Assembly: GCF_009937955.1 (NCBI RefSeq)
Contig: NZ_AP018439.1
Location: forward strand, 6,448,001 to 6,512,000
Origin: Undibacterium sp. KW1
Lineage (GTDB): Bacteria; Pseudomonadota; Gammaproteobacteria; Burkholderiales; Burkholderiaceae_D
Direction of reading: 5' to 3'
DNA: 64,000 nt
The position numbers and the translations under genes were made by a program. Below the pieces are notes generated by a model. The model was given only the letters and a program-made list of their open reading frames with translations. It was not told where the DNA came from and did not search any database. Of this stretch, positions 1 through 64,000 are shown piece by piece (within the stretch, counting starts at the first letter, position 1; every line of letters starts with the position of its first letter).

Positions 1-103
1 CTGGATGGACGCTGGTGGCGTAAAAATATTTACTGCAGCTTGCTGTGACTGCTGGTATCGTGCAATTCTCAAATCTGAATTTACACTATTCCAGGAGATA
101 AAA

Positions 104-502
104 ATGACGATAGCAAACTGGTGCGTATTGGCAGCCTGCCTGTTACCGGTAGTGACAGTTGGCCTGGCCAAGGGCGGCTCAGCCAAAGTCCCGCGTGAAG
201 CAGGCAGGTATGACAATGATAATCCCAGAGAGTGGGCCAAAAACCTGAGTGGCTGGCGGCAGCGTGCCAATGCGGCGCAGCAAAACGGCTTTGAAGCCCT
301 GCCGCTGTTTATTGCTGCGGTTGTTCTTGCACAGCAAGCCCATGCTGACCAGACACGTATAGATCAGCTGGCAGTGTTGTTCATTGCCATCCGTATTGTT
401 TATATCATCGTCTATCTGATGAACCAGGGGACTTTGCGTACCCTGGTCTGGGCAGGTGGCGTGGCAACCAGCATCGCCATCTTGTTGATGGCTCAGGCTT
501 AG
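104..502 (+). CDS. MAPEG family membrane protein
   Basis: A 132-residue protein with the layout of the MAPEG family (membrane-associated proteins in eicosanoid and glutathione metabolism), which in bacteria are small inner-membrane proteins of mostly unknown substrate. There is an N-terminal hydrophobic segment, then the typical polar stretch NLSGWRQRANAAQQNGFEAL followed by FIAAVVLAQQA, then two more hydrophobic helices. I chose the ATG at 104 because AGGAG sits 7 bases before it; the longer upstream frame has no signal and reads as noise. It is the first gene of the window and converges with the TPR-methyltransferase gene, overlapping its end by 4 bases. Confidence 0.85.
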   Translation: MTIANWCVLAACLLPVVTVGLAKGGSAKVPREAGRYDNDNPREWAKNLSGWRQRANAAQQNGFEALPLFIAAVVLAQQAHADQTRIDQLAVLFIAIRIVYIIVYLMNQGTLRTLVWAGGVATSIAILLMAQA

Positions 503-2016
503 GTTTTGATCATGACCAGGATATGGGCGGGTACATCTTCGCCCTTGTCCTGACGTGCAATTTCCTGGCTGGATTCGACTATCTTGAAGCCATGTGTATG
601 CGCCAGCCTCTGCAGGTAGGCATAGCTATGGGCGTAGCGCTGGGATGAGCGCAAAATGTAGTCTGTGTTTTCGTCTGTTTTTTCAACTGAGGCTTCGACT
701 GAAAATCCCAGCACTGCACCAGCCCGCATGACACGGCTGGCCGCAGCAAATACGGTATCTAATGCGCCAATATAGACAAACACATCGGCTGCCATGATGA
801 GGTCAAAATCCTGGTCTTGTACTTGCAGCCAGTCGCTGATTTCTGCACAATGCAGTTCATCATAAAAACCTGTCTTTCTGGCCTGACCCAGCATTTTTTC
901 TGACAAGTCTATGCCTGTCAGTTTGCTGGCATTTGGCCGCAGATAAGTGGCGCACAAGCCTGTGCCGCAACCGAGGTCCAGGTAATTGCCGGGCCCGGCT
1001 TTGACATGTTTGCTGACTGCCTTACTGAGCAAAGCGGGAATTTGATAACGCAAGACTTTCAGCAAATGCTCATCAAAATGCATCGCGTACTGATCAAACA
1101 AATCTGCGATGTAGGTGGGTGGTGAAATTGCGGGTGCATCCATCACTCCCAATGCTGCCAGCGCATAATTGATGTGTGCCAGCTCTGTGTCATCTTCGCA
1201 GTACTTTGCTGCCGTCTGGTAGGCCGCAATGGCAGCAGCGTCTTGCCCCATCTGGCGTAAAGTATTGCCGTATTGCAGATGCGCCTTGACGTAATTCGGT
1301 TTGAGTTTTATTGCCTGTTCAAAACTGTCTGCAGCGGCTGCTAGCTGCTGTATTTTTTGCAGACAGATACCCCGGTTGCACAGTGCTTGTATGTGCTCAG
1401 GCTGCAAGTGCAGGACATCTTCATAACCGGCAATCGCATCTTCTTCCAGCCGCAAACATTGCAGGCTGAAGGCGCGGGCAAAATGGATGGCGGCATCTTG
1501 CGGTTTTAATGTCAGGGCTTCATCAAAGTCCTGCAAGGCTTGCTGGTGCTCTTCCATTTCCTGCAGGGCGATACCGCGGTTTAATAACGCTTCTGTATAG
1601 CGGGGATTCAGGCGCAGGGCCTTGTCATAATTATGCAGGGCTGCTACCAGCTTGCCCATGCTGCGCAGCGTATTGCCACGGTTATTCCAGGCCATGGCAT
1701 AGTCGGGCTTCAATTGCAGCGCCCGGTCATAACTGAGCAAAGCCTCTTCTGGCAAACCCAGGTCTTGCAAGGCAGCCCCCAGGTTGCCATGCGCAATCGC
1801 CTGCTGTGCATCGATAGCAATCGCTTCGCGCAGGCGTGTTACTGCCAGCCCGGCATCGCCACGTTGTTTTGCTATGACGCCCAGCAGTTGCAAGGCATCA
1901 AAATACTCAGGCTGGTTTTGTAAAACCTGCAGGTAGAGTGCTTCTGCTGCACCCAGCTTGCCTTGCTGGTGCAGTGCGACTGCCTGTTGCAATATTGCGC
2001 TGATCTGTTTGCTCAT
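499..2016 (-). CDS. TPR-repeat protein fused to SAM methyltransferase
   Basis: A 505-residue two-part protein. Residues 1 to about 285 are a run of about seven tetratricopeptide repeats (recurring patterns such as WNNRGNTLRSMGKLVAAL), a protein-protein interaction scaffold. Residues from about 300 are a class I S-adenosylmethionine-dependent methyltransferase: motif I is YLDLGCGTG near residue 345, the acidic strand is TGIDLSEKML, and LIMAADVFVYIG follows. The substrate cannot be read from sequence; proteins of this layout are found widely in proteobacteria. I prefer the ATG at 2016 over an upstream TTG at 2028, which lies only 2 bases from the AGGA-like site. It stands alone on the minus strand. 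Confidence 0.88.
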   Translation of the reverse strand: MSKQISAILQQAVALHQQGKLGAAEALYLQVLQNQPEYFDALQLLGVIAKQRGDAGLAVTRLREAIAIDAQQAIAHGNLGAALQDLGLPEEALLSYDRALQLKPDYAMAWNNRGNTLRSMGKLVAALHNYDKALRLNPRYTEALLNRGIALQEMEEHQQALQDFDEALTLKPQDAAIHFARAFSLQCLRLEEDAIAGYEDVLHLQPEHIQALCNRGICLQKIQQLAAAADSFEQAIKLKPNYVKAHLQYGNTLRQMGQDAAAIAAYQTAAKYCEDDTELAHINYALAALGVMDAPAISPPTYIADLFDQYAMHFDEHLLKVLRYQIPALLSKAVSKHVKAGPGNYLDLGCGTGLCATYLRPNASKLTGIDLSEKMLGQARKTGFYDELHCAEISDWLQVQDQDFDLIMAADVFVYIGALDTVFAAASRVMRAGAVLGFSVEASVEKTDENTDYILRSSQRYAHSYAYLQRLAHTHGFKIVESSQEIARQDKGEDVPAHILVMIKT

Positions 2017-2069
2017 TCTACTGTTCAATTTCCTGTACTATCTGGACTATCTTATCAAGGATTAATGCT

Positions 2070-2339
2070 ATGGATGAACAGGAATTGTTGGCCCTGTTAT
2101 GGAGCCTGTTGCCTTCCCGCGCCTACCTGATTGCCGCCTTCGTTTTTGGCTTGCTCGGTATGGCCGCGTTTTACTATGGCAGGAAAAGAACCAACAAGCG
2201 TGTCACATGGTTGGCCGTGGGACTGATGTTTTATCCCTACGTCATAGGCAGCGATATACGTTTGCTATACGGCGTAGGCATCGCTTTTTGCATCGCCATC
2301 GCCGTCAGTATTTATTATCCTCAGGAGCCTAAAACCTAG
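2070..2339 (+). CDS. Small membrane protein of unknown function
   Basis: An 89-residue protein with three hydrophobic stretches (about residues 16-37, 44-60 and 66-84) separated by a basic loop GRKRTNKR, which suggests an inner-membrane protein. I do not recognise a named family. An AAGGA site lies upstream of the ATG. It is transcribed divergently from the TPR-methyltransferase gene and converges on the GNAT gene, whose end it overlaps by 4 bases. Confidence 0.7.
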   Translation: MDEQELLALLWSLLPSRAYLIAAFVFGLLGMAAFYYGRKRTNKRVTWLAVGLMFYPYVIGSDIRLLYGVGIAFCIAIAVSIYYPQEPKT

Positions 2340-2884
2340 TCCAGGTTTTTTTCCATCTCTTCAAACTGCAGGTTTTCTACCAGCATCTGTTCCTTGCCAT
2401 TATCAGATGGGAAGGGTTTGAAGCGACCTGTACGTATATAGCCACGGCGTTCATAGTAAGCAATCAGTTCTTTCCTGACACTGATGACGGTCATCCATAT
2501 CTTGTTGATGCCCCATAATTCCTGCGCATGCTTTTCAGCAGTCTGCATGAAGTGTTTGCCTATACCATTTCCCTGTAGCACAGGACGTACGACAAACATG
2601 CCCAGGTAGGCGGCACCTTCGGTTTTTTCCAGATTCACGCAACCGATGATGTCTTCGCCCTGCAGACACAACAGGATCACGGAATCGGGATTGGCGATGA
2701 GGTCGCGCACTTCGGGCGGGAATATGCGTGAGCCCTGTAACAAATCGGCTTCCGTAGTCCATCCCGCGCGGCTGCTGTCGCCACGGTAGGCACTGTTCAC
2801 CAGTGCCGCGATAGTGTCGGCGTCGGCATCAATGGCGGGGCGGAAATGGATGTCTGAGGTATTGCTGCTGGTGTTTGCTGTCAT
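2336..2884 (-). CDS. GNAT family N-acetyltransferase
   Basis: A 182-residue acetyltransferase of the GCN5-related family, which moves an acetyl group from acetyl-CoA to an amine. The N-terminus has the usual opening IHFRPAIDADADTIAALVNSAY. The acetyl-CoA binding motif A is visible as LGMFVVRPVLQGNGIGKHFM (Q/R-x-x-G-x-G/A type) at about residues 94-113, and motif B contains YYERRGYIRTGR near 150. The acceptor is unknown. It stands alone on the minus strand between a small membrane protein and the divergent phosphatase gene. Confidence 0.88.
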   Translation of the reverse strand: MTANTSSNTSDIHFRPAIDADADTIAALVNSAYRGDSSRAGWTTEADLLQGSRIFPPEVRDLIANPDSVILLCLQGEDIIGCVNLEKTEGAAYLGMFVVRPVLQGNGIGKHFMQTAEKHAQELWGINKIWMTVISVRKELIAYYERRGYIRTGRFKPFPSDNGKEQMLVENLQFEEMEKNLD

Positions 2885-3052
2885 GACTGTTTATGTAAGA
2901 TGAATTCTGGCTAGCAATGGGCTGAAATAATAACATGTGTTTCTTGCTCCAGAATCTGGCTTTGCGTACGCCAGACAGCGTGTTAACATGTCAATAGCAA
3001 TAGAAAAATTTATCGTTTTGTTAAATTCCTGCATTAAATCCCTGATCTGGCA

Positions 3053-3547
3053 ATGAAAACTTCTGCTACCAAGGCTGTCCTGTTTGTCTGCATGGGCAAT
3101 ATTTGCCGTTCACCCAGTGCCGAGGGTGTATTCCGCGCCCACGCCGGGGCAGCAGGGCTGGATTTGCATATAGATTCTGCCGGTACTCATGCCTATCACA
3201 TAGGCGAGGCACCTGATCCGCGCTCTCAACAATTTGCGGCGCGCCGTGGCATAGACTTGTCGCAGCAAAGGGCGCGCAAACTCACTGTAGATGATTTTGA
3301 AAGTTTCGACCTGTTGCTGGCCATGGATAAAGACAATCTGGCACGCATGAAAGCTGCCTGCCCACCTCAACATCTGCACAAGCTCAAACTCATGATGGAT
3401 TATGCGAGCCAGAGTAACAGCGAGATCGTGCCTGACCCCTACTATGGCGGGCCGGATGGCTTTGACCTGGTGCTGGATTATATCGAGGATGCCAGCGCTG
3501 GCCTCATACGCACCATACAACAGGAAGCTGACCGGAGGGACGCATGA
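3053..3547 (+). CDS. Low-molecular-weight protein-tyrosine phosphatase
   Basis: A 164-residue cytoplasmic phosphatase of the low-molecular-weight class. The P-loop C-x5-R-S reads CMGNICRS with the nucleophile at Cys13 and Arg19, and the general acid is in the late motif VPDPYYGG at Asp128. Length is normal for the family. In bacteria these enzymes remove phosphate from tyrosine residues, often on exopolysaccharide kinases, but no such kinase is next to it here. The last 4 bases overlap the next ORF (ATGA), so the two are probably translationally coupled. Confidence 0.93.
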   Translation: MKTSATKAVLFVCMGNICRSPSAEGVFRAHAGAAGLDLHIDSAGTHAYHIGEAPDPRSQQFAARRGIDLSQQRARKLTVDDFESFDLLLAMDKDNLARMKAACPPQHLHKLKLMMDYASQSNSEIVPDPYYGGPDGFDLVLDYIEDASAGLIRTIQQEADRRDA

Positions 3548-3774
3548 TGCAGGACCAGGAACTGGAATTTGCCAGGAGTGCGATACGCAGTTACCTGCAG
3601 ACACGGCCAGCCAGCGCCGATACCGCCGAAGGCATACATCAGTTCTGGATACGGTGGCCAGATGCGACCCCGCCTTTGTCCCTGGTATTGAAAGTACTGG
3701 AAGGCATGCGCGATGCCGGTGAAGTTGAGAGTGTCAATGTCGGTGGCTGTACCATCTGGCGTGCTGCGCGCTGA
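3544..3774 (+). CDS. Conserved-looking small protein, unknown
   Basis: A 76-residue protein starting with the ATGA that also ends the phosphatase gene. It has no membrane segment or signal peptide. The sequence contains a helix-turn-like pattern (PPLSLVLKVLEGMRDAGEVESVNVGGCTIWRA) that could be a small winged-helix fold, but this is only a guess. The tight overlap with the phosphatase and the 5-base gap to the peptidase gene are the main evidence that it is real. Confidence 0.65.
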   Translation: MMQDQELEFARSAIRSYLQTRPASADTAEGIHQFWIRWPDATPPLSLVLKVLEGMRDAGEVESVNVGGCTIWRAAR

Positions 3775-3779
3775 GGCAA

Positions 3780-4739
3780 ATGTTGATGTCAGCGCACAAA
3801 CTACTCTTTCTTCTGCCAGTTTTCCTGGTCACTCCCCTCTGCCTGGCTGAGCCAATACAGGCACGCAATGATCCCGTAAAAATCGAAACTGTCAAAGGTG
3901 TCTCATCGAACACCTTGCTGGCGACCAATACCAGCCGCATGCCGGTGACGGTGACGCTGCAACTCAGCAATTTCAGCAACCTGACGTCGAGTAAACCCTG
4001 GCCGATACAGGCGCAAATGGCGGGCGGCCAAACCATGGAACTGGTAGAGATCGCCGCCGCCAACAGGCAATTTGGCTACACCATGGATTACAGTAGCCAT
4101 ATAGTGCAGGGTGACCCCAGGGCCAGGCACGATGCCAGCATCAGTTATCAGATTCCTTTTGTTGCTCCTCAAGGTTTTCAGGTTTTGCAGGCTGCAGACG
4201 GCCCGCAGTTTACCCATCATACGGTTGCTACCCGCTATGCGGTTGATATCGATATGCCCATGGGTACGACAGTCGTGGCAGCGCGTGCCGGGCAAGTGGT
4301 GGAAGTGGTCAGCCAGTTCGCCGATGATGGCAGGGTAGAGCCAGCTTATATCGACAGGGCCAATTATGTGCGCATCCTGCATGACGATGGCAGTTGGGCA
4401 GACTATTTCCATCTCATGCAAAACTCTGCCCAGGTACAACCCGGCATGCGTGTCGCAGCCGGACAGGTAGTGGGGTTGTCTGGGAATAGCGGCTATTCTT
4501 CCACGCCGCATTTGCATTTTCATGTGCAGGTAAACCAGAATGGCACCGTCATATCGCTGCCCTTTCACTTCATTAATTCTCACGACGGCATCTTCACACC
4601 ACGTTATCAAAGCTGGTTGATACCAGATGCCCCATCCCTGAATGCCGGCAAGCCTAAAGCCAAGAAAGCGACACGTGAATGTTTGCCTGCCGGTAAAGCG
4701 CTGAATGAACTGACAATACGCTGTTTATCGAGTTCCTGA
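3780..4739 (+). CDS. M23 family metallopeptidase, exported
   Basis: A 319-residue putative peptidoglycan endopeptidase of the LytM/M23 family. There is an N-terminal signal peptide (hydrophobic residues 8-22, then CLAEPIQA), a beta-rich region, and the catalytic domain from about residue 140. The zinc site is visible as YAVDIDMP with Asp156 and as PHLHFH with His244 and His246; His211 in DYFHLM fits the remaining conserved histidine. It is therefore predicted to be an active enzyme, unlike degenerate LytM activators. It lies 5 bases after the small ORF and probably belongs to the same operon as the phosphatase. Confidence 0.9.
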   Translation: MLMSAHKLLFLLPVFLVTPLCLAEPIQARNDPVKIETVKGVSSNTLLATNTSRMPVTVTLQLSNFSNLTSSKPWPIQAQMAGGQTMELVEIAAANRQFGYTMDYSSHIVQGDPRARHDASISYQIPFVAPQGFQVLQAADGPQFTHHTVATRYAVDIDMPMGTTVVAARAGQVVEVVSQFADDGRVEPAYIDRANYVRILHDDGSWADYFHLMQNSAQVQPGMRVAAGQVVGLSGNSGYSSTPHLHFHVQVNQNGTVISLPFHFINSHDGIFTPRYQSWLIPDAPSLNAGKPKAKKATRECLPAGKALNELTIRCLSSS

Positions 4740-4828
4740 ACGGGGCAGTGTGACGAAAATAATGTCTGTAGTGACAGAACACCTCTGGCAGGAAATTTCC
4801 ATCTGATCACGCTGCTATACTGCAAGAC

Positions 4829-5995
4829 ATGAATACCAGCAGCCTTCATACATCTACAAATGCATTGCCGCCACCTGCGCCACAGACCTGGCAGGCGGCA
4901 GGTAAGGTATTGCTGCTGAATATAGTCCTGTGGAGCACGCTGAGCCTGATCGGTGCGCTGACTTCTCTTAATGATGATTTGCGCGAGGGCAATCAGGGCG
5001 ATTTCTGGCTGATCTTTCAAAGCTGGGGCAGGAGCGCCATCGCATTGGCCGTTCTCGGTTATCTCCTCATGTATTGCTTCCGGCGCTGGCCGTGGCTTTA
5101 TGCCCGCGCCCGAAATATTGCTGTCGGCTATGGATTGTTACTGCTGCTGGTGTTGCCGGGGCAATTACTGTATGTAGGCAAGCTGTTTACCCTGGATGGT
5201 CCGCATGATGTGAACTGGGGGCAGATACAGGCAGAGTTACAGGTGTTTGACAAGCTGGCAGCGCTGTTACGGCTGTCATCCATCAGTGCGGTGTATTTTG
5301 CCGTGGTGGCCATCAAAATCTGGCAGCAAAGCCAGCAAAGAAACCGTGCCTGGGCGCAAGAGAGGGAAGATACCCTGGCCCTGCGGCTGGAGCTGGAACA
5401 GCAAAAATCCCTGGCCCTGCGGGCGCAGTTGGAACCGCATTTCATGTTCAATGCCTTGAATGCCATCAGTGCCCTGGTAATTTCTGACAACAAGGATGTT
5501 GCCCTGCGTGGCATACAGGGCCTCAGTGAACTGTTGCGCTACGCACTGGCGGCGGGCGATAAAAACTGGGTCAGGTTTGCAGAAGAACTGGCTTTTGTGC
5601 AGGATTACCTGGCCCTGCAGGCCCTGCGCTATGGTGAACGCCTGCATGTCGCCATCGTCGGGGTAGATGAACAGGTACTGGCCTGTGATTGTCCACCCTT
5701 GTTATTGCAGCCGTTGATAGAAAATGCACTCAGGCATGACCTCGATTGTCATGAAGAAGCCAGTGACATCCTGTGCAGTTTTGAATGCCGGGAGGGTAAT
5801 CTGCTGATACGCATCAGCAACCCCGTCTATGCCGAAGCTGCTGCCAACCCCGGCGTTGGCCTGGGTTTGCGCAATACCATGGCACGCCTGCAGCTGGCCT
5901 ATGGTGATGCCGCTTCCTTGCAGACAGGGATAGACGCAGGCCGTTTCCAGGTCACGATCAGGCTGCCTGTTAACACTGCTGGCAGCCTGGTATGA
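4829..5995 (+). CDS. LytS/YpdA-type sensor histidine kinase
   Basis: A 388-residue membrane histidine kinase of the LytS family. Four hydrophobic segments fill the first 165 residues (about 26-44, 66-82, 97-117 and 150-165). The His_kinase domain follows, with the phospho-acceptor region AQLEPHFMFNALNAIS (His204), and the GHKL ATPase domain has its N-box as LLLQPLIENALRHDL and a glycine box GVGLGLRNTMARL. It overlaps the response-regulator gene by 4 bases (ATGA), the normal arrangement for such pairs. The signal sensed is unknown. Confidence 0.93.
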   Translation: MNTSSLHTSTNALPPPAPQTWQAAGKVLLLNIVLWSTLSLIGALTSLNDDLREGNQGDFWLIFQSWGRSAIALAVLGYLLMYCFRRWPWLYARARNIAVGYGLLLLLVLPGQLLYVGKLFTLDGPHDVNWGQIQAELQVFDKLAALLRLSSISAVYFAVVAIKIWQQSQQRNRAWAQEREDTLALRLELEQQKSLALRAQLEPHFMFNALNAISALVISDNKDVALRGIQGLSELLRYALAAGDKNWVRFAEELAFVQDYLALQALRYGERLHVAIVGVDEQVLACDCPPLLLQPLIENALRHDLDCHEEASDILCSFECREGNLLIRISNPVYAEAAANPGVGLGLRNTMARLQLAYGDAASLQTGIDAGRFQVTIRLPVNTAGSLV

Positions 5996-6825
5996 ATATG
6001 GCTATCCGCAGCATCATTGTCGATGATGAAGAGCATGCCCGCATCACCCTGGGTTATGCCCTGGGTAAATATGCTGAATGGCAGGTGTTGGCCGTGCTTA
6101 AAAATGCGGCAGCAGCGCGTGAGTTTCTCGCGCAAAATACGGTCGATGTGGTGTTCCTTGATATACAAATGCCCAGGGAATCAGGGCTGGAATTGGCCCG
6201 CAGTCTGGCAGCGCAGTCAAGACCGCCGCTGATCATCTTTGTGACTGCTTACAATGTACATGCGATAGATGCCTTTGAGCTACATGCACTGGATTACCTG
6301 CTCAAGCCTTTCAGCCAGGACAGATTTGCCAAAACCCTGCAGCGTGCCCGGGAAATGCTGAGCCTGACCCAGCAGCCCGCGTATGCCCAGGCTGTGGCAG
6401 CCTGCCTGGTTGCCAGCCAGCATAAGCCTGCTGAGTCAGGTAAATCAGGTGAGTTGCAGCCCGTTTATCTGCAGCAAGTCACGGTCAGGTCTGTGGGCGA
6501 GATGGAGTGCATACGGCTCGCTGACGTGCACTGGATAGGGGCGGCAGGTAATTATGTAGAGCTGCACCTGGGCCAGCGCGTAGTCTTGCACAGAGTGGCG
6601 CTAAGCAAGCTGGAAGAATATCTCGACCCCCGCCAGTTCATCCGGGTACACCGCGGTGCCATCGTCAGGACTGACCAGCCCGTCCATTTGCAGGTAATGG
6701 GGAACGGCGGCTATCAACTCAGCTTGCGTAACGGTAGCGAAGTCGCCGTCAGCAAGAATTATATCGATGCCCTGCGCCAGCTCATGCTGGAGCCGGCCCT
6801 GCCCCGAATTTCAGCACGCTCCTGA
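5992..6825 (+). CDS. LytTR-family response regulator
   Basis: A 277-residue response regulator partnered with the preceding kinase. The receiver domain (residues about 5-125) has the acidic pair Asp11/Asp12, the phospho-acceptor Asp57 in VVFLDIQMP, and the late LKPF motif. The C-terminal LytTR DNA-binding domain (about 165-265) shows the family patterns HWIGAAGNYVELHL and FIRVHRGAIV. The LytTR binding site is usually a pair of short direct repeats; I did not find a convincing one in the flanking DNA. Confidence 0.94.
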   Translation: MNMAIRSIIVDDEEHARITLGYALGKYAEWQVLAVLKNAAAAREFLAQNTVDVVFLDIQMPRESGLELARSLAAQSRPPLIIFVTAYNVHAIDAFELHALDYLLKPFSQDRFAKTLQRAREMLSLTQQPAYAQAVAACLVASQHKPAESGKSGELQPVYLQQVTVRSVGEMECIRLADVHWIGAAGNYVELHLGQRVVLHRVALSKLEEYLDPRQFIRVHRGAIVRTDQPVHLQVMGNGGYQLSLRNGSEVAVSKNYIDALRQLMLEPALPRISARS

Positions 6826-7010
6826 ACTTATCCCCGCTTATTGGGTCTGATTCCCGGTAATTCAAGCAAGTCTGTTTGCATTTCAGTACGCCAAATCAGC
6901 ATTTCATCCATAAAAAAGCGCACTTCAAAACCAAGGCGATTGAACTGGACAAGACTACAGGGAATACTCTCTCATCCAATTTCCCCACACTAATAGCGAC
7001 AGGGACCATC

Positions 7011-8213
7011 ATGTTACGTAAAACTCTACTTGTTCTTGCCATAGCCTCAGCGCTGGCAGCTTGCAGCAAAGACAAAGCTGCAGAAAAAGCAGACGCGAGC
7101 TCCAGTGCCAGCTCAAGTGCCAGCGCCAGTGCAGTGGCCGGCAAAGGTGGTGCAAATGACAAAAAAGACAAAGCCCCCGTCAAGCTCGTCATTGCGCCGG
7201 AAGACGTAATGACAGTGCAGAGCAATGCGATGGCATCTGGCCCGGTAGTGACAGGCTCAATACAGCCAGAGCGCAAGGCTGACCTGCGTGCAGAGGTGAG
7301 CGCAGTAGTCTTGCAGGTATTAAAAGAAAACGGTGATGTCGTCAAGCGCGGCGATATCCTCGTCAAGCTTGATGAAACCTCTATCCGCGACAACCTCAAT
7401 TCAGCAGAAGATGCAGCCCGTAATGCGGCCTTGGCACTGGACCAGTCAGACCGTGCCCTGCAAAGGCTGAAAACCCTGCGTGCATCCGGCATGACATCCC
7501 TGCAGGCACTGGATGATGCAGAAGTACGCCGTAACAGCGCCCAGAGTGAGCTATCGGCAGCCAAAGCCCGCGCCGTGACGGCACGCCAGCAATTGCAGCG
7601 CACTGTCGTGCGGGCACCATTTGATGGCGTTGTCAGCGAACGCAAGGTATCGGCTGGCGATACTGCCGCCATAGGCAAGGAACTGGTCAAAGTCATCGAC
7701 CCGACCAGCATGCGCTTTGCCGGACGCGTATCGACCGACAAGATCGCCATGGTCAAGGTCGGCCAGCCGGTAGGTTTCCGTATCAATGGCTATGCCGGGC
7801 AAGAGTTCCGTGGCAAGGTCACCCGGGTTGATCCGGCAGCGAACGATGTTACCCGTCAGGTTGAAGTGTTGGTGGCCTTTGCGGACAGCAAGCAACCCAG
7901 TGTGTCTGGCCTGTATGCCGAAGGCAATATAGAAGCAGCAACCGTCAGCGCCCTGATGTTGCCTGAAGCTGCCGTCGTCAAATCTGGCGACAAGGCCTAC
8001 GCCTGGAAAGTGGCAGGCAAGACCCTCAGCAAGGTTGATCTGCAAATTGGCAAGCGCGACCAGCGCACCGGCAATTATGAAGTCCGCAGTGGCCTTGCCG
8101 CAGGCGATGTCGTCATGCGCAGCCCAAGCTCCAGTTTCAAGGATGGCCAGAACATAGAGCTGGCTGCTGCCAAAGTGGCAGTGGCTGACGCGACCCCAGC
8201 ACAAGGGAAATAA
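7011..8213 (+). CDS. RND efflux periplasmic adaptor (membrane fusion protein), lipoprotein
   Basis: A 400-residue adaptor that bridges an inner-membrane RND pump to an outer-membrane channel. I start it at the ATG at 7011 because that gives a classical lipoprotein signal, LVLAIASALAACSKD, with the lipobox cysteine at residue 18. A low-complexity Ser/Ala linker follows, then the lipoyl/hairpin region (DLRAEVSAVVLQVLKENGDVVKRGD, read in parts), the coiled-coil hairpin, and the beta-barrel with VVRAPFDGVVSERKVSAGD. The pump gene starts 2 bases after its stop, so the two form an operon. No outer-membrane channel gene is adjacent. Confidence 0.93.
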   Translation: MLRKTLLVLAIASALAACSKDKAAEKADASSSASSSASASAVAGKGGANDKKDKAPVKLVIAPEDVMTVQSNAMASGPVVTGSIQPERKADLRAEVSAVVLQVLKENGDVVKRGDILVKLDETSIRDNLNSAEDAARNAALALDQSDRALQRLKTLRASGMTSLQALDDAEVRRNSAQSELSAAKARAVTARQQLQRTVVRAPFDGVVSERKVSAGDTAAIGKELVKVIDPTSMRFAGRVSTDKIAMVKVGQPVGFRINGYAGQEFRGKVTRVDPAANDVTRQVEVLVAFADSKQPSVSGLYAEGNIEAATVSALMLPEAAVVKSGDKAYAWKVAGKTLSKVDLQIGKRDQRTGNYEVRSGLAAGDVVMRSPSSSFKDGQNIELAAAKVAVADATPAQGK

Positions 8214-8215
8214 TC

Positions 8216-11200
8216 ATGTTCTTATCTGACTTCAGTATCAAAAAGCCGACGGCGACCATCGTCCTGATCGTCGCCCTCATGGCTTTGGGTTTGCTGGCTC
8301 TCAGCAAGCTCAGGGTGAACCAGAACCCTGACGTCGAAGTACCGGGCTTGTCAGTCGTGATTGCCTATCCTGGTGCATCACCGGATACGGTAGAGCGCGA
8401 AGTCATCAACCGCCTCGAGAAATCCCTGCAAGCAGTAGCCGGTGTCGAAGAAGTCTGGGCCACGGCGTCAGAAAACAATGGCCGCTTCGACATGCGTTTC
8501 AGCTTCAAGAAAAACATGATCGAGGCTTCGGATGAAGTCCGCAATGTCATTTCTGGCTTGCGCTATAAAATGCCGACAGAAATGCGCGAACCCATGATAC
8601 GCCGCTGGGACCCGGGATCACAGCCTATCGTCAATATGGCTCTGTCGTCGAACAAGCAGACCCATGCAGAGATTTCCCGTCTGGCTGAAGATACGCTGGC
8701 CGACAAACTGCGCAGTATCAATGGTGTGGCAACTGTCGAAGTCAGTGGCTCGCTGAAACGTGAATTATCTGTGCTCTTACGTGCAGAAAAACTGCGTGAA
8801 TTCAATGTATCCGTTGGCGAAGTCGTCAATGCGCTGCGCAACCAGAATACCAATGCCCCGGTAGGCAAGATACGCGGCACGCTGGATGAAGAAAGCATAC
8901 GTCTGGTGGGCCGTATAGAAACACCGGAAGAATTCCAGGGCATCGTCATCAAACGTACTGGCGATCAGGTCGTGCGCCTGTCACAGGTAGCGACCATAGA
9001 AGACAGTTTTGCTGACAAGGATGGCCTTAGCATACGCAGTGGCAAACCGAATGTCGGTATCTTTGTGACCCGTGCACGTGATGCGAGTACCGTCAGCGTC
9101 GCAAAAGCTGTCAATGATAAAGTTGAAGAGATCAACAAGGAACTTGAGAAAACACAACCGGGTACCAAGCTGGAAATCACCCGTGATGGTGGCAAGGATG
9201 CACAACGCAGTCTGAACAACGTTATCGAATCCCTGGTACTCGGTGCTGGCCTGACCATCTTCGTGGTGTATGCATTTTTGAATTCCTGGCGTTCTACCCT
9301 GATCACGGCACTGAGTTTGCCAACTTCCGTCATCGCTGCTTTCATCGCCGTCTGGCTGTGTGGCTTTACACTGAACTTCATGACTTTGCTCGGCCTGTCG
9401 CTGGCGATTGGTGTGCTGATTGATGATGCGATTGTGGTGCGGGAAAATATCGTGCGTCACATGCAAAATGGTTCAGACCGCCGCACTGCCGCACTTGAAG
9501 GCACGGCAGAGATAGGCCTGGCCGTTGCTGCAACGACTTTCTCCATCATCGCGGTATTTATTCCTGTCGCTTTCATGCCTGGCATGCCGGGTGAATGGTT
9601 CCGTCCGTTTGCCTTGACCGTGGCCTGTTCTGTGCTGGTCAGCCTGGGTATCTCGTTCACGCTTGATCCTATGCTGTCGGCATACTGGGGTGATCCACCG
9701 GATCATCATACTGCGCCGAAAAAAGGCATCAGCAAGGTACTGGCACGCTTCAATGACTGGTTTGATCATCAGTCTGACCGTTACGGTAATGTGATTGCCT
9801 GGGCCCTGCATCACCGTCGTTCCATGGGTGCGATTGCCCTGTTGACGCTGGTAGCTGCGCTGGCTGTGCAAGTCAAATGGGGTGGCACCAGTTTTCTGCC
9901 AGCCTCTGACTCCGGCAACCTGATGATCACCGTGCGCACTCCTGCTTCATCTTCACTGGAGTATGCACGCCTGAAAATGGAAAGGGCCGCCGAAATAGCA
10001 CGTACCTTGCCAGAGACTAAAGAAACCAATAGCAATATCACGCCTGCCGGTGGCCGCATCTATGTCGATATCGGCAAACGTACAGAACGCAAACGCGGTG
10101 CCAAAGAAATCGCGGCTGAACTGCGCGAGAAAGTACGTGTCTTGGTTGGCGCAGAATATGTGGTGCTGGATGATCTCAACAATGGCGCACAAAAGCCGGT
10201 GCAGATAGAATTCACCGGCCCCGATTCACGCAAGCTGCTGGAAATTACCAGTGCCTACATGGATAAATTGCGCCAGGTGCCAGGTGCCGTCGATGTCGGC
10301 TTGTCTGAGCAAGACCCGAAGAAAGAACTGAAGATAGAACTGAACCGTGGCCTTGCAAATTCCATGGGTATTTCTTCCAATGATGCAGCACAGGCCTTGC
10401 GGGTTGCCTTTGCCGGTATCGAGGTCGGTGACTGGGTAGATCCTACTGGTGAGACCCGCGACGTGGCAGTACGCCTGCATCCTGACGACCGCGTCAGCAA
10501 GGAAAACATAGAACGCCTGCCTATCGCTGTATCCGGCACAAGCCAGATGGTTCCGCTTGACCAGATCGCCACCATCACCATGGGCAAAGGACCATCAGGT
10601 ATCGAGCATGCGAATGGCAAACGCACGATTACCGTGTCTGCCAATGCGCAGGGCCGCTCCAACGGCGAAGTGATTGATGACGCCATGAAGCTGGCCAAGT
10701 CTTTCGATTATCCACCTGGCTATGGTCTTTCACTCGGTGGTTCTGGCCAGGATCAGCAAGAAGTATTTGGTGCCATGCTGATCGCATTGTTGTCTGGCAT
10801 AGGTTTGATGTATCTGATACTTGTGATACAGTTCGGCTCCTTCACGGCACCGCTGGGCGTCATGTTGTCCTTGCCGCTGTCACTGATAGGTGTGGTTCTG
10901 TCCTTGCTGGTCACAGGCAGTACCCTGAACCTGATGAGCTTTATCGGCATCATCATGCTCATGGGTCTTGTCGCAAAGAATGCGATTCTCTTGCTTGATG
11001 CTGCCCGCAAACAAGAGGCCGAAGGCTATGACCGTGAAGAGGCATTGATGCATGCAGGCCGTGTGCGTCTGCGCCCTATCCTGATGACAACCTTTGCGCT
11101 GATTGCAGGGATGTTGCCAGTGGCCTTGGGCCTGGGTGAAGGTGGTGAGTTCTACCGCCCGCTGGCGATTGCGATTATCGGTGGCACCATCACTTCGACG

Positions 11201-11455
11201 ATTTTGACCTTGCTGGTCGTGCCAACTTTCTATGACAGCATAGAAATTTCACGTGACCGCATGATGGCAAAAATGCACAGGCGCATGGAAGAACGCAACC
11301 CATTGTTGGGATTTTGCATGACCATGCTGGAAGCATTGTTCACTTTGCTGTTCATACGCTTTATATATCGCATGTTGATGAAACTTTTTGGTCTCGTCAC
11401 TGGTCGAAACCGTAAAGCAAATGCAGGTATGGATATCAAGGCAGAAAATGCCTGA
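8216..11455 (+). CDS. RND efflux pump permease, AcrB/HAE1 type
   Basis: A 1079-residue proton-driven drug exporter of the hydrophobe/amphiphile efflux group, with normal length and two internally homologous halves. The first transmembrane helix is followed by the periplasmic porter domain ([18 protein letters not shown]), and helix 4 carries the proton-relay pair Asp-Asp in [13 protein letters not shown]. The second half repeats the pattern ([12 protein letters not shown]). The C-terminus is about 40 residues longer than usual and ends in a basic tail. It follows the adaptor gene with a 2-base gap. The substrate range cannot be inferred. Confidence 0.94.
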
Positions 11456-11473
11456 GGCACAACTCAGGGAAGC

Positions 11474-11585
11474 TTGAAAGTGTGAAGCATTGCAGCAGTA
11501 AAGGATTGTAGTAGTGAAAATTTGCAGTAGTAAAATTTTGAAGTAGTAAAAAATTGAAGTAGTAAAAAATTGAAGTAGTAACGCT
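11474..11585. repeat. 16-bp tandem repeat, six units plus one degenerate
   Basis: Six consecutive 16-base units run from 11490 to 11585, with consensus TTGNAGTAGTAAAAAA. The units at 538-553 and 554-569 (plus 11000) are identical, and outer units diverge step by step. A weaker seventh unit precedes them at 11474-11489. The array lies between the pump stop codon and the terminator, so it would be in the 3' untranslated part of the efflux mRNA. Confidence 0.85.
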
Positions 11586-11630
11586 TCCCTCTTGCTGATA
11601 GATCATTGTTCTCTGGTCAGCAATTTAGTA

Positions 11631-11664
11631 GCCTGCGCAACGAGGTGTGCGCAGGCTTTTTTTT
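11631..11664 (+). terminator. Rho-independent terminator of the RND operon
   Basis: A perfect 9-bp stem GCCTGCGCA/TGCGCAGGC (11631-11639 with 11648-11656) is followed by eight T residues on the plus strand. It closes the adaptor-pump operon. Confidence 0.9.
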
Positions 11665-11672
11665 ATTCCAAT

Positions 11673-12689
11673 TTATATTGCGGCTGTTTTGGGGCGCAGA
11701 TTTTTACTGACTTGCGCCGCAATCTCATAAGAACGCAAACGCGCAGTGTGATTGTGGATTTGCGCTGTGATCATCAATTCGTCTGCGCCGGTGTAGTTGA
11801 TGAAGGCCTGCATTTTTTCAGCAATGGTATCCGGCGCGCCGAGTGCGGAGCAGGACAAAACCTGCTCCAGCAAGGCATGCTCTTGCGGGCCGATTTTTTG
11901 CAGAAAACCATGCACAGGCAAAGGCAGCTTTGCCGGGCGGCCACTACGCAAATTGATAAATGCCTGCTGGGCAGAGCTGGCCAGGTAATAGGCTTCATCA
12001 TCCGTATCAGCCGCAAACACATTAAAGCCCAGCATGACGTAGGGTTTGTCCAGTTGGGCTGAGGGGCGGAAGGTGGCGCGGTAAATTTCTATCGCCTGCA
12101 TCATTTGCTGAGGCGCGAAGTGCGAAGCAAACGCATACGGCAAGCCCATGGCTGCCGCAAGTTGTGCACCAAACAGGCTGGAACCCAAAATCCAGATAGG
12201 CACTTTCAGACCATGCCCGGGTACGGCGCGTACTGCCTGCTGTGATTCTTCACTGAGATAATCCATGAGTTCAGCCACATCCTGCGGGAACTCATCTGCA
12301 TCGCTGGATAGGTTGCGGCGCAAGGCGCGGGCAGTGCGCTGGTCTGAGCCTGGTGCACGCCCCAGACCCAGGTCTATGCGGCCAGGGTAGAGCGATTCCA
12401 ATGTGCCAAATTGCTCCGCGATAACGAGTGGCGAATGATTTGGCAACATGATACCGCCAGCCCCCACGCGTATGCTTTTGGTACCGCCAGCAATATGACC
12501 TATCAGTACAGAGGTGGCTGCACTGGCAATGCCAGGCATGCCGTGGTGTTCTGCCAGCCAGTAACGCTGATAGCCCCAGCTCTCGCCATGTTGCGCCAGG
12601 CTGAGGGAATTGCGGAAAGATTGCGCAGCATCACTGCCTTCGGCAATTGGTGACAGATCAAGTATGGATAAGGGATATGGAGAAGACAT
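11673..12689 (-). CDS. LLM-class flavin-dependent oxidoreductase (luciferase-like)
   Basis: A 338-residue bacterial-luciferase-like monooxygenase that would use reduced FMN. Family signatures are the N-terminal [32 protein letters not shown], the conserved [20 protein letters not shown] strand-helix and [13 protein letters not shown]. It resembles the YhbW/MsnO8 subgroup by these motifs. I chose the ATG at 12689 (MSSPYPL); a TTG 15 bases upstream would add five residues. It stands alone and converges on the efflux operon. Confidence 0.9.
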
Positions 12690-12825
12690 AGCCTGCAATT
12701 TCAAATGGAGAGAAAACCATTATGGGTGAAATCGCGATTCTCTGTTGGCAGGCTCAATTTTCTTACGATTGTTGCAAAATTAATTGAGCTGCTTGTGCCA
12801 GTTATTTTAATGCCGGTCTGCGTCT

Positions 12826-12894
12826 GGTAGGGTGCGCCGTGCGCACCATTTTTTTTCGTCGGCAAGGACAACGGTGCGCACGGCGCACCCTACC
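12826..12894. repeat. Palindromic dispersed repeat
   Basis: Two perfect 22-base inverted arms (12826-12847 and 12873-12894) separated by 25 bases. Each arm is itself a smaller hairpin, GGTGCGC-CGT-GCGCACC. It sits between two convergent-side gene ends and starts 3 bases from the RlaP stop codon. The nested-palindrome design is typical of small non-autonomous repeats (REP/MITE-like) in betaproteobacterial chromosomes. Confidence 0.85.
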
Positions 12895-12897
12895 AAT

Positions 12898-13716
12898 TTA
12901 CGCAGTCTTCTTCATCACGGTATCCAGCAACAGACGGTCAAGCACCGAGAAATCCATATCGCCAGTACTGCTGGTCCTGACACTGTCCAACCTTTCCAGC
13001 TGGCTTTCAATAAAACCGTTAATGACAGGCATGGGGACTGATAATTCTGATTCCTTGGCGCGCCGTTTGATGACAAGCAATTCGGCGATGGCTGCCAGCA
13101 ATTCCTGGTCTTCAACAGTCGCATCCACCATGTCCTGAAAACGCATGGGCACGGGTCCCAGGTCCCGTTCTATCCACAAACAAGCCAGCAAAGGGCGCAA
13201 TACATACAGGTATTTTTTCAGCTTGACCATTTCGCCTTGCAAGTGCTCGCGATAGTTTTTGCTGGCCATGTGCAGGTAATGGTAGTAAGCCCTTTCCGGC
13301 CTGTGCACTTCTCTTGCTGCCGCCTGCAAGGCTTGCAGAAAACCCGGATCAGCGGCATACACTACCGGTGAAGACAACCACTCTATCAAGGTCGCATTGC
13401 CATTGCGCAGCAAGCCCAGGGCCTTGCGCACATCCCAGCCGCTGACATCATAGACTTCATTGACAGGCAATTCGATAACATCGCGCCCAGGGAAGACCGT
13501 CAGGTACCAATCGAGCTTGTTGGCATAGATAAAGCGCACATCATAATCACTGTCAGGTGAGGCAAAGCCCCAGCCACGGCTGCCTGATTCGCAGGCAAAC
13601 AAGACTTTGACATCATGCATCTGCTCTATGCGCTGCAGGGTAGCATTGATCTCTGCGCGTATCGCCGGGTCTATGGGATGTTCTTGTTCTTCCATTGGCT
13701 GGGTCGTCGTGTTCAT
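12898..13716 (-). CDS. RlaP-type nucleotidyltransferase (RNA repair associated)
   Basis: A 272-residue protein with a DNA-polymerase-beta-type nucleotidyltransferase core: the G-S motif and metal-binding acids are in CESGSRGWGFASPDSDYDVR, giving Gly45-Ser46 and Asp57/Asp59. The layout matches the RlaP family (COG3541), which is named for its repeated genomic link to RNA ligases and is thought to modify RNA ends during repair. That link holds here: an RNA ligase gene lies 2.6 kb upstream on the same strand. A later all-helical region with YYHYLHMASKNYREHL is family-typical. The biochemical reaction of the family has, to my knowledge, not been settled. Confidence 0.82.
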   Translation of the reverse strand: MNTTTQPMEEQEHPIDPAIRAEINATLQRIEQMHDVKVLFACESGSRGWGFASPDSDYDVRFIYANKLDWYLTVFPGRDVIELPVNEVYDVSGWDVRKALGLLRNGNATLIEWLSSPVVYAADPGFLQALQAAAREVHRPERAYYHYLHMASKNYREHLQGEMVKLKKYLYVLRPLLACLWIERDLGPVPMRFQDMVDATVEDQELLAAIAELLVIKRRAKESELSVPMPVINGFIESQLERLDSVRTSSTGDMDFSVLDRLLLDTVMKKTA

Positions 13717-13855
13717 GGTGATCTTTGATAATGGTTTTGCAAAAAATGATACATGTTTTCAGTCTGGCAATTTGTAAGGAAATGCAATTCGTATTGTCGG
13801 CACAGGATTTCAAGACTAGCCTGATTTTCCCGTGCCGTATGCCAAGAATAAAATC

Positions 13856-15205
13856 ATGCTACCAAATTACTCAGCAAAACTGTCTGCTCTCGCACTGATA
13901 TTGACTCTCGCCGCTTGCGGAGGCGGTTCTGCGCCTGCCAATACGGGCACGACTGGCACAGGCACAACGGGTACTGGTGGCACTACAGGCACAACAGGAA
14001 CCACGACTGCCACTGCGCCAGTGATCAATAGCTTCAGCGCCAATCCTGCCAGCATCAATACCGGGTCAAGTACGCAACTGAGCTGGACAGTCACTGGTGC
14101 GACCAGCCTGACGCTGAATGGTACTACGCTTACTGGCAACAGCCTCGCAATCAATCCGGCTACGACCACGACTTATACGCTGACAGCCAGTAATTCTGCC
14201 TGCAGCACAGCCTGCAATACCAGCGCTACGGTCACAGTGACTGTGAACAGCGCAGGTACAGGTAACACGGCAGGCAATGCAGTGTATGGCGATTTGCGCA
14301 AGGCTGACCTCGGTGCCGGTGCCAATCTGAATGGCAGCCTGCCTTTCCCTGCCAATAATGCGTGGAATACGGATATCTCGACTGCGCCAGTCGATCCTGC
14401 ATCCGACGCACTGATTGCCAGTATAGGCCTTGGTACAGGCTTGCACCCTGATTTTGGTGCTGGCCTGTATGACGGCTCACCGATAGGCATACCCTATGTC
14501 GTTGTCGCTGGCAGCCAGCCCAAGGTCAGTGTGCAATTTACCGACTATGGCAATGAGAGCGACCCCGGCCCTTATCCCATACCAGCCAACGCACCGATAG
14601 AAGGGCAAAAAGCCAACGGCAGCAGCTTTGATGGCGACCGCCACGTCCTCGTCATAGACCGTGATGCCAATCGTCTGTATGAAGTCGGCAATGCCTACCC
14701 ACAAACAGGCGGTAGCTGGAAAGTCAGTGGGGGTGCGATATTCGACCTGACATCCAATATAGTCAGACCCGGTGGCAAACCAGGCTGGACCAGTGCCGAC
14801 GCAGCAGGTCTGCCCATCTTCCCCGGCCTGGTACGTTATGACGAAGCTGCCAGCGGCGTTATACGGCATGCCTTCCGCTTTACTGTCAGCCGCACCCGCC
14901 GCGCCTATGTGCCACCAGCGACGCATTACGCTTCATCGAACACCAGCAATACCCTGCCACCCATGGGCATGCGCGTGCGCCTGAAAGCGAGTTACCAGAT
15001 ACCTGCGAATTTTTCAAATGAGAGCAAAGCCATCCTGCAAGCCATGAAAACCTATGGCATGCTGGTGGCAGACAATGGTTCCAACTGGTACATCAGCGGC
15101 GCACCAGATGCACGCTGGAATAACAATAAACTGTTGTCAGAACTAGGCAGTGTCAAAGGCAGCAGTTTTGAAGTAATCCGCATGGACGGCCTGGTTACCC
15201 CCTGA
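13856..15205 (+). CDS. Lipoprotein with Thr/Gly linker, Ig-like domain and unknown C-terminal domain
   Basis: A 449-residue exported lipoprotein. The signal sequence ends in the lipobox LTLAAC, followed by a Thr/Gly-rich low-complexity linker (about residues 25-55), then an Ig-like beta domain (VINSFSANPASINTGSSTQL), and a large C-terminal domain from about residue 150 with many conserved-looking motifs (FPANNAWNTDIS, DRHVLVIDRD, LPIFPGLVRYDE, YGMLVADNGSNWYISG). I recognise this domain as recurrent in secreted bacterial proteins but know no activity for it. An upstream ATG at 13832 is possible; 13856 fits the signal better. It splits the RNA-repair genes. Confidence 0.8.
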   Translation: MLPNYSAKLSALALILTLAACGGGSAPANTGTTGTGTTGTGGTTGTTGTTTATAPVINSFSANPASINTGSSTQLSWTVTGATSLTLNGTTLTGNSLAINPATTTTYTLTASNSACSTACNTSATVTVTVNSAGTGNTAGNAVYGDLRKADLGAGANLNGSLPFPANNAWNTDISTAPVDPASDALIASIGLGTGLHPDFGAGLYDGSPIGIPYVVVAGSQPKVSVQFTDYGNESDPGPYPIPANAPIEGQKANGSSFDGDRHVLVIDRDANRLYEVGNAYPQTGGSWKVSGGAIFDLTSNIVRPGGKPGWTSADAAGLPIFPGLVRYDEAASGVIRHAFRFTVSRTRRAYVPPATHYASSNTSNTLPPMGMRVRLKASYQIPANFSNESKAILQAMKTYGMLVADNGSNWYISGAPDARWNNNKLLSELGSVKGSSFEVIRMDGLVTP

Positions 15206-15231
15206 TTGCGCAGGCAGCCTTATTGGGAAGT

Positions 15232-16287
15232 TCATGACGGCCTGAGTGCAGCCGCTTCCTTTAAAAACCTGGCTTTGACAGTATCAGAATCAGCTTCAAG
15301 AAAGAAGTTTTCAAAGCTGGTTTCATCTATAAATGAATGACGCACTTGCGCCATTAACTCGCCTAGCCGTTTGCCAGACAGACCGGTGATGTCAGCCGCA
15401 AGTTCACCATTGAATTGTTGTTTCAATCGTTTCTTGCGAGCGTATTTTTCCAGCGCCTGATCATAAGCCCGCTTGAAATCTGGAAAGCGCAAAAAAGTCG
15501 TTTCCAGAAATTTCTGCTTTTGCTCATCACGTGCGGCCGTGCCTGCTTCTGCCCAAAGGTAGGCTGGCAGTGTGATTTCATCCTGCTCATCCAGCCACAA
15601 CAAAAAGGAGTTATAAGTCGCGCGCTTTGCGTCGCGTATCCTTGCCTTATGATTACGGTTATCCAGCAGATAAATCTCGCGATTCACATACGGCGAAGAC
15701 ACAACATAGCGAAAGATATCTTGCAGGTTTTTGAATTGCCCACTCGCGCGCATGCTCTCATACAGAGGGGCATCATAGCCCAACAGCTTCAGTGCCTCAC
15801 TAAAATCCCTGGTGATGCATAATTCTGCAAGCAAATGATCTTTGTCGTCTGGTGCCCGTAATGGATACAGCAAGCCCAGATGACCAAACTTGGTACCAAA
15901 TTTATGCGCTATGCGGCCTATCAGATTACCAAAATCATTGTAGCCAAAATAGCGTGAAGCAAAATCAAATGAGTCAGATTCTGTTCTGATCAGATCAAGC
16001 TGGAACACGCCTTCTGCTACCGCCAGGCCTATGCTGGTGATGTCACCATTCAAGACGATTTCGGTCGCCTGCAATGCTGTAGCAAATTGCGCTGCATCGT
16101 AGTCACCACCAGCTTCGATCAAAATATCGAGATCACCAAAGTCTGCCTTGTCAGCATAAGCGATGATTGCCTCGATACGGCGTTGTGGAAAATTCCGCTG
16201 CAATATAGCGACAGCTTCATGTTCCACTTCGCGATAGCGTGCAGCAGGCAAACGAACTGACTCAGCTTTTAATGCATTACCACCCAT
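15232..16287 (-). CDS. Nucleotidyltransferase, CCA-enzyme-like C-terminus
   Basis: A 351-residue putative nucleotidyltransferase. The catalytic-type motif is IAYADKADFGDLDILIE (G-D-x-D spacing of the polymerase-beta fold, about residues 40-56), and a second acidic strand is FQLDLIRT. Near the C-terminus (about 285-305) FNGELAADITGLSGKRLGEL resembles the tail helix motif of class II CCA-adding enzymes, which suggests a tRNA 3'-end or related RNA substrate; that is inference. It starts 7 bases after the RNA ligase stop, with GGTAGGAAG as ribosome site, so the two are one operon. It is distinct from the RlaP gene further downstream. Confidence 0.75.
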   Translation of the reverse strand: MGGNALKAESVRLPAARYREVEHEAVAILQRNFPQRRIEAIIAYADKADFGDLDILIEAGGDYDAAQFATALQATEIVLNGDITSIGLAVAEGVFQLDLIRTESDSFDFASRYFGYNDFGNLIGRIAHKFGTKFGHLGLLYPLRAPDDKDHLLAELCITRDFSEALKLLGYDAPLYESMRASGQFKNLQDIFRYVVSSPYVNREIYLLDNRNHKARIRDAKRATYNSFLLWLDEQDEITLPAYLWAEAGTAARDEQKQKFLETTFLRFPDFKRAYDQALEKYARKKRLKQQFNGELAADITGLSGKRLGELMAQVRHSFIDETSFENFFLEADSDTVKARFLKEAAALRPS

Positions 16288-16294
16288 GATCTTC

Positions 16295-17323
16295 CTACCT
16301 GTCTCCGTGTTTCAGCAAATATGTGTTTGAAATCGCCTTGAACGACATGCTGCCATCCAGACGCTTGAAGACTACACCTTCCCTGGATGTCGCCGTGTTA
16401 AGCGAACCACCCTCAGCATAATCCAGCACTTTATTCACATCGCCAGCAAAGCGTTCCAGTGTCATGTTTTCCAGCCAGGGCACTTCATGTACAGTAGCAC
16501 CCAGGGCACGCAGTGCTGCCAATACATCCTGACGCTCAGCCCTGCCCAGATATCTACTGGCATCAATATCAAAAATATCGAACAGATAAAAATCCTGGCC
16601 GCGCAATTTCTCAGGGTTGCCTTGTACACCTTCACCGATGATCTCACCTTGCAGTGCAAGGTTGCGGCCATAAGCAAGCAGCGCAGTCAGTATCTGATTT
16701 TGCTTTGCCACGCGCCACAGACTATTGGCTTCAGATTCCCTGATCCACCAGTTCCTGCCGCACACACCAGAGACGCCAGCATTGTGAAAGACCGTCATAC
16801 TGGAACCATCGAGCTTGATGGTGACTTCAAATTCTTCCTGCGCCTGAGTGCTCAAGATTTCAGTCAGGTTTTGTATACGCTCTTGATCGGTCTTGCGTAT
16901 GTATTCAGGAAAAGCGCCTTCCACTTCACCAGACAGTGAGGCTGGAATGACTGGCTCCCATTTTTCTATACCCAGCATTTCACTGAAATCCATATCTTTG
17001 GCATTGCTGTGCTCAGCCAGTTCCGGGAAATTTTTCAGCGGTAGTATCATGCCCTGTGAAATTTGGCCACGCAGTTTAATGGTGCGCAGCCTTATTCCGT
17101 TTTTTTCATTCCAGATGATTTTGTTTTTTTCAAGAAAAGTAAAACGTGTATCGCTCAAGGGCAGGAAGGAATCGATCTCAAAATAGACACAGGCATCACC
17201 AACCTGGAATTCATTTTTCTTGACGACCACAGACCAGCCATCCACGCTCGCGCATTCTATGGCATCTGCATCAGGGATAGGCCTGATGCTGCTGACGGTT
17301 CTGATAGTGACTAATTTTCTCAT
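16295..17323 (-). CDS. RNA ligase, DraRnl (Rnl5) family
   Basis: A 342-residue ATP-dependent RNA ligase, close to the length of the Deinococcus radiodurans enzyme that defines this family and seals 3'-OH/5'-phosphate nicks in RNA. The first about 125 residues form the OB-like N-terminal domain peculiar to the group (RKLVTIRTVSSIRPIPDADA). The nucleotidyl-accepting lysine is Lys170 in VTIKLDGSS; later motifs are LQGEIIGEGVQGN, LFDIFDID, EGVVFKRL and FKAISNTYL, so all core motifs are intact. It begins 87 bases after the last tRNA of a 17-gene array on the same strand, with a good AAGGAAT site and no terminator between. A role in tRNA repair is the natural inference. Confidence 0.92.
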   Translation of the reverse strand: MRKLVTIRTVSSIRPIPDADAIECASVDGWSVVVKKNEFQVGDACVYFEIDSFLPLSDTRFTFLEKNKIIWNEKNGIRLRTIKLRGQISQGMILPLKNFPELAEHSNAKDMDFSEMLGIEKWEPVIPASLSGEVEGAFPEYIRKTDQERIQNLTEILSTQAQEEFEVTIKLDGSSMTVFHNAGVSGVCGRNWWIRESEANSLWRVAKQNQILTALLAYGRNLALQGEIIGEGVQGNPEKLRGQDFYLFDIFDIDASRYLGRAERQDVLAALRALGATVHEVPWLENMTLERFAGDVNKVLDYAEGGSLNTATSREGVVFKRLDGSMSFKAISNTYLLKHGDR

Positions 17324-17409
17324 AGAGATTCCTTTTTATTTTTATGTATTTTTGATTGACGGCAATTGTAAGCGAATGGAATTAAGTGGGGGATGAAAAC
17401 AGGAAATAG

Positions 17410-17485
17410 TGGTCGAGATTGCTGGATTTGAACCAGCGACCGCTCGCATATGAAGCGAATGCTCTGCCAACTGAGCTAAATCTCG
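17410..17485 (-). tRNA. tRNA with CAU anticodon (Met or Ile2)
   Basis: 76 bases with encoded CCA. Acceptor CGAGATT pairs fully with AATCTCG; anticodon loop TTCATAT gives CAU. The C1-G72 pair rules against an initiator. It is the last gene of the array, 86 bases before the RNA ligase start. Elongator Met or lysidine-modified Ile2 cannot be told apart by eye. Confidence 0.9.
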
Positions 17486-17559
17486 TATGGTCAAGGGATG
17501 GAGGAATGACCGCCACGAATCGGCAAAGCCGAAACGGGTCTGTGTGTGGCGATCAAAGA

Positions 17560-17796
17560 TGGTGCGTCAGGCGGGATCAGTGGACTGTAATAGTGAAAGC
17601 GAAAGTGAAGGACATGTGCCCGGCGAACCAGGGCTAGGCGCAAAACACAGCGATAGCGGGGCTATCGCGAGTATTTGCAACGCCGCCATGGTCGGCGCGC
17701 GCATGGCAGGCACTTCGCTTTTCACTGTTGCAGTCCACTACAACCTGCAACAGTCGGTGTAGAAGACCGGGGCTCTATCCTTTGAGCTACTGACAC
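17560..17796 (-). tRNA. tRNA-Arg(UCU), interrupted in the T-arm
   Basis: The 5' half (17796 down to 17742) has acceptor GTGTCAG, a normal D-arm, anticodon loop CTTCTAC (UCU) and the 5' T-stem GCAGG. The 3' half (17577 down to 17560) has the matching T-stem CCCGC, acceptor CTGACGC, discriminator A and CCA. Between them lies a palindromic element of about 160 bases. The two acceptor halves pair over all 7 positions with one G-U pair, which argues that they belong to one gene. The T-stem has one A-C mismatch. As it stands the gene cannot give a normal tRNA without removal of the insert. Confidence 0.8.
17578..17740. mobile_element. Palindromic MITE-like insertion inside tRNA-Arg
   Basis: Inverted arms at 17581-17607 and 17711-17737 (TGGACTG..AA.AGTGAAA.GCGAA) bound the element, which contains further internal hairpins (GCGATAGC-GGG-GCTATCGC near 17650). 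It has no ORF, so it would be mobilised in trans if at all. It resembles short palindromic repeats common in Oxalobacteraceae, from memory only. Exact borders and any target duplication cannot be fixed. Confidence 0.75.
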
Positions 17797-17805
17797 GAAT
17801 TGAAA

Positions 17806-17893
17806 TGGAGGAAGCGGTGAGATTCGAACTCACGGGCCCCATCGGGCCTACTGTTTTCAAGACAGTTGCAATAGACCACTCTGCCACGCTTCC
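17806..17893 (-). tRNA. tRNA-Ser(UGA)
   Basis: 88 bases, class II with a long variable arm. Acceptor GGAAGCG, anticodon loop CTTGAAA (UGA), intact T-loop TTCGAAT, encoded CCA. Confidence 0.93.
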
Positions 17894-17898
17894 ATAGA

Positions 17899-17973
17899 TG
17901 GCGCCCTATAGCGGAATCGAACCGCTGGCAATTCGCTAGACAGGCGAACACTCTACCATTGAGTTAATAGGGC
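17899..17973 (-). tRNA. tRNA-Asp(GUC)
   Basis: 75 bases. Acceptor GCCCTAT, anticodon loop CTGTCTA (GUC), T-loop TTCGATT, discriminator G, encoded CCA. The D-stem starts AACTC rather than AGCTC. Confidence 0.9.
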
Positions 17974-17978
17974 AAAAC

Positions 17979-18055
17979 TGGTGCCGGCTGCAGGATTTGA
18001 ACCCGCGACCCACTGATTACAAATCAGTTGCTCTACCAGACTGAGCTAAACCGGC
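17979..18055 (-). tRNA. tRNA-Thr(UGU)
   Basis: 77 bases. Acceptor GCCGGTT, anticodon loop TTTGTAA (UGU) on a perfect ACTGA/TCAGT stem, T-loop TTCAAAT, encoded CCA. Confidence 0.93.
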
Positions 18056-18061
18056 GAAAAC

Positions 18062-18150
18062 TGGCGGAAGATGTGCGACTCGAACGCACACAGGCTCGTG
18101 AAAACCCTCCGGATTAGCAATCCGGTGCAATACCATTATGCGAATCTTCC
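18062..18150 (-). tRNA. tRNA-Ser(GCU)
   Basis: 89 bases, class II with a long variable arm. Anticodon loop TTGCTAA (GCU) on a CCGGA/TCCGG stem, T-loop TTCGAGT, encoded CCA. Confidence 0.93.
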
Positions 18151-18228
18151 TTCTAAAAAATACCGCGCATGTGTGTGCACACATCCCACTGGTGAGGTAG
18201 TGAGGATCACATGATCACACGGTAAAAC

Positions 18229-18304
18229 TGGACCCGCCTGCAGGGGTCGAACCTGCGGCCTCAACATTCGTATTGTTGCGCTCTTCCAACTGAGCTAAGG
18301 CGAG
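18229..18304 (-). tRNA. tRNA-Arg(ACG)
   Basis: 76 bases. Acceptor CTCGCCT pairs with AGGCGGG (one G-U), anticodon loop ATACGAA (ACG; A34 would be edited to inosine), T-loop TTCGACC, encoded CCA. A 78-base spacer precedes the previous gene; no further tRNA is seen in it. Confidence 0.9.
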
Positions 18305-18313
18305 AAAAATGTT

Positions 18314-18389
18314 TGGCATCCCAGGCAGGACTTGAACCTGCAACCTTCGGTTTTGGAGACCGCGACTCTGCCAATTGAGCTACTGAGAT
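18314..18389 (-). tRNA. tRNA-Trp(CCA)
   Basis: 76 bases. Anticodon loop CTCCAAA (CCA) on a CGGT/ACCG stem, T-loop TTCAAGT, discriminator G, encoded CCA tail. Confidence 0.93.
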
Positions 18390-18430
18390 AATGGCTGTGC
18401 ATTTCATGCTGATGAAATGCATACAAAAAC

Positions 18431-18507
18431 TGGTACTTGCAGATGGAATTGAACCATCAGCCTCTGCCTTATCAAGGCAACGCTCTGACCAATTGAGCTA
18501 TGCAAGT
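18431..18507 (-). tRNA. tRNA-Ile(GAU)
   Basis: 77 bases. Acceptor ACTTGCA pairs fully with TGCAAGT, anticodon loop TTGATAA (GAU), T-loop TTCAATT, encoded CCA. The A1-U72 pair differs from the usual rrn-linked Ile gene. Confidence 0.9.
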
Positions 18508-18517
18508 AAAGATAAAA

Positions 18518-18592
18518 TGGTGCCCCTTGCTGGTGTTGAACCAGCGACCCACCGGTTATGAGCCGGTTGCTCTCCCACTGAGCTAAAGGGAC
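18518..18592 (-). tRNA. tRNA with CAU anticodon (probably Ile2 or Met)
   Basis: 75 bases. Acceptor GTCCCTT, anticodon loop CTCATAA (CAU), T-arm GCTGGTTCAACACCAGC, encoded CCA. The T-arm and the D-arm TTAGCTCAGTGG resemble the Escherichia coli ileX gene, so lysidine-modified Ile2 is a real option. It is the second CAU gene of the array. Confidence 0.88.
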
Positions 18593-18596
18593 CTTA

Positions 18597-18672
18597 TGGC
18601 TCCTCGACCTGGATTCGAACCAGGGACAAATGCATTAACAGTGCATCGCTCTGCCAGCTGAGCTATCGGGGA
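18597..18672 (-). tRNA. tRNA-Asn(GUU)
   Basis: 76 bases. Anticodon loop CTGTTAA (GUU) on a perfect ATGCA/TGCAT stem, T-loop TTCGAAT, encoded CCA. The acceptor has a C4-A69 mismatch. Confidence 0.9.
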
Positions 18673-18722
18673 ATTCTTAAAAACATCGGTTAAAACGACT
18701 ACGCTTTAATCGATATTCTTGT

Positions 18723-18796
18723 TGGTCGGGATAGAGAGAATCGAACTCTCGCCGTCCGGTTAAAAGCCGGATGCTCTACCTTTGAGCTACATCCCG
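18723..18796 (-). tRNA. tRNA-Lys(UUU)
   Basis: 74 bases. Acceptor CGGGATG pairs with TATCCCG (one G-U), anticodon loop CTTTTAA (UUU) on TCCGG/CCGGA, T-loop TTCGATT, encoded CCA. Confidence 0.92.
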
Positions 18797-18874
18797 TGAG
18801 ATGATTAAGTGTGGCATCTGACGATGCATGGTCTTTCGCTTCATGAATTACTCCTGTTATTGAAATGAAAAAAA

Positions 18875-18950
18875 TGGTGGAGGTGGACGGAATTGAACCG
18901 ACGACATACTGCATGCAAAGCAGGCGCTCTCCCAACTGAGCTACACCCCC
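18875..18950 (-). tRNA. tRNA-Ala(UGC)
   Basis: 76 bases. Acceptor GGGGGTG pairs with CACCTCC (one G-U at 3-70, the Ala identity position), anticodon loop TTTGCAT (UGC), T-loop TTCAATT, encoded CCA. The outer anticodon-stem pair is C-T mismatched. Confidence 0.9.
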
Positions 18951-19011
18951 ATAATCTGTAAGGCAATTGCACGTGACATTGAAAATGCCATGTTATTTAC
19001 TGCGAATAAAA

Positions 19012-19087
19012 TGGTGCGTCCCCGTGGTAACGATCCACGCTCTCCGATTCTTCAAAACGGCGCTTTCACCTGGTTAGCTTGAGACAC
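19012..19087 (-). tRNA. tRNA-Phe(GAA)-like, degenerate
   Basis: 76 bases with encoded CCA and a pairing acceptor (GTGTCTC with GGGACGC, two G-U pairs). The anticodon loop TTGAAGA gives GAA. Departures from consensus: position 8 is A, the D-arm is odd, the anticodon stem has a T-T mismatch, and the T-loop reads ATCGTTA instead of TTCGAAT. It may be a decayed gene or a specialised tRNA-like RNA. Confidence 0.65.
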
Positions 19088-19091
19088 AAAA

Positions 19092-19176
19092 TGGTGGATG
19101 GTGATGGAATTGAACCACCTACGTCTAGCGTGCTTGCGGGTTACAGCCGCACCCCTTACCGTTCGGGCAACCATCC
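19092..19176 (-). tRNA. tRNA-Tyr(GUA)
   Basis: 85 bases, class II. Acceptor GGATGGT, anticodon loop CTGTAAC (GUA) on TGCGG/CCGCA, T-loop TTCAATT, encoded CCA. Confidence 0.92.
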
Positions 19177-19192
19177 TTAAAACTGTTGATAC

Positions 19193-19267
19193 TGGAGTCT
19201 CTGAGCGGAATCGAACCGCCATTTACTGAATGAAAATCAGTTGTCCTCACCATTAGACGACAAAGAC
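19193..19267 (-). tRNA. tRNA-Glu(UUC)
   Basis: 75 bases. Acceptor GTCTTTG pairs with CAGAGAC (one G-U), anticodon loop TTTTCAT (UUC) on ACTGA/TCAGT, T-loop TTCGATT, encoded CCA. Confidence 0.9.
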
Positions 19268-19319
19268 ATCATGAAAAAAACCTCGGCAATAGCAAGTACT
19301 TATAAAGTCACTTTCATGA

Positions 19320-19393
19320 TGGAGCGGGAGAAGGGAATTGAACCCTTATCTTAAGCTTGGAAGGCTTCAGCTCTACCTTTGAGCTACACCCGC
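19320..19393 (-). tRNA. tRNA-Gly(UCC), first gene of the array
   Basis: 74 bases. Acceptor GCGGGTG, anticodon loop CTTCCAA (UCC), T-loop TTCAATT, encoded CCA. There is a T-T mismatch in the acceptor (6-67) and a G-A mismatch at the foot of the anticodon stem. Confidence 0.9.
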
Positions 19394-19403
19394 ATATAAA
19401 CGT

Positions 19404-19425
19404 GTTTCATCTTCAATGATGAAAC
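19404..19425 (-). promoter_or_regulatory. Leader hairpin before the tRNA array
   Basis: A perfect 8-bp stem GTTTCATC/GATGAAAC with a 6-base loop lies 10 bases before the first tRNA on the transcribed strand. It could be a processing signal; no T-run follows it on the minus strand, so it is not a terminator for the array. Confidence 0.5.
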
Positions 19426-19497
19426 GAGTTTTTGTATTCAGCCTTACCCCAAAAGCAAATAAATTTGCCCTTGGGATAAAACTGTTTGAACTTCCCA

Positions 19498-19512
19498 AAT
19501 TGTTAAAGAGCT
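19498..19512 (-). promoter_or_regulatory. boxA-like antitermination motif in the array leader
   Basis: Read on the minus strand the bases are GCTCTTTAACAATTT, which matches the boxA element of Escherichia coli ribosomal RNA leaders (core GCTCTTTAACAA) that recruits NusB-NusE and suppresses Rho termination. It lies about 105 bases before the first tRNA, in the right orientation. I could not identify the promoter with confidence. Confidence 0.65.
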
Positions 19513-19603
19513 TCCATGATCCGGTGTTGTCCGGTCACGACCGCGGTGGCGGGTTTAACTACTGTGGTTTGCCTTGTAATAAAACATGCAAACCAAAAAA
19601 TCA

Positions 19604-19638
19604 AAAAGCCCGGAGCTTTTCAGGGCATCCGGGCTTTT
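19604..19638. terminator. Terminator-like hairpin, either strand
   Basis: An 11-bp stem AAAAGCCCGGA/TCCGGGCTTTT (19604-19614 with 19628-19638). On the minus strand it is followed by TTGATTTTTT, so it would best end transcription coming from the small ORF at 19662-19931 and insulate the tRNA leader. Confidence 0.65.
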
Positions 19639-19661
19639 CAGCGCTAGGGTCTTGGGTGGCT

Positions 19662-19931
19662 TTAACTGCCGCCTGTGACCTTCAGGGTTTCCCCTCGAAT
19701 GCTTGTGTTGCTAAACCATGTGGCCGCAAAATTAATTGGGCTGACATCATTGAACATCTCACTATCGGTATCTTTAGTTGTGCGTGTATCTGTACTCGTA
19801 CGATACGAGGCTTCATAGGTATTCCATGTGCCGCCTGCTGCACCGCCAACTTTGGCAACCGACGCCAAAGCCCGCGCTGTCTTGCGCAAGTTTTGTATCA
19901 GTTGTTGTGTCAAAGTTGTTTTCACGATCAT
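19662..19931 (-). CDS. Possible small protein, unknown
   Basis: An 89-residue frame starting MIVKTTLTQQLIQNLRKTARAL and rich in Thr, Ser and Ala towards its end. An AGGA lies directly against the ATG, closer than normal, and a terminator follows the stop at a sensible distance on the same strand. The amphipathic N-terminal helix looks protein-like, but I recognise no family. Weakly supported. Confidence 0.35.
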   Translation of the reverse strand: MIVKTTLTQQLIQNLRKTARALASVAKVGGAAGGTWNTYEASYRTSTDTRTTKDTDSEMFNDVSPINFAATWFSNTSIRGETLKVTGGS

Positions 19932-20652
19932 TCCTAAATAGTATGGTGTTGCTTGGTTGATGTACGTATCTTGCCACAGCTTTTTTATAAAAACAAGCAT
20001 GGCATGAAGAATTTATTCAATTTAATGATGTTTTTTTGCGACTGATGCAAACGTGAGGTTTGTTACTCCCTATGTGCAAAAGCGCTTGCTGGCCCTCGCC
20101 GCACTATGAAAAGCTGGCCCAAATCGCATCCCATTGATCGCCCTGGCCATCGCGCCTGATTTACGCAAAAAAGTTTTGAGCGAATTTTTTCGACCTCATC
20201 TATAGATGCGGGCTGTCAGACACCTATATTTGCATAAAGCATTCAACTACAAAAATAATGTAGTCAAATTACTTAATATGCATTGTTGTGCGCCAACAAC
20301 CGGAAATACACTTGCTTTCAAAGCATTCTAGGATGAATTTCCGACTTGCATACTAAATCCTTGCTGCATAACAGCATGAATATATTTATATATTGATAGT
20401 TTTTGTATTAAAACTACTGCACAATTTTTAAGCTTATCAAAATCTCATGTAGCAAATCAATTGCCGCAGAGGTAGGTAAGCCTTGCAGCTGAGGTGGATT
20501 TTTCACCTTGGCTTGCATCAATGGTGCCGTCGAGCAAGACGGGCGGTGAGTTTGGGGCTGTTGAGGCAGGGCATAAATCAGGCTGCATGAAATTGGGGGC
20601 AATTCAAATCCTCAGGGTTTGAGTTTGCCAAGGCAAATAGTGAGGGGACAAT

Positions 20653-22257
20653 ATGAATCAAAATATAAGCAAAGAAAGTAGCAGAGGCGGTATCAAAGGC
20701 AGTATCAGGCGCGCATTACGAAAAGCATTTCTTTATAGTGTGGCCGGCATGACTGTGGCGGCGGCGAGTGCGCCTGCTCATGCCTTTAATCCGCGTGACA
20801 CTTCGGTGCAGATGTTTCACTGGAAGTGGACTGATATCGCCAAAGAATGCAGCAGTTTCCTCGGCCCGCAAGGCTATGGTGGTGTGCAGATATCACCACC
20901 CAGTTCAGCCAATCGTGGCAGTAACTGGTGGGATATTTACCAGCCTGTTGATTACACCAATCTGACCAGCAAGATGGGCACGGGGGCCGAGCTGCAGGCC
21001 ATGATCAATACCTGTCACGCTGCAGGCGTGCGTGTGTATGCGGATATCGTCGTCAATCACCTGGCAGCAGGCAGTGGCACTTCTACTGCTGGTGCAAACT
21101 GGGTAGCTGCCAGCAGCTACCCTCGTTTCAGCGCTGCTGATTTTCATCCTGCCTGCGATATCCAGGGCAGTGATTACAGTAATAACCGCAATGCCGTCAC
21201 CCAGTGCCGTCTGGTCGGCCTGCCTGATCTGGACACGGGGGCCAGCTATGTGCAAGGGCAGATCAGGAATTATCTGAGCAGCCTGATAGGCATGGGTATA
21301 GATGGCTTTCGCTTTGATGCAGCCAAGCATATACGTCAGAGCGATTTGCAAACCATCGTGAATGGTGTGACGCATACGACCACTGCTGGCGAGCCTTTAT
21401 GGATCACGCAAGAAATCATTACCGATGGCACGGTAGATCGCAATTCTTACCTGAGCATAGGCACCATCAATGAATTCAAGTATGCAACGGCGATGAAAGA
21501 AACCTTCCGCAACCTCAATGGTGCCAGCATTTCGCAAATGCGCAGCATCATGGGCACGCCTGGTAACTGGGGTGGTACCTGGGGCTTTTTCACAGACAGC
21601 AGCAAGGCCACCGTGTTTATCAATAACTGGGACACTGAGCGCAATGGTGATTCCATGAATGCCAGTAACCGCAGTGGTGCGACCAATGATACGCAGGGCA
21701 GCAAACGCTATGACCTGGCGAATATCTTCATGCTGGCCTGGCCTTATGGTGAGGCGCAAGTGCATTCCGGTTTTATCTTCACGGACACCAATGCCGACGC
21801 GCCAGCCGCCAGTCCCTTTGATGCGAATGGCAATCCACTGATCAACCAGCAATGGGATTTCATCCATCGCTGGGCTGACATCGCCAATATGGTGGCTTTT
21901 CGTGCGGTGACATCGGGCCAGGGTGTCGATAACTTTACCAGCGGTAGCGCCAACCAGATTGCCTTTAACCGTGGCGGCAAAGGCTTTGTCGCTATCAATA
22001 ATGAGTTCAGTGCATGGAACCAGAGCTTCCAGACCTTGCTACCTGCCGGTACTTACTGCAATGTCGTGCATGGTGTCGCCAACGCTGGCAAAACCGCTTG
22101 TACGGCGGATGCGGTGGTGGTGGCGGCAAATGGCACGGTCACGCTCAGCATACCCGCAAATGGAGGCAACACGGTACCGGCAGTGGCTTTGCACATCAAC
22201 CAGAAACTCGGTGGCGCATCGAATGACACGACCGCCCCTCGGTGCCAACTGGCCTGA
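20653..22257 (+). CDS. Alpha-amylase catalytic part (GH13), truncated by frameshift
   Basis: A 534-residue secreted alpha-amylase that hydrolyses internal alpha-1,4 bonds of starch. A long signal peptide (residues 1 to about 43, ending SAPAHA) is followed by the GH13 barrel: DIVVNH, then GFRFDAAKH with the Asp nucleophile, WITQEI with the Glu acid, and FINNWDTE with the third Asp, all present. An all-beta C domain ends near LHINQKL. The frame then runs into a stop at 22255 after TAPRCQLA, while the next frame continues with FN3 and starch-binding domains. One missing base near 22239 explains this. The GAGGGGA before the ATG is a strong ribosome site. Confidence 0.88.
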   Translation: MNQNISKESSRGGIKGSIRRALRKAFLYSVAGMTVAAASAPAHAFNPRDTSVQMFHWKWTDIAKECSSFLGPQGYGGVQISPPSSANRGSNWWDIYQPVDYTNLTSKMGTGAELQAMINTCHAAGVRVYADIVVNHLAAGSGTSTAGANWVAASSYPRFSAADFHPACDIQGSDYSNNRNAVTQCRLVGLPDLDTGASYVQGQIRNYLSSLIGMGIDGFRFDAAKHIRQSDLQTIVNGVTHTTTAGEPLWITQEIITDGTVDRNSYLSIGTINEFKYATAMKETFRNLNGASISQMRSIMGTPGNWGGTWGFFTDSSKATVFINNWDTERNGDSMNASNRSGATNDTQGSKRYDLANIFMLAWPYGEAQVHSGFIFTDTNADAPAASPFDANGNPLINQQWDFIHRWADIANMVAFRAVTSGQGVDNFTSGSANQIAFNRGGKGFVAINNEFSAWNQSFQTLLPAGTYCNVVHGVANAGKTACTADAVVVAANGTVTLSIPANGGNTVPAVALHINQKLGGASNDTTAPRCQLA

Positions 22258-22817
22258 CGGCAACTGCCGCCAACAGTAGCAGCATCAGTCTGAGCTGGAA
22301 TGCTGCTACCGACAATGCTGGTGGCAGCGGCGTGAAGGGCTATAACATTGCACGCAATGGCGGCAGCCCTGTGTTCAGTGCCAGCACCAGCTTTGTTGAT
22401 GGCGGTTTGTCGCCAGCCACCACGTATAGCTACACCGTTGCAGCGGTCGATAATGCTAATAATGTGTCAGCCAATAGCATTACGGCCAGTGCAAAAACGC
22501 CGGCGGGTGCTTGTCAGGTACAGGTAAATTTCCAGGTGACCAATAACACTACCGTGGTCGGGCAGGACGTATACCTCACCGGCAGCGGGGCAGAACTGGG
22601 TAACTGGAATACCGCAAGCGCCACCAAATTGTCAGGCAATCTCTGGCCCTTGTGGACAGTGTCGCGCAACCTGAATGCCAATACGACTTATGAATACAAA
22701 TACCTGACCCAGGGCGTCAAACCTCTGGCATGGGAAGTGGGCGCAAACCGTGTCATTAATGTACCTGCCTGCGGCAGCGCGCCAGTGACTGTACCGGCCA
22801 GCACTTTTCGCCAGTAA
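22242..22817 (+). pseudogene. Detached FN3 and CBM20 starch-binding tail of the amylase
   Basis: This frame encodes what should be the C-terminus of the amylase. Residues up to about 88 are a fibronectin type III domain (VPTGLTATAANSSSISLSWN) and the rest is a CBM20 starch-binding domain (VQVNFQVTNNTTVVGQDVYL, GNWNTASATKLSG, YEYKYL). Joining the frames by one inserted base near 22239 gives TAP-x-VPTGLTAT, the standard opening of an FN3 domain, so the split is by mutation or sequencing error and not an independent gene. No ribosome site precedes the apparent ATG at 22242. Confidence 0.85.
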
Positions 22818-22875
22818 GTTATATCAGGTAGCAATTTTGTCCGGTAGAAAAGAACCTAGACCAAGGTGAGTATGG

Positions 22876-22915
22876 GGATCAATGACAAATGCTTGTCATT
22901 GATCCTTTTATTTTT
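22876..22915 (+). terminator. Terminator after the amylase
   Basis: A 12-bp perfect stem GGATCAATGACA/TGTCATTGATCC (22876-22887 with 22894-22905) followed by TTTTATTTTT on the plus strand. It overlaps the end of the convergent anti-sigma gene. Confidence 0.85.
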
Positions 22916-24161
22916 GCAGCGCGTCTATCTGCTTTTGCAGGGATTGATCAACAGTGAACCCCGGATAGCTGGCACGGAATTTACGCCACTCTTCCAGTGC
23001 TTCCTTGTTACGGTGGTTCTTCAAGAGCTGTTCAATTTTCTCCTGCCACTCATAGGCACCTGGATGTGCCTCTGGTGCCAGTGCGGCTGACAGCGGCGGT
23101 GCAGCCGCCACAGGTGGTGGCGCCATGACTAAGCGTGGCGCTGACGGTGCGGCAGGGAATGGTACAGCCGCAGGCATATCAGCTTTTTTATCTGCCGATG
23201 CTGTCATTACTGGCTTTTCTGCCATGGCTGCTGATGACCGGGATTCTGTTTCACTGGTTTTCGCCAGCATGCCTGTAGCCTCTGCTTTGGCGGCACTGGC
23301 ATTCGCCGCTGGAGAACGCATTTTTGCATTACCGGCATATTGGCTGTCTGCTGCCACTTTGTCTTCAGCGCTGACCACTTGCGCGGGTGCCGCAGCAGAC
23401 ATGTCTTGCCTGCGTATTGCCGACCCTGTGACTGTCACCCTCGCAGGCTCTGGTGCTGCGGCCACCATGGGGGCTGGAGCCGGAGCGGATTTTGAAGCAG
23501 ATATTGGAGCAGGCGGCGATTCGGCTTGCTGCTCAGCTGGCTTGAATTCACTGCGCGGTTTTGCGGCACTGGCGCGTCTGGCGTCATCGGCCACCTGGCT
23601 TTCATTGGCTTTGCTGGCTTCCATGACAGGTGACGCTGCATTGCTCGTGCTTGCTACCGGTGCCGCTGGTGCGGCAACTTCTGCGGCGACCTTTGCCCTT
23701 TTCGTCAAGTCTGCTTGTGCCAGTTGTGGCAATGCTGACTTGTCGTTTTCTTGTGTCGCAGGTGCGGCAGGTGCCGTAGGTAGCGCCCGTGCATTCGATG
23801 CAGACGCAGTCACAGGTTCTGTTGGATAGGATTCCTGATGCTGCTGCATGACCACGGGTATGGCAAACAGTATGCTGGCAGCCAGGCTCAGTGGCAGCTT
23901 CCAGCGCCATAAAAATGATGGCGGTTTCCCGTTGCCTTCAGGGCCTGTGGCATCATTGGCTGCGGGTGGCACAATGGCTGGTGCTGTCCTTGTTGCTAAC
24001 GGGACCGCAAGGGCAAGTTCTGCCTCAGCGATGATCGCCGCATCCAGCTCTGCCGACGGTTGTGCTTGCGGCAAATCTTGCAGCAGGCTGGCGAGTTCGC
24101 CCTTGCCTTGCAGGAAATCCTCAAATTCAGCTTCGCGCATATCGTCATTCCTGGATGTCAT
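22908..24161 (-). CDS. Anti-sigma factor-like membrane protein
   Basis: A 417-residue protein whose gene overlaps the upstream ECF sigma gene by 4 bases, the usual sign of an anti-sigma factor. The cytoplasmic N-terminus (1 to about 80) is acidic; I see no zinc-finger HxxxCxxC. One membrane helix follows (LPLSLAASILFAIPVVM, about 90-106), then a long Ala/Pro-rich periplasmic part. At about residues 238-258 it carries RVTVTGSAIRRQDMSAAAP, which looks like the start of a TonB-receptor plug. The C-terminal about 50 residues (YEWQEKIEQLLKNHRNKEAL) resemble a helical tail seen on similar proteins in other proteobacteria. Confidence 0.75.
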   Translation of the reverse strand: MTSRNDDMREAEFEDFLQGKGELASLLQDLPQAQPSAELDAAIIAEAELALAVPLATRTAPAIVPPAANDATGPEGNGKPPSFLWRWKLPLSLAASILFAIPVVMQQHQESYPTEPVTASASNARALPTAPAAPATQENDKSALPQLAQADLTKRAKVAAEVAAPAAPVASTSNAASPVMEASKANESQVADDARRASAAKPRSEFKPAEQQAESPPAPISASKSAPAPAPMVAAAPEPARVTVTGSAIRRQDMSAAAPAQVVSAEDKVAADSQYAGNAKMRSPAANASAAKAEATGMLAKTSETESRSSAAMAEKPVMTASADKKADMPAAVPFPAAPSAPRLVMAPPPVAAAPPLSAALAPEAHPGAYEWQEKIEQLLKNHRNKEALEEWRKFRASYPGFTVDQSLQKQIDALQK

Positions 24162-24745
24162 GCTGGCTCCCTTTGCGTCTGGGTATGCAATTCGGCACGC
24201 AATTTTTGCATGGCATAACGTAATCTGCTTTTGACGGTCTCCGTGGATACGGCGGTAATGGTGGCAATTTCTTCCAGACTCAGGCCATTGAATTGCTGCA
24301 AGACCAGCGCTTCTTTCTGTTCGCTGGGCAGGCTCCTGATGGCTTCATGCAGACGCTCGGTCTGCTGTTTTTTTTCCAGCCGGGTTTCTGGTGACCTGGT
24401 CAGCGGCGTCGATTCCTGTGTGCTTTCCAGCGTGTGTTCATACTGGTCAGGGTCGGCGTCAAGCAGGCTTTCGCGCTGGCGCAGTATGTCGATCAAACGG
24501 TTGCGGGCGATCTGGTACAAATAGGTTTTGAAACTCGCAAGCGCTGTGTATTGCGACCGCGCCGCATGCAGTGCAGCCCAGCTGTCCTGCACGATTTCAT
24601 CTACCCATTCCTGACGTGGCGAACGCCAGTCGATAAAACGGTACAAACCCAGGCGATGACGCTGATACAACTCTTTGAAGGCGAGCAGGTCGCCATCGCA
24701 ATAGAGCAGCATCAGTGCCTCGTCTGTTTGTGGTTCGGTCATCAT
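24158..24745 (-). CDS. ECF-family RNA polymerase sigma factor
   Basis: An about 195-residue extracytoplasmic-function sigma factor. Region 2 is LYQRHRLGLYRFIDWRSPRQEWVDEIVQDSWAAL (read in parts) with the core-binding FKTYLYQIARNRLIDILR, and region 4 is LPSEQKEALVLQQFNGLSLE followed by the helix-turn-helix EIATITAVSTETVKSRLRYA. I place the start at the ATG pair at 24742-24745 because the longer frame to 24931 adds unrelated sequence. It sits between the A2M-like gene and the anti-sigma gene, all on the minus strand. Confidence 0.9.
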   Translation of the reverse strand: MMTEPQTDEALMLLYCDGDLLAFKELYQRHRLGLYRFIDWRSPRQEWVDEIVQDSWAALHAARSQYTALASFKTYLYQIARNRLIDILRQRESLLDADPDQYEHTLESTQESTPLTRSPETRLEKKQQTERLHEAIRSLPSEQKEALVLQQFNGLSLEEIATITAVSTETVKSRLRYAMQKLRAELHTQTQREPA

Positions 24746-24894
24746 GGCCGCTAGTTTAACGGAAAATCCCGTCTCACCAGCATAATTTCCATGTACTGTC
24801 AGGGTAAAACTGTCATGCATCCAAGCCACTTCCGGCGTTTTTCTGACAATAAGCAACTTGCCAAAAAAACGCCCTGATATTGCTTTAGCTGATG

Positions 24895-27800
24895 CTAAGG
24901 CGCGATGCGTATTGCCAGCGGAGTTGTCCACGTCTTGTCCGTATCGTTATAGTACAGATAGGCAGAAGAAGCGGGCCCGGTATAGCTGCCTGGCACTGTT
25001 GCCACCAGATCTACCGCCAGTTTTTTCACTTCACCCGGTTTCATGTCACGGAAATACAGTATCACTTCACGGGCACGGGTTTCATAAAAATCTATCTGTC
25101 CTTTCTCACGCATTTCTTTCAACTGCCAGTTCTGGAAAGTCAGCCCACCAGGCAAGCCCAGACGTACCAGGCTCATGGGCTGGCCGGTTTGTGTCTTGTT
25201 GCTGATAACCGCATTCAACCTGACGGTCTCACCCATTTTCAGATCAGCTTTAGCAAGGCTGGTGTTCAGGTTGATGACGGCGGTACTGGAAGATGCAGGT
25301 TCATTGCTGCGGTATTCAATCGCCATCGAATACGGCAAGGCAGATCCGCTGCTGGTTTTGAGCGTGATATTGTGCTTGCCAGGTGTCAGCAAGTTTTCAG
25401 AATCATTAAACAACAAAGGTTCACGCCTGCCAGCTTCATAGCTCTTCTCGCTGACCACGACACCATCAACCAGCAGGCTGACTTTGCCAGCCGTGGGTGC
25501 AACCCTGGTCGCCTCATCAAAAGCGATCATTGCCTTCAAAGCCAGCACAGTGGCCTGGGTTGCACCCCATTGACCAAAGCCGCTGCGGTTTGCCTGCAAC
25601 CAGGTGATACCTTTGCGTGCCTGTTCCAGGTGGCCATCTGATTTGAGCATGGCCAGTATCGCCAGTGAGGTGGTTTCTATATGCAGATTGCTGCCGCCGC
25701 TGCGGGTGATGGAATGATCTGCATTCGTCCAGGAACCATTGGCATTTTGCATGCCCACCAATTTATCCACTGCTGCGCGCCGTGCCTTGTCTGATACCGC
25801 CGTTTTTGCAGATGGTGCCAGCATGGTACCGCTGGCCAGTGCCAGTTGATACGCATCTTGCGTGGTTTCCGCCAGTTTGACGGATTTGCCTATTTCTTTA
25901 TCCAGCCCGGTTTCGCCAGCGCTGACCAGGGCCCAGGTGATATAGGCATCAGTCACTTCTGGTGCAGCACGGCCAAAGCTGTCGAGCGCCTTGGCATCGC
26001 GCTGGTAACCGCCATTGCCATCACGTCTGGCTTTGAGCCAGTTTGCAGTACGCGCCAGCATGGCGGTATCGACGGAACCATAGATATTTTTCATATCGGC
26101 AAATTCCAGCAAGCCATAGGCAGTCAGCGCTTCATGGCCGGGGTCACCACCAAACCATTCATAGCCTTTTTTCGGTGATTCAAAGCCAGCCAGTTTCTTG
26201 TAGCCGCTATCGAGTAATTTTCCGGTACGTTCCAGCAAGGCGCTGTCGGCCACATCATGCTGCTTCAGGTATTGCATGATCATGACGTTAGGGTAATTGG
26301 TCGATGAGGTTTGTTCAAAACAGCCAGACGGTTCACGCAACATGCCTTCCAGGCCAGATACCATGGTAGCGAGTGGCGAGGTATATACCTTGATGAATGT
26401 CTGCACGCTGCCCTTATTGGCCTTGCTGAGATCGATGTCATGCGTGACCTGTCCCTTGATTTGTCCTGACTTCTCCAGCAATTGCGGAAAGCCAGGGGCG
26501 ACCACTGGTATGCTGCGCAAGACTTCATCTTTCAAACCCGATGCAGTCGCTGACAACTGCACCTGAGACAAACCCTGTGTGCCTGTGATCTCAAGCGGGA
26601 TGAACATGCTCTTGCGCTGGCCAGCAGCGATAGCACCCACTTTGTTATTACTGTCACTGGCTTTCAGGAGTTTGCCAAAATTGCTGTTGAGCGTGACATT
26701 GACAGCCTGCTCGCCTTCATTGCTCAGGGTGACGGGAATCAGCGGTTTGTCACCGGCAGAAATTTCGAGTGGCAGTTTGGCCGACAAAGAAAATGGTAAG
26801 GAAGATTTAAGGATATTTTCACTATGCCCTGCCTGCCCGCCACCGACACCTTCTGCGGTGACGCGGAAAGACGTGACGGCATCCGACAAGGCCAGCTTCA
26901 AGGTGGCCTTGCCCTGCTTGTCGGTTTTTACTGAAGGAGCCCACATCACGGTATCGCGGTAATCATCACGCGGACCGGCATAATCAGGCGTATAGGCTGG
27001 AACCGGAAACACCCGCACCGCTGCCCAACTTGGCGCCAGCTCTGCCATAGGCGCTGCCATTTTTGCATCGGCACGAGCGAAGTCCTTGTCAGCCATGGGT
27101 TCTGCCGGAAAATATCTGGCTTCCATCTGTACTGGAGCCGCGGCCACAATGCGGCCCGCAGCAAATTCTTCTTTCATTTTTGCCAAGGCAGGTTTTTGCG
27201 GTGCCATAGCTACCATAGGTGCTGCGGGTGCTATGGCGGCAGCCAGTTTTTTCAATTCTGGTGCTGCTACTGGAGCAGGCACAGGCATGGGTGCTGCCGC
27301 ATTCATCTCCCGCCGCCGGATATTGCTGCCAGTGACTGTCACCCTTTCCAAGGGGGTCAGCACCTGTACCCAGTCAAAGCGGCGATAGCCGCGCGTACCC
27401 ATCAGCATATCCAGTGCCAGGGCACTTTTGTCTTCACCCAGGTCGGTATAAAAATTAGGCTCTTCTATCTTGCCGGGTAATTCACTTTCCAGCAAAAGAC
27501 GCGACAGCATATTGGCGCTTTTGTCATCGGCAAACGACAACACCGTGTCATCGACAACCGACAGGGCCAGTTCTGCTGGCACGGCTTTGCCGCTGGCATC
27601 TTTGGTTGTGATGTTCAGGGCGACTTCGCCGCGCGGTACATAGGCCTTTTTGTCTTGCTCTACCTTGATCTCAAGCCGGTTACGGCGATTGCGGAACACC
27701 AGGCGTTCTGCCAGCGGGTCCAGATTCTGGTTAAACAGGGTAACGCGGGCGATGCCTGCAGTAGCTGTCGTGGCCTGGTCTTTGGCTTGTAAATACATGA

Positions 27801-29172
27801 CAGCCGGTTTACCCGGGCCGGCTTCCATGCTGCCTGCATCAAATAATTTGTCGCGCACGGTGGCCGCGACCACGACCTTTTGCGTGGCGCTGCATTGCAC
27901 GGCTATACGCAAGGCTTTTTCCTGTCCATCCAGATCATCATAGCTGCGCATGACACAGCCCGTTTCTTCTGCCAATGGCAAAGCATAATGCTCAGTCACG
28001 CTGCTGGGTTTGCTGATTTCTGCATGATAACGGCGACCCGTAGCTGGCGTAAACGCGACACGGCCCAGGCCATTTTTATAGGTATTGAATCTGGCAATAG
28101 TATTACCCAGATCATCCACCAACTTGCCCTCGGCATCTGCCGGTTTCCCCAGCCTGGTTTTGGCTTCAAAATAGAGACGCGCAGGCAAACCTGCCACCAT
28201 CTTGCCACCTTCAGGGAAGAAAGACAGTGCCAGCTTGTTTTGCAGGATGGGTATGGATTTTGAAATCGATTCAGTGACGCCGCCATCTTCTACCAGTATC
28301 GTCAACAAGCCATCGCCAGTGTTGATGTTCTTCGGTAAATCAAATTTCACCAGTGCCTCACCCGTGGCATCTGTCGTGACATTCACGCGGGGTAATTCCA
28401 CGCCATCGACAGTCGCAACTGCGACCAGGCGCTTGCCCGACATTATCTCGCCAGTAGGGCGTTTGACGGCGATCGTGGCACTGACCTGTTCACCCGCACC
28501 ATAGGATTTCTTGACGAATTCCAGGGTTTTCTTCATGCGTGGAGCTTCAAATGCAGAGACGATGATGGCGCGTTCCAAGGTTTTTCCGTCACTGCTTGTG
28601 ATACGTATTTTGTATTCACCACCTTGCGCCTCAGGTGGCAATTCAAAATCATTGGCAGCACTACCCGCCTCGACACGCAAGCGTTTCTTGATCACGCTGG
28701 CGCCTTTGGGCGAGATCAGTTCCACCGTTGCCGCTTGCATTTCGCTGCCAGTCAAATTGCGGGCTTTCAAGTCCCAGCTCTTGAACCAGATGGTTTCACC
28801 GGGTTTGTAAAGCGGCTTATCTACCTGTATATACAGATTGCGGCTCTCGTGCGTGTCGAAATAACTATTGATCAGGGCCGGCAATTCCTCAGCGCGCACT
28901 TGTTTGATCCTGGTCGATGCCGCCGGGGCTGGTTCAGCCGCAACCGGGCCCAGTACTGGTTTTTGCCCATCCTGGGCTGCAATCGTTTTGTTCTTCTTGT
29001 TGCCAGTTTGTCGGGAAGCTGTTGTGTCAGACTGCGGGCTTATCATCACATCACCGGTGGCAGCCACGGTCTCTGCGACATCACCAAACTGACAACCGCC
29101 CAGCATCAGTAACAGCAAGGGGCACAAAATAGGTGCTTTAAAGTAGTGACCAGATTTTTTCATCATTGACAA
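24895..29172 (-). CDS. Alpha-2-macroglobulin-like lipoprotein with thioester motif
   Basis: A 1425-residue exported lipoprotein (signal ending LLLLMLGGC). It has MG2-type macroglobulin domains (LYIQVDKPLYKPGETIWFKS near residue 95), a bait/insert region, the A2M signature region (VTSFRVTAEGVGGG), and a thioester domain with the C-x-E-Q motif as PSGCFEQTSSTNYPN (Cys951), followed by alpha-toroid repeats (GGYQRDAK, NGSWTNADHS). In other bacteria such proteins sit in the periplasm and are thought to trap foreign proteases. Residues about 605-625 carry RVTVTGSNIRRREMNAAAP, shared with the neighbouring anti-sigma protein. The gap to the ECF gene is 149 bases. Confidence 0.88.
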   Translation of the reverse strand: MSMMKKSGHYFKAPILCPLLLLMLGGCQFGDVAETVAATGDVMISPQSDTTASRQTGNKKNKTIAAQDGQKPVLGPVAAEPAPAASTRIKQVRAEELPALINSYFDTHESRNLYIQVDKPLYKPGETIWFKSWDLKARNLTGSEMQAATVELISPKGASVIKKRLRVEAGSAANDFELPPEAQGGEYKIRITSSDGKTLERAIIVSAFEAPRMKKTLEFVKKSYGAGEQVSATIAVKRPTGEIMSGKRLVAVATVDGVELPRVNVTTDATGEALVKFDLPKNINTGDGLLTILVEDGGVTESISKSIPILQNKLALSFFPEGGKMVAGLPARLYFEAKTRLGKPADAEGKLVDDLGNTIARFNTYKNGLGRVAFTPATGRRYHAEISKPSSVTEHYALPLAEETGCVMRSYDDLDGQEKALRIAVQCSATQKVVVAATVRDKLFDAGSMEAGPGKPAVMYLQAKDQATTATAGIARVTLFNQNLDPLAERLVFRNRRNRLEIKVEQDKKAYVPRGEVALNITTKDASGKAVPAELALSVVDDTVLSFADDKSANMLSRLLLESELPGKIEEPNFYTDLGEDKSALALDMLMGTRGYRRFDWVQVLTPLERVTVTGSNIRRREMNAAAPMPVPAPVAAPELKKLAAAIAPAAPMVAMAPQKPALAKMKEEFAAGRIVAAAPVQMEARYFPAEPMADKDFARADAKMAAPMAELAPSWAAVRVFPVPAYTPDYAGPRDDYRDTVMWAPSVKTDKQGKATLKLALSDAVTSFRVTAEGVGGGQAGHSENILKSSLPFSLSAKLPLEISAGDKPLIPVTLSNEGEQAVNVTLNSNFGKLLKASDSNNKVGAIAAGQRKSMFIPLEITGTQGLSQVQLSATASGLKDEVLRSIPVVAPGFPQLLEKSGQIKGQVTHDIDLSKANKGSVQTFIKVYTSPLATMVSGLEGMLREPSGCFEQTSSTNYPNVMIMQYLKQHDVADSALLERTGKLLDSGYKKLAGFESPKKGYEWFGGDPGHEALTAYGLLEFADMKNIYGSVDTAMLARTANWLKARRDGNGGYQRDAKALDSFGRAAPEVTDAYITWALVSAGETGLDKEIGKSVKLAETTQDAYQLALASGTMLAPSAKTAVSDKARRAAVDKLVGMQNANGSWTNADHSITRSGGSNLHIETTSLAILAMLKSDGHLEQARKGITWLQANRSGFGQWGATQATVLALKAMIAFDEATRVAPTAGKVSLLVDGVVVSEKSYEAGRREPLLFNDSENLLTPGKHNITLKTSSGSALPYSMAIEYRSNEPASSSTAVINLNTSLAKADLKMGETVRLNAVISNKTQTGQPMSLVRLGLPGGLTFQNWQLKEMREKGQIDFYETRAREVILYFRDMKPGEVKKLAVDLVATVPGSYTGPASSAYLYYNDTDKTWTTPLAIRIAP

Positions 29173-29267
29173 TTTCCTGTATTTTTAGTGAGAACGGGGG
29201 CCTGGGAAACCCCCATGAAGGTGCTGCATGACATCAGGTATTTGTGGTGCGCTATATTTGCCGCGCT

Positions 29268-30092
29268 TTAATTCGGGTCAGGTACGAAACCGCCAGGGAA
29301 GGGATTGGCATCCTGATGGCGGCCACGCGGGATAATGCCGCGTGCTACCAGATGAGCGTAGGTGTCATACTGGATGCTGATTATTTCGTCAGGCTGCTGG
29401 CTGGCACGGCGAAAATCGGTGTTCCGCACGCTGCTGTCTATGCGCTCACCATGGCCTGTACCTATCCTCGCATCCATGGATTTTTCTGCCATGTCAGACT
29501 TGCTTTTTGCCAGGTTGCCGGTCACTTCAACAGGAGGCAAGGCAGAAGCAGTTGGGGCAGGTGGAGGTACAGATGCAGGTGCAGCAGATTCAGCCCGGCG
29601 TGAATACCATGGTTCTACAGGTACAGGCTCTCTATACTCTCTGAACTCCCTGAAAAGGGCCACGCCGATGACGCCGACATTGTCTGGCCTGCCTGTGCGT
29701 GCCGCATACGAATCAGGCAACTGGGTGAAATAAAAAGCTGCCACTTCATCCATATTCTTGCGCCAGCCCTTGATTTCTACTGGCTGCCTGCTCGCCAATA
29801 CATAGCCCGATTGTTGTGGCGATGCTGTGGCACCCGTCAATACATTGACACCATCGACAGACAAGACCGACAAAATACGCCCACCAGTCTTGTTGGTGAT
29901 TTCTACCGCATAACGCTCACCGGGCTTGCCCGCCACATAATTATTGCCCTGATGACGCCATATAGGCAGCCTTTCACCCGTGCTTTGATTGATGATGCTG
30001 ATGCTGGCAAGCTGGCCCGCATGTGCGAATGTGCTCAACGTCGCGGTCGCTCCTATTGCCAGGGCTGCAAGTAAAGATGTCCATTTATTCAT
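29268..30092 (-). CDS. Exported protein of unknown function, A2M operon
   Basis: A 274-residue exported protein. I start it at 30092, where GGAGAACAAA precedes the ATG and the product opens with a clear signal peptide (MNKWTSLLAALAIGATATLSTFAHA). The mature N-terminal half looks beta-rich (ASISIINQSTGERLPIWRHQ, YAVEITNKTGGRILSVLSVD), and the Pro/Ala-rich second half contains PVEVTGNLAKSKSDMAEK, a faint echo of the VTVTGS motif in the two downstream proteins. It lies 95 bases upstream of the A2M-like gene on the same strand and is probably the first gene of that operon. I do not recognise the family beyond this. Confidence 0.75.
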   Translation of the reverse strand: MNKWTSLLAALAIGATATLSTFAHAGQLASISIINQSTGERLPIWRHQGNNYVAGKPGERYAVEITNKTGGRILSVLSVDGVNVLTGATASPQQSGYVLASRQPVEIKGWRKNMDEVAAFYFTQLPDSYAARTGRPDNVGVIGVALFREFREYREPVPVEPWYSRRAESAAPASVPPPAPTASALPPVEVTGNLAKSKSDMAEKSMDARIGTGHGERIDSSVRNTDFRRASQQPDEIISIQYDTYAHLVARGIIPRGRHQDANPFPGGFVPDPN

Positions 30093-30318
30093 TTTGTTCT
30101 CCATAAAAAGCGCGTTCATACTCATTAAACGGAGCAGCAAAACAAAAGGGGTTAAGATTTTTAAAAAATAATCGAATAGATGGCTGCGTTCTTATGATCC
30201 AGTGTCACATTTTCAATTTTTAGGGATAATATGAAGCCATCGCGAGCTTAAGTTTCTTAAATGGGCCAAGTTACCTAAGTTATTTGAGTTGCTCGCAGCA
30301 ATCACCTCAGGAAGAGCC

Positions 30319-31029
30319 ATGAACACAGAAAACACCAGCGAATCGGCTAGCACAACGGCCAGTCCGGCAGCAGATGCACAATACCTCGACGCAGTAGAAG
30401 TGCGCGTCCTTGGCGTACTGGCAGAAAAAGAAGCCGCCACGCCCGACAATTATCCCCTGTCACTCAATACCCTGGTGAATGCCTGTAACCAGCTCACCAG
30501 CCGCGACCCCGTCATGTCAGTGACCGAGTCTGAAGTGCTGGAAGCCATAGACAGGCTGGCCACCAAGAAACTGGTCAATGCCATCCACCAGGCCGGTGCC
30601 CGCGTCGCCAAGTATGAGCACCGCATGCGTATCAAATGGATGCTGGATCAGCCCAAGGTGGCGGTATTGACCATACTCATGTTGCGCGGCTTCCAGACCG
30701 CAGGCGAAATCCGCGCCCGCGTTGGCCGCCTGCATGAATTTGCCAGCGTCGCCGATGTAGAGAAATGCCTGGACTACCTGATGGACAAATACCCGCCACT
30801 GGTCGCCCGTTTGAACCTGACACCAGGCACCAAGGAGCCGCGTTACGCGCATCTGCTGTCCTGTGATGAAGCCAGCCTGGATCAGGCAGAAGCTTCCAGT
30901 TTTGCCAGCGGCGGCGGTGCTTCAAAAAATGACAGGGTCAGCCAACTGGAGACAGAAGTCGCGCAACTGAAGCAGCAGGTAAGCGATTTGAGTGCGCAGT
31001 TTGCAGAGTTCAAGAAGCAGTTTGAATAG
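30319..31029 (+). CDS. yceH: YceH family protein (UPF0502/DUF480)
   Basis: A 236-residue protein of the YceH family, which consists of two winged-helix domains and whose cellular role is not firmly known. Family signatures are LDAVEVRVLGVLAEKEAATPDNYPLSLN (read in parts), ACNQLTSRDPVM, and the second domain AVLTILMLRGFQTAGEIRARV followed by GTKEPRYAHLL. A C-terminal coiled coil (VSQLETEVAQLKQQVSDL) is also usual. I chose the ATG at 30319, which has AGGAAGAG before it, over the earlier frame start at 30289. Confidence 0.9.
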   Translation: MNTENTSESASTTASPAADAQYLDAVEVRVLGVLAEKEAATPDNYPLSLNTLVNACNQLTSRDPVMSVTESEVLEAIDRLATKKLVNAIHQAGARVAKYEHRMRIKWMLDQPKVAVLTILMLRGFQTAGEIRARVGRLHEFASVADVEKCLDYLMDKYPPLVARLNLTPGTKEPRYAHLLSCDEASLDQAEASSFASGGGASKNDRVSQLETEVAQLKQQVSDLSAQFAEFKKQFE

Positions 31030-31037
31030 GTAGTTAT

Positions 31038-31180
31038 AAGACTAAAAAGCTCACCACAGAGACACGGAGCGAGGAAAGGCTGCTTGCAAGCAGCCTTCGT
31101 TACGCAGGCGAACGACATGTCGTTCCAATTCCCTGCTACACCACAGAGGGGCACAGAGGAAAAATTTTCTGTTGAATGAA
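31038..31180. repeat. Structured dispersed repeat, copy A
   Basis: About 140 bases with two perfect hairpins: 31077-31096 (AGGCTGCTTGCAAGCAGCCT) and 31110-31125 (GAACGACATGTCGTTC), bordered by CACAGAG-type direct motifs. A second copy lies at 32022-32160. The pair brackets the AAA ATPase gene. Confidence 0.85.
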
Positions 31181-31243
31181 TTTTCTCTGATGATCTGTTT
31201 GAGTAGCAAGAGGCGGTATGAACTCTGAATTACCCGAGGCAAC

Positions 31244-31996
31244 ATGATTTCAAAACAGTATGTCAGCCGCGTCAGCCTGCGGAGGGATATCGTCGAATCG
31301 TTTGATCGTTACCCCTTCTCTTTGCCCGCGATAAAAAACTTCGAGTATGTCGATCTGCATCCCAAGATCACTTACTTTGTTGGTGAAAATGGTTCGGGCA
31401 AATCTACCTTGCTCGAAGCGATCGCGGTTTCTTTGGGTTTTAATGCCGAGGGTGGTACCAAGAACTTCAGCTTTGGTACACGTCGCTCACATTCAGTACT
31501 GGATGAGTATCTGCGTATTGCCAAAGGCATACGCAAGCCGCGTGATGGCTTCTTCTTGCGGGCTGAGAGCTTCTTCAATGTGGCTACTGAAATTGAAAGA
31601 CTGGACGAAGATACTTCTTATCCAGCTCCGCCGATTATCAAATCCTATGGCGGCATCTCATTGCACGAGCAATCGCACGGTGAATCCTTCCTTGCATTGA
31701 TGACAGAACGATTCGGCGGCCAGGGCCTGTACATACTCGATGAACCTGAGGCTGCGCTGTCACCACAAAGGCAACTCGCGGTCCTGTCTCGCATCCATGA
31801 TCTGATAGAAGATAATTCCCAATTCATCATCGCTACCCATTCACCGATACTCATGGCTTATCCTGATGCCTGCATCTACCAATGCGGTAAAGAAGGTATC
31901 TCTGAAATTGCCTATGAAGACACCGAGCACTACAAGGTCACACGGGATTTTCTGGCGAATCCCAAGCGCATGATGGATGTGTTGATGGAGCGTTGA
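31244..31996 (+). CDS. AAA family ATPase (ABC-type fold)
   Basis: A 250-residue stand-alone ATPase. Walker A is VGENGSGKST at residues 46-55, the Walker B with catalytic Glu is LYILDEPEAAL at about 165-175, and the H-loop is FIIATHSPILMAYP. A signature-like SHGESFLALM precedes Walker B. The layout matches the AAA_21/OLD-like group of predicted ATPases, many of which act with nucleases in defence, but there is no nuclease domain here and no partner gene. It lies alone between two copies of a structured repeat, so it may have moved as a unit. Confidence 0.88.
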   Translation: MISKQYVSRVSLRRDIVESFDRYPFSLPAIKNFEYVDLHPKITYFVGENGSGKSTLLEAIAVSLGFNAEGGTKNFSFGTRRSHSVLDEYLRIAKGIRKPRDGFFLRAESFFNVATEIERLDEDTSYPAPPIIKSYGGISLHEQSHGESFLALMTERFGGQGLYILDEPEAALSPQRQLAVLSRIHDLIEDNSQFIIATHSPILMAYPDACIYQCGKEGISEIAYEDTEHYKVTRDFLANPKRMMDVLMER

Positions 31997-32021
31997 GTTT
32001 TTGAATTGGGTGGATTTCTGA

Positions 32022-32160
32022 AAGACCAAAATGCTCACCACAGAGGCACCGAGGGAAGAAAGGCTGCTGGCAAGCAGCCTTCGTTACGCAGGCGAACGGC
32101 ATGCCGTTCGATTTCCCTGCTACACCACAGAGGATTCACAGAGAAAATTCTTTGATGAAC
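32022..32160. repeat. Structured dispersed repeat, copy B
   Basis: Same orientation as copy A at 31038. Hairpins at 32061-32080 and 32094-32109. In the second hairpin the A-T pair of copy A is replaced by G-C (GAACGGCATGCCGTTC), a compensatory change. Confidence 0.85.
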
Positions 32161-32211
32161 TCTCTATAAAACCTGAGTGTCTATGTGTTGATAGATATTG
32201 CCCTGACTTGA

Positions 32212-33294
32212 TTACTTGTGATTGAGCATCGCAATCACAACGACAACAGCGATGGCCAGCAACACCGCCCCCGCAATCTTCCACGCTGAATACGGACGCT
32301 CACCCTGCACCTGGCCAGTCTGGCCGTTCACCAGAAAGCGGTAAGTTTTGTCGCCATATTTATAAGACGACAGCCAGATAGGCAGCAGGATGTGTTTGAA
32401 GCTGATATTTGAATAGCGAGGCTGCATCGCAATGATGCGCTGGTGGTCACCACCGATATCGCGGCAGATGGCATTGCGGATTTCACCTTCCATCTTGCCC
32501 TGGGCATCGACAAAGCCAGGTTCCAGTCCCACCTGGTAAGCCTCTACCGTAAAGCCGGATACATAATCGTCACGGTAACCCTGCAATTTTTCCAGACGCC
32601 AAGGCGCGAGATTTTCTGCATACGAAGTTGGCAGTGTCTTTGAACCCACGACCAGCACATCATCAAACGACACTTGCACTGCGCCCACTGCCGGGTACCA
32701 GTTGGTACGGGTCACCTGCCGGCTCTTGGTTTCGCCGTTTTCAGTATAGTTTTCTGTGACCGTGTAATCGACACCGCGCTGGCCTTGATAGGTGGTGTCG
32801 CTATCTGCATCATAGGTCCAGTAAGGGGTGTAGATACCTTTGAGGCCACGTTCCGCTCTATAAGCCTGCTTTAGCGCATTTGGCGCGAACCACAGGCCGG
32901 TAATCCAGTTGGCAAACTTGCTGCGTGCATCTGATTCCTTGATATCAAATGGGGCGATCGCCTTAGGCCTGATCTTGCGTGCAGAATAAGCGTTGGCTGC
33001 GATCAGCGGCACCGCGCAAAACGGGCAACGGTCAGACACCAGATTGGCTGCCAGTTGCGACTCTGCACCGCAGCCTGTGCATTTCACATGTTGGCTGGCG
33101 AGCATGGGTTCGTTCCCAGCCTGCTCAGCCAGGTAAGCCTGATAGTCCAGTTCTTCTACCGCCGCGACCGTGGCTTCCTTGTCTTCAGGAATTTCATTCT
33201 TGGAGCCGCAATACGGGCATTGCAGGGCATGCTGGCCAGGCGCATATTCCAGCTTGGCACCGCAAGATTTGCAGGGATAGTTTTTTGTCGTCAC
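32212..33294 (-). CDS. Double zinc-ribbon membrane protein
   Basis: A 360-residue protein starting at a GTG. Two zinc ribbons are visible: CKSCGAKLEY with CPYCGSKNE (residues about 8-35) and CTGCGAES with CPFCAVPL (about 72-97). A beta-rich middle follows (YTPYWTYDADSDTTYQGQRG) and a single C-terminal membrane helix (IAGAVLLAIAVVVVIAML). Database entries often call such proteins TFIIB-type zinc-ribbon proteins, which says nothing about function. It lies 69 bases after the SPFH gene on the same strand, a pairing I believe recurs in other genomes. Confidence 0.82.
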   Translation of the reverse strand: MTTKNYPCKSCGAKLEYAPGQHALQCPYCGSKNEIPEDKEATVAAVEELDYQAYLAEQAGNEPMLASQHVKCTGCGAESQLAANLVSDRCPFCAVPLIAANAYSARKIRPKAIAPFDIKESDARSKFANWITGLWFAPNALKQAYRAERGLKGIYTPYWTYDADSDTTYQGQRGVDYTVTENYTENGETKSRQVTRTNWYPAVGAVQVSFDDVLVVGSKTLPTSYAENLAPWRLEKLQGYRDDYVSGFTVEAYQVGLEPGFVDAQGKMEGEIRNAICRDIGGDHQRIIAMQPRYSNISFKHILLPIWLSSYKYGDKTYRFLVNGQTGQVQGERPYSAWKIAGAVLLAIAVVVVIAMLNHK

Positions 33295-33363
33295 AGGTGA
33301 TGATTCCAGAACAAAATAGCAGGCGTCGCCACCATCAGGCGCGACGCCACATCAGAGGAAGAT

Positions 33364-34518
33364 TTACTGCGGTGGCAGCGGTGGAGGCATTGCCGCAAAC
33401 AAGCCAGACAAATCAGCCTGTTCACCGGCCTTGCCCCAGGCAGCCATGCCTTGACGCCATACCAGACTGTCACGCGTCAAGCTGCCATTGCCCACGTGTG
33501 ATTGCAATACACCCAGATCAAACGGCCCGGTCTGCGCACCGTTTTGCGCAACAAAGTAAGATACGGCAGTCGGCAAAGGCGGTGGCATACCACCACCTGC
33601 TGCTGGTGCAGATGCTGGAGCTGTAGCAGGCGCAGCTGCCGGTTGTGGATTATTACCAAACATCGTGCCCATGCTCTGGCTCAGCATACCACCCACGCCC
33701 ACACCCATCATGGCACCAGCCATGCCCGGGTTTTGCGCTGCATCACGCAAGGCCTGTGCACCCTGGTATTGGGCGAACTGGTTCATATTGCCGATCACGC
33801 GCATCGCACCCTGCTGGTCGATGGCTTTTTCCACCTCCTCCGGCAAGCCTATGTCCTGCACCTGCACTTCGCAGAGTTCCAGACCATATTGCACAAAGTC
33901 AGAAGCAATTTTTTCCTGTATGCGCTTGCCCACTTCCGTGACCTTGGCTTCCAGGTCGATGACAGGCACGCCAATTTCAGGCATCACTTCCTTGATGCGC
34001 ATGCCTATCTTGCCGCGCAGGTTTTCTTCTATATCCGCTGTCGTAAAATCAGCCTTGGTACCGACCAGCTCCGACAGCATGGCCTTGGCATCGACAATGC
34101 GTATGCCATAAATACCAAACGCAGTCACACGCACCACGCCAAATTCAGGGTCGCGCATGGTGGCAGGCCCGGCCGTGCCCCATTTCATATTGGTAAATCG
34201 GGTAGTCTTGAAGAAATACACTTCCGCCTTGAAAGGGCTGTTAAAGCCATACTTCCAGCCCTTGAGCGTACTCAGCAAAGGCATGTTCTCGGTCGATAGC
34301 TCATACATGCCCGGCGTGAACACATCCGCCACCTGCCCCTTGCCCATCTGGCCTTCATTGACCATCACAGCAATCTGCCCCTCGCGCACCGTCAGCTTGG
34401 CACCCATCTTGATCTCGTTCTGATAGCGCTCAAAGCGATGCACCATCACATCGGGACTGTCATCCAGCCATTCGACAATATCGATAAATTCATTGCTGAG
34501 TTTATTCCACAGACCCAT
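33364..34518 (-). CDS. SPFH/band-7 domain protein with C-terminal GYF_2 domain
   Basis: A 384-residue protein. The SPFH domain (about residues 20-250) is of the type often called virion core protein-like (FERYQNEIKMGAKLTVREGQ, VFTPGMYELSTENMPLL, VQVQDIGLPEEVEKAI). A Gly/Met-rich segment and a Pro/Ala linker follow, then a GYF_2 (DUF4339) domain, YFVAQNGAQTGPFDLGVL with WRQGMAAWGKA. There is no membrane helix. I start it at 34518 (GGAGAACACT before ATG) instead of the longer frame. It probably forms an operon with the zinc-ribbon gene. Confidence 0.88.
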   Translation of the reverse strand: MGLWNKLSNEFIDIVEWLDDSPDVMVHRFERYQNEIKMGAKLTVREGQIAVMVNEGQMGKGQVADVFTPGMYELSTENMPLLSTLKGWKYGFNSPFKAEVYFFKTTRFTNMKWGTAGPATMRDPEFGVVRVTAFGIYGIRIVDAKAMLSELVGTKADFTTADIEENLRGKIGMRIKEVMPEIGVPVIDLEAKVTEVGKRIQEKIASDFVQYGLELCEVQVQDIGLPEEVEKAIDQQGAMRVIGNMNQFAQYQGAQALRDAAQNPGMAGAMMGVGVGGMLSQSMGTMFGNNPQPAAAPATAPASAPAAGGGMPPPLPTAVSYFVAQNGAQTGPFDLGVLQSHVGNGSLTRDSLVWRQGMAAWGKAGEQADLSGLFAAMPPPLPPQ

Positions 34519-34563
34519 AGTGTTCTCCAAAAAACAAAATTCTTGCAGGATGCTGGCAGGCAA

Positions 34564-34899
34564 TTCTCTAGATAGCGGCCAACAGCTATTCGGCGAATAG
34601 GCGCAAGTGACTGAATTTCACCAGCACATTCGGCGTAGGCGAAGTATTGCTGAATTGGTACATTATCACAAGTGTGGATATGAAATTTTCTATGCTGCAT
34701 TAATGTGCGTTGATAAGCTACTAAGACGCGTTCACACTAACAGTAGAGCTTCAAAATATCTATGAATTCTTCGTAAAAGCAATGATTTTGAATTCGAAAA
34801 TTAACTCGTCTTGTAAATTGATGCGAAATGGAATTGAAAAAGTTACGGTTTTTAATCGCATTGTTATTGTAAATAATGTAACAACAATGTATTCGCGAG
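34564..34899. other. A+T-rich region with no gene
   Basis: About 340 bases between the SPFH start and the IS30-family element. Base composition changes here from balanced to clearly A+T-rich, which I take as the left margin of the accessory island. No ORF with a ribosome site is seen. Confidence 0.6.
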
Positions 34900-35972
34900 T
34901 TCAAATAAGAAGTGCAACAGAAGCTAAATTGGTTTGAATGGGAAGATGCGGTAGCATCCGAACTTCCAGACCCCCAAGTCAAAGTTGCCCGAAATGACAT
35001 ACACACATCTTACCCAAGAAGAACGATACCAGATTTATATACTGAAGAAGGCAGGACATAGGCAAAGTGAGATAGCAGAGGTGATGGGGCGTAGCAGATC
35101 GACGATCAGTCGAGAGATCAAACGCAATAGTGGTGGTCGTGGATACCGCCCAAAACAGGCTCAACAACGCAGTCTCGACAAGCAAGCCAGAAAGAATGGT
35201 GTGACTATTTCCGCTGAGACATGGGCATTTGCAGAAGACAGGTTGAGAGCGTATTGGAGCCCGGAACAGATCAGCGGCTATCTCCGTGCCAATGCTCTTC
35301 CTGGAGTGAGTCACGAAAGCATTTATTGGCGAATCTATGCGGACAAGCAACGAGGTGGCACGTTACACAAAACCTTGCGCTGCCAGAAGATACGCAAGAA
35401 GCGCTATGGAAATCGTGAACGACGCGGCACCATACTCAACCAGATTTCGATTGAAGAGCGCCCAGCGATTGTGGACACGCTCAAGCGCTATGGGGACTGG
35501 GAGGGTGATCTTGTTGTCGGCGCGAATCACCAGCAAGCGCTGGTCACGCTCAATGAGCGCAAATCGCGCTACACCTTGCTAGAAAAAGTGACCCGCAAAA
35601 CTGCTGAGGCGGTGACGGATACCATTATCTCTTTGCTAGCGCCTTTTTCTGAATTAGTGCATACGTTGACGACCGACAATGGTAAGGAATTTGCTCAGCA
35701 TGAACGTATTGCTCAGAGCCTCAATGTGCAGTATTTCTTTGCCCATCCTTATTGCTCTTGGGAGCGCGGCGCTAACGAAAACATGAATGGTTTAATACGG
35801 CAGTTTTTTCCGAAGAAAATGTGTTTTGAATCTATCACAACGCAAGACATGACTGACGCTATGGACTACTTGAATCATCGACCTAGAAAATGTCTTGGCT
35901 ACAAAACACCGCACGAAGTTTTTATGGCTCAGATACAATCGCACTAACACAGGGTTGCACTTCGAGCTTGAA
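34900..35972 (+). mobile_element. IS30-family insertion sequence, apparently complete
   Basis: About 1073 bases, normal for the family. The imperfect terminal inverted repeats share TTCAA at the tips and GAAGTGCAAC nine bases in (34900-34918 and the complement of 35954-35972) at identical spacing. One transposase ORF fills it. No convincing target duplication is seen, though IS30 elements make only 2-3 bases. Confidence 0.85.
34994..35947 (+). CDS. IS30-family transposase
   Basis: A 317-residue DDE transposase. The N-terminal helix-turn-helix is HLTQEERYQIYILKKAGHRQ with EIAEVMGRSRSTISREIKRN, the hallmark of IS30. The catalytic residues are in GDWEGDLVVGA (first Asp), LTTDNGKEF (second Asp) and WERGANENMNGLIRQFFPK (Glu), followed by the typical LNHRPRKCLGYKTPHEVF. 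All are intact. I start at the ATG at 34994; a TTG at 34985 is in frame. Confidence 0.93.
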   Translation: MTYTHLTQEERYQIYILKKAGHRQSEIAEVMGRSRSTISREIKRNSGGRGYRPKQAQQRSLDKQARKNGVTISAETWAFAEDRLRAYWSPEQISGYLRANALPGVSHESIYWRIYADKQRGGTLHKTLRCQKIRKKRYGNRERRGTILNQISIEERPAIVDTLKRYGDWEGDLVVGANHQQALVTLNERKSRYTLLEKVTRKTAEAVTDTIISLLAPFSELVHTLTTDNGKEFAQHERIAQSLNVQYFFAHPYCSWERGANENMNGLIRQFFPKKMCFESITTQDMTDAMDYLNHRPRKCLGYKTPHEVFMAQIQSH

Positions 35973-36089
35973 TCCGCCATTTTCTATAAAATGGTACTCG
36001 AAAGATTTAAGAATACGAAAATATCGAACATTAAGTCCTAAGAGAAATTGACTTGCTTCAATACTGAGTTGCAGTAGTAAATATTAGGA

Positions 36090-39000
36090 ATGCACAATAT
36101 GATCAGAAGCGATGCAAAGTTAAGACCCATTTTTCCTGGCGCTTTATATGACGATTGGATAGTGAGTCATTTCCCAACATTTCAAAAAGAAAATCGCCGT
36201 ACACAAGATACACATGTGTTCATCGATTTTAGTAGTTGTGAATGGGTATCACCCCTTCCATTGCTTGCAATAGCAACAGAACTGATGTCATTCTCTTTGC
36301 CGGGAAGATTTATAGATATTAATCTTGGTGATGGCGTGAGTAGTGATATAGGTGCTGCTGCTAGAGCGAGAACAAGGAAATTTTTGCTGTTGCACGGTTT
36401 TCTGGATGCATTTACAAGCAGAAAAGATCTTTGTGTCCGGTTTCAATTTGACCCCACGGATGAAAGTGGTGAATCTGGTTGTTGGTGGGAGACGGGTGCA
36501 AATTTTACGTCACTTAAGGAACATATTGAGAAGTCTAAAGGTGATTTGCTGTATGGCACAACTATAGTTTTAACCGCGACAACTTGGGAATTGCCAAGTA
36601 GTAGGGATAAGGATCTATCAGCAAAAATTAGAATGCAGGTCGCACGATTGCTTCGTCAAGCGGACTCTGCATTATTTAAATTCAAAACCGAGGCGAGAAA
36701 ATACCGCGATGTAACTCTTCAGAGATTGAATCAAACTCTCTTGGAATTAGTCGAGAATGCCGCTGAACACGGATATCTCGATTCAAACACAGGTTACGTT
36801 GGATTGTATGCACGAGTACGCCAGACGGAATCAGAGGTGGCATCAGCAAGTAGACGAATGGAGATGATTAAATCTCCTTTGCTAGGCAATTTATTACTTA
36901 GTGAAAAACAGCATCAAATTGAAGTTTTTGTCGTTGATGTGGGGCGAGGTTTGCTCGCGGATGTTGCTGCTTGGCGAGATGCCGATTCAGTAATTTACTC
37001 TCAACAACCTTTGCGGCATTTAGGTTCTCAATTGTTTCGCCGCCCCTTGTCTAGGCATGATCGGTCTGACATCGCAGTAGAGCGGCAGCGCGGTAGTTCG
37101 ACAGGTTTGATGCATCTTGATCGTTTATTAGGACACTACAATGACGTTACGCGAATCGTAACTGGTCATGAATGGATAGCGGGACCTCACCCAAGGCCTA
37201 AAGGGTTTCACGCCGATACTATCTCTACTGGAGGATATAAAGCTCAGCCAGATGCAATACTTGGTACATTTTTCCACATCGGCATTAGCTCTGCTGAAAT
37301 TCCGCGCATGAGCGAAAAATGGTTTGCTTCTGATGAGATTTCGAATGCCCACATTAGGAATTCCGTTTTAAAAAAATTTTCCCAGTTATCAAAGGATGCG
37401 ACACTTTTTCAATTAAAGAATCATGTTATTGACATAAGAAGTGAATTGGGTTTGGATAGTGTTCACTCAAAGATAATAGAAACTGCGAAAGAATATTCAG
37501 AAACCATTGTTAGAGTAAATAGAGTATCGGAAAAAAATCTCATCATCACGATGCTTTTCTCTTGGTTCGAAGGAATAGGAAAATCAACACAAAATAATTC
37601 AACACTGTTTTTATGTGATCTTGGTCGATTTCAAGCTGTTGACGTCGTATGGGTTCTTGAAAATTTTTTGGGGAAAAATTCAAGATTTAGTTTAAAAAAT
37701 GTCCCAGATGATACTAAGATATTTTTGGTAACGGAGGATTTATGCTGCTTGCAATTTTCGGTTCATTTTAAAGATATCGGAAATGAAAAATATAAAGTTT
37801 CAATTGATGTCGCATCTAATCAAAATGAGTTGGAGGATCAGCTAGTTTATGTGTTGGAAAATCTTCGATTACGTGATTCGGAGACGCTTTGGAAACGTAT
37901 TTCAGAATTAAAAGATAAGAATTTGGCAAATCCGATTATTGTTGAAGATGTTTTGTGGGATATTTCAGCAAGTTTTATACTGCCATACTATTTAAATTTC
38001 TCAGTACTTGTTCAAGACACTGAGGCAGCTAGATGTGTGCGAAGGGCGCTTCGTCGCTTGTTAGCTTTGTTCCCTGATGCAAACGATCATGCTCTTGATA
38101 GTTTGGTTGGTCCGTCGCTTCATGATGCGAAAAAGTGGTTGGTTCGCCCAATTAAAGAAACTAACTCACAAGTTCTTGTTGGTAGTTTATCTGTATCAGG
38201 CACTACTCTGAAAAGGTACAGAGGTGCCCCAAAGGTGCATATTGCTGGAGTAATTGATTGCATACAAGCTCCCTACTTTGATTTAAACAACAACGAAGGT
38301 GATGTTCTTCATGTAGCTGCGCTTTTGTGGGATCCGTTATTTATTAAATCTGATCGGAAAAAAAGCCCCGCACGCTTCAGGAGATTGGGAAAAACGGCAT
38401 TTGTCGAGCCAATTAGAGGAGGATATGAAGCGGTTGCTGCGGTATACGACGAGAATCTATACAAGGAAATCGAGTTCACAAATTTGATTAAACTTGGTCA
38501 CTGGTCGTATGGTGATAGGCACAGTTTATTGGACATAAACGCGGAGCTTGCAATTGAACAGTCTGGAGCCAGTGAATCCGGTGCAATTCCTTGGATATCA
38601 GCTCAACTTACAGAAATATGTAAGAGTCGTCCGGTCGTATTAGTCTTTCCAGTAGATAAACTAGCATATCGCTTAGCACATCATGTAGAGAGGCGAATTG
38701 AAAGATCTATTAATGGGCATGATGGTTTTTCGATTTTGCCAATTTCGTTCTTGCCTCGATTTGCAGGAGGTATGACTCGATTTGCTCCGCTTGTATTTGA
38801 AGCTGCGAAAAAACTCGCTAAACCAGTCGATAAGAAAGTACCGTTAGCAGTATTCCTAAACTTTGGATTTATAACTAACCGAACTCTAAGGCATGTTGTG
38901 CGTCAGTTATATGACGCAGGTTTTGATGAGGTCAGGGCAATGGGGTTGTTGAACAGGTCGTCTACTCCAGTACTAAATATTGAATTAAAACGTGATTTCG

Positions 39001-40667
39001 AAACATCAGGAAATATGACGATTCCGCAAACTTATTGGAGGTGGAATGTCCCGACGTTAGGAACAGGCAATCATTGCTTTCTTTGCTCTGCGTTACCAGC
39101 GCTTGGTAGATTAAGGCGTGTAGTAGACGAGGCCCATTCTGATTTGCTAATGCCACTTGAGCGAATTGGACGAGAGTGGTTGCCAAGAGATGTAGCAGAT
39201 TTTTGGGAAGAATTCGGTTTAAGTCCTTTGTCTTTATCCCATGAGTTTATTGCAGAGTTAGAGCCAATCTTTGCAAGGATTGAGTTTGAGAATTTTCCGT
39301 CTAATTCAACAACGTTAACTGCTAGGCTCATTGAACATATCCGCGCAACTGGAGATACTGAGCTTCCACTAAAAGTGGTGGATAAATTACTTCTTATAAA
39401 TGGAAGTGAGTGTGCGACAGAAGTACTATCTACAATCTTAGCTCTAGCAGGAGGAAATTTTGCTGCTTCTGATTTGCATGATTATGTAGCGCTTCTCTCT
39501 GAGTCTGCAATTCAATTAGGTGCTGTTCCTTTTGTTGAAGATACTATTGATCGTTGTGCTAGGTTACTTGGATTAGTTTCGCTTGTATTTTCTATTCAGA
39601 GCAAGACGTGCAAGCTCGCAGTATTAACTCAACTTTGTGAAAAACTAAAAGTGGTTAAGATATTGGATGCAACTGAACTTAGAATTGCTCTGCTGGCGTT
39701 GACAACTGATTCAGATGAGTCAAATGAAGTTCAAGACGAATTTCGTAAACAATGTTTAGAGGTGCACACAACTGAATTACTAGTTCGGAATTACCACTCA
39801 ATTCGCCCAACAAAAGGTACCGCAAGAGACTCTTGGGATAAATTGACTCAAGCATTTGGTCGTTCAGGAAGTCATAGTCAAACTTCAGTATTTGGAAAAT
39901 TAGTCGCTGAATTATCACGTTCACTGGAACCAAAGAAGATATACATGTACATTGATCATATCGGTAGTTTACTTGGACAATGTGACCAAAGTTTTGTGAT
40001 GGACTGCTTGGGGATTGACTTACGACTTGTGATCAATGGAACTTTAAAAATTTCTGATGAGTCAAAAAATATTAATACAACGGCGGCTAATTTATTGAAA
40101 TCCATTCATTTAACTTATGAGGAGGCAATACATAAACTTCATAATACTCTTATGAGATTCGGTGATCGAGTTTCACCGTTAGTTTGTGTTCTTTTTTACG
40201 ACATGTTAAAAGAGCAAACTACCGAAAATGGGCTGATTTTGACGAAAGACATAGTTTTCTCAAAGTATGCGTTAACGTGTGAATGGCCCACAAATGTGAG
40301 TGGCTATTTTCCACTTTGCCAGCATGTTAAAACTCTATTTTGCGAAATATTTTCAAATGTTGCCGGGAAAAGCATACTTGCACCTCCACCTAGGTGTGAG
40401 CCCGAATTTTGTGATTTAAATGAGAGTGCTAAAGGGTGGCTTAGATTTGATATGCAAAGAGAGCAAGTAAGTCGTGGCATTACTTTGATTTTAGTGACTG
40501 GTGTTGAAAAAAATAAACTTATTTCTAAGTATGTTCCTAAAGTTCGCGGCCTCGATGAATTCGGAGTCGTGGTGACGTCTCAAATTATTTCATCAAATGA
40601 TTATCAATATTTTGAAGTGCGCGTAAGAATTCCTTCACTTGCGGATATTATTTTGGAGAAGCCATGA
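36090..40667 (+). CDS. 1525-residue protein with STAS-like, GHKL ATPase and PRTase-like parts
   Basis: A very large protein I cannot assign to a named family. Residues about 42-75 look like a STAS-type strand-helix (VFIDFSSCEWVSPLPLLAIA). A GHKL ATPase follows: N-box LLELVENAAEHG (Asn223), G1 box VVDVGRG (Asp283) and G2-like RGSSTGLMHL (about 334-343). Residues 694-710 (QVLVGSLSVSGTTLKRY) and a later stretch near 930 (VFLNFGFITNRTLRHVVRQL) both resemble the phosphoribosyltransferase PRPP loop, in degenerate form. The last about 500 residues look all-helical. There is no signal peptide or clear membrane helix. The gene is A+T-rich and overlaps the next by 4 bases. Confidence 0.85.
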   Translation: MHNMIRSDAKLRPIFPGALYDDWIVSHFPTFQKENRRTQDTHVFIDFSSCEWVSPLPLLAIATELMSFSLPGRFIDINLGDGVSSDIGAAARARTRKFLLLHGFLDAFTSRKDLCVRFQFDPTDESGESGCWWETGANFTSLKEHIEKSKGDLLYGTTIVLTATTWELPSSRDKDLSAKIRMQVARLLRQADSALFKFKTEARKYRDVTLQRLNQTLLELVENAAEHGYLDSNTGYVGLYARVRQTESEVASASRRMEMIKSPLLGNLLLSEKQHQIEVFVVDVGRGLLADVAAWRDADSVIYSQQPLRHLGSQLFRRPLSRHDRSDIAVERQRGSSTGLMHLDRLLGHYNDVTRIVTGHEWIAGPHPRPKGFHADTISTGGYKAQPDAILGTFFHIGISSAEIPRMSEKWFASDEISNAHIRNSVLKKFSQLSKDATLFQLKNHVIDIRSELGLDSVHSKIIETAKEYSETIVRVNRVSEKNLIITMLFSWFEGIGKSTQNNSTLFLCDLGRFQAVDVVWVLENFLGKNSRFSLKNVPDDTKIFLVTEDLCCLQFSVHFKDIGNEKYKVSIDVASNQNELEDQLVYVLENLRLRDSETLWKRISELKDKNLANPIIVEDVLWDISASFILPYYLNFSVLVQDTEAARCVRRALRRLLALFPDANDHALDSLVGPSLHDAKKWLVRPIKETNSQVLVGSLSVSGTTLKRYRGAPKVHIAGVIDCIQAPYFDLNNNEGDVLHVAALLWDPLFIKSDRKKSPARFRRLGKTAFVEPIRGGYEAVAAVYDENLYKEIEFTNLIKLGHWSYGDRHSLLDINAELAIEQSGASESGAIPWISAQLTEICKSRPVVLVFPVDKLAYRLAHHVERRIERSINGHDGFSILPISFLPRFAGGMTRFAPLVFEAAKKLAKPVDKKVPLAVFLNFGFITNRTLRHVVRQLYDAGFDEVRAMGLLNRSSTPVLNIELKRDFETSGNMTIPQTYWRWNVPTLGTGNHCFLCSALPALGRLRRVVDEAHSDLLMPLERIGREWLPRDVADFWEEFGLSPLSLSHEFIAELEPIFARIEFENFPSNSTTLTARLIEHIRATGDTELPLKVVDKLLLINGSECATEVLSTILALAGGNFAASDLHDYVALLSESAIQLGAVPFVEDTIDRCARLLGLVSLVFSIQSKTCKLAVLTQLCEKLKVVKILDATELRIALLALTTDSDESNEVQDEFRKQCLEVHTTELLVRNYHSIRPTKGTARDSWDKLTQAFGRSGSHSQTSVFGKLVAELSRSLEPKKIYMYIDHIGSLLGQCDQSFVMDCLGIDLRLVINGTLKISDESKNINTTAANLLKSIHLTYEEAIHKLHNTLMRFGDRVSPLVCVLFYDMLKEQTTENGLILTKDIVFSKYALTCEWPTNVSGYFPLCQHVKTLFCEIFSNVAGKSILAPPPRCEPEFCDLNESAKGWLRFDMQREQVSRGITLILVTGVEKNKLISKYVPKVRGLDEFGVVVTSQIISSNDYQYFEVRVRIPSLADIILEKP

Positions 40668-42181
40668 ATCAATTTAACAATAAGCAAGTTCTAGTTTTAG
40701 TTATTGATGATCAGTTGGTTACAGATAGCGACGATACCAGCCGAAAAGAAAAATATTCAAAGTGTTTGGATCTCATTAATAAGGCTTTAGCCGGGAAATG
40801 GACGCTAGAGATTTGTTTTTGTCCAGATTTAGGCTCTTTGGCTGCAATAAAAACCTTTCCTGGGCAACCAAGACTCGCAATTGTGGATATGGTTTTAGAT
40901 GGGCCAAAGTGGACTTCTCAAGCAGTCGAAAAATTGGACTTAAAACTTCTCTCTGAGCACTGGCCTTTAATTTTGGTAAGTGCACATTTTGGTGCCGATG
41001 AGGCGATTGCTCGCGCAAATAAGCTTGTTGTTGGCGACGGGAGTGGCACAGGTGCGCCATCGCAATTTTTAATGTGGTCTGCTATAGCGCGATCTGTAGA
41101 TGGAATTGATATTGATGATTTGGCATTTATTTTTGATTCAATACTGTCGCGATCGCATGGACAAGACCTTTTATTTCGTAAAGGACCAGATGAGCCAATA
41201 GATATCTTGCATATTACGGACCCACATTTTGGTCGGGCCCAATGGGATGTCGGTTCGTTAATGACGCTTCGCGTTGCGAGGTCAACTGTAGGGTTGGAAG
41301 CTGCCGATTTTTTGGCAATTACAGGAGATATTGCCGATCAAGGAACCCCGGAGCAATATAAATTGTCGTTGGCGTATTTTCGTGCTCTAGCCAATAATAA
41401 TGTGGTGACTCGATCCGATACGGGATTACCTCGTGATAGAGTTTTTCTTTGCCCAGGAAATCATGATTTTTCTCGGAGAATTGCTTTAGGAGCAAATATT
41501 AGCGGGAAAGACAAATTCACAGTTAAAGAGTCTGGTGATGTCGAAAATGAATGGGTTCGGTCATATGCTTGGGAGCCTTACGTTCAGTTCGAAGCTGAGA
41601 TCGCGGGGCATTCAGATAGATGGATACCTTCGCCAGGGTACAGGATAAATTCGCGATTTTCGAGTGCTGGGATTATTATTTTAGAACTGAATGTTGAGCG
41701 ATATGACATTCAGCAATACCAAAAAGGATTGTCCGATGATGAAATACGACAGTCTTTAAATCAAGCGGCTACAGATGTGCTGAAAATACGCCACTCGAAA
41801 GAATGTGTCATTGTTCTTGCACACCGGCATGAAGATTCTGGATGGAACACTCTTGCACATATAATCAACAATACTCTTACGGGGCTTGCTGCTGACGGAC
41901 CAGTTTTGATGATGTGTGGCCACGAACATAATGAGAAAGTGCGATCTGAGTTAGATGACAAAGTACTTTTGGTAAGAGGGGTTCCGCCTGTCGAAGGAGC
42001 AACTCTCCCTTCTAGTGTTTTACCAATAGTGAACTGTGTTCGATTGTTGCGAAAAGATGGTGTTGTCGATGGTGTTGAAGTGCATCAATTCCATCAAAGC
42101 GCGTCTGGTTGGCTTGTCAATAACAGTGGGAGTAAGAAATATGAACACCATCGTGGAGCGTGGAGACTCAATTCTAATTAG
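40664..42181 (+). CDS. Receiver-like domain fused to calcineurin-type metallophosphoesterase
   Basis: A 505-residue two-domain protein. Residues 1 to about 165 look like a response-regulator receiver: acidic pair Asp15/Asp16 in LVIDDQ, a candidate phospho-acceptor Asp75 in AIVDMVLDG, and Ser106 in ILVSAHF. From about 178 there is a full calcineurin-like phosphoesterase: DPHFGR (Asp186, His188), ITGDIADQG (Asp222), CPGNHDF (Asn266, His267), VLAHRHE and CGHEHNE (His420, His422), so all metal ligands are present. The substrate may be nucleic acid, nucleotide or protein. The ATGA overlap with the upstream GHKL gene suggests one functional unit. It is A+T-rich like its partner. Confidence 0.88.
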   Translation: MNQFNNKQVLVLVIDDQLVTDSDDTSRKEKYSKCLDLINKALAGKWTLEICFCPDLGSLAAIKTFPGQPRLAIVDMVLDGPKWTSQAVEKLDLKLLSEHWPLILVSAHFGADEAIARANKLVVGDGSGTGAPSQFLMWSAIARSVDGIDIDDLAFIFDSILSRSHGQDLLFRKGPDEPIDILHITDPHFGRAQWDVGSLMTLRVARSTVGLEAADFLAITGDIADQGTPEQYKLSLAYFRALANNNVVTRSDTGLPRDRVFLCPGNHDFSRRIALGANISGKDKFTVKESGDVENEWVRSYAWEPYVQFEAEIAGHSDRWIPSPGYRINSRFSSAGIIILELNVERYDIQQYQKGLSDDEIRQSLNQAATDVLKIRHSKECVIVLAHRHEDSGWNTLAHIINNTLTGLAADGPVLMMCGHEHNEKVRSELDDKVLLVRGVPPVEGATLPSSVLPIVNCVRLLRKDGVVDGVEVHQFHQSASGWLVNNSGSKKYEHHRGAWRLNSN

Positions 42182-42324
42182 CTAAATTTTAGAGAAGAGC
42201 TTCATTTTTAAGGGATTTTTATTTGAATCTTTGATGTTCATATAGATGATATTCTTGTGATATTGGGTGTAGTTGATTATTTTAATTGTTCTAACAAATT
42301 AGAGAATTTTGTGTGAACTTAGAT

Positions 42325-43560
42325 CTAGAATTTTGATCGATTCGCCTCAATGACTTTGCCCACCATCGCCAATGTCTTTTTCGAGATAGGCAAATCCCTT
42401 GCCGCATTCTTGAAATCAACACCAGTAATTAACTCCAGCATCTCATCGATAATATTTTGCGCGTCTTTTTCTTTCATTCCACAGTCTTGCGCCACTTTCA
42501 AAATGTGTACCCGCGTTGGTGATTTACCTTCACCAGCGACATCCATGAAATGCTCACCGCGATAACCGGCGCAATACGTCAGATCATAGGATGGGGCGAG
42601 TTCCCATTCATTGTTTTTGTTGAGCAGGTAAGACAGGTTTTTTGCGTGGTCATCGCGGTTGTTCATCAATACGTTAAAAACGCAACGTTGTAAGGCTTTT
42701 TTTAATTCTCGCGCATCCCTAGTCAGCCTGCGGGTTGCTCGCATGAATTCGCTATAGCCTAAAGAGGGTATCTGGAAATGAACGTGCAACATGCCTGCCA
42801 GTGAGTGGACGTGGATGCGTTGCTCATTATCGCGGTCAAAACGTTTGGTGCCGAATGCTGTCATACCGTCTGGTAATTCAAAGAATTGCGTTTCACCCAT
42901 GCCGAGGCCGCATTTGCGCGCCAGCCGGGCATACAGTTCTTCCAGTGCACAGCTATCGCTGGCATCGTCTTTTGCCGGAAATTTAATGAGCCAGGATTCT
43001 GCATCTGGCATGTATTCAGTGCTCATTTTCCCTGTCGCAGGCTGGTAGTAAACCAGTGCCTTCGGTCGTGCACCGCCGGGTGAGCCACCTGCCTTGGCAA
43101 GCTCGTCCAATACTTCATAGCTGTCATCTGTGAGTATTGCCTGAACCTCTTTCGCCAGATCGATCAGGGCAAGATCGCTGACTGCCAGATGGGTTTCGCT
43201 GCCGGGTTCATAGGTCAATGCTCCCATGGTGTTGTCGCCAAGATAGGCGAGCATGTCCAGCACGGAGACAGTGTCGGTATCTATGCCTTTGGCTTTCATG
43301 CGGCGGCTCATCAACTGCAAGCCCCAACTGTCGGGCAAGGAGTCGTAGATTAATCCTGGCACGCGCATGATAGGCAGGTAATCTGCCTGTTTGTCAGGGT
43401 AGGCAGATGACCGCAGTGGCAAGCGTATGGGAGATAGTTCCAGGCCACTTGCGAGTGCTGCTGGCGAATACTGGAACAAGATATCGCGGCCATCATCGGC
43501 CAGTGTACCCAGCCAAAGCGACTCGCCTTGCGCCTTGTAATTGACCTTGAGCTCTTTCAT
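42325..43560 (-). CDS. hipA: HipA-family serine/threonine kinase toxin
   Basis: A 411-residue HipA-type toxin kinase. The N-subdomain opens with LWLGTLADDGRDILFQYSP and GLIYDSLPDSWG; the kinase core includes the catalytic NNRDDHAKNLSYLL and the metal-binding LAPSYDLTYC. A Gly/Ser-rich loop AGGSPGGARPKALVY fits the nucleotide-binding P-loop-like motif. In the Escherichia coli system HipA phosphorylates glutamyl-tRNA synthetase; the target here is not known. It overlaps the antitoxin gene by 4 bases. Confidence 0.9.
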   Translation of the reverse strand: MKELKVNYKAQGESLWLGTLADDGRDILFQYSPAALASGLELSPIRLPLRSSAYPDKQADYLPIMRVPGLIYDSLPDSWGLQLMSRRMKAKGIDTDTVSVLDMLAYLGDNTMGALTYEPGSETHLAVSDLALIDLAKEVQAILTDDSYEVLDELAKAGGSPGGARPKALVYYQPATGKMSTEYMPDAESWLIKFPAKDDASDSCALEELYARLARKCGLGMGETQFFELPDGMTAFGTKRFDRDNEQRIHVHSLAGMLHVHFQIPSLGYSEFMRATRRLTRDARELKKALQRCVFNVLMNNRDDHAKNLSYLLNKNNEWELAPSYDLTYCAGYRGEHFMDVAGEGKSPTRVHILKVAQDCGMKEKDAQNIIDEMLELITGVDFKNAARDLPISKKTLAMVGKVIEANRSKF

Positions 43561-43874
43561 GATGGGCTCTTCGGTTTGCGATACGCCCGCTGCCTGGCTT
43601 GCACTGCAGACTTTGCCCGCATCTCTTCTATGGTATTGGTTTGCGGCACCAGAACTGTCTGCAAATCTGGCGTGGCATTCAGTGATTCAAGTATGCGGAC
43701 AAAATTGGCCAGAGTGCATTTGCCAGTGCGTTCAAAGCTGCTGACAGTTTGGGCAGAGATGCCTGTGCGTTGCGCCAATTCTTCTACGCTGATGTTCAAC
43801 AGCAAGCGTCGTTCGCGTGCACGTTCGCCGAGATTGAGGCAAATCTCATCAGGTAAGAGTAAGGAGAAATCCAT
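43557..43874 (-). CDS. hipB: HipB-type antitoxin, XRE helix-turn-helix
   Basis: A 105-residue DNA-binding antitoxin. The helix-turn-helix is LNISVEELAQRTGISAQTVS followed by SFERTGKCTL. It precedes hipA with an ATGA overlap and has AAGGAG-rich sequence just inside its start. It normally binds HipA and represses its own promoter. The promoter region upstream (43875-43930) is A+T-rich, and I see TAGATTA/TAGATAATCTA-like inverted motifs there that could be the operator. Confidence 0.88.
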   Translation of the reverse strand: MDFSLLLPDEICLNLGERARERRLLLNISVEELAQRTGISAQTVSSFERTGKCTLANFVRILESLNATPDLQTVLVPQTNTIEEMRAKSAVQARQRAYRKPKSPS

Positions 43875-44054
43875 TGGTTTTATATAGATTAAGGTTAGAT
43901 AATCTAACTTTCCAATAGAATTATACTGGTTATGGTCTTGATATAGGCTTATTTTTTGAGCAGAATGCCCTGTAAAATGTTGCTTTTTGATTAGCCCCCA
44001 TCCTCGTTATGACAAGAATGAGGGTATTTGTAGCATGGGATTCGGAGAGTTAAC

Positions 44055-45413
44055 TTACCCTGCCTGATCCACCCTCTCCAGTCTCCCCTCACCGGCTCCC
44101 CAGCTCCTCAACTTATGCCCCTTCACCGCATAAAAGAAAATCATCAGATAACAAGGCAGCATGACCCAGTAGGCGGTTTGGGAGTTGCCTGCGTCTGAGA
44201 ATTTGCCGTATAGCATGGGCAGCAGTGCGCCGCCGGCGATGCCCATGATGAGCAGGGCGGAACCGGCTGCGGTGTATTTGCCCAGGCCTTGCAGAGCCAG
44301 CGGCCAGATGGATGGCCAGACCAGGGCGTTGGCCAGGCCCAGCATGGCGAGGAACATGACGGTATTTGGTACCACTGGCACGCCTGCCCAGCCGACTATT
44401 GCCTGGGCAATGCCGGTGTCCGTGGCGGAGCTGGTGGCGACGCCGACGGTGAACAGCAGGCCGCTCACTGCTGAGAACAGCAGGGCAGTTTTTTGTGTCA
44501 TCAGTTTGGGGATGGTGGTGGCACCGAGGATGTAGCCTATGACCATGAAGCTCATGGTGTATGAGGTCAGCACGGTGTAGTTGTGCACACCGAGGTTGCG
44601 GCCATACAGGCCTATGGTGTCACCGGCGATGACTTCGACGCCGACATAGGCAAACAGCGACAATGCGCCCAGCACCAGTTGCGGGTATTGCAGCACGCCC
44701 CATCTGGTGACTTCGGGCTGGTTCTTTTCTTCTTCTGCCCGCAATTCTGGCAGTGAAGAAAAGTGCACGATAAGCATCACCACCAACAAGCCAGCCGCCA
44801 TGATGGCATAGGGATAGACCAAACGGGATGACAGCTCAGAACGCAAGGCCAGACGGCCAGCATGATCAAGTGCTGCCAGTGCAGTGTCAGAATATTTTTC
44901 TATGCCGGACAAGATCAGTGCAGAAAACACCAGCGGCACGACGATGCCTGCGCCCTTGTTGAACAGGCCCATGATGCTGATGCGCATGGCGGCGCTCTCG
45001 CGTGAACCTATGCAAACGATGTAGGGATTGATGGCGGTTTGCATGAGCGTCATGCCGGTGGCCAGTGTGAACAGGGCCAGTAAAAAGAAAGCGTAGTAGC
45101 TGGTCTTTGCGGCGGGGATGAACAGCAATGCCCCTACTGCCATGATGCCCAGGCCCAGTGTCATGCCATTTTTGTAGCCGGTACGGCTGAGTATGGCGGC
45201 AGATGGCAGGGCCATGACGGTGTAGGCGATATAAAACGCAAATGTCACCCATAGCGCCTGGAAGTTATTGAGGTCGCAGACTATTTTTAAAAATGGGATC
45301 AGCGAGCCATTGAGCCAAGTGGCAAAGCCCAGGATAAAAAACAAGAGGCTGATAAAGAACATGGCAACGACCACATCCTTTGTTGATCCCGTTGCTTGAT
45401 CATTGTTGTTCAT
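44055..45413 (-). CDS. Sugar MFS transporter, FucP family
   Basis: A 452-residue inner-membrane transporter with about twelve hydrophobic segments. It matches the FucP/glucose-galactose transporter group of the major facilitator superfamily, with SLLFFILGFATWLNGSLIPF at the start, LMQTAINPYI and GLFNKGAGIVVPL. It would import a sugar with protons. It lies 152 bases downstream of a TonB-receptor remnant on the same strand, a pairing common in sugar-uptake loci, with a terminator between the two. Confidence 0.9.
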   Translation of the reverse strand: MNNNDQATGSTKDVVVAMFFISLLFFILGFATWLNGSLIPFLKIVCDLNNFQALWVTFAFYIAYTVMALPSAAILSRTGYKNGMTLGLGIMAVGALLFIPAAKTSYYAFFLLALFTLATGMTLMQTAINPYIVCIGSRESAAMRISIMGLFNKGAGIVVPLVFSALILSGIEKYSDTALAALDHAGRLALRSELSSRLVYPYAIMAAGLLVVMLIVHFSSLPELRAEEEKNQPEVTRWGVLQYPQLVLGALSLFAYVGVEVIAGDTIGLYGRNLGVHNYTVLTSYTMSFMVIGYILGATTIPKLMTQKTALLFSAVSGLLFTVGVATSSATDTGIAQAIVGWAGVPVVPNTVMFLAMLGLANALVWPSIWPLALQGLGKYTAAGSALLIMGIAGGALLPMLYGKFSDAGNSQTAYWVMLPCYLMIFFYAVKGHKLRSWGAGEGRLERVDQAG

Positions 45414-45490
45414 GAGGTGTTCCAGACATATTTTAAATGGTCACTTGAGCTGACGAACTATCATCGTCCTTGCCGGGACATCGGGCAAAA

Positions 45491-45525
45491 AAAGCCTCCC
45501 CCACAGACTGATCAGGGGAGGCTTT
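45491..45525 (-). terminator. Terminator after the TonB-receptor remnant
   Basis: An 11-bp stem AAAGCCTCCCC/GGGGAGGCTTT (45491-45501 with 45515-45525) followed on the minus strand by a run of T residues. It separates the receptor remnant from the MFS gene. Confidence 0.85.
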
Positions 45526-45565
45526 GTGTTACTGGCCTGGATACTCCCGGCCATCATCGTGCAGA

Positions 45566-46936
45566 TCAGAACTTGGCCCTGACACCTACGCTGTAACGTG
45601 CGCCGTTTTCATACACGCCAACTGGCAGGCCATCTGTGGTGTTGGTGCGTATCACAGAATTGGTCAGGTTGACAGCTGTCGCAAACAGGCTGATCTTTGG
45701 TGTGATATCCCAGTTGGCCGTGGCATCCCACTGACCATAGGCGCTGGTGACATCCTGTCCACCTTCATCCAGGCCACCGTAGGATTTGGAACGATAGTTA
45801 TACGACAGACGGAAGCTGATGCCATTCTTCTCATAGTAACCGCTGGCATTCAACTGATTGCGTGAGTTGCCGATGACATTCAGTTTTTGTCCGCCAGCGA
45901 TGGAGCCAGCTTTTGCGTCGGTGAAGGTGTAGTTCACGATGGCGCCAAAACCATTGCCAAAAGCCTGTTGCCATTGCAGTTCCAGTCCATTGATGACCGC
46001 GCCATTGTCGGCATTATGCGGACGTGTTACCGGGCGCGTTACGCCACCTACATTTTCTTGTGCGGTCGAGGTGTAGATGAAGGTATCCAGGCGTTTTGTG
46101 AACAATGTTGCAGACAACATCGATGCATCAGCAAAATACCATTCTGCACCTATCTCTGCCTGGTCAGCATGGTAAGGCTTGAGCAAAGGATTACCTGCGG
46201 TGGCTGCATTGGTGGTGCCACTAACTTCAGTACTGGCGCTGAGGTCACTGTAGGTGTTACGTGCCATGACGCGGGCTATGGCACCGCGTATGATCAGGTC
46301 TTTGCGCAAGTCATACACGACGTTCAGGCTGGGCAAGACATCGTTGTAAGTGCGTGTCGTGCTGCCGATGACATGGTTGCCTTTGCCGGTCAGGTCTTGA
46401 TAGGCTTCAGATGTCTGCTCAGTCTTGACCAGGCGCACACCAAAGTCACCACGCCATTTGTCTGCAGCAAAATCAGCCTTGACATAAGCTGCCGTAATTT
46501 TCTCTTGTATTTTGTAGTATTCGCCCTTGGCTTCGTTATAGACCATGCCCTTGTCATACATGGCAAAACCTTTGCTCGCAGCGAGTGCGTCATTGACCCA
46601 TGCATATTGTGTCAATGAGCCAGAGGTTGCGGCAGCCTGGCTCAACAGTGGTGATGGGCCAGTGGATAAATCGGCCAGGCTGAAAGACTGCCAGCCAGTA
46701 CTGCCTGGGCCTACCGTGCCTATGGTGCGGTGATTTTGCACGGTGTTGTCACGATATTTCAGGCCCAGCTTGATGTCCTTGATGAAAGAGCCAGTCAGGT
46801 CCCATGTCAGGTCACCCTGTACATAGTTTTCTTTGCTTTCCATCTTGCGCACCCAGTCACGTGCATTTTGCAGCGTGAGCTTGGTTGGATCGAACCGGAT
46901 GCATATTACCAAAGGGGGCTGCTTTCTGGTAGGCAT
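45566..46936 (-). pseudogene. TonB-dependent receptor, 5'-truncated
   Basis: A 456-residue frame that contains only the C-terminal half of an outer-membrane TonB-dependent receptor: beta-barrel strands throughout and the terminal YSVGVRAKF ending in Phe. Signal peptide, TonB box and plug domain are missing. Receptor-like sequence begins around LTLQNARDWVRKMESKENYV; the residues before it look unrelated, so the break is near 46880. Upstream lies a palindromic repeat and then another gene, so the missing half is not nearby. It is probably non-functional. Confidence 0.8.
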
Positions 46937-47017
46937 TGTTCTTTTGTGTACACAATCACGTTTGAGATGTAACGCCTTGCTATGCTCACTGTGGAAGTGG
47001 TCACATATCCGTAAAAT

Positions 47018-47121
47018 CGTAGGTTGGGCTACGGTTCACCAGCCCAACACTCAGCCTGGGAATAACGTGTACGTTTATTAAACGCCCAGTGTTGGGCTGA
47101 TACCCCGTAGCCCAACCTACG
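47018..47121. repeat. Nested palindromic repeat (GTAGGTTGGGCTACG type)
   Basis: Outer arms CGTAGGTTGGGCTACGG at 47018-47034 and its complement at 47105-47121, inner arms AGCCCAACACT/AGTGTTGGGCT at about 47041-47051 and 47088-47098. It is MITE-like and common in proteobacterial genomes. It lies between the truncated receptor and the ABC transporter gene. Confidence 0.85.
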
Positions 47122-47162
47122 AACCTTCGCCCGACATACAGCACATACCGCGCGCCGCATGT

Positions 47163-48662
47163 TTAACAATCCCTTTTCCTCACGACCACCCTCTCCAGCA
47201 AATCAAATCCCCACTGCGTCAGCAAAGCCAAAGCCGCCGCTGGCAAGGCGCCTGCCAGCAGCATCTGATTATCATTCAAGGCCAGGCCTATGGTGATGCG
47301 TTCACCGTAACCACCGGCACCGATGAAGGCGGCGATGGTTGCCGTACCTACGCTCATGACTGCTGCGGTTTTAACGCCTGCCAGTATCATCGGCAAGGCC
47401 AGAGGCAAGTCTATATTCAATATGCGATCTCGCGATGACAGGCCCAGGGCTTGCGCTGCGAGGCGTAATCCGGCTGGTACTTGCACCAGGCCTACACAGG
47501 TATTGCGGACGATGGGCAGCAAGGCATATAGCGACAGGGTGATCAGGGCGGGGACAAAACCTATCCTGCCCAGCAGAGGGATCAACATCGCCAGCAAGGC
47601 CAGTGAGGGGATAGTTTGCAAAATGCCGACAGTCGCCATGACGACTTCACGCAAGCGCGGGGCAAAGGCGGCGATGATGCCCAACGGGATACCCACTAAG
47701 CAGGCTAGGGCAACTGATAGCAATACCAGCGTCAGATGTTGCCAGGTCAGTTTCAAGAAATCTGCACCAAACAGTTTGGACATGAAGCCTGCGCGCTCAA
47801 CATTTGCAGGTGACTTTGCCACAAATTGCTGTGCCGCCTGGGCAAAGCTCAGGCCATCAATTTCTACCGCCGCATTCATCGCTATCATTTGCGCATTGTC
47901 TATCTTGCTCTCCAGTTTCTGTATGGCTGCCCAGGCTTGCGGGAAGCGGGCGGGGACATCCAGTCTGTACAGCAAGACGGCGTCATAACGCGGGAAGTAA
48001 TTTGTATCATCCACCAACACGCGCAAGCCCAGTTGTTTGATCTTGGCATCGGTGGAATAAATATCAATGACATCTACCTGTTTTGCAGTCAGTGCTTCAT
48101 AAGCGATGCCATGATCCAGCCCACTGGCTTGTTGCGGCAAGTGATAACGTTTGACCAGACCCGGCCAGCCATCGGCGCGGCCCAGAAATTCATGCGATAG
48201 TCCAAAGCGTAAATCAGTTTTTGCCGCCAGATCAGTCAGTGATTTTATGTCAGGAGCATCAGGCCGCATCGCCAATGCGTAGGTATTATTAAAGCCCAAA
48301 GGCACTGATACGCCCAGGCCCTGTTTAGCCAGTTCTGTCTGCATCTCCTGCATGCTGATGGCGTTTTCATGCTTGAGTATCTCGGTATTGATGGTACCCA
48401 TATATTCGGGATAGACATCAATGCTGCCATTCTTGAGTGCATTGAAGACAATGGCAGTATTGCCCAGCCCTTGCTGATGTAGGGCAGGATTATGTGCTGC
48501 CGCAGTTTGCGTCAGGATTTCTCCCAGCACATAGGATTCAGTAAAGCGCTTGGAGCCAACTTTGAGTGTATCGGCGGCTTGTGCCTGTACTGCAAAACTG
48601 CTTAGTAATAACAGTTTCAAGGCTAAAGACAAAAGGTATTGCAGCCTGCACCAGATCAGCAT
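47163..48662 (-). CDS. Glycine-betaine/choline-type ABC transporter, binding protein fused to permease
   Basis: A 499-residue fusion. After a signal-like N-terminus (LALKLLLLSSFAVQAQA), residues about 30-290 are an OpuAC-type substrate-binding domain (TLKVGSKRFTESYVLGEILT, SIDVYPEYMGT), and about 305-490 are the permease with EAA-type loop ALGLSSRDRILNIDLPLALP. Such proteins import betaine, choline or carnitine and protect against osmotic stress. I start it at 48662; the longer frame to 48731 lacks a signal. No ATP-binding subunit gene is adjacent, which such a transporter needs. Confidence 0.88.
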   Translation of the reverse strand: MLIWCRLQYLLSLALKLLLLSSFAVQAQAADTLKVGSKRFTESYVLGEILTQTAAAHNPALHQQGLGNTAIVFNALKNGSIDVYPEYMGTINTEILKHENAISMQEMQTELAKQGLGVSVPLGFNNTYALAMRPDAPDIKSLTDLAAKTDLRFGLSHEFLGRADGWPGLVKRYHLPQQASGLDHGIAYEALTAKQVDVIDIYSTDAKIKQLGLRVLVDDTNYFPRYDAVLLYRLDVPARFPQAWAAIQKLESKIDNAQMIAMNAAVEIDGLSFAQAAQQFVAKSPANVERAGFMSKLFGADFLKLTWQHLTLVLLSVALACLVGIPLGIIAAFAPRLREVVMATVGILQTIPSLALLAMLIPLLGRIGFVPALITLSLYALLPIVRNTCVGLVQVPAGLRLAAQALGLSSRDRILNIDLPLALPMILAGVKTAAVMSVGTATIAAFIGAGGYGERITIGLALNDNQMLLAGALPAAALALLTQWGFDLLERVVVRKRDC

Positions 48663-48823
48663 GGGTTTGTGCTCCGCTAAATGTGATCGAAACTGCGATT
48701 GACGGTACCGTATTCTACATGCCGTTTGCAAATGTCCAATTCCGCCTTGATTCTGGCGGAACTGCCGCTATTCCTGTGTCTGACTCAGACCTACACTTCT
48801 AGCTTGGGATTATTAATCAGAAG

Positions 48824-48970
48824 ACCTCTCAACACAGAGGCACAGAGACACAGAGAAAGACAGGAGAAAAGCCTTTTACGGGAGGTCATTTTTCTTTGTC
48901 ATTGCAATTAGTGTGCAATAACAAGAATTTCTCTGTGCTTGTCCTCTGTGTCTCTGTGGTGAGAGGTTTT
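48824..48970. repeat. Inverted CACAGAG-type repeat
   Basis: Arms at 48824-48860 and 48927-48970 are imperfect inverted copies rich in CACAGAG/CTCTGTG. The motif also borders the structured repeats near 31.0 and 32.0 kb. The stretch from 48663 to 49001 has no gene. Confidence 0.75.
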
Positions 48971-49001
48971 GATATTCAGTGGTTTGAAATCAGGAGTGCT
49001 T

Positions 49002-49871
49002 ATGTCGAAAGTGGAATTTACGCAAATACCGATACAGGAAATCACATTTAGTCCTAAACAGGACATGCATGCTGATGACCCGCTCAGCGACTTCAGCGCA
49101 CGCGAGATCACGCTTAATGAAGTCAGCAAGCGTGTCTATGTTGCAGGATCTGGGCCTGCCGTCATCGTCATGACAGAGATGCCCGGCATCAGCCCGCATG
49201 TGGCACGCTTTGCGCGCTGGGTGCGTGATGCTGGTTTTACGGTGTATATGCCCTCTTTGTTCGGGCGAGATGGCGTCGTGGTATCAGCAGAAGAGGGAGC
49301 GGCTGTATTTCAGAAAGCCTGCGTCAGTGCAGAGTTCCGCGCCTTTGCAGGCAAAGGTTCCAGCCCTGTCACGCTATGGCTGAGGGCGCTGGCAAGACTT
49401 GCACATGAAGAATCTGGTGGTCCTGGTGTGGGGGCGATAGGTATGTGCTTTACCGGTAATTTTGCTTTATCGATGATGCTGGAACCCGCCGTGCTTGCAC
49501 CAGTGGTATCGCAGCCATCCTTGCCTATGGATGACCCGGCAGGCACTGGTATAGAAGCTGCTGACCTGCAGGCTGTACGCCAGCGTCTGGAGACAGAAGA
49601 CCTGACTGTCATGGCTTACCGTTTTGCCGGCGATGCATTTTGCCGTGCCCAGCGCTTTGCGGCATTTTCAGAAGCCCTGGGTGAGCGCTTCATCAGCAAG
49701 GTGTTGCCTGACAGCGCTGCCAATCAGGATACTGCGCCTTTTTTTAAACGTTACGTAACAACACCGCATAGCGTGGTGACCGCACACCTGATCGATGAGA
49801 CAGGTCAGCCAACCATCGCTGCGCGGGATGAAATACTGACTTTCTTTGCCCATCGCTTGAAGCAAGCCTAA
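49002..49871 (+). CDS. Dienelactone hydrolase family protein
   Basis: A 289-residue alpha/beta hydrolase of the dienelactone hydrolase family. The nucleophile elbow is GAIGMCFTGNFAL with Cys149 as expected for this family, and the N-terminal strand is VYVAGSGPAVIVMTEMPGIS. It lacks a signal peptide and is cytosolic. The actual substrate is uncertain because many members act on compounds other than dienelactone. I start it at 49002, where CAGGAG lies 6 bases upstream. It stands alone. Confidence 0.87.
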   Translation: MSKVEFTQIPIQEITFSPKQDMHADDPLSDFSAREITLNEVSKRVYVAGSGPAVIVMTEMPGISPHVARFARWVRDAGFTVYMPSLFGRDGVVVSAEEGAAVFQKACVSAEFRAFAGKGSSPVTLWLRALARLAHEESGGPGVGAIGMCFTGNFALSMMLEPAVLAPVVSQPSLPMDDPAGTGIEAADLQAVRQRLETEDLTVMAYRFAGDAFCRAQRFAAFSEALGERFISKVLPDSAANQDTAPFFKRYVTTPHSVVTAHLIDETGQPTIAARDEILTFFAHRLKQA

Positions 49872-49889
49872 GAAAGAATGTGCAAAAAA

Positions 49890-49915
49890 AATGCCTGGAT
49901 CAATATCCAGGCATT
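49890..49915 (-). terminator. Terminator after the glycerophosphodiesterase gene
   Basis: An 11-bp perfect stem AATGCCTGGAT/ATCCAGGCATT (49890-49900 with 49905-49915) followed by T residues on the minus strand. Confidence 0.88.
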
Positions 49916-49937
49916 GGCATTATCACTTTAAAGGAGT

Positions 49938-51101
49938 TTACTTCTTGAACGCGGTCACCGCAGCACGGCCAACGGCTGGATCATCTGTGAAGAAGCCATC
50001 GATGCCGGCTTTCAAATAAGCCGTGATCTCAGCGATGGAATCACCACGCTGTGTCAATGAGGCAGCATCACCCAGACGCATGCTGGGTGGCAGGAAAGGA
50101 TTCTCCGGGCGCAATGTCCAGGTATGCACTTTCAAGCCAGCGGCATGCGCATCAGCAACAAAGCTGGTCGCCGCGCCCAGTTCATTCTTCGCATCACGCG
50201 GGATGATGACTTCCTTGTAAGGTGATACGGCATCTGCATATTGCGCGATTTCTTTCAAGCCAGCAGGTTTGACCAGGTCAGCATAAGTACGGTTGCTGCC
50301 AGCAGCGATGAAGTCATACGGTGCATTGCGTGGTACGCCATTGACAGGCGGGTTGAGCGGATTATCAACCAGTTGCACCAGACGCATGTCTGTCATGCCA
50401 CGCAATTCTTTCAGGTTCGCCACTTCAAAAGACTGAATGAAGACCGCTGCATTTTTTCCCTTATAGCCATTCGCGACCAGTACATCAACCAGACGTTTTT
50501 CCAGCGGCAAGCCTATAGATTTGAAATAGGTAGGATGCTTGGTTTCAGGATAGATACCGATGACGCGGTTTTTTTCTTTGGCCTGTTGCTTGACCAGGTC
50601 GATGACTTCTTGCAGCGTCGGTATTTCAAACTGACCATCAAAAGCCGTGTTGGCTGGACGATTCGCCGGTATGCGTTCCTTGGCGCGTATGGTCTTCAGT
50701 TCCGCCAGCGTAAAATCTTCCGTGAACCAGCCAGTGACAGGTATACCATCGATGGTCTTGGTAGTTTTGCGGGCAGCAAATTGCGGCAGTGTTGATACAT
50801 TGGTTGTGCCGGAAATTTCATTCTCATGACGCGCGACCAAGACACCATCCTTGGTGGCAACCAGGTCAGGCTCAACAATATCTGCACCGTCATCTATCGC
50901 TCTTTGATAAGAAGCCAGCGTATGTTCAGGGCGCAGTGCAGATGCACCACGGTGGCCGGTGACTGTCGGCAATGGTGGCCATGACAGACCTGGATTTTGA
51001 AAATCAACAGGCTCGCTGCTATTGCCACCACAGGCGCTCAGACTCAAGCTCGCAAATACTGCGCACAGCAAATGCGCAGAGTTTTTAGATAAATTGCTCA
51101 T
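49938..51101 (-). CDS. glpQ: Glycerophosphodiester phosphodiesterase, lipoprotein
   Basis: A 387-residue exported enzyme that splits glycerophosphodiesters into glycerol-3-phosphate and an alcohol. The signal ends in the lipobox SLSACGG. The catalytic domain begins GHRGASALRPEHTLASYQRA, and metal/catalytic residues are in IVEPDLVATKDGVLVARHE; IGIYPETKHP is the second metal motif. Length fits the GlpQ type. I start it at the ATG at 51101, with AGGAAT 7-8 bases upstream, not the TTG at 51116. It stands alone. Confidence 0.9.
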   Translation of the reverse strand: MSNLSKNSAHLLCAVFASLSLSACGGNSSEPVDFQNPGLSWPPLPTVTGHRGASALRPEHTLASYQRAIDDGADIVEPDLVATKDGVLVARHENEISGTTNVSTLPQFAARKTTKTIDGIPVTGWFTEDFTLAELKTIRAKERIPANRPANTAFDGQFEIPTLQEVIDLVKQQAKEKNRVIGIYPETKHPTYFKSIGLPLEKRLVDVLVANGYKGKNAAVFIQSFEVANLKELRGMTDMRLVQLVDNPLNPPVNGVPRNAPYDFIAAGSNRTYADLVKPAGLKEIAQYADAVSPYKEVIIPRDAKNELGAATSFVADAHAAGLKVHTWTLRPENPFLPPSMRLGDAASLTQRGDSIAEITAYLKAGIDGFFTDDPAVGRAAVTAFKK

Positions 51102-51272
51102 CAAAGTATTCCTCAATATGCATTAGAAAATGAGGCCAATATAATTGGTCAGATATGTTTCGCTGCCATTATGTTGGCGTTGGCAGGAATGTAAGGCTTG
51201 AGAGTTACCAGATGATGACTTGAGGAAATTTATTACAAACTGTTGCACCTCTGTTTTTTTAAAAGAAAATGA

Positions 51273-51299
51273 AAAGGCCGACCATCATGGCCGGCCTTT
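51273..51299 (-). terminator. Terminator after the OYE reductase gene
   Basis: Stem AAAGGCCG/CGGCCTTT (51273-51280 with 51292-51299) followed on the minus strand by TTCATTTTCTTTT. Confidence 0.8.
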
Positions 51300-51348
51300 C
51301 ACGGTATTACTTGATCTGCATTACTTGAGCTGTATTACATGTAGCGCA

Positions 51349-52413
51349 TCATGCAGCTGGCAGGCTAGGATAATCCGTATAGCCTTTTGCACCTGGTGTA
51401 TAGAAAGTCGCTGCGTCAGGTGCATTCAAGGCCGCGCCCTGCTTGATACGTGCAGGCAGGTCAGGGTTAGCCAGGAAGCTGGTACCAAAAGCTACCGCAT
51501 CCAGTGTGGAATTACTGATCGCTTGCGCTGCTTCTTCAACGTTGTAACCCATATTGCCGATCAACACACCTTTGTAGTTGGCGCGTGCAACGGTCATTAC
51601 ATCACCAGTCTGTGCCTGGAAGAAGTCAGAACGCATCAGGTGCAAATATGCCAGGTTGAATTCATTCAGACGTGTCGTCAGATAAGAAATCAGGGCCAGT
51701 GGGTCGCTGTCCTTCATGCTGTTATAGCTGTTGATTGGGGACAGGCGCAGGCCGACTTTATCAGCGCCAATGGCAGCACTGACTGCAGTCAATACTTCAA
51801 ACAAAAAGCGCGCGCGGTTTTCTATCGAGCCACCATAGCTGTCAGTGCGCTTGTTGGCACTGTCACGCAGGAACTGATCAATCAGGTAGCCATTCGCACC
51901 ATGCACTTCTACACCATCAAAGCCGGCAGCAATTGCATTTTTTGCGCCTTGTGCATAAGCGGCAACCAGCGCCGGAATTTCATCCAGACGCAATTCGCGT
52001 GGCACTGCATTTGGGATTTTACCGTCTGGTGTATGCACTTCGCTGTCAATCGCGATAGCGCTGGGGCCGACGTTTTCAACACCATTGTTGAATGCCGGAA
52101 CAGCAGCACGGCCAGCGTGCCAGATCTGCATGAAAATCTTGCCGCCCTTTGCGTGCACGGCGTCAGTCACGACTTTCCATGCAGCGATTTGTTCTGCATT
52201 GTAGATGCCTGGTTCAGCATAAAAAGCGGAGGTATTTTCAGCCACCATCGTGCACTCAGTCACGATCAGGCCTGCGGTGGCGCGTTGACTATAGTATTCC
52301 GCCATCAGGGCGTTGGGCATATGACCAGCATCAGCACGTGCACGTGTCAGCGGGGCCATCAGGATGCGGTTAGCGAGGGATACAGAACCGGTTTGCAGAG
52401 GATTGAATAACAT
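51349..52413 (-). CDS. nemA: Alkene reductase, old yellow enzyme family (NemA-like)
   Basis: A 354-residue FMN enzyme that reduces activated C=C bonds and nitro compounds with NADPH. Family motifs are LANRILMAPLTRARAD, IWHAGRAA, FDGVEVHGANGYLIDQFLRD (catalytic/substrate His and Asn in HGAN) and GLRLSPIN. Length is normal. A palindromic operator lies 143 bases upstream, identical in half-sites to one in front of the neighbouring TetR gene, so it is very probably repressed by that protein and induced by electrophiles. Confidence 0.92.
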   Translation of the reverse strand: MLFNPLQTGSVSLANRILMAPLTRARADAGHMPNALMAEYYSQRATAGLIVTECTMVAENTSAFYAEPGIYNAEQIAAWKVVTDAVHAKGGKIFMQIWHAGRAAVPAFNNGVENVGPSAIAIDSEVHTPDGKIPNAVPRELRLDEIPALVAAYAQGAKNAIAAGFDGVEVHGANGYLIDQFLRDSANKRTDSYGGSIENRARFLFEVLTAVSAAIGADKVGLRLSPINSYNSMKDSDPLALISYLTTRLNEFNLAYLHLMRSDFFQAQTGDVMTVARANYKGVLIGNMGYNVEEAAQAISNSTLDAVAFGTSFLANPDLPARIKQGAALNAPDAATFYTPGAKGYTDYPSLPAA

Positions 52414-52555
52414 TTCTTAATTCCTTTATTGGGCGTGTTGGGGGCAGCAAAAATCGATGGTAAAACTCATATGGGCAAACTTAGGGTAAAACTTATTGGG
52501 TAAGCAAATCCAAAACTCTATGTGTAGCCAACCCAGGGTACTTCAAGACAAAAAT

Positions 52556-52570
52556 TAGACTGGTCGTCTA
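52556..52570. promoter_or_regulatory. TetR-type operator upstream of the OYE gene
   Basis: TAGAC-N5-GTCTA palindrome (TAGACTGGTCGTCTA). The same half-sites occur before the TetR gene at 53259. NemR operators in enterobacteria have a similar TAGACC core. Confidence 0.8.
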
Positions 52571-52648
52571 GAAAAAACTTATAAGAATAAATGTTTCGTT
52601 ACTATTGTTTGCTAAGAGGAATATGTTTCTTGTTTCAAGCTCAAAACT

Positions 52649-53236
52649 TTACAGCTTGAGCATCTTGCGGGTGGCTAACATGGCACTCTCCAGCGCACTC
52701 ATGTCGCGCCGCATCTTGGTCAGCAAGCCTGCACCCAGCCACATCTGGTACAGGGTCAGTGCACATGCATCAGCATCCAGGTCTGCAGGTAGCGAACCGT
52801 CGATAATACCTTCACGCATGCAATCGGCCAGCCTGGCAATGATACTGTCCGTGCCACGTTGCAAGGTGACGCGCATGGCTTCAGACAAGTCAGACACCTC
52901 GCCACCGAGTTTGGTCGCCAGACACTGGCATTGCACACCCTCACCCGGGCGCTCCGGTAACCAACCCTGCCAGTAACGCATGAGGCGTTTGGCTGCTGGT
53001 ATGTCTGGGTTTTTCAAAACCACATCAACTGCTGCCAGGTAGCCGGCAAAATAATCTTCCAGCAAGGCTTCGCCAAATAATTCCTTGGACTTGAAATAAT
53101 GATAAAACGAGCCCTTGGGTACTGCCGCCGCCTTTAATACCTCGTTCAGGCCGACCACAGAAAAGCCCTTGCCCAGGATAATGGGCTTGGCTGTATCGAG
53201 GATATGTTGCCTGACATCGGTGCGTGGAGTGTTCAT
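52649..53236 (-). CDS. TetR family repressor (NemR-like)
   Basis: A 195-residue TetR regulator. The N-terminal helix-turn-helix is GFSVVGLNEVLKAAAVPKGS with YHYFKSKELFGEALL, the classic TetR pattern. The C-terminal ligand domain contains Cys residues (VQCQCLATKLGGEVSD) in the region where related repressors sense electrophiles. It is followed downstream on the same strand by the OYE gene, and each gene has its own matching operator. Autoregulation and control of the reductase are inferred from the operators. Confidence 0.9.
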   Translation of the reverse strand: MNTPRTDVRQHILDTAKPIILGKGFSVVGLNEVLKAAAVPKGSFYHYFKSKELFGEALLEDYFAGYLAAVDVVLKNPDIPAAKRLMRYWQGWLPERPGEGVQCQCLATKLGGEVSDLSEAMRVTLQRGTDSIIARLADCMREGIIDGSLPADLDADACALTLYQMWLGAGLLTKMRRDMSALESAMLATRKMLKL

Positions 53237-53258
53237 AGTTTTGAATTCTAAAACAAAT

Positions 53259-53273
53259 TAGACCAGTCGTCTA
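53259..53273. promoter_or_regulatory. TetR-type operator upstream of the TetR gene
   Basis: TAGAC-N5-GTCTA palindrome (TAGACCAGTCGTCTA), 22 bases before the repressor start codon. Confidence 0.8.
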
Positions 53274-53733
53274 GTGATTTTTTTGCAGAAAAATGCGTCG
53301 AAAAGGGACGAGAGCAGGTAAATAAGATTGGTCAGTGTTTTGAACGTGGATGTCATAGGCCGCGTATATTGAATCGCTTGATTGGTTGGCAACAAACGCA
53401 ACCAGGCTCCAGCCTGCACTGGTAGGCTCACTATTGTCAGGAATAATCTCCTTGACCAAGCAATAACGAGTAATCTCCCTCCCTTTCAAGGGGAAGGAGC
53501 TTCAAGCATAATCGCTGGCAAAATTATTCAATTGCAGAATTAAGTTTCCAACGTAGAAAAATCGTCGAGACGCTGTACGTACTTGACGCTCCGAACGAGT
53601 AAAGAGAATTATTCCAGACAGCGGTGAGCGTAGGCAGGAACGCAGCGGCGTCCGTTGATCATCATAGACATCTTTTGCTGGCAAGCATCAAACCTGAAGT
53701 TATCGTAACAAAAGCTGCAATCCCCCAAATCCG
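53274..53733. other. Region with no supported gene
   Basis: About 460 bases between the TetR operator and the end of the aspartate kinase gene. A 72-residue minus-strand frame at 53271-53489 looks mildly protein-like (GWSLVAFVANQSSDSIYAAY) but has no ribosome site that I trust. Otherwise I see nothing. Confidence 0.55.
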
Positions 53734-55137
53734 TCATCCTCCAAAAAACTCCGCATGTATCGCCTGCAAAGCCAGCTTCCTGTCCTCCTGCTGTACCAGC
53801 ATATACGCCGCCACCTCGCTGGCACCTGCAGCCGCGAGGCAGACATGCACGCCTGCCGCAATCGCTGCCGACAGGGCACGGCTGGCGATTGCGCCACCTA
53901 CATCTGATGCCTCCAGCACACCGTCACCAACCACTGCGACAATAGCCACATCCGCGTTGCGTGACACTTCCACCACACCGGCCAGGTGATGTTCCACCAG
54001 TGCAGCGTAAGCCGCATCCAGATGGTCGCGTGATACCAGTATATTGATGGCTGTCTGCGCCGTAAGCACGCTCTTGATATTGATGCCATTGGCATCCAGC
54101 GTATTGGTCACCTGCGCCAGGATGCCAGGTTTGAATCCCACGCCAGGGCCGTGTAATTTCAGTATTGCCACGTCTTCTGTCGATGTCACACTCTTCACCA
54201 CATCACGTGTCACCTTGCGTTGTGCATTGATGATGGTATACGGCAAGAGACCACGCTTGGGACGGGTGATGTTCAAGATACGGATAGGAATATTCTGGTC
54301 GAACAAAGGTTCTACCGTGCGCGGATGCAAGATCTTGGCGCCGAAGTAAGACAGCTCTGCTGCTTCCAGATAATTCAATTGCGTAATCGTATGCGGTGCA
54401 CTCACCGTGCCAGGGTCGGCGCTGAGGAAACCATCCACGTCCTTCCATACATCCAGTGATTCTGCACCTATGCAGCAGGCGATGGATGCTGCTGAGTAAT
54501 CTGAGCCGCCGCGGCCAAACAGGGTCGCCTTGCCATCACGATCTACTCCATAAAAGCCCGGCACGACGATGACTTCATTGCCTTGCAAGGCTTTCGAGAC
54601 AGTCGGGGCGCTCGCATCAAAATCACAGGCGGCATTGCCAAATACGCCATCGGTGACCAGACCTATGTCTTCTGGCAAGGCTTCGCGTGCGCGTATGCCA
54701 TGGCTGAGCAAGACTTCGGTCAGCAACAGGCTGGACAGACGTTCACCATAGCTGAGGATGGCATCATTGACAAAGGTGGGCACATCACCTATGCAGTGTA
54801 TGCCGGTCAGATAACGGTCGAGCTGATCAAGGCGTACTGACAGGGCTTTTTCTATACGTGCGCGGTTGGTGGCATCACTGATATTGGCTTCCAGTATCTG
54901 CTTTTTCAGGACACGCAGGTTTTGTGTGTAATCCCGGCTTTCGGCCAGGGCAGCTGCGGTGCCCGCGCCTTCTCTTGCGGCTTGCACACAGGCGATGAGG
55001 GCATTGGTAATGCCATAAAAGGCAGATACCACCAGCACCAGTGGCTGTTGATAAGTTTGCACGACATTGACAACGCGGTTGATATCTTCAGGCTGGCGCA
55101 GATTGGAGCCACCAAATTTAACGACAATTTTTTTCAT
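53734..55137 (-). CDS. lysC: Aspartate kinase
   Basis: A 467-residue aspartokinase, which phosphorylates aspartate in the first step towards lysine, threonine and methionine. The N-terminal kinase motif is VVKFGGSN, with LFGRGGSDYSAASIA later; the C-terminal third holds two ACT domains (AILKLHGPGVGFKPGILAQV and ADVAIVAVVGDGVLEA) for feedback control. It is longer than the usual betaproteobacterial Ask of about 400 residues and looks like the other, LysC/ThrA-related subtype, so it may be a second copy. No lysine riboswitch is seen upstream. It stands alone. Confidence 0.9.
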   Translation of the reverse strand: MKKIVVKFGGSNLRQPEDINRVVNVVQTYQQPLVLVVSAFYGITNALIACVQAAREGAGTAAALAESRDYTQNLRVLKKQILEANISDATNRARIEKALSVRLDQLDRYLTGIHCIGDVPTFVNDAILSYGERLSSLLLTEVLLSHGIRAREALPEDIGLVTDGVFGNAACDFDASAPTVSKALQGNEVIVVPGFYGVDRDGKATLFGRGGSDYSAASIACCIGAESLDVWKDVDGFLSADPGTVSAPHTITQLNYLEAAELSYFGAKILHPRTVEPLFDQNIPIRILNITRPKRGLLPYTIINAQRKVTRDVVKSVTSTEDVAILKLHGPGVGFKPGILAQVTNTLDANGINIKSVLTAQTAINILVSRDHLDAAYAALVEHHLAGVVEVSRNADVAIVAVVGDGVLEASDVGGAIASRALSAAIAAGVHVCLAAAGASEVAAYMLVQQEDRKLALQAIHAEFFGG

Positions 55138-55365
55138 TGCAATTTCCAGGACAGGGATAGCGTGTTGATCACAGACATCCCGCAGACAGGATGCGAAATG
55201 AAGTATATCGAAACGACAAGGGTAATGCAGTGAGCCGGGCAGGTCAACGCGGCCACCATCTACGGCGAAAAAACAGGAGGCGAAACACTGCTGTATTCCC
55301 CCATTTGATCTGGCGCATTGTCTTTATAGTTGTAGCATCGCCCGTATTATGACCTATGCCTCATC

Positions 55366-56847
55366 ATGAAAAAATGCCAAGCCCCGGATCACCCCCATTG
55401 CACGCATTGGGTGGCAGAGGGCGAGGCCGTCTGTGCTGCAGGTCATTCCCAGGCAGCCAGCCCCCGCAGACAGGAGTTATTGCATGCCTCTGCTGGCAAG
55501 CTGATGCAAAAGCGTGTAGCGGTGGCACCCGGTAATCTGCATCTGCATTTCAGCGGTTATGACCCGCGTGCCGCTGGTGGCCGTCAAACCATAAGGCTGG
55601 AGTTGCGTGGCATGTTGCCACCAGATATCAGCATCATCGAAGTGCAATTGCGCTCGGAACTGATAGCCGCTGGTGCTACAAAGCAACGCCTGCTGCGCAC
55701 TGCATCTGGACTATGGCAACCCTTGTTGCTCAGCTTTTCTTCCAGAAACAAAGAACATGGGCAATACCCGCTTGAAATCAGCCTGTCGCATGAACAGGTA
55801 TCGAAGGCCAGGCGTACATGGCTATGTACCAGCGTCATCTTTGTGCCGCGGGCAGACGCATCGCTGACAGAGATACACAGTGTGTTTTTAACCGCACAAA
55901 AGAATATACGGGTCGTAGCGGAAGATGGTGGAATTGCCACGCTCAGCGGATTGGGCCAGTCGAACGGTTATGCGCAAGGCAATATGAATATTGAAATCAG
56001 TGCCACGGATGCCTCTATAGCCAAACTGGACATGCGTCCACCGTCAGGCAAATATGAAATCGCCATGGGCACTATTGCCTGGGATGAAGAACTCATGGAA
56101 ATCACTGGCGAACCTGAAGCCCCGTTGGCAATAGCCACTTCTGCCAGGCCAGAGAAAGTGCCGCCAGCCAGGCCAGCAACAAACACGTCAAAAACAACTG
56201 CAACACGATGGGCCGGCCTCACGGGACAACAGACCCGGCCTCACAGCAATATGCGGCTCTTTGCCCTGGATGAGTATGTGCTTGGCCGAATGGAGCAACA
56301 TCCACAGGCTGACATTCTGCTCAGTCACCGCACCAGTAGCGCAGCAGAAAATGTCAGACTGACACGCCGCATCAGCGCCCGCCATGCCCTCATCCGCTGG
56401 AAGGGCGTGCGAGCAGAAATCACCGATGTCTCGCGCTATGGCACTTTGCTCGATGGCATGGTCATGGAAAAAGACCTGCCCTATGCTTTAAGTGCAGGCA
56501 TGCAGATAGAGTTCTGCGCCAGCGTCAGAGGCATAGTCCGGCTACAGGTCATGGCGATACTGCCGCATGCCATGATCATTGCCGAGATAGATGCAGGGGC
56601 AGGAAGCGATTTGTTATACCTGATCAAACCAGAAACCCGCCCCCAGGCCGCCGCACAAAGTCCGCCAGCAGGCTTGCCACTGGTATTTCATTTTCAGGGT
56701 GGGTTCTGGCACCGGGACATAGCGACATTGCAAGAAAACAGCCTGGATGCACACACTGATTTGAAGGCAATTCCTCAGTTGGCATCAGTAGGTCGGTATG
56801 CAAGTGTGCCTTATGCAGGCGTACAGGACTATGGGACAAGATACTGA
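55366..56847 (+). CDS. FHA domain protein with N-terminal zinc-finger-like motif
   Basis: A 493-residue protein. The first 30 residues have Cys/His spacing like a zinc finger (KKCQAPDHPHCTHWVAEGE, then CAAGH). A beta-rich region follows (LHFSGYDPRAAGG). Residues about 300-390 form a forkhead-associated domain (YVLGRMEQ, SARHALIRWKG, VSRYGTLLDGM), which binds phosphothreonine. There is no membrane segment. Two genes downstream lies a Ser/Thr kinase on the same strand, a natural supplier of phosphothreonine, so the three genes probably form a signalling cluster. Confidence 0.83.
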   Translation: MKKCQAPDHPHCTHWVAEGEAVCAAGHSQAASPRRQELLHASAGKLMQKRVAVAPGNLHLHFSGYDPRAAGGRQTIRLELRGMLPPDISIIEVQLRSELIAAGATKQRLLRTASGLWQPLLLSFSSRNKEHGQYPLEISLSHEQVSKARRTWLCTSVIFVPRADASLTEIHSVFLTAQKNIRVVAEDGGIATLSGLGQSNGYAQGNMNIEISATDASIAKLDMRPPSGKYEIAMGTIAWDEELMEITGEPEAPLAIATSARPEKVPPARPATNTSKTTATRWAGLTGQQTRPHSNMRLFALDEYVLGRMEQHPQADILLSHRTSSAAENVRLTRRISARHALIRWKGVRAEITDVSRYGTLLDGMVMEKDLPYALSAGMQIEFCASVRGIVRLQVMAILPHAMIIAEIDAGAGSDLLYLIKPETRPQAAAQSPPAGLPLVFHFQGGFWHRDIATLQENSLDAHTDLKAIPQLASVGRYASVPYAGVQDYGTRY

Positions 56848-57060
56848 TTGCCCGCAAATAAGACATTTCTTAACATTCTTCAGCATTCCTCTGTGCCCCT
56901 GCCCAATGTGTTGAAAGGTCTTGTCTTTTCCATACAAATCACGATCTGGCCCTAAAACCCCCTTCTGTTCCCGTCTTTCAAATCTACCCCCGGTGCTACC
57001 ATTTTTGCTCAGGTGCAGTTCCCTCGTCCCCGCACCGCGCCGCGATAGAAGGAGTTCCCC

Positions 57061-59316
57061 ATGTTCAGCATCTTTGCCAGTTCCAAGCTCAAATGCCCTC
57101 AGTGCGACCATAACAATATACAAGATGCAATTTATTGTACGCATTGTGGCCTGATGCTGAGCAGCCCTCGCCATGAGACGATATTGCGCCACAATCGCTG
57201 GCTGCCAAAAGAGAACGAGGTCGCCATGTATTTTGGCGTGCGTCCACTCAACAGCATTACCAAACAGGATTTGCATATCCCGGTCAGCGCCCGCGCGTAT
57301 ATATTGCAAGAAGGACGTTTCGTTGAATTGCAGGCCGGTGACTATATAGGGCAAGACATCAGCAGCCAGCTCATGGGTTTGCAGACCGACAGAGCGGCAG
57401 AAATCTTGCTGACGCGCCTGAATCCCTTTGCCCTGCTGTTCAGTTTTGAAGACCTGCATACGGCAGAATTTCTGGCTATCGCAGCCAAATTTGTCATCAG
57501 CGTCAAGATTGCCGACGTGCCTGCATTTGCCAAACACTTCATGGCTGCGCCAGGCATCATCACCTGCCAGCAATTGCAACAATTGCTGGAACCCATGGTG
57601 CGTCAGATTGCGCTTGAATTCCTGGGCGCACAATCCTTAAGGGACTTGCAAGACAATGTCCACCTGCGCCAGCAACTCGATGAGCGTTTGCTCTCGACAC
57701 TGAATTTGTCGATTGCGGAATATGGTTTCGTCGCGACCCAGGCCGTGACCCGCGAAGTGCGGCATGACAAGCTGACAGATGACAGGGAAAAAATCAGTGA
57801 AAGAATAAGCAGCATGCATCTGATTATCGATGGTCAGCGCGCCAAGCTGGAACAAAGCAAACTTATCGATGCACTCTATACCAATAGTGAATGGCAAAAG
57901 ATCGCCAGACAGGAAGAGCAAATCCGCCTGCGTTACCGCCATGAAGAAATGCGCCAGCAGTTTGGCAAAGACCTGGGCTGGCTCTACATGCAAGGCCATG
58001 CAGAGGATGCAAAAAAACGCCTGAGCCGTGCCAAGTTGCGCCAGGATGAAAATGAAAGACTGCAAACCATACGCGCGCGTGAGCTGGAATTGTATGGCCG
58101 CATTGCCGATGCCACCACCCGCAAACATGCGCTGGAACGCGGTGCCGCAGAGACCATCAAAGAACTGGAACACGGTCTCAAGCAGAAATCCGAACATCGC
58201 CAGAACGAAGCAGACCAGTGGCTGCATATACGCACCATGGCACGTATCAAGATGCGTTCAGAATCAGAAATCACCCAGCTTCAGGGTAAGGAAGCTGCGC
58301 AACTGATGCAGCAAAAAATCCAGCATCAGTTAAAAAAATTCCAGCTCGAACACGAGTTTGCGCAAGCCAACCTGATCGCTGACCAGGAACAGCAAAAAGT
58401 CCAGACAGAATTATTGCGCCACAGGCAAAACCAGTTGGCACGCCGTGAGCAGGAACTGGAAGAGGAAGAACAAAAAAGCCGCCTGATACTGATCAGCATA
58501 GAAGCAGAAGCCAAGGCCAGGGAGTTCCAACGCATACAGGCATGGGAAGAAGAATTGCAACAGCAGCGCACACGTGCGTTGCAACGTGAAGACAGCATCA
58601 GCGATGTGGATACTGCATTCAAACTCAGCCAGGTGCAGGAAAAGATCAATGGCATCAAACGCAACGACAGCCAGGCCGATGCCATGGCCCAGCATGAAAA
58701 GCTGCTGACGACGTTGAAAGCCCATGCCCTGTTTGAACAACAAACGCAGCAGCAACAACATCAGGCCAGGCTGGCCGAGGTGGAAATAGAAACCCTGCGC
58801 CAGCAACTCAGGCAGCAAGAAGATGAACGTCGCTGGAAAAAAGAACTGCAACAGGCAGAAGCCGAGCGGGCTGACAAATTCGCCAGACTCAGCCTGGAAC
58901 GCGAACAGCGCCAGGCTGAACAGGCGCATGATGCCCTGCTGGCCCGCATTGCCATAGAGCGCATGAACGCCATCGCCAACTTTAGCGAAACCGGCAAGAT
59001 CGCCACTGCCGATCCAGCCAATGCGATTGCACTGGCCGAGATCGTCAAGGTTCAGGCACAAGCCAGCCTGACGGCTGAACAAATCCTCGCCATGCAGGCT
59101 GGCAGCTCAGAACATGCTGCCAATGCCATGAGTGCCCTGGTCAGTGCGCAGCAAGGCATGAGTTGGGAGCAGGCCGTCAAGATGTTGCAAGAGCGCATAC
59201 AGGACGAACGCGGGCAAAGAGAAGCTGAACAGCAAAGGCGTCATGAGATAGACCTGAGCATGGCGCAAAACCTGGGCAGCCGTGTAGCGCAGTCGGGCCA
59301 GGCAGGTAGAAAATAG
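57061..59316 (+). CDS. Zinc-ribbon and long coiled-coil protein, SPFH-like N-domain
   Basis: A 751-residue protein. A zinc ribbon is at the N-terminus (CPQCDHNNIQDAIYCTHCG; Cys12, 15, 26, 29). Residues about 45-240 resemble an SPFH/band-7 domain (ARAYILQEGRFVELQAGDYI, RQIALEFLGAQSLRDL, LNLSIAEYGFVATQAVTREV). From about 245 to 640 it is a long Glu/Gln/Arg-rich coiled coil. The C-terminus has AMSALVSAQQGMSWEQAVKM. It has no signal or membrane helix. It starts with AAGGAGTTCCCC before the ATG and lies between the FHA and kinase genes. Function unknown; a scaffold is plausible. Confidence 0.82.
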   Translation: MFSIFASSKLKCPQCDHNNIQDAIYCTHCGLMLSSPRHETILRHNRWLPKENEVAMYFGVRPLNSITKQDLHIPVSARAYILQEGRFVELQAGDYIGQDISSQLMGLQTDRAAEILLTRLNPFALLFSFEDLHTAEFLAIAAKFVISVKIADVPAFAKHFMAAPGIITCQQLQQLLEPMVRQIALEFLGAQSLRDLQDNVHLRQQLDERLLSTLNLSIAEYGFVATQAVTREVRHDKLTDDREKISERISSMHLIIDGQRAKLEQSKLIDALYTNSEWQKIARQEEQIRLRYRHEEMRQQFGKDLGWLYMQGHAEDAKKRLSRAKLRQDENERLQTIRARELELYGRIADATTRKHALERGAAETIKELEHGLKQKSEHRQNEADQWLHIRTMARIKMRSESEITQLQGKEAAQLMQQKIQHQLKKFQLEHEFAQANLIADQEQQKVQTELLRHRQNQLARREQELEEEEQKSRLILISIEAEAKAREFQRIQAWEEELQQQRTRALQREDSISDVDTAFKLSQVQEKINGIKRNDSQADAMAQHEKLLTTLKAHALFEQQTQQQQHQARLAEVEIETLRQQLRQQEDERRWKKELQQAEAERADKFARLSLEREQRQAEQAHDALLARIAIERMNAIANFSETGKIATADPANAIALAEIVKVQAQASLTAEQILAMQAGSSEHAANAMSALVSAQQGMSWEQAVKMLQERIQDERGQREAEQQRRHEIDLSMAQNLGSRVAQSGQAGRK

Positions 59317-59408
59317 GTAATTAAAGAATGTAGTCGAGTACAGCAAAAATTGATCTTAAGCCCTATACCCCTAGCCCTATACCCATTTGAAGAACCCAGC
59401 CCCTGACA

Positions 59409-60842
59409 ATGCAAACGCCACTACAAAAAATCCGTGAATTGCGCGCATTGCTGGATGAAGGTCTGCTCACAGAAGACGAATTCACGCAACGCAAAGACGC
59501 TATTCTCGATAATGAGCTTGCCCCTGCTATTTCCAGGCAGACCAGCAAAGCCGCGCAAGAAGCGGCACAGGGCACTGACCTGGGTTTTCTGGCGGGGCAA
59601 GAAGTGGGTGGTGTTTCCAAACGCTACAGGCTGGAAAAACTCCTGGGGCAAGGCGGCATGGGCCAGGTGTGGCAAGCCAGCGACCTGGCAACCCAGGCTG
59701 AGCTTGGGCATAGCGAGACGGTTGCGCTCAAGATCTTGCCGCCACAACTTACCCAGAGTGCCCTGCATGCACGCCTCCTGGTGGAAGAAGCCTCGCTGGT
59801 GCGCAGGCTCGCGCATGAGCATATCGTCAGGGTCTATGACTGGGCCCGCGACCCGGCCACCAACAGCTATTTCATCATCATGGAATATCTGGACGGGCAC
59901 GATCTGGAAAACTATCTCATCAAGCATACCCGCTGCACCCTCAAGCAAGTGCTGGACATGCTCAGCCCTGTGGCCGATGCACTCGATTATGCCTGGGGCA
60001 AACACAAACTCGTGCACCGTGATCTGAAACCGAGTAACCTCTTGCTGACAACAGCAGGTGACATCAAACTGCTTGATTTTGGCATCTCGGCACGTTTGCG
60101 CAGCCATACCCAGGCAGGCTTGATTTCAACCAGCATGACCCCTTCGCGTTCTCCCTATGCGGGTACCGCAGGTTACCGCGCGCCGGAAGCTGGCAGCCAT
60201 CAGCACAGTCCCGGTCTGGATGTGTATGCCGTTGCTGTCATGATTTACCAGATGCTGGAAGCGGCCATGCCCTTTGGCGAATATCGCCACCCTCAGCAGC
60301 AACCGATACAACCAGCTGCACTGAACGCCGCCCAATGGCAAGTCTTGCAAAGTGGTTTTGCCATCCAGCCAGACCAGCGCCCTGCCAGTGTGCGTGCGTT
60401 ATTGCAAACTCTGCAGGCTGCAGCCAGGCCGCTTGGCAACGCAGCACAAAGCAAGGCAGCCAGTCATGGCAAACAGCCAGAAATAAAAGAATCCCCAATA
60501 GAGGCAGCAGCCCGCCAGCGCGCCGAACAAAGACGGCAACGTAAGGAACTGGAAAAACAAAGACGCGAACAAGCCAGCGCTGCCCTGCGTGCACTCATTG
60601 CCAGACAAAATCGTCTGCATGCCATAGAAGATGCCCAGCGTCGTCAGAAAGACGAACAACAGCGCCTGCACAAAGAACAGCAAGAACAAAAACGCCTGCA
60701 GGAAGAGGCGATGACTGCGGTTACACATAGCGGTGCACCAGGGGATGTCACCATTACATGGGAAGAAGCACAGCGCTATCTTGCCGCCATCAGCCGCAAC
60801 ACAGGATCAGAGAACGGGCAAGTTCCTGGCATGACAGCGTGA
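59409..60842 (+). CDS. Serine/threonine protein kinase with N-terminal SHOCT-like motif
   Basis: A 477-residue Hanks-type kinase. Residues 3-36 form a SHOCT-like short helix pair (KIRELRALLDEGLLTEDEFT). The kinase domain spans about 73-345: glycine loop LLGQGGMGQVW, Lys108 in VALKILPP, catalytic HRDLKPSN (Asp205), LLDFGIS (Asp223) and GTAGYRAPE, all intact. A basic coiled-coil tail (RAEQRRQRKELEKQRREQ) and a helical end follow. It has no membrane helix, unlike PknB types, so it is cytosolic. It follows the coiled-coil gene by 92 bases and likely phosphorylates partners read by the FHA protein. Confidence 0.92.
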   Translation: MQTPLQKIRELRALLDEGLLTEDEFTQRKDAILDNELAPAISRQTSKAAQEAAQGTDLGFLAGQEVGGVSKRYRLEKLLGQGGMGQVWQASDLATQAELGHSETVALKILPPQLTQSALHARLLVEEASLVRRLAHEHIVRVYDWARDPATNSYFIIMEYLDGHDLENYLIKHTRCTLKQVLDMLSPVADALDYAWGKHKLVHRDLKPSNLLLTTAGDIKLLDFGISARLRSHTQAGLISTSMTPSRSPYAGTAGYRAPEAGSHQHSPGLDVYAVAVMIYQMLEAAMPFGEYRHPQQQPIQPAALNAAQWQVLQSGFAIQPDQRPASVRALLQTLQAAARPLGNAAQSKAASHGKQPEIKESPIEAAARQRAEQRRQRKELEKQRREQASAALRALIARQNRLHAIEDAQRRQKDEQQRLHKEQQEQKRLQEEAMTAVTHSGAPGDVTITWEEAQRYLAAISRNTGSENGQVPGMTA

Positions 60843-60848
60843 ATGCAA

Positions 60849-60880
60849 AAGGCCCGTCCCATTTTAAGGCGACAGGCCTT
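60849..60880 (-). terminator. Probable terminator of the alpha/beta hydrolase gene
   Basis: A 10-bp stem (60849-60858 with 60871-60880, one G-U) followed on the minus strand by TTTTGC. It lies between convergent genes and may serve both. Confidence 0.6.
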
Positions 60881-60897
60881 GATCTCAATTCAACAGC

Positions 60898-61665
60898 TTA
60901 GTTCCTGACCGCAGCCAGAATCGCTTCTGCAACCGCTTTAGGCTGGGACAACATCGGCACATGGCTGGTTGGTAGCGTGGTTGTCACGGCATTGATCTTT
61001 TTCGCAAACGCCGCTTGCAAGCCCGGATCTATCATGCGGTCCTTGCTGGCGACGATGTAATAATTTGGTTTGTTTTTCCATGCAGCGAATGTCACCGGTT
61101 CGCCAAACACCTTGGCTGGCAACAGGCCTTGGGTAGTGGCCAGCACCGCCGTTTTTTCTTTTGGCACATCTTGCGCAAAGTTGGTCGCAAATGATTCCGG
61201 TGACAATTCCAGATTACCGTTCGCATCAGGTTTCAGGGTCGCGATACCTGGCGGTACAGGGTAATCTTTACCCAGGCCGCCCAGTGCCTCACCTTCAGAT
61301 GGTGCAAAGGCGGCCACATACACCAGCGCCTTGATTTTGTCGCTGACACCCGCCTGTGTGATCACCGCGCCACCCCATGAGTGGCCTACCAATACTACCT
61401 TGCCAGTCTGTGCATCAACTACACGCTGTACCGCAGCTACATCATCTGCCAGAGAAGACAAGGGGTTTTGCACGGCGACGACTTTCACCCCTTTGGCTTG
61501 CAGGTAAGGCGTGACCTGGTTCCAGCTTGAGCCATCGGCGAAAGCGCCATGGACCAGAACTACCGTGGTGTCATTGCCAGAGGCAGCCAATGCATGGCCT
61601 GGCAAGGCAGCAGCAGAGGCAAGGGCGACAGACAAGATCAATGCAGTTTTACTTATGTTTTTCAT
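60898..61665 (-). CDS. Alpha/beta hydrolase, exported
   Basis: A 255-residue hydrolase with a signal peptide (LILSVALASAAALPGHALAA). The fold signatures are VVLVHGAFADGSSWNQV (oxyanion loop), the nucleophile elbow VVLVGHSWGGAVI with Ser, and a late TSHVPMLSQP carrying the catalytic His. It resembles the EstC/salicylate-esterase-like group. Its promoter region contains three copies of a TTAGCGCGCTAA-like palindrome, and an OhrR-type regulator gene lies upstream, so it is probably induced by an oxidant or small molecule. Confidence 0.88.
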   Translation of the reverse strand: MKNISKTALILSVALASAAALPGHALAASGNDTTVVLVHGAFADGSSWNQVTPYLQAKGVKVVAVQNPLSSLADDVAAVQRVVDAQTGKVVLVGHSWGGAVITQAGVSDKIKALVYVAAFAPSEGEALGGLGKDYPVPPGIATLKPDANGNLELSPESFATNFAQDVPKEKTAVLATTQGLLPAKVFGEPVTFAAWKNKPNYYIVASKDRMIDPGLQAAFAKKINAVTTTLPTSHVPMLSQPKAVAEAILAAVRN

Positions 61666-61704
61666 GATGAGCTTTCAAAGAAAATTTAAAAACAGATAAA
61701 TTGG

Positions 61705-61791
61705 TTAGCGCGCTAAGTATTTAAATGGCATTTCCTGTCTTTTGCGCTTTGCCATGTGCTGAATAATAGCGCGCTAATAATTAGTGCGCAA
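61705..61791. promoter_or_regulatory. Cluster of MarR-type operators
   Basis: A perfect TTAGCGCGCTAA at 61705-61716, TAGCGCGCTA at 61767-61776 and a weaker TTAGTGCGCAA at 61781-61791, between the MarR gene end and the hydrolase start. They are the likely binding sites of the neighbouring regulator. Confidence 0.75.
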
Positions 61792-61829
61792 GTTAAATTT
61801 GAATATTTTTATTGCTGCTTGTTTTCAAT

Positions 61830-62264
61830 TTAACTGTCGAGGTGGCTACTCAGCTTGTTCAGGCCTGCCATGAGTTGCTGGAAATCAGACAGCTGCAAGT
61901 CGCAGGCAGCGGCAATTTTCTGACTGATACGTACTCCGGCTGTGCGCAGTTTATTGCCTTCGTCCGTCAGCGTCAGAACCCGATTACGCTCGTCTTTTGG
62001 GTCGCGGTTACGCAGCAGATAACCTTCTGCTTCCAGCCGCTTGACCACAGGCGTGATAGAACCAGAGTCCTGTCCCAGGCGGTTAGCCAGATCGCGTATC
62101 CCCAGGCCTTCTTCTTCCCACAACACCACCATGACCAGGTATTGCGGATAAGTCAGATTCAACTCGGCCAGCAGCGGCTTGTACAACTGCGTCATCTTCA
62201 AGGACGTGGAGTACAGGTTGAAACACAGATGGTCTGCGAGCAGGGGTGGTTTGCGGGTAGTCAT
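61830..62264 (-). CDS. MarR family regulator, OhrR type
   Basis: A 144-residue winged-helix regulator. The pattern HLCFNLYSTSLKMTQLYKPL with Cys14 followed by LNLTYPQYLVMVVLWEEEGL matches OhrR, which senses organic peroxides through that cysteine. The DNA-binding part is IRDLANRLGQDSGSITPVVK with the wing RDPKDERNRVLTLT. No ohr gene is next to it; instead the downstream gene is an exported hydrolase with matching operators between them. Confidence 0.9.
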   Translation of the reverse strand: MTTRKPPLLADHLCFNLYSTSLKMTQLYKPLLAELNLTYPQYLVMVVLWEEEGLGIRDLANRLGQDSGSITPVVKRLEAEGYLLRNRDPKDERNRVLTLTDEGNKLRTAGVRISQKIAAACDLQLSDFQQLMAGLNKLSSHLDS

Positions 62265-62347
62265 TTGGTAAAAGCTTCTTTGGAGGAGCTTAGCGTAACG
62301 TAATTTGGGGTAGTGAGCAAATGTGAGTGGCGTTGGCCCGGCCCAAC

Positions 62348-63148
62348 CTACGACGAAGGCCCACCTAGGTTATTTTTTATCCCGCCCACCAACTCCCGCA
62401 TCTGCACATGCAATTCATCTTCCCACTCCACTTTCAACTGCTGCTTGGCCCGCAGATAGTGATCAGTGAACACTTCGAGATACATTTCCAGCGCCTGTGC
62501 AGCCGCAGTCTCGCCCGCCAGCCCCAGGCACAGAGCCGCGACTTCAGACGTACACAAATGATCGTCCCGCCGGGAACGGCGCAAGCGATAGCGTGACAAC
62601 TGTTCCGGCAACAGGCTCAACACCGGGAACTGCGCCAGGTAAGGACTTTTCTTGAATATCTTGCGTGCCTCTGGCCAGGTCGCATCCAGCAAAATGAACA
62701 GCGGGCGCTTGTGACTATTCTGCTCTGCATCTACAGATGGCAACTCCATAATCACCCGCTCTGGAGCCACAAATTCACCGGGAAATACTACATACGGCTG
62801 CCATTGCGGGTCCGCCAGCACGGTCAGTAAAGCCGGATCGACTTCGGTACGCGCCCAGCCAAAAGCCATGGTATCGGGCACCACGTCGGCAATCAGCCAG
62901 CCGGTGTTGCTGGGTTTTAACGTCTCATGTTCAGCCATCAGCAGGCATACTCCGGCGCGGGTAGGCACGATGGGGCGCAACTCACACATGCAATGACTGA
63001 GTATCAGCCTGCAAGCACCGCAACGCTCGCCCTTGGGCCCGCCACGTGCCAGAAACGGCCTGGTACTGCGTTCCAGACGGGCAGAACGCAAGCGCGACAC
63101 AGCATGTGGTGAAGAAATGAGCTTCATAGGTGAATCAGGATTGGTCAT
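62348..63148 (-). CDS. tapT: DTW domain protein, tRNA-uridine aminocarboxypropyltransferase
   Basis: A 266-residue member of the DTW (TapT/YfiP) family, which adds the 3-amino-3-carboxypropyl group of SAM to uridine in tRNA. A zinc-type cysteine set is at residues 43-55 (CGACRLILSHCMC), the core has VCLLMAEHETLKPSNTG, and the signature is present as LLDATWPEARKI, with Ala in place of the first motif Thr-like spacing. RYRLRRSRRDDHLCTSEVAA is also typical. Length is slightly longer than the family because of an N-terminal extension. It stands alone between the MarR gene and a DUF3297 gene. Confidence 0.87.
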   Translation of the reverse strand: MTNPDSPMKLISSPHAVSRLRSARLERSTRPFLARGGPKGERCGACRLILSHCMCELRPIVPTRAGVCLLMAEHETLKPSNTGWLIADVVPDTMAFGWARTEVDPALLTVLADPQWQPYVVFPGEFVAPERVIMELPSVDAEQNSHKRPLFILLDATWPEARKIFKKSPYLAQFPVLSLLPEQLSRYRLRRSRRDDHLCTSEVAALCLGLAGETAAAQALEMYLEVFTDHYLRAKQQLKVEWEDELHVQMRELVGGIKNNLGGPSS

Positions 63149-63267
63149 GCAGGCAACAAAGACAGTATGCCCGTTCAGACCGCAAACAGGCAGGCAATAT
63201 TATCGGGGAAATTGGCGTCCTGCTGATACATCCAGACGCCCAGACGGCCAGTTCTGGCCTGAAGAAG

Positions 63268-63293
63268 CGGGTACTGCAAAAAAACAGTACCCG
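63268..63293. terminator. Hairpin with A/T loop, probable terminator
   Basis: A perfect 9-bp stem CGGGTACTG/CAGTACCCG (63268-63276 with 63285-63293) with a loop mainly of A residues, 22 bases after the DUF3297 stop on the minus strand. The following T content is poor, so its termination strength is doubtful. Confidence 0.5.
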
Positions 63294-63314
63294 GCTGCAA
63301 CCAAGTAATAGCAA

Positions 63315-63563
63315 TCAGCGGTAAAACGCCTCAACCACGCCCTTGACCTTGATCATCAGGGGATTGCCTTTGCGATCACGTGCCTTGCCAGCAGCAACAC
63401 TGATCCAGCCTTCGCTGATGCAATATTCTTCAACGTCATTGCGCTCTTTGCCATTGAGCTTAATACCGACATCGTGCTGAAACACGGCGGCAACATGATA
63501 AGGGCTGCGCGGATCAACCGACAGGCGATCTGGCAATGGGGGGAGTTGTGTAGTGTCGTTCAT
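63315..63563 (-). CDS. DUF3297 family protein
   Basis: An 82-residue cytosolic protein. The sequence PPLPDRLSVDPRSPYHVAAV with GIKLNGKERNDVEEYCISEG and RKGNPLMIKVKGVVEAFYR fits the DUF3297 family at full length. No function is established. It stands alone, divergent from katG. Confidence 0.88.
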   Translation of the reverse strand: MNDTTQLPPLPDRLSVDPRSPYHVAAVFQHDVGIKLNGKERNDVEEYCISEGWISVAAGKARDRKGNPLMIKVKGVVEAFYR

Positions 63564-63914
63564 GACCGCAATTATCTCTTAGAAGTGGTGGCGATTCAAT
63601 GACTCTCATGCTTCGGTATAAATAAGCTAATATTAAAAACGCATTGGGCTAAGTCGCTTTCAGGTCAACAATATATCGCTCAGCCCATAAGCCTGTCATA
63701 AACAAAGCCTTAAATGTAGTCACCAGTAGCAGTTTGCGTAAAAAAGAAGCCCGATCGGGCCAGAGCATCAATCGATAGTCAAAACAAATTGAATCAATAA
63801 ATTAAATTAAGTATACCTATTGCTCATCCATCTCTACAATCGATCAGGTAGTAGAGTTCATCGCATCCTCTTGATGAAATGAGCTCGCGTGTCACTCAAT
63901 CAAAGGAGATAAGA
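63564..63914. other. Upstream region of katG, no gene seen
   Basis: About 350 bases between the DUF3297 start and katG. It must contain the katG promoter. I looked for an OxyR site and found only weak ATAG/CTAT-like fragments near 63815-63855, not enough to call one. Confidence 0.5.
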
Positions 63915-64000
63915 ATGTCTAACGAAGCAAAATGCCCATTCTCTGGCAGCGCCCGCACCGCAGTCGCAGCCAGCCACGCCAACGCAGACTGGTGGCCGAA
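63915..64000 (+). CDS. katG: Catalase-peroxidase KatG, N-terminus only (cut by window edge)
   Basis: The first 28 codons read MSNEAKCPFSGS and then NADWWPN, the conserved opening of bifunctional catalase-peroxidases, heme enzymes that destroy hydrogen peroxide. AAAGGAGA lies 5-6 bases before the ATG. The rest lies beyond the window. Confidence 0.85.
   Translation, partial: MSNEAKCPFSGSARTAVAASHANADWWP

Follow-up and report, generated by a model that had tools for sequence, protein, structure and literature searches.

Two overlapping genes on the forward strand, hereafter P1 and P2, lie within the window, which is the whole 64,000-nucleotide stretch of Undibacterium DNA that was analysed (Table 1). 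The original prediction had described a protein of 1525 residues and a second ORF sharing an ATGA with it, and both were recovered at the predicted positions. The probability that such frames stay free of stops by chance at 40% G+C is ~1e-43 for P1 and ~6e-15 for P2, so their lengths are far beyond chance. The 4-nt overlap was kept in all nine loci in which the pair was counted, from Undibacterium to a Desulfobulbaceae MAG. P1 and P2 are real ORFs and form a conserved, translationally coupled pair; inspection of the start region identified Met4 of P1, at 36099, as a possibly better-spaced start.

The pair occupies a variable site, where relatives carry other cargo. The A+T-rich island reported earlier was borne out, since the G+C content between 35978 and 42333 is 40.1%, against a window mean of 52.2% (SD 1.5, minimum 48.0, taken over 91 overlapping segments as long as the insert). 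The adjacent HipBA genes had been used as an argument for defence, and this argument proved weak: two genomes (G187 and G954) hold HipBA at the same site without IS30, P1 and P2, and HipBA was for this reason rejected as a part of the system.

Table 1. Features of the P1-P2 locus, in window coordinates
Feature	Position	Strand	Evidence or remark
Accessory insert relative to other genomes of the genus	34678..42333	.	Breakpoints: left ~34677, right 42316-42333
IS30-family element, left edge of insert	34895..35977	+	Transposase 34985-35947; imperfect 24-nt inverted repeats taken as ends
P1, large GHKL/PRTase-like protein, 1525 aa	36090..40667	+	ORF; homologues
STAS-like region (weak assignment), P1 residues 20-128	36147..36473	+	hhalign P=0.10; invariant Trp52-x-x-Pro-Leu-Pro
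Predicted GHKL ATPase/kinase domain, SpoIIAB type, P1 residues 157-404	36558..37301	+	N and G boxes intact
First PRTase-like segment (VLVGSLSVSGTTL), P1 residues 640-770	38007..38399	+	hhalign P=0.038
Second PRTase domain, P1 residues 788-988	38451..39053	+	DD of PRPP loop is NF in the window
WRWxVPxLGxxxxCxLC motif of P1	39036..39086	+	Trp983, Trp985, Cys996 and Cys999 invariant in aligned rows
P1 C-terminal part, no assigned fold	39222..40664	+	hhalign P=0.029, hint only
P1 stop/P2 start overlap	40664..40667	+	ATGA in 7/9 loci, GTGA in 2/9
P2, receiver-phosphodiesterase protein, 505 aa	40664..42181	+	ORF; 7-row alignment
Predicted atypical receiver domain, P2 residues 7-165	40682..41158	+	D15, D16, D75, S106; Lys position is Trp138
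Predicted calcineurin-like phosphodiesterase, P2 residues 179-480	41198..42103	+	SMPDL3A/ASM/GpdQ/Rv0805-like fold

Domains and conserved residues of P1 and P2

The GHKL domain of P1 found its best alignment in SpoIIAB, and E219, N223, H227, D283, G285, G287, T338 and G339 are invariant across the aligned P1 rows. The GHKL residues named by the original prediction (Asn223, Asp283 and GSSTG, P1 335-339) are all present, and the TG is invariant, but the GSS is conserved in the nearest relatives only. By sequence, no HisKA-type Pfam match was obtained among nine P1 rows from seven loci, at E values up to 0.5. The domain is predicted to be of the anti-sigma-factor kinase type and not a histidine-kinase core; a sensory histidine kinase, considered as the identity of P1, was rejected on both grounds. 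The STAS-like alignment was the top of its row and kept a sensible register, at a non-significant P value. The reference profiles used with hhalign drew on 14 of 27 HATPase loci, 5 of 115 receiver matches, 8 of 8 PRTase and 5 of 5 STAS matches.

Both PRTase segments had been called degenerate. This holds for the first, where no aligned row has the acidic pair, and for the second in the window clade, where the pair is lost and NF or DF stands instead; it does not hold for the second domain at large, a PyrR/HGPRT fold whose DDGxxTG loop is intact in four of the seven aligned loci. By eye, DDGxxTG was also read in G1184 and DDGxxSG in G1140, and the acidic pair is kept in six of the nine loci, the window not among them. 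PRTase-model matches of the P1 homologues were weak (ShosT, 0.0047 in 2/9 rows; ComF, 0.0026 in 1/9). At the hhalign value listed in Table 1, the last 130 residues of P1 hint at another, degenerate GHKL domain. The structure model of P1 was poor (pLDDT 55), and Foldseek returned zero matches with this model at a threshold of 0.001.

For the N-terminal domain of P2, the proposed receiver-like residues Asp15, Asp16, Asp75 and Ser106 were present in 7/7 aligned rows, but the ordinary receiver lysine is replaced, by Trp in six rows and by Phe in one. Response_reg was matched in 3/7 rows (best E 0.066, Pfam), and hhalign gave P values of 0.031 in global and 0.11 in local mode, where the PRTase profile scores better than the receiver profile (0.024, over 11 columns). 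The domain is thus weak by sequence, and its assignment as an atypical, lysine-less receiver is predicted mainly from structure; in a second structure search with P2 the match list was filled by the phosphodiesterase and the receiver was barely covered. Phosphorylation of Asp75 appears doubtful, because the receiver is without the lysine and P1 is without a recognised phospho-histidine domain. The classical two-component relay to which the pair had been likened was not supported, given the missing HisKA match, the SpoIIAB-like GHKL domain and the lysine-less receiver.

The calcineurin-type phosphoesterase was confirmed. P2 matches Metallophos (PF00149) at 9.4e-11, with a Metallophos match in 7/7 P2 rows, and seven residues (Asp186, Asp222, Asn266, His267, His389, His420 and His422) are invariant in all seven; His188 is Gln in 2/7. 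Profile matching placed GpdQ first (6e-6) and SbcD second (7.6e-5), and by its modelled fold the enzyme is predicted to belong to the SMPDL3A-like group. SMPDL3A, GpdQ and Rv0805 act on nucleotides or small phosphodiesters. As judged from the alignments, the putative catalytic residues of both the GHKL domain and the phosphodiesterase are intact.

Homologous loci, integrity and mobility

The count of nine loci leaves out three weak matches (G754, G1120 and G1248; E 6.2e-4 to 7.5e-4). P1 is broken or incomplete in four of the nine. A frame change breaks it in U. amnicola, G759 and G1140, and the last of these has a broken P2 as well. In G1184, P1 consists of N-terminal and C-terminal pieces on two contigs; both frames run into a stop close to where their contig ends, and no middle part was found. 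Programmed frameshifting of P1 was considered and rejected, and decay or assembly error is the likelier explanation, because the breaks fall at different places in the three loci. Between two close copies of the pair, dN/dS values of 0.12-0.14 were obtained, and purifying selection acts on the pair in this comparison. Inspection of the ORF lists revealed no third gene common to the loci, some of whose contigs end nearby.

The U. amnicola copy shares 80-81% (P1 pieces) and 79.5% (P2) identity with that of Denitromonas and 49-53% with the window copy; since it is nearer to Denitromonas (~80%) than to the window (~50%), sequence comparison points to horizontal transfer of the pair between distant bacteria. 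In U. amnicola, the ~8.7 kb from tRNA-Leu to nadA hold nothing but a tyrosine integrase, P1 and P2 and are flanked by a 13-nt direct repeat, a length reached by 0/200 shuffles, with one shuffle reaching 12. The tRNA-Leu directly adjoins nadA in 6/29 other loci of the genus, as confirmed by ARAGORN in all four of those six that were submitted; within 1.5 kb of nadA no tRNA-Leu match was found in 22/29, and G949 gave a partial match only. This 8.7-kb tRNA-linked integrase element carries no cargo besides the pair.

A similar order, tRNA-Ser, tyrosine integrase and then the pair, was observed in G759. In G1184, the N-terminal P1 piece adjoins genes for Abi_alpha, FRG and SngC/SngB/SngA (E 5.8e-276, 3.5e-181 and 8.6e-90), the last three forming SngABC, known as Shango; the pair, its P1 pieces lying on two contigs, probably adjoins this SngABC/FRG/Abi cluster. 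The survey of neighbourhoods was divided: a mobile or probable defence context is clear in 4/9 loci, while 4/9 have neither, two of the latter from contigs 6.5 and 10.9 kb long. Homologues are thus not confined to housekeeping contexts. The neighbours of L014 gave partial PADLOC matches to mad2, mad8, DpdE and ZorD and were left out of the defence-context count. Searches of viral contigs and single-sequence searches of the PDB yielded nothing of use, and neither did a phage search with P1 of L010. The same was true of plasmid searches with both window proteins and with P1 of L010; L010 P2 matched two phosphoesterases there, weakly.

Known systems and the proposed function

In agreement with the claim that no described antiphage system has this combination, full-length matches to P1 or P2 were not found in PADLOC 2.0.0 and NCBIfam 20.0. 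In the former, P1 stayed at noise level and P2 matched PDC-S60 and an Effector model at the level of domains only. A literature search, from which figures, supplements and most subscription papers fell outside, returned no description of the pair. Detocs consists of a true histidine kinase, a nucleoside/nucleotide-phosphorylase effector and, as its third gene, the receiver-type DtcB. It resembles P1-P2 in having a GHKL sensor and an effector enzyme fused to a receiver, but here there are two genes, a SpoIIAB-type GHKL domain with no HisKA match, a lysine-less receiver, a calcineurin-like phosphodiesterase effector and no DtcB-like third gene.

The best NCBIfam matches of P2 were the anti-phage phosphoesterases DS-9 (1.1e-8) and DS-8 (1.9e-8), over ~90 residues; at 34.3 and 32.6 bits, window P2 stayed far below the respective cut-offs of 420 and 790. 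These DefensePredictor systems share the SMPDL3A-like metallophosphatase fold with P2, and the accessible text describes their metallophosphatase residues as required for defence (PMC13092281). According to the same text, DS-8 is a single protein with NACHT and DS-9 has a HAD phosphatase partner, and the accessible part mentions no receiver or GHKL/PRTase partner, whereas P1-P2 has both and, by Pfam, neither a NACHT domain nor a HAD. A predicted system in Fig. 6F of that paper, whose legend names HATPase and REC, possibly holds the same domain pair; apart from it, P1-P2 is probably an undescribed system.

A further comparison is with the STAS-GHKL kinases of anti-sigma-factor type. CapK, which senses ssDNA and phosphorylates a STAS-domain partner, is tied to immune operons, and VapK to a toxin-antitoxin locus (VapK/VapS/VapC), according to the available text (PMC13373217). 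P1 shares the intact GHKL domain with them, and the STAS likeness is weak. Unlike in CapK/CapS, the partner is a receiver-phosphodiesterase and not a STAS-domain substrate, and P1 is extended by PRTase-like domains and a long C-terminal region. PDC-S60, a PADLOC candidate, shares the phosphodiesterase domain (all of it in G1184 P2, residues 159-468, 7.5e-13; residues 180-273 of window P2, 7.8e-8), a match limited to the first 300 of the 1027 model positions. ShosT and the ComF/PyrR-type PRTases resemble P1 in one domain only, by weak matches.

With coupling, domain folds (that of the receiver mainly by structure), purifying selection, horizontal transfer and mobile context computed for the pair, P1-P2 is proposed, at moderate confidence, to be a mobile two-gene anti-phage defence system in which P1 is a sensor signalling to a receiver-gated phosphodiesterase. 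That the pair acts in defence, that P1 signals directly to P2, which cue it detects, what is hydrolysed and with what outcome are inferences. P1 would be a sensor or regulator whose SpoIIAB-type GHKL domain binds ATP; an infection cue, nucleic acid or a nucleotide change, would be met by its STAS-like, PRTase-like or other large regions and lead to a state change of P1 or phosphorylation of a target. This signal would reach the P2 receiver and release the fused SMPDL3A/GpdQ-like phosphodiesterase, which would then hydrolyse a phosphodiester, such as a nucleotide, that phage or host requires. The fuller version, a defence family in which an anti-sigma-factor-type kinase and PRTase-like nucleotide sensors control an SMPDL3A-like phosphodiesterase via a lysine-less receiver with no histidine kinase, is offered tentatively.

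The same parts may be read as a nucleotide second-messenger defence with no phospho-relay, where P2 removes a signal, or the P1 PRTase makes one that P2 binds or destroys. The PyrR/HGPRT fold, the PRPP-loop motif intact in part of the family and the proximity of P2 to SMPDL3A, GpdQ and Rv0805 agree with this reading, which we consider unlikely. Divergent receivers have also been proposed as cyclic-phosphate-processing domains, cRec, in the accessible text of PMC7824862; however, the Pfam scan of P2 returned Metallophos, Response_reg and Metallophos_2 only, from a copy that may hold no cRec model, and PRTase synthesis would not be general to the family, because the window clade is without the acidic pair. 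It is quite improbable that the pair is a defence nuclease, in which P1 senses DNA as CapK senses ssDNA and P2, as an SbcD/Mre11-like enzyme, cuts phage DNA. The SbcD match of P2 would suit such a role and ranks behind GpdQ, and the invariant Trp52 of P1 may be likened in spirit to Trp68 of CapK (PMC13373217).

A mobile, non-defensive regulatory pair, for stress signalling or element maintenance, is very improbable. Mobile cargo can be selfish, and the pair is the sole cargo in U. amnicola; moreover, the loci devoid of defence or mobile context and the G1184 defence neighbourhood, which adjoins an incomplete P1, fit this reading. On the other hand, a P1 of such size is unlike the small antitoxins generally known, and the variable site, the Sng/FRG/Abi neighbourhood and the DS-8/DS-9-like enzyme suit defence better.

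If the proposed sensor-phosphodiesterase system is true, it would represent a defence family with unusual control, a SpoIIAB-type kinase and PRTase-like sensors over a receiver-gated phosphodiesterase, and its effector would come from an enzyme group that in humans degrades cGAMP. The pair offers a testable case for the substrates of SMPDL3A-like enzymes in bacterial defence, for what the PRTase-like domains of defence proteins sense, and for whether a receiver without the lysine works as a switch or as a binding domain. Judging by the small natural integrase element, the P1-P2 pair appears to move alone, and such lone mobility would make its cloning and testing direct.

The P1-P2 pair and its distribution

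The original prediction of a two-gene pair was borne out: both reading frames, for P1 (the 1525-residue GHKL/PRTase-like protein) and P2 (the 505-residue receiver-phosphodiesterase), are open as described and are joined by an ATGA overlap. The window comes from a 6.69-Mb genome, close to the end of its 6.56-Mb main contig, and the pair sits in a stretch with a G+C content of 40.1%, versus 52.2% in its surroundings.

Coordinates of the features discussed
Feature	Sequence	Coordinates	Strand
P1	Window	36090-40667	+
P2	Window	40664-42181	+
IS30-family element	Window	34895-35977	
Segment with IS30 and P1-P2	Window	~34677 to 42316-42333	
Band-7/SPFH to MFS transporter site	Window	34677-44049	
P1 frame change	L005	7912-7960	
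P1 frame change	L011	10094-10218	
P1 frame change	L122	5834-5907	
Contig end by the N-terminal P1 piece	L124 (G1184)	1-478	
Contig end by the C-terminal P1 piece	L123 (G1184)	1-75	
ATPase gene after P2	L123 (G1184)	3845-5191	
Junction-like sequence	L046 (G949)	1320-1459	
Lasso-peptide-maturation-like genes	L013 (Sphingomonadales)	2985-8110	
IS30 end-like sequence	L042 (G977)	6350-6476	

Searches with P1 recovered 2 of 195 genomes of the family (the genome itself and Undibacterium amnicola), 1 of 399 of the order (itself), 4 of 398 of the phylum (itself, a Magnetococcales MAG, G759 and one weak match) and 5 of 369 of the class (itself, G1140, G1184 and two weak matches), the weak matches being left out of the locus count. 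A contig scan yielded five loci, from Magnetococcales, Sphingomonadales and Desulfobulbaceae MAGs, Denitromonas ohlonensis and U. amnicola; the genome sets overlap, the Magnetococcales and U. amnicola copies having been found twice, and nine independent loci result. P2 directly follows P1 with a 4-nt overlap in all nine (ATGA in seven, GTGA in two). P1 is intact in five of them, namely the window and the Denitromonas, Magnetococcales, Sphingomonadales and Desulfobulbaceae loci. Three further copies (U. amnicola, G759 and G1140) contain a frame change that breaks P1, and in G1140 P2 is interrupted too. These frame changes sit at three different places and could stem from decay, phase variation or assembly error. 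The ninth copy, in G1184, consists of an N-terminal frame of 140 residues and a C-terminal frame of 709 residues that lie on separate contigs, and each frame runs into a stop close to where its contig ends; the search did not find the middle part of P1 in this genome. The two contigs likely represent one locus, and an insertion within P1 is one possible reason for the break-up.

Mobility and neighbouring genes

A mobile or probable defence context was seen in four of the nine loci (window, U. amnicola, G759 and G1184), was ambiguous in one and was absent from four. In U. amnicola, an integrase and the pair fill the interval from tRNA-Leu(taa) to nadA. Among 29 other loci of the genus, tRNA-Leu sequence directly adjoins nadA in six (G165, G951, G969, G119, G085 and G176), a partial match lies beside it in G949, and the 1.5 kb examined holds no match in 22. 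A 13-nt direct repeat, located in terminator-like sequence next to the tRNA, is found on both sides of the element; in 200 shuffles, a repeat of at least 13 nt never arose and one of 12 nt arose once. G759 shows the order tRNA-Ser, integrase, P1-P2. The U. amnicola and Denitromonas copies share about 80% identity (P1 pieces 81.3 and 80.3%, P2 79.5%), whereas those of the window and U. amnicola share 49-53%, and the gene relationship therefore conflicts with the species relationship. Between U. amnicola and Denitromonas the dN/dS is 0.12-0.14, with P1 computed on pieces of the broken U. amnicola copy.

G949 has, immediately next to nadA, sequence similar to the junction of integrase and tRNA in the U. 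amnicola element; ARAGORN found no tRNA-Leu there, and the sequence is a possible remnant of that element.

In G1184 the N-terminal piece of P1 adjoins genes for Abi_alpha (2.3e-9), an FRG protein (6.6e-27; PADLOC candidate PDC-S15), SngC (5.8e-276), SngB (3.5e-181) and SngA (8.6e-90) on its contig. On the other contig an AAA/STAND-like ATPase gene, which might belong to the system or to the island, stands behind P2. The Desulfobulbaceae neighbours, a DNA methylase, a SNF2-type helicase and a weak HerA-like match, with partial PADLOC matches, are only suggestive of a defence context. The Sphingomonadales locus adjoins DNA polymerase III alpha-type and IMS-type genes, and the G1140 locus, by eye, HslVU; nothing further was seen on the Magnetococcales (10.9 kb) and Denitromonas (6.5 kb) contigs. 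Upstream of the Sphingomonadales copy, genes resembling those of lasso-peptide maturation (asparagine synthase-like, small protease-like) were noticed by eye.

Known systems and candidate mechanism

The defence interpretation has been strengthened, and the pair is very probably a defence system, whatever its mechanism. Its architecture appears to be new; sensor-plus-effector defence systems as such are already known. The closest in logic is Detocs, which has a histidine kinase, a phosphorylase and a third gene; none of these was found in the pair. Neither PADLOC 2.0.0, searched with P1 from seven loci and P2 from the window, L012, L013, L014 and L123, nor NCBIfam 20.0, searched with P1 from seven loci and the window P2, yielded a full-length match. 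In NCBIfam the window P2 scored best against the anti-phage phosphoesterases DS-9 and DS-8, over about 90 residues and far under their cut-offs. According to the DefensePredictor paper, protection by both needs the metallophosphatase residues, and DS-8 is similar to human SMPDL3A (PMC13092281). The legend of its Fig. 6F names HATPase and REC in predicted systems (PMC13092281), which may share the domain pair of P1-P2. The first half of P1 may be alike in kind to CapK, which is reported to be a STAS-GHKL kinase that is activated by ssDNA and whose STAS-domain partner gets phosphorylated (PMC13373217).

The original prediction of a two-component relay has been weakened. In the predicted P2 model (pLDDT 73), residues 8-164 form a complete receiver-like fold of alternating beta and alpha elements, where Asp75 and Ser106 lie at the ends of strands 3 and 4, respectively, and receiver structures were among its fold-search matches (3kto, target TM 0.64, E 0.011; 3hdv, target TM 0.67, E 0.058). 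By sequence comparison the receiver is weak: Response_reg weakly matched three of seven aligned P2 rows (best 0.066), and hhalign gave P 0.031 globally and 0.11 locally. The window genome contains 115 ordinary receiver matches, of which P2 is not one. The receiver lysine position is occupied by Trp in six of seven rows and by Phe in one; by eye, the G1184 and G1140 proteins also have this Trp, along with the Asp-Asp pair, the Asp and the Ser. Metallophos matched all seven rows. The closest Foldseek match of the phosphodiesterase was SMPDL3A (E 1.3e-8, TM 0.37-0.46); by Z, the YydB chain of a YydD-YydB model came top (21.0), followed by acid sphingomyelinase, GpdQ and SMPDL3A (about 16-18), with Mre11/SbcD below these (13-14.5). 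The best single account, which we favour by a modest degree, is that a signal from P1 frees the P2 phosphodiesterase; direct phosphorylation of Asp75 is less probable.

A cargo site in Undibacterium

The segment with IS30 and P1-P2 is missing at the same site in relatives of the window genome. At that position G187 and G954 have HipBA and further small cargo; in G959 and G966 the stretch examined gave no HipBA match. The site between the Band-7/SPFH and MFS transporter genes (also L038-L041) is a hotspot for cargo in the genus, where different species have IS30 with P1-P2, HipBA and at least two further small genes. Near the same site, at a contig end of G977, a sequence shares 97% identity with the IS30 copy of the window at its right end.
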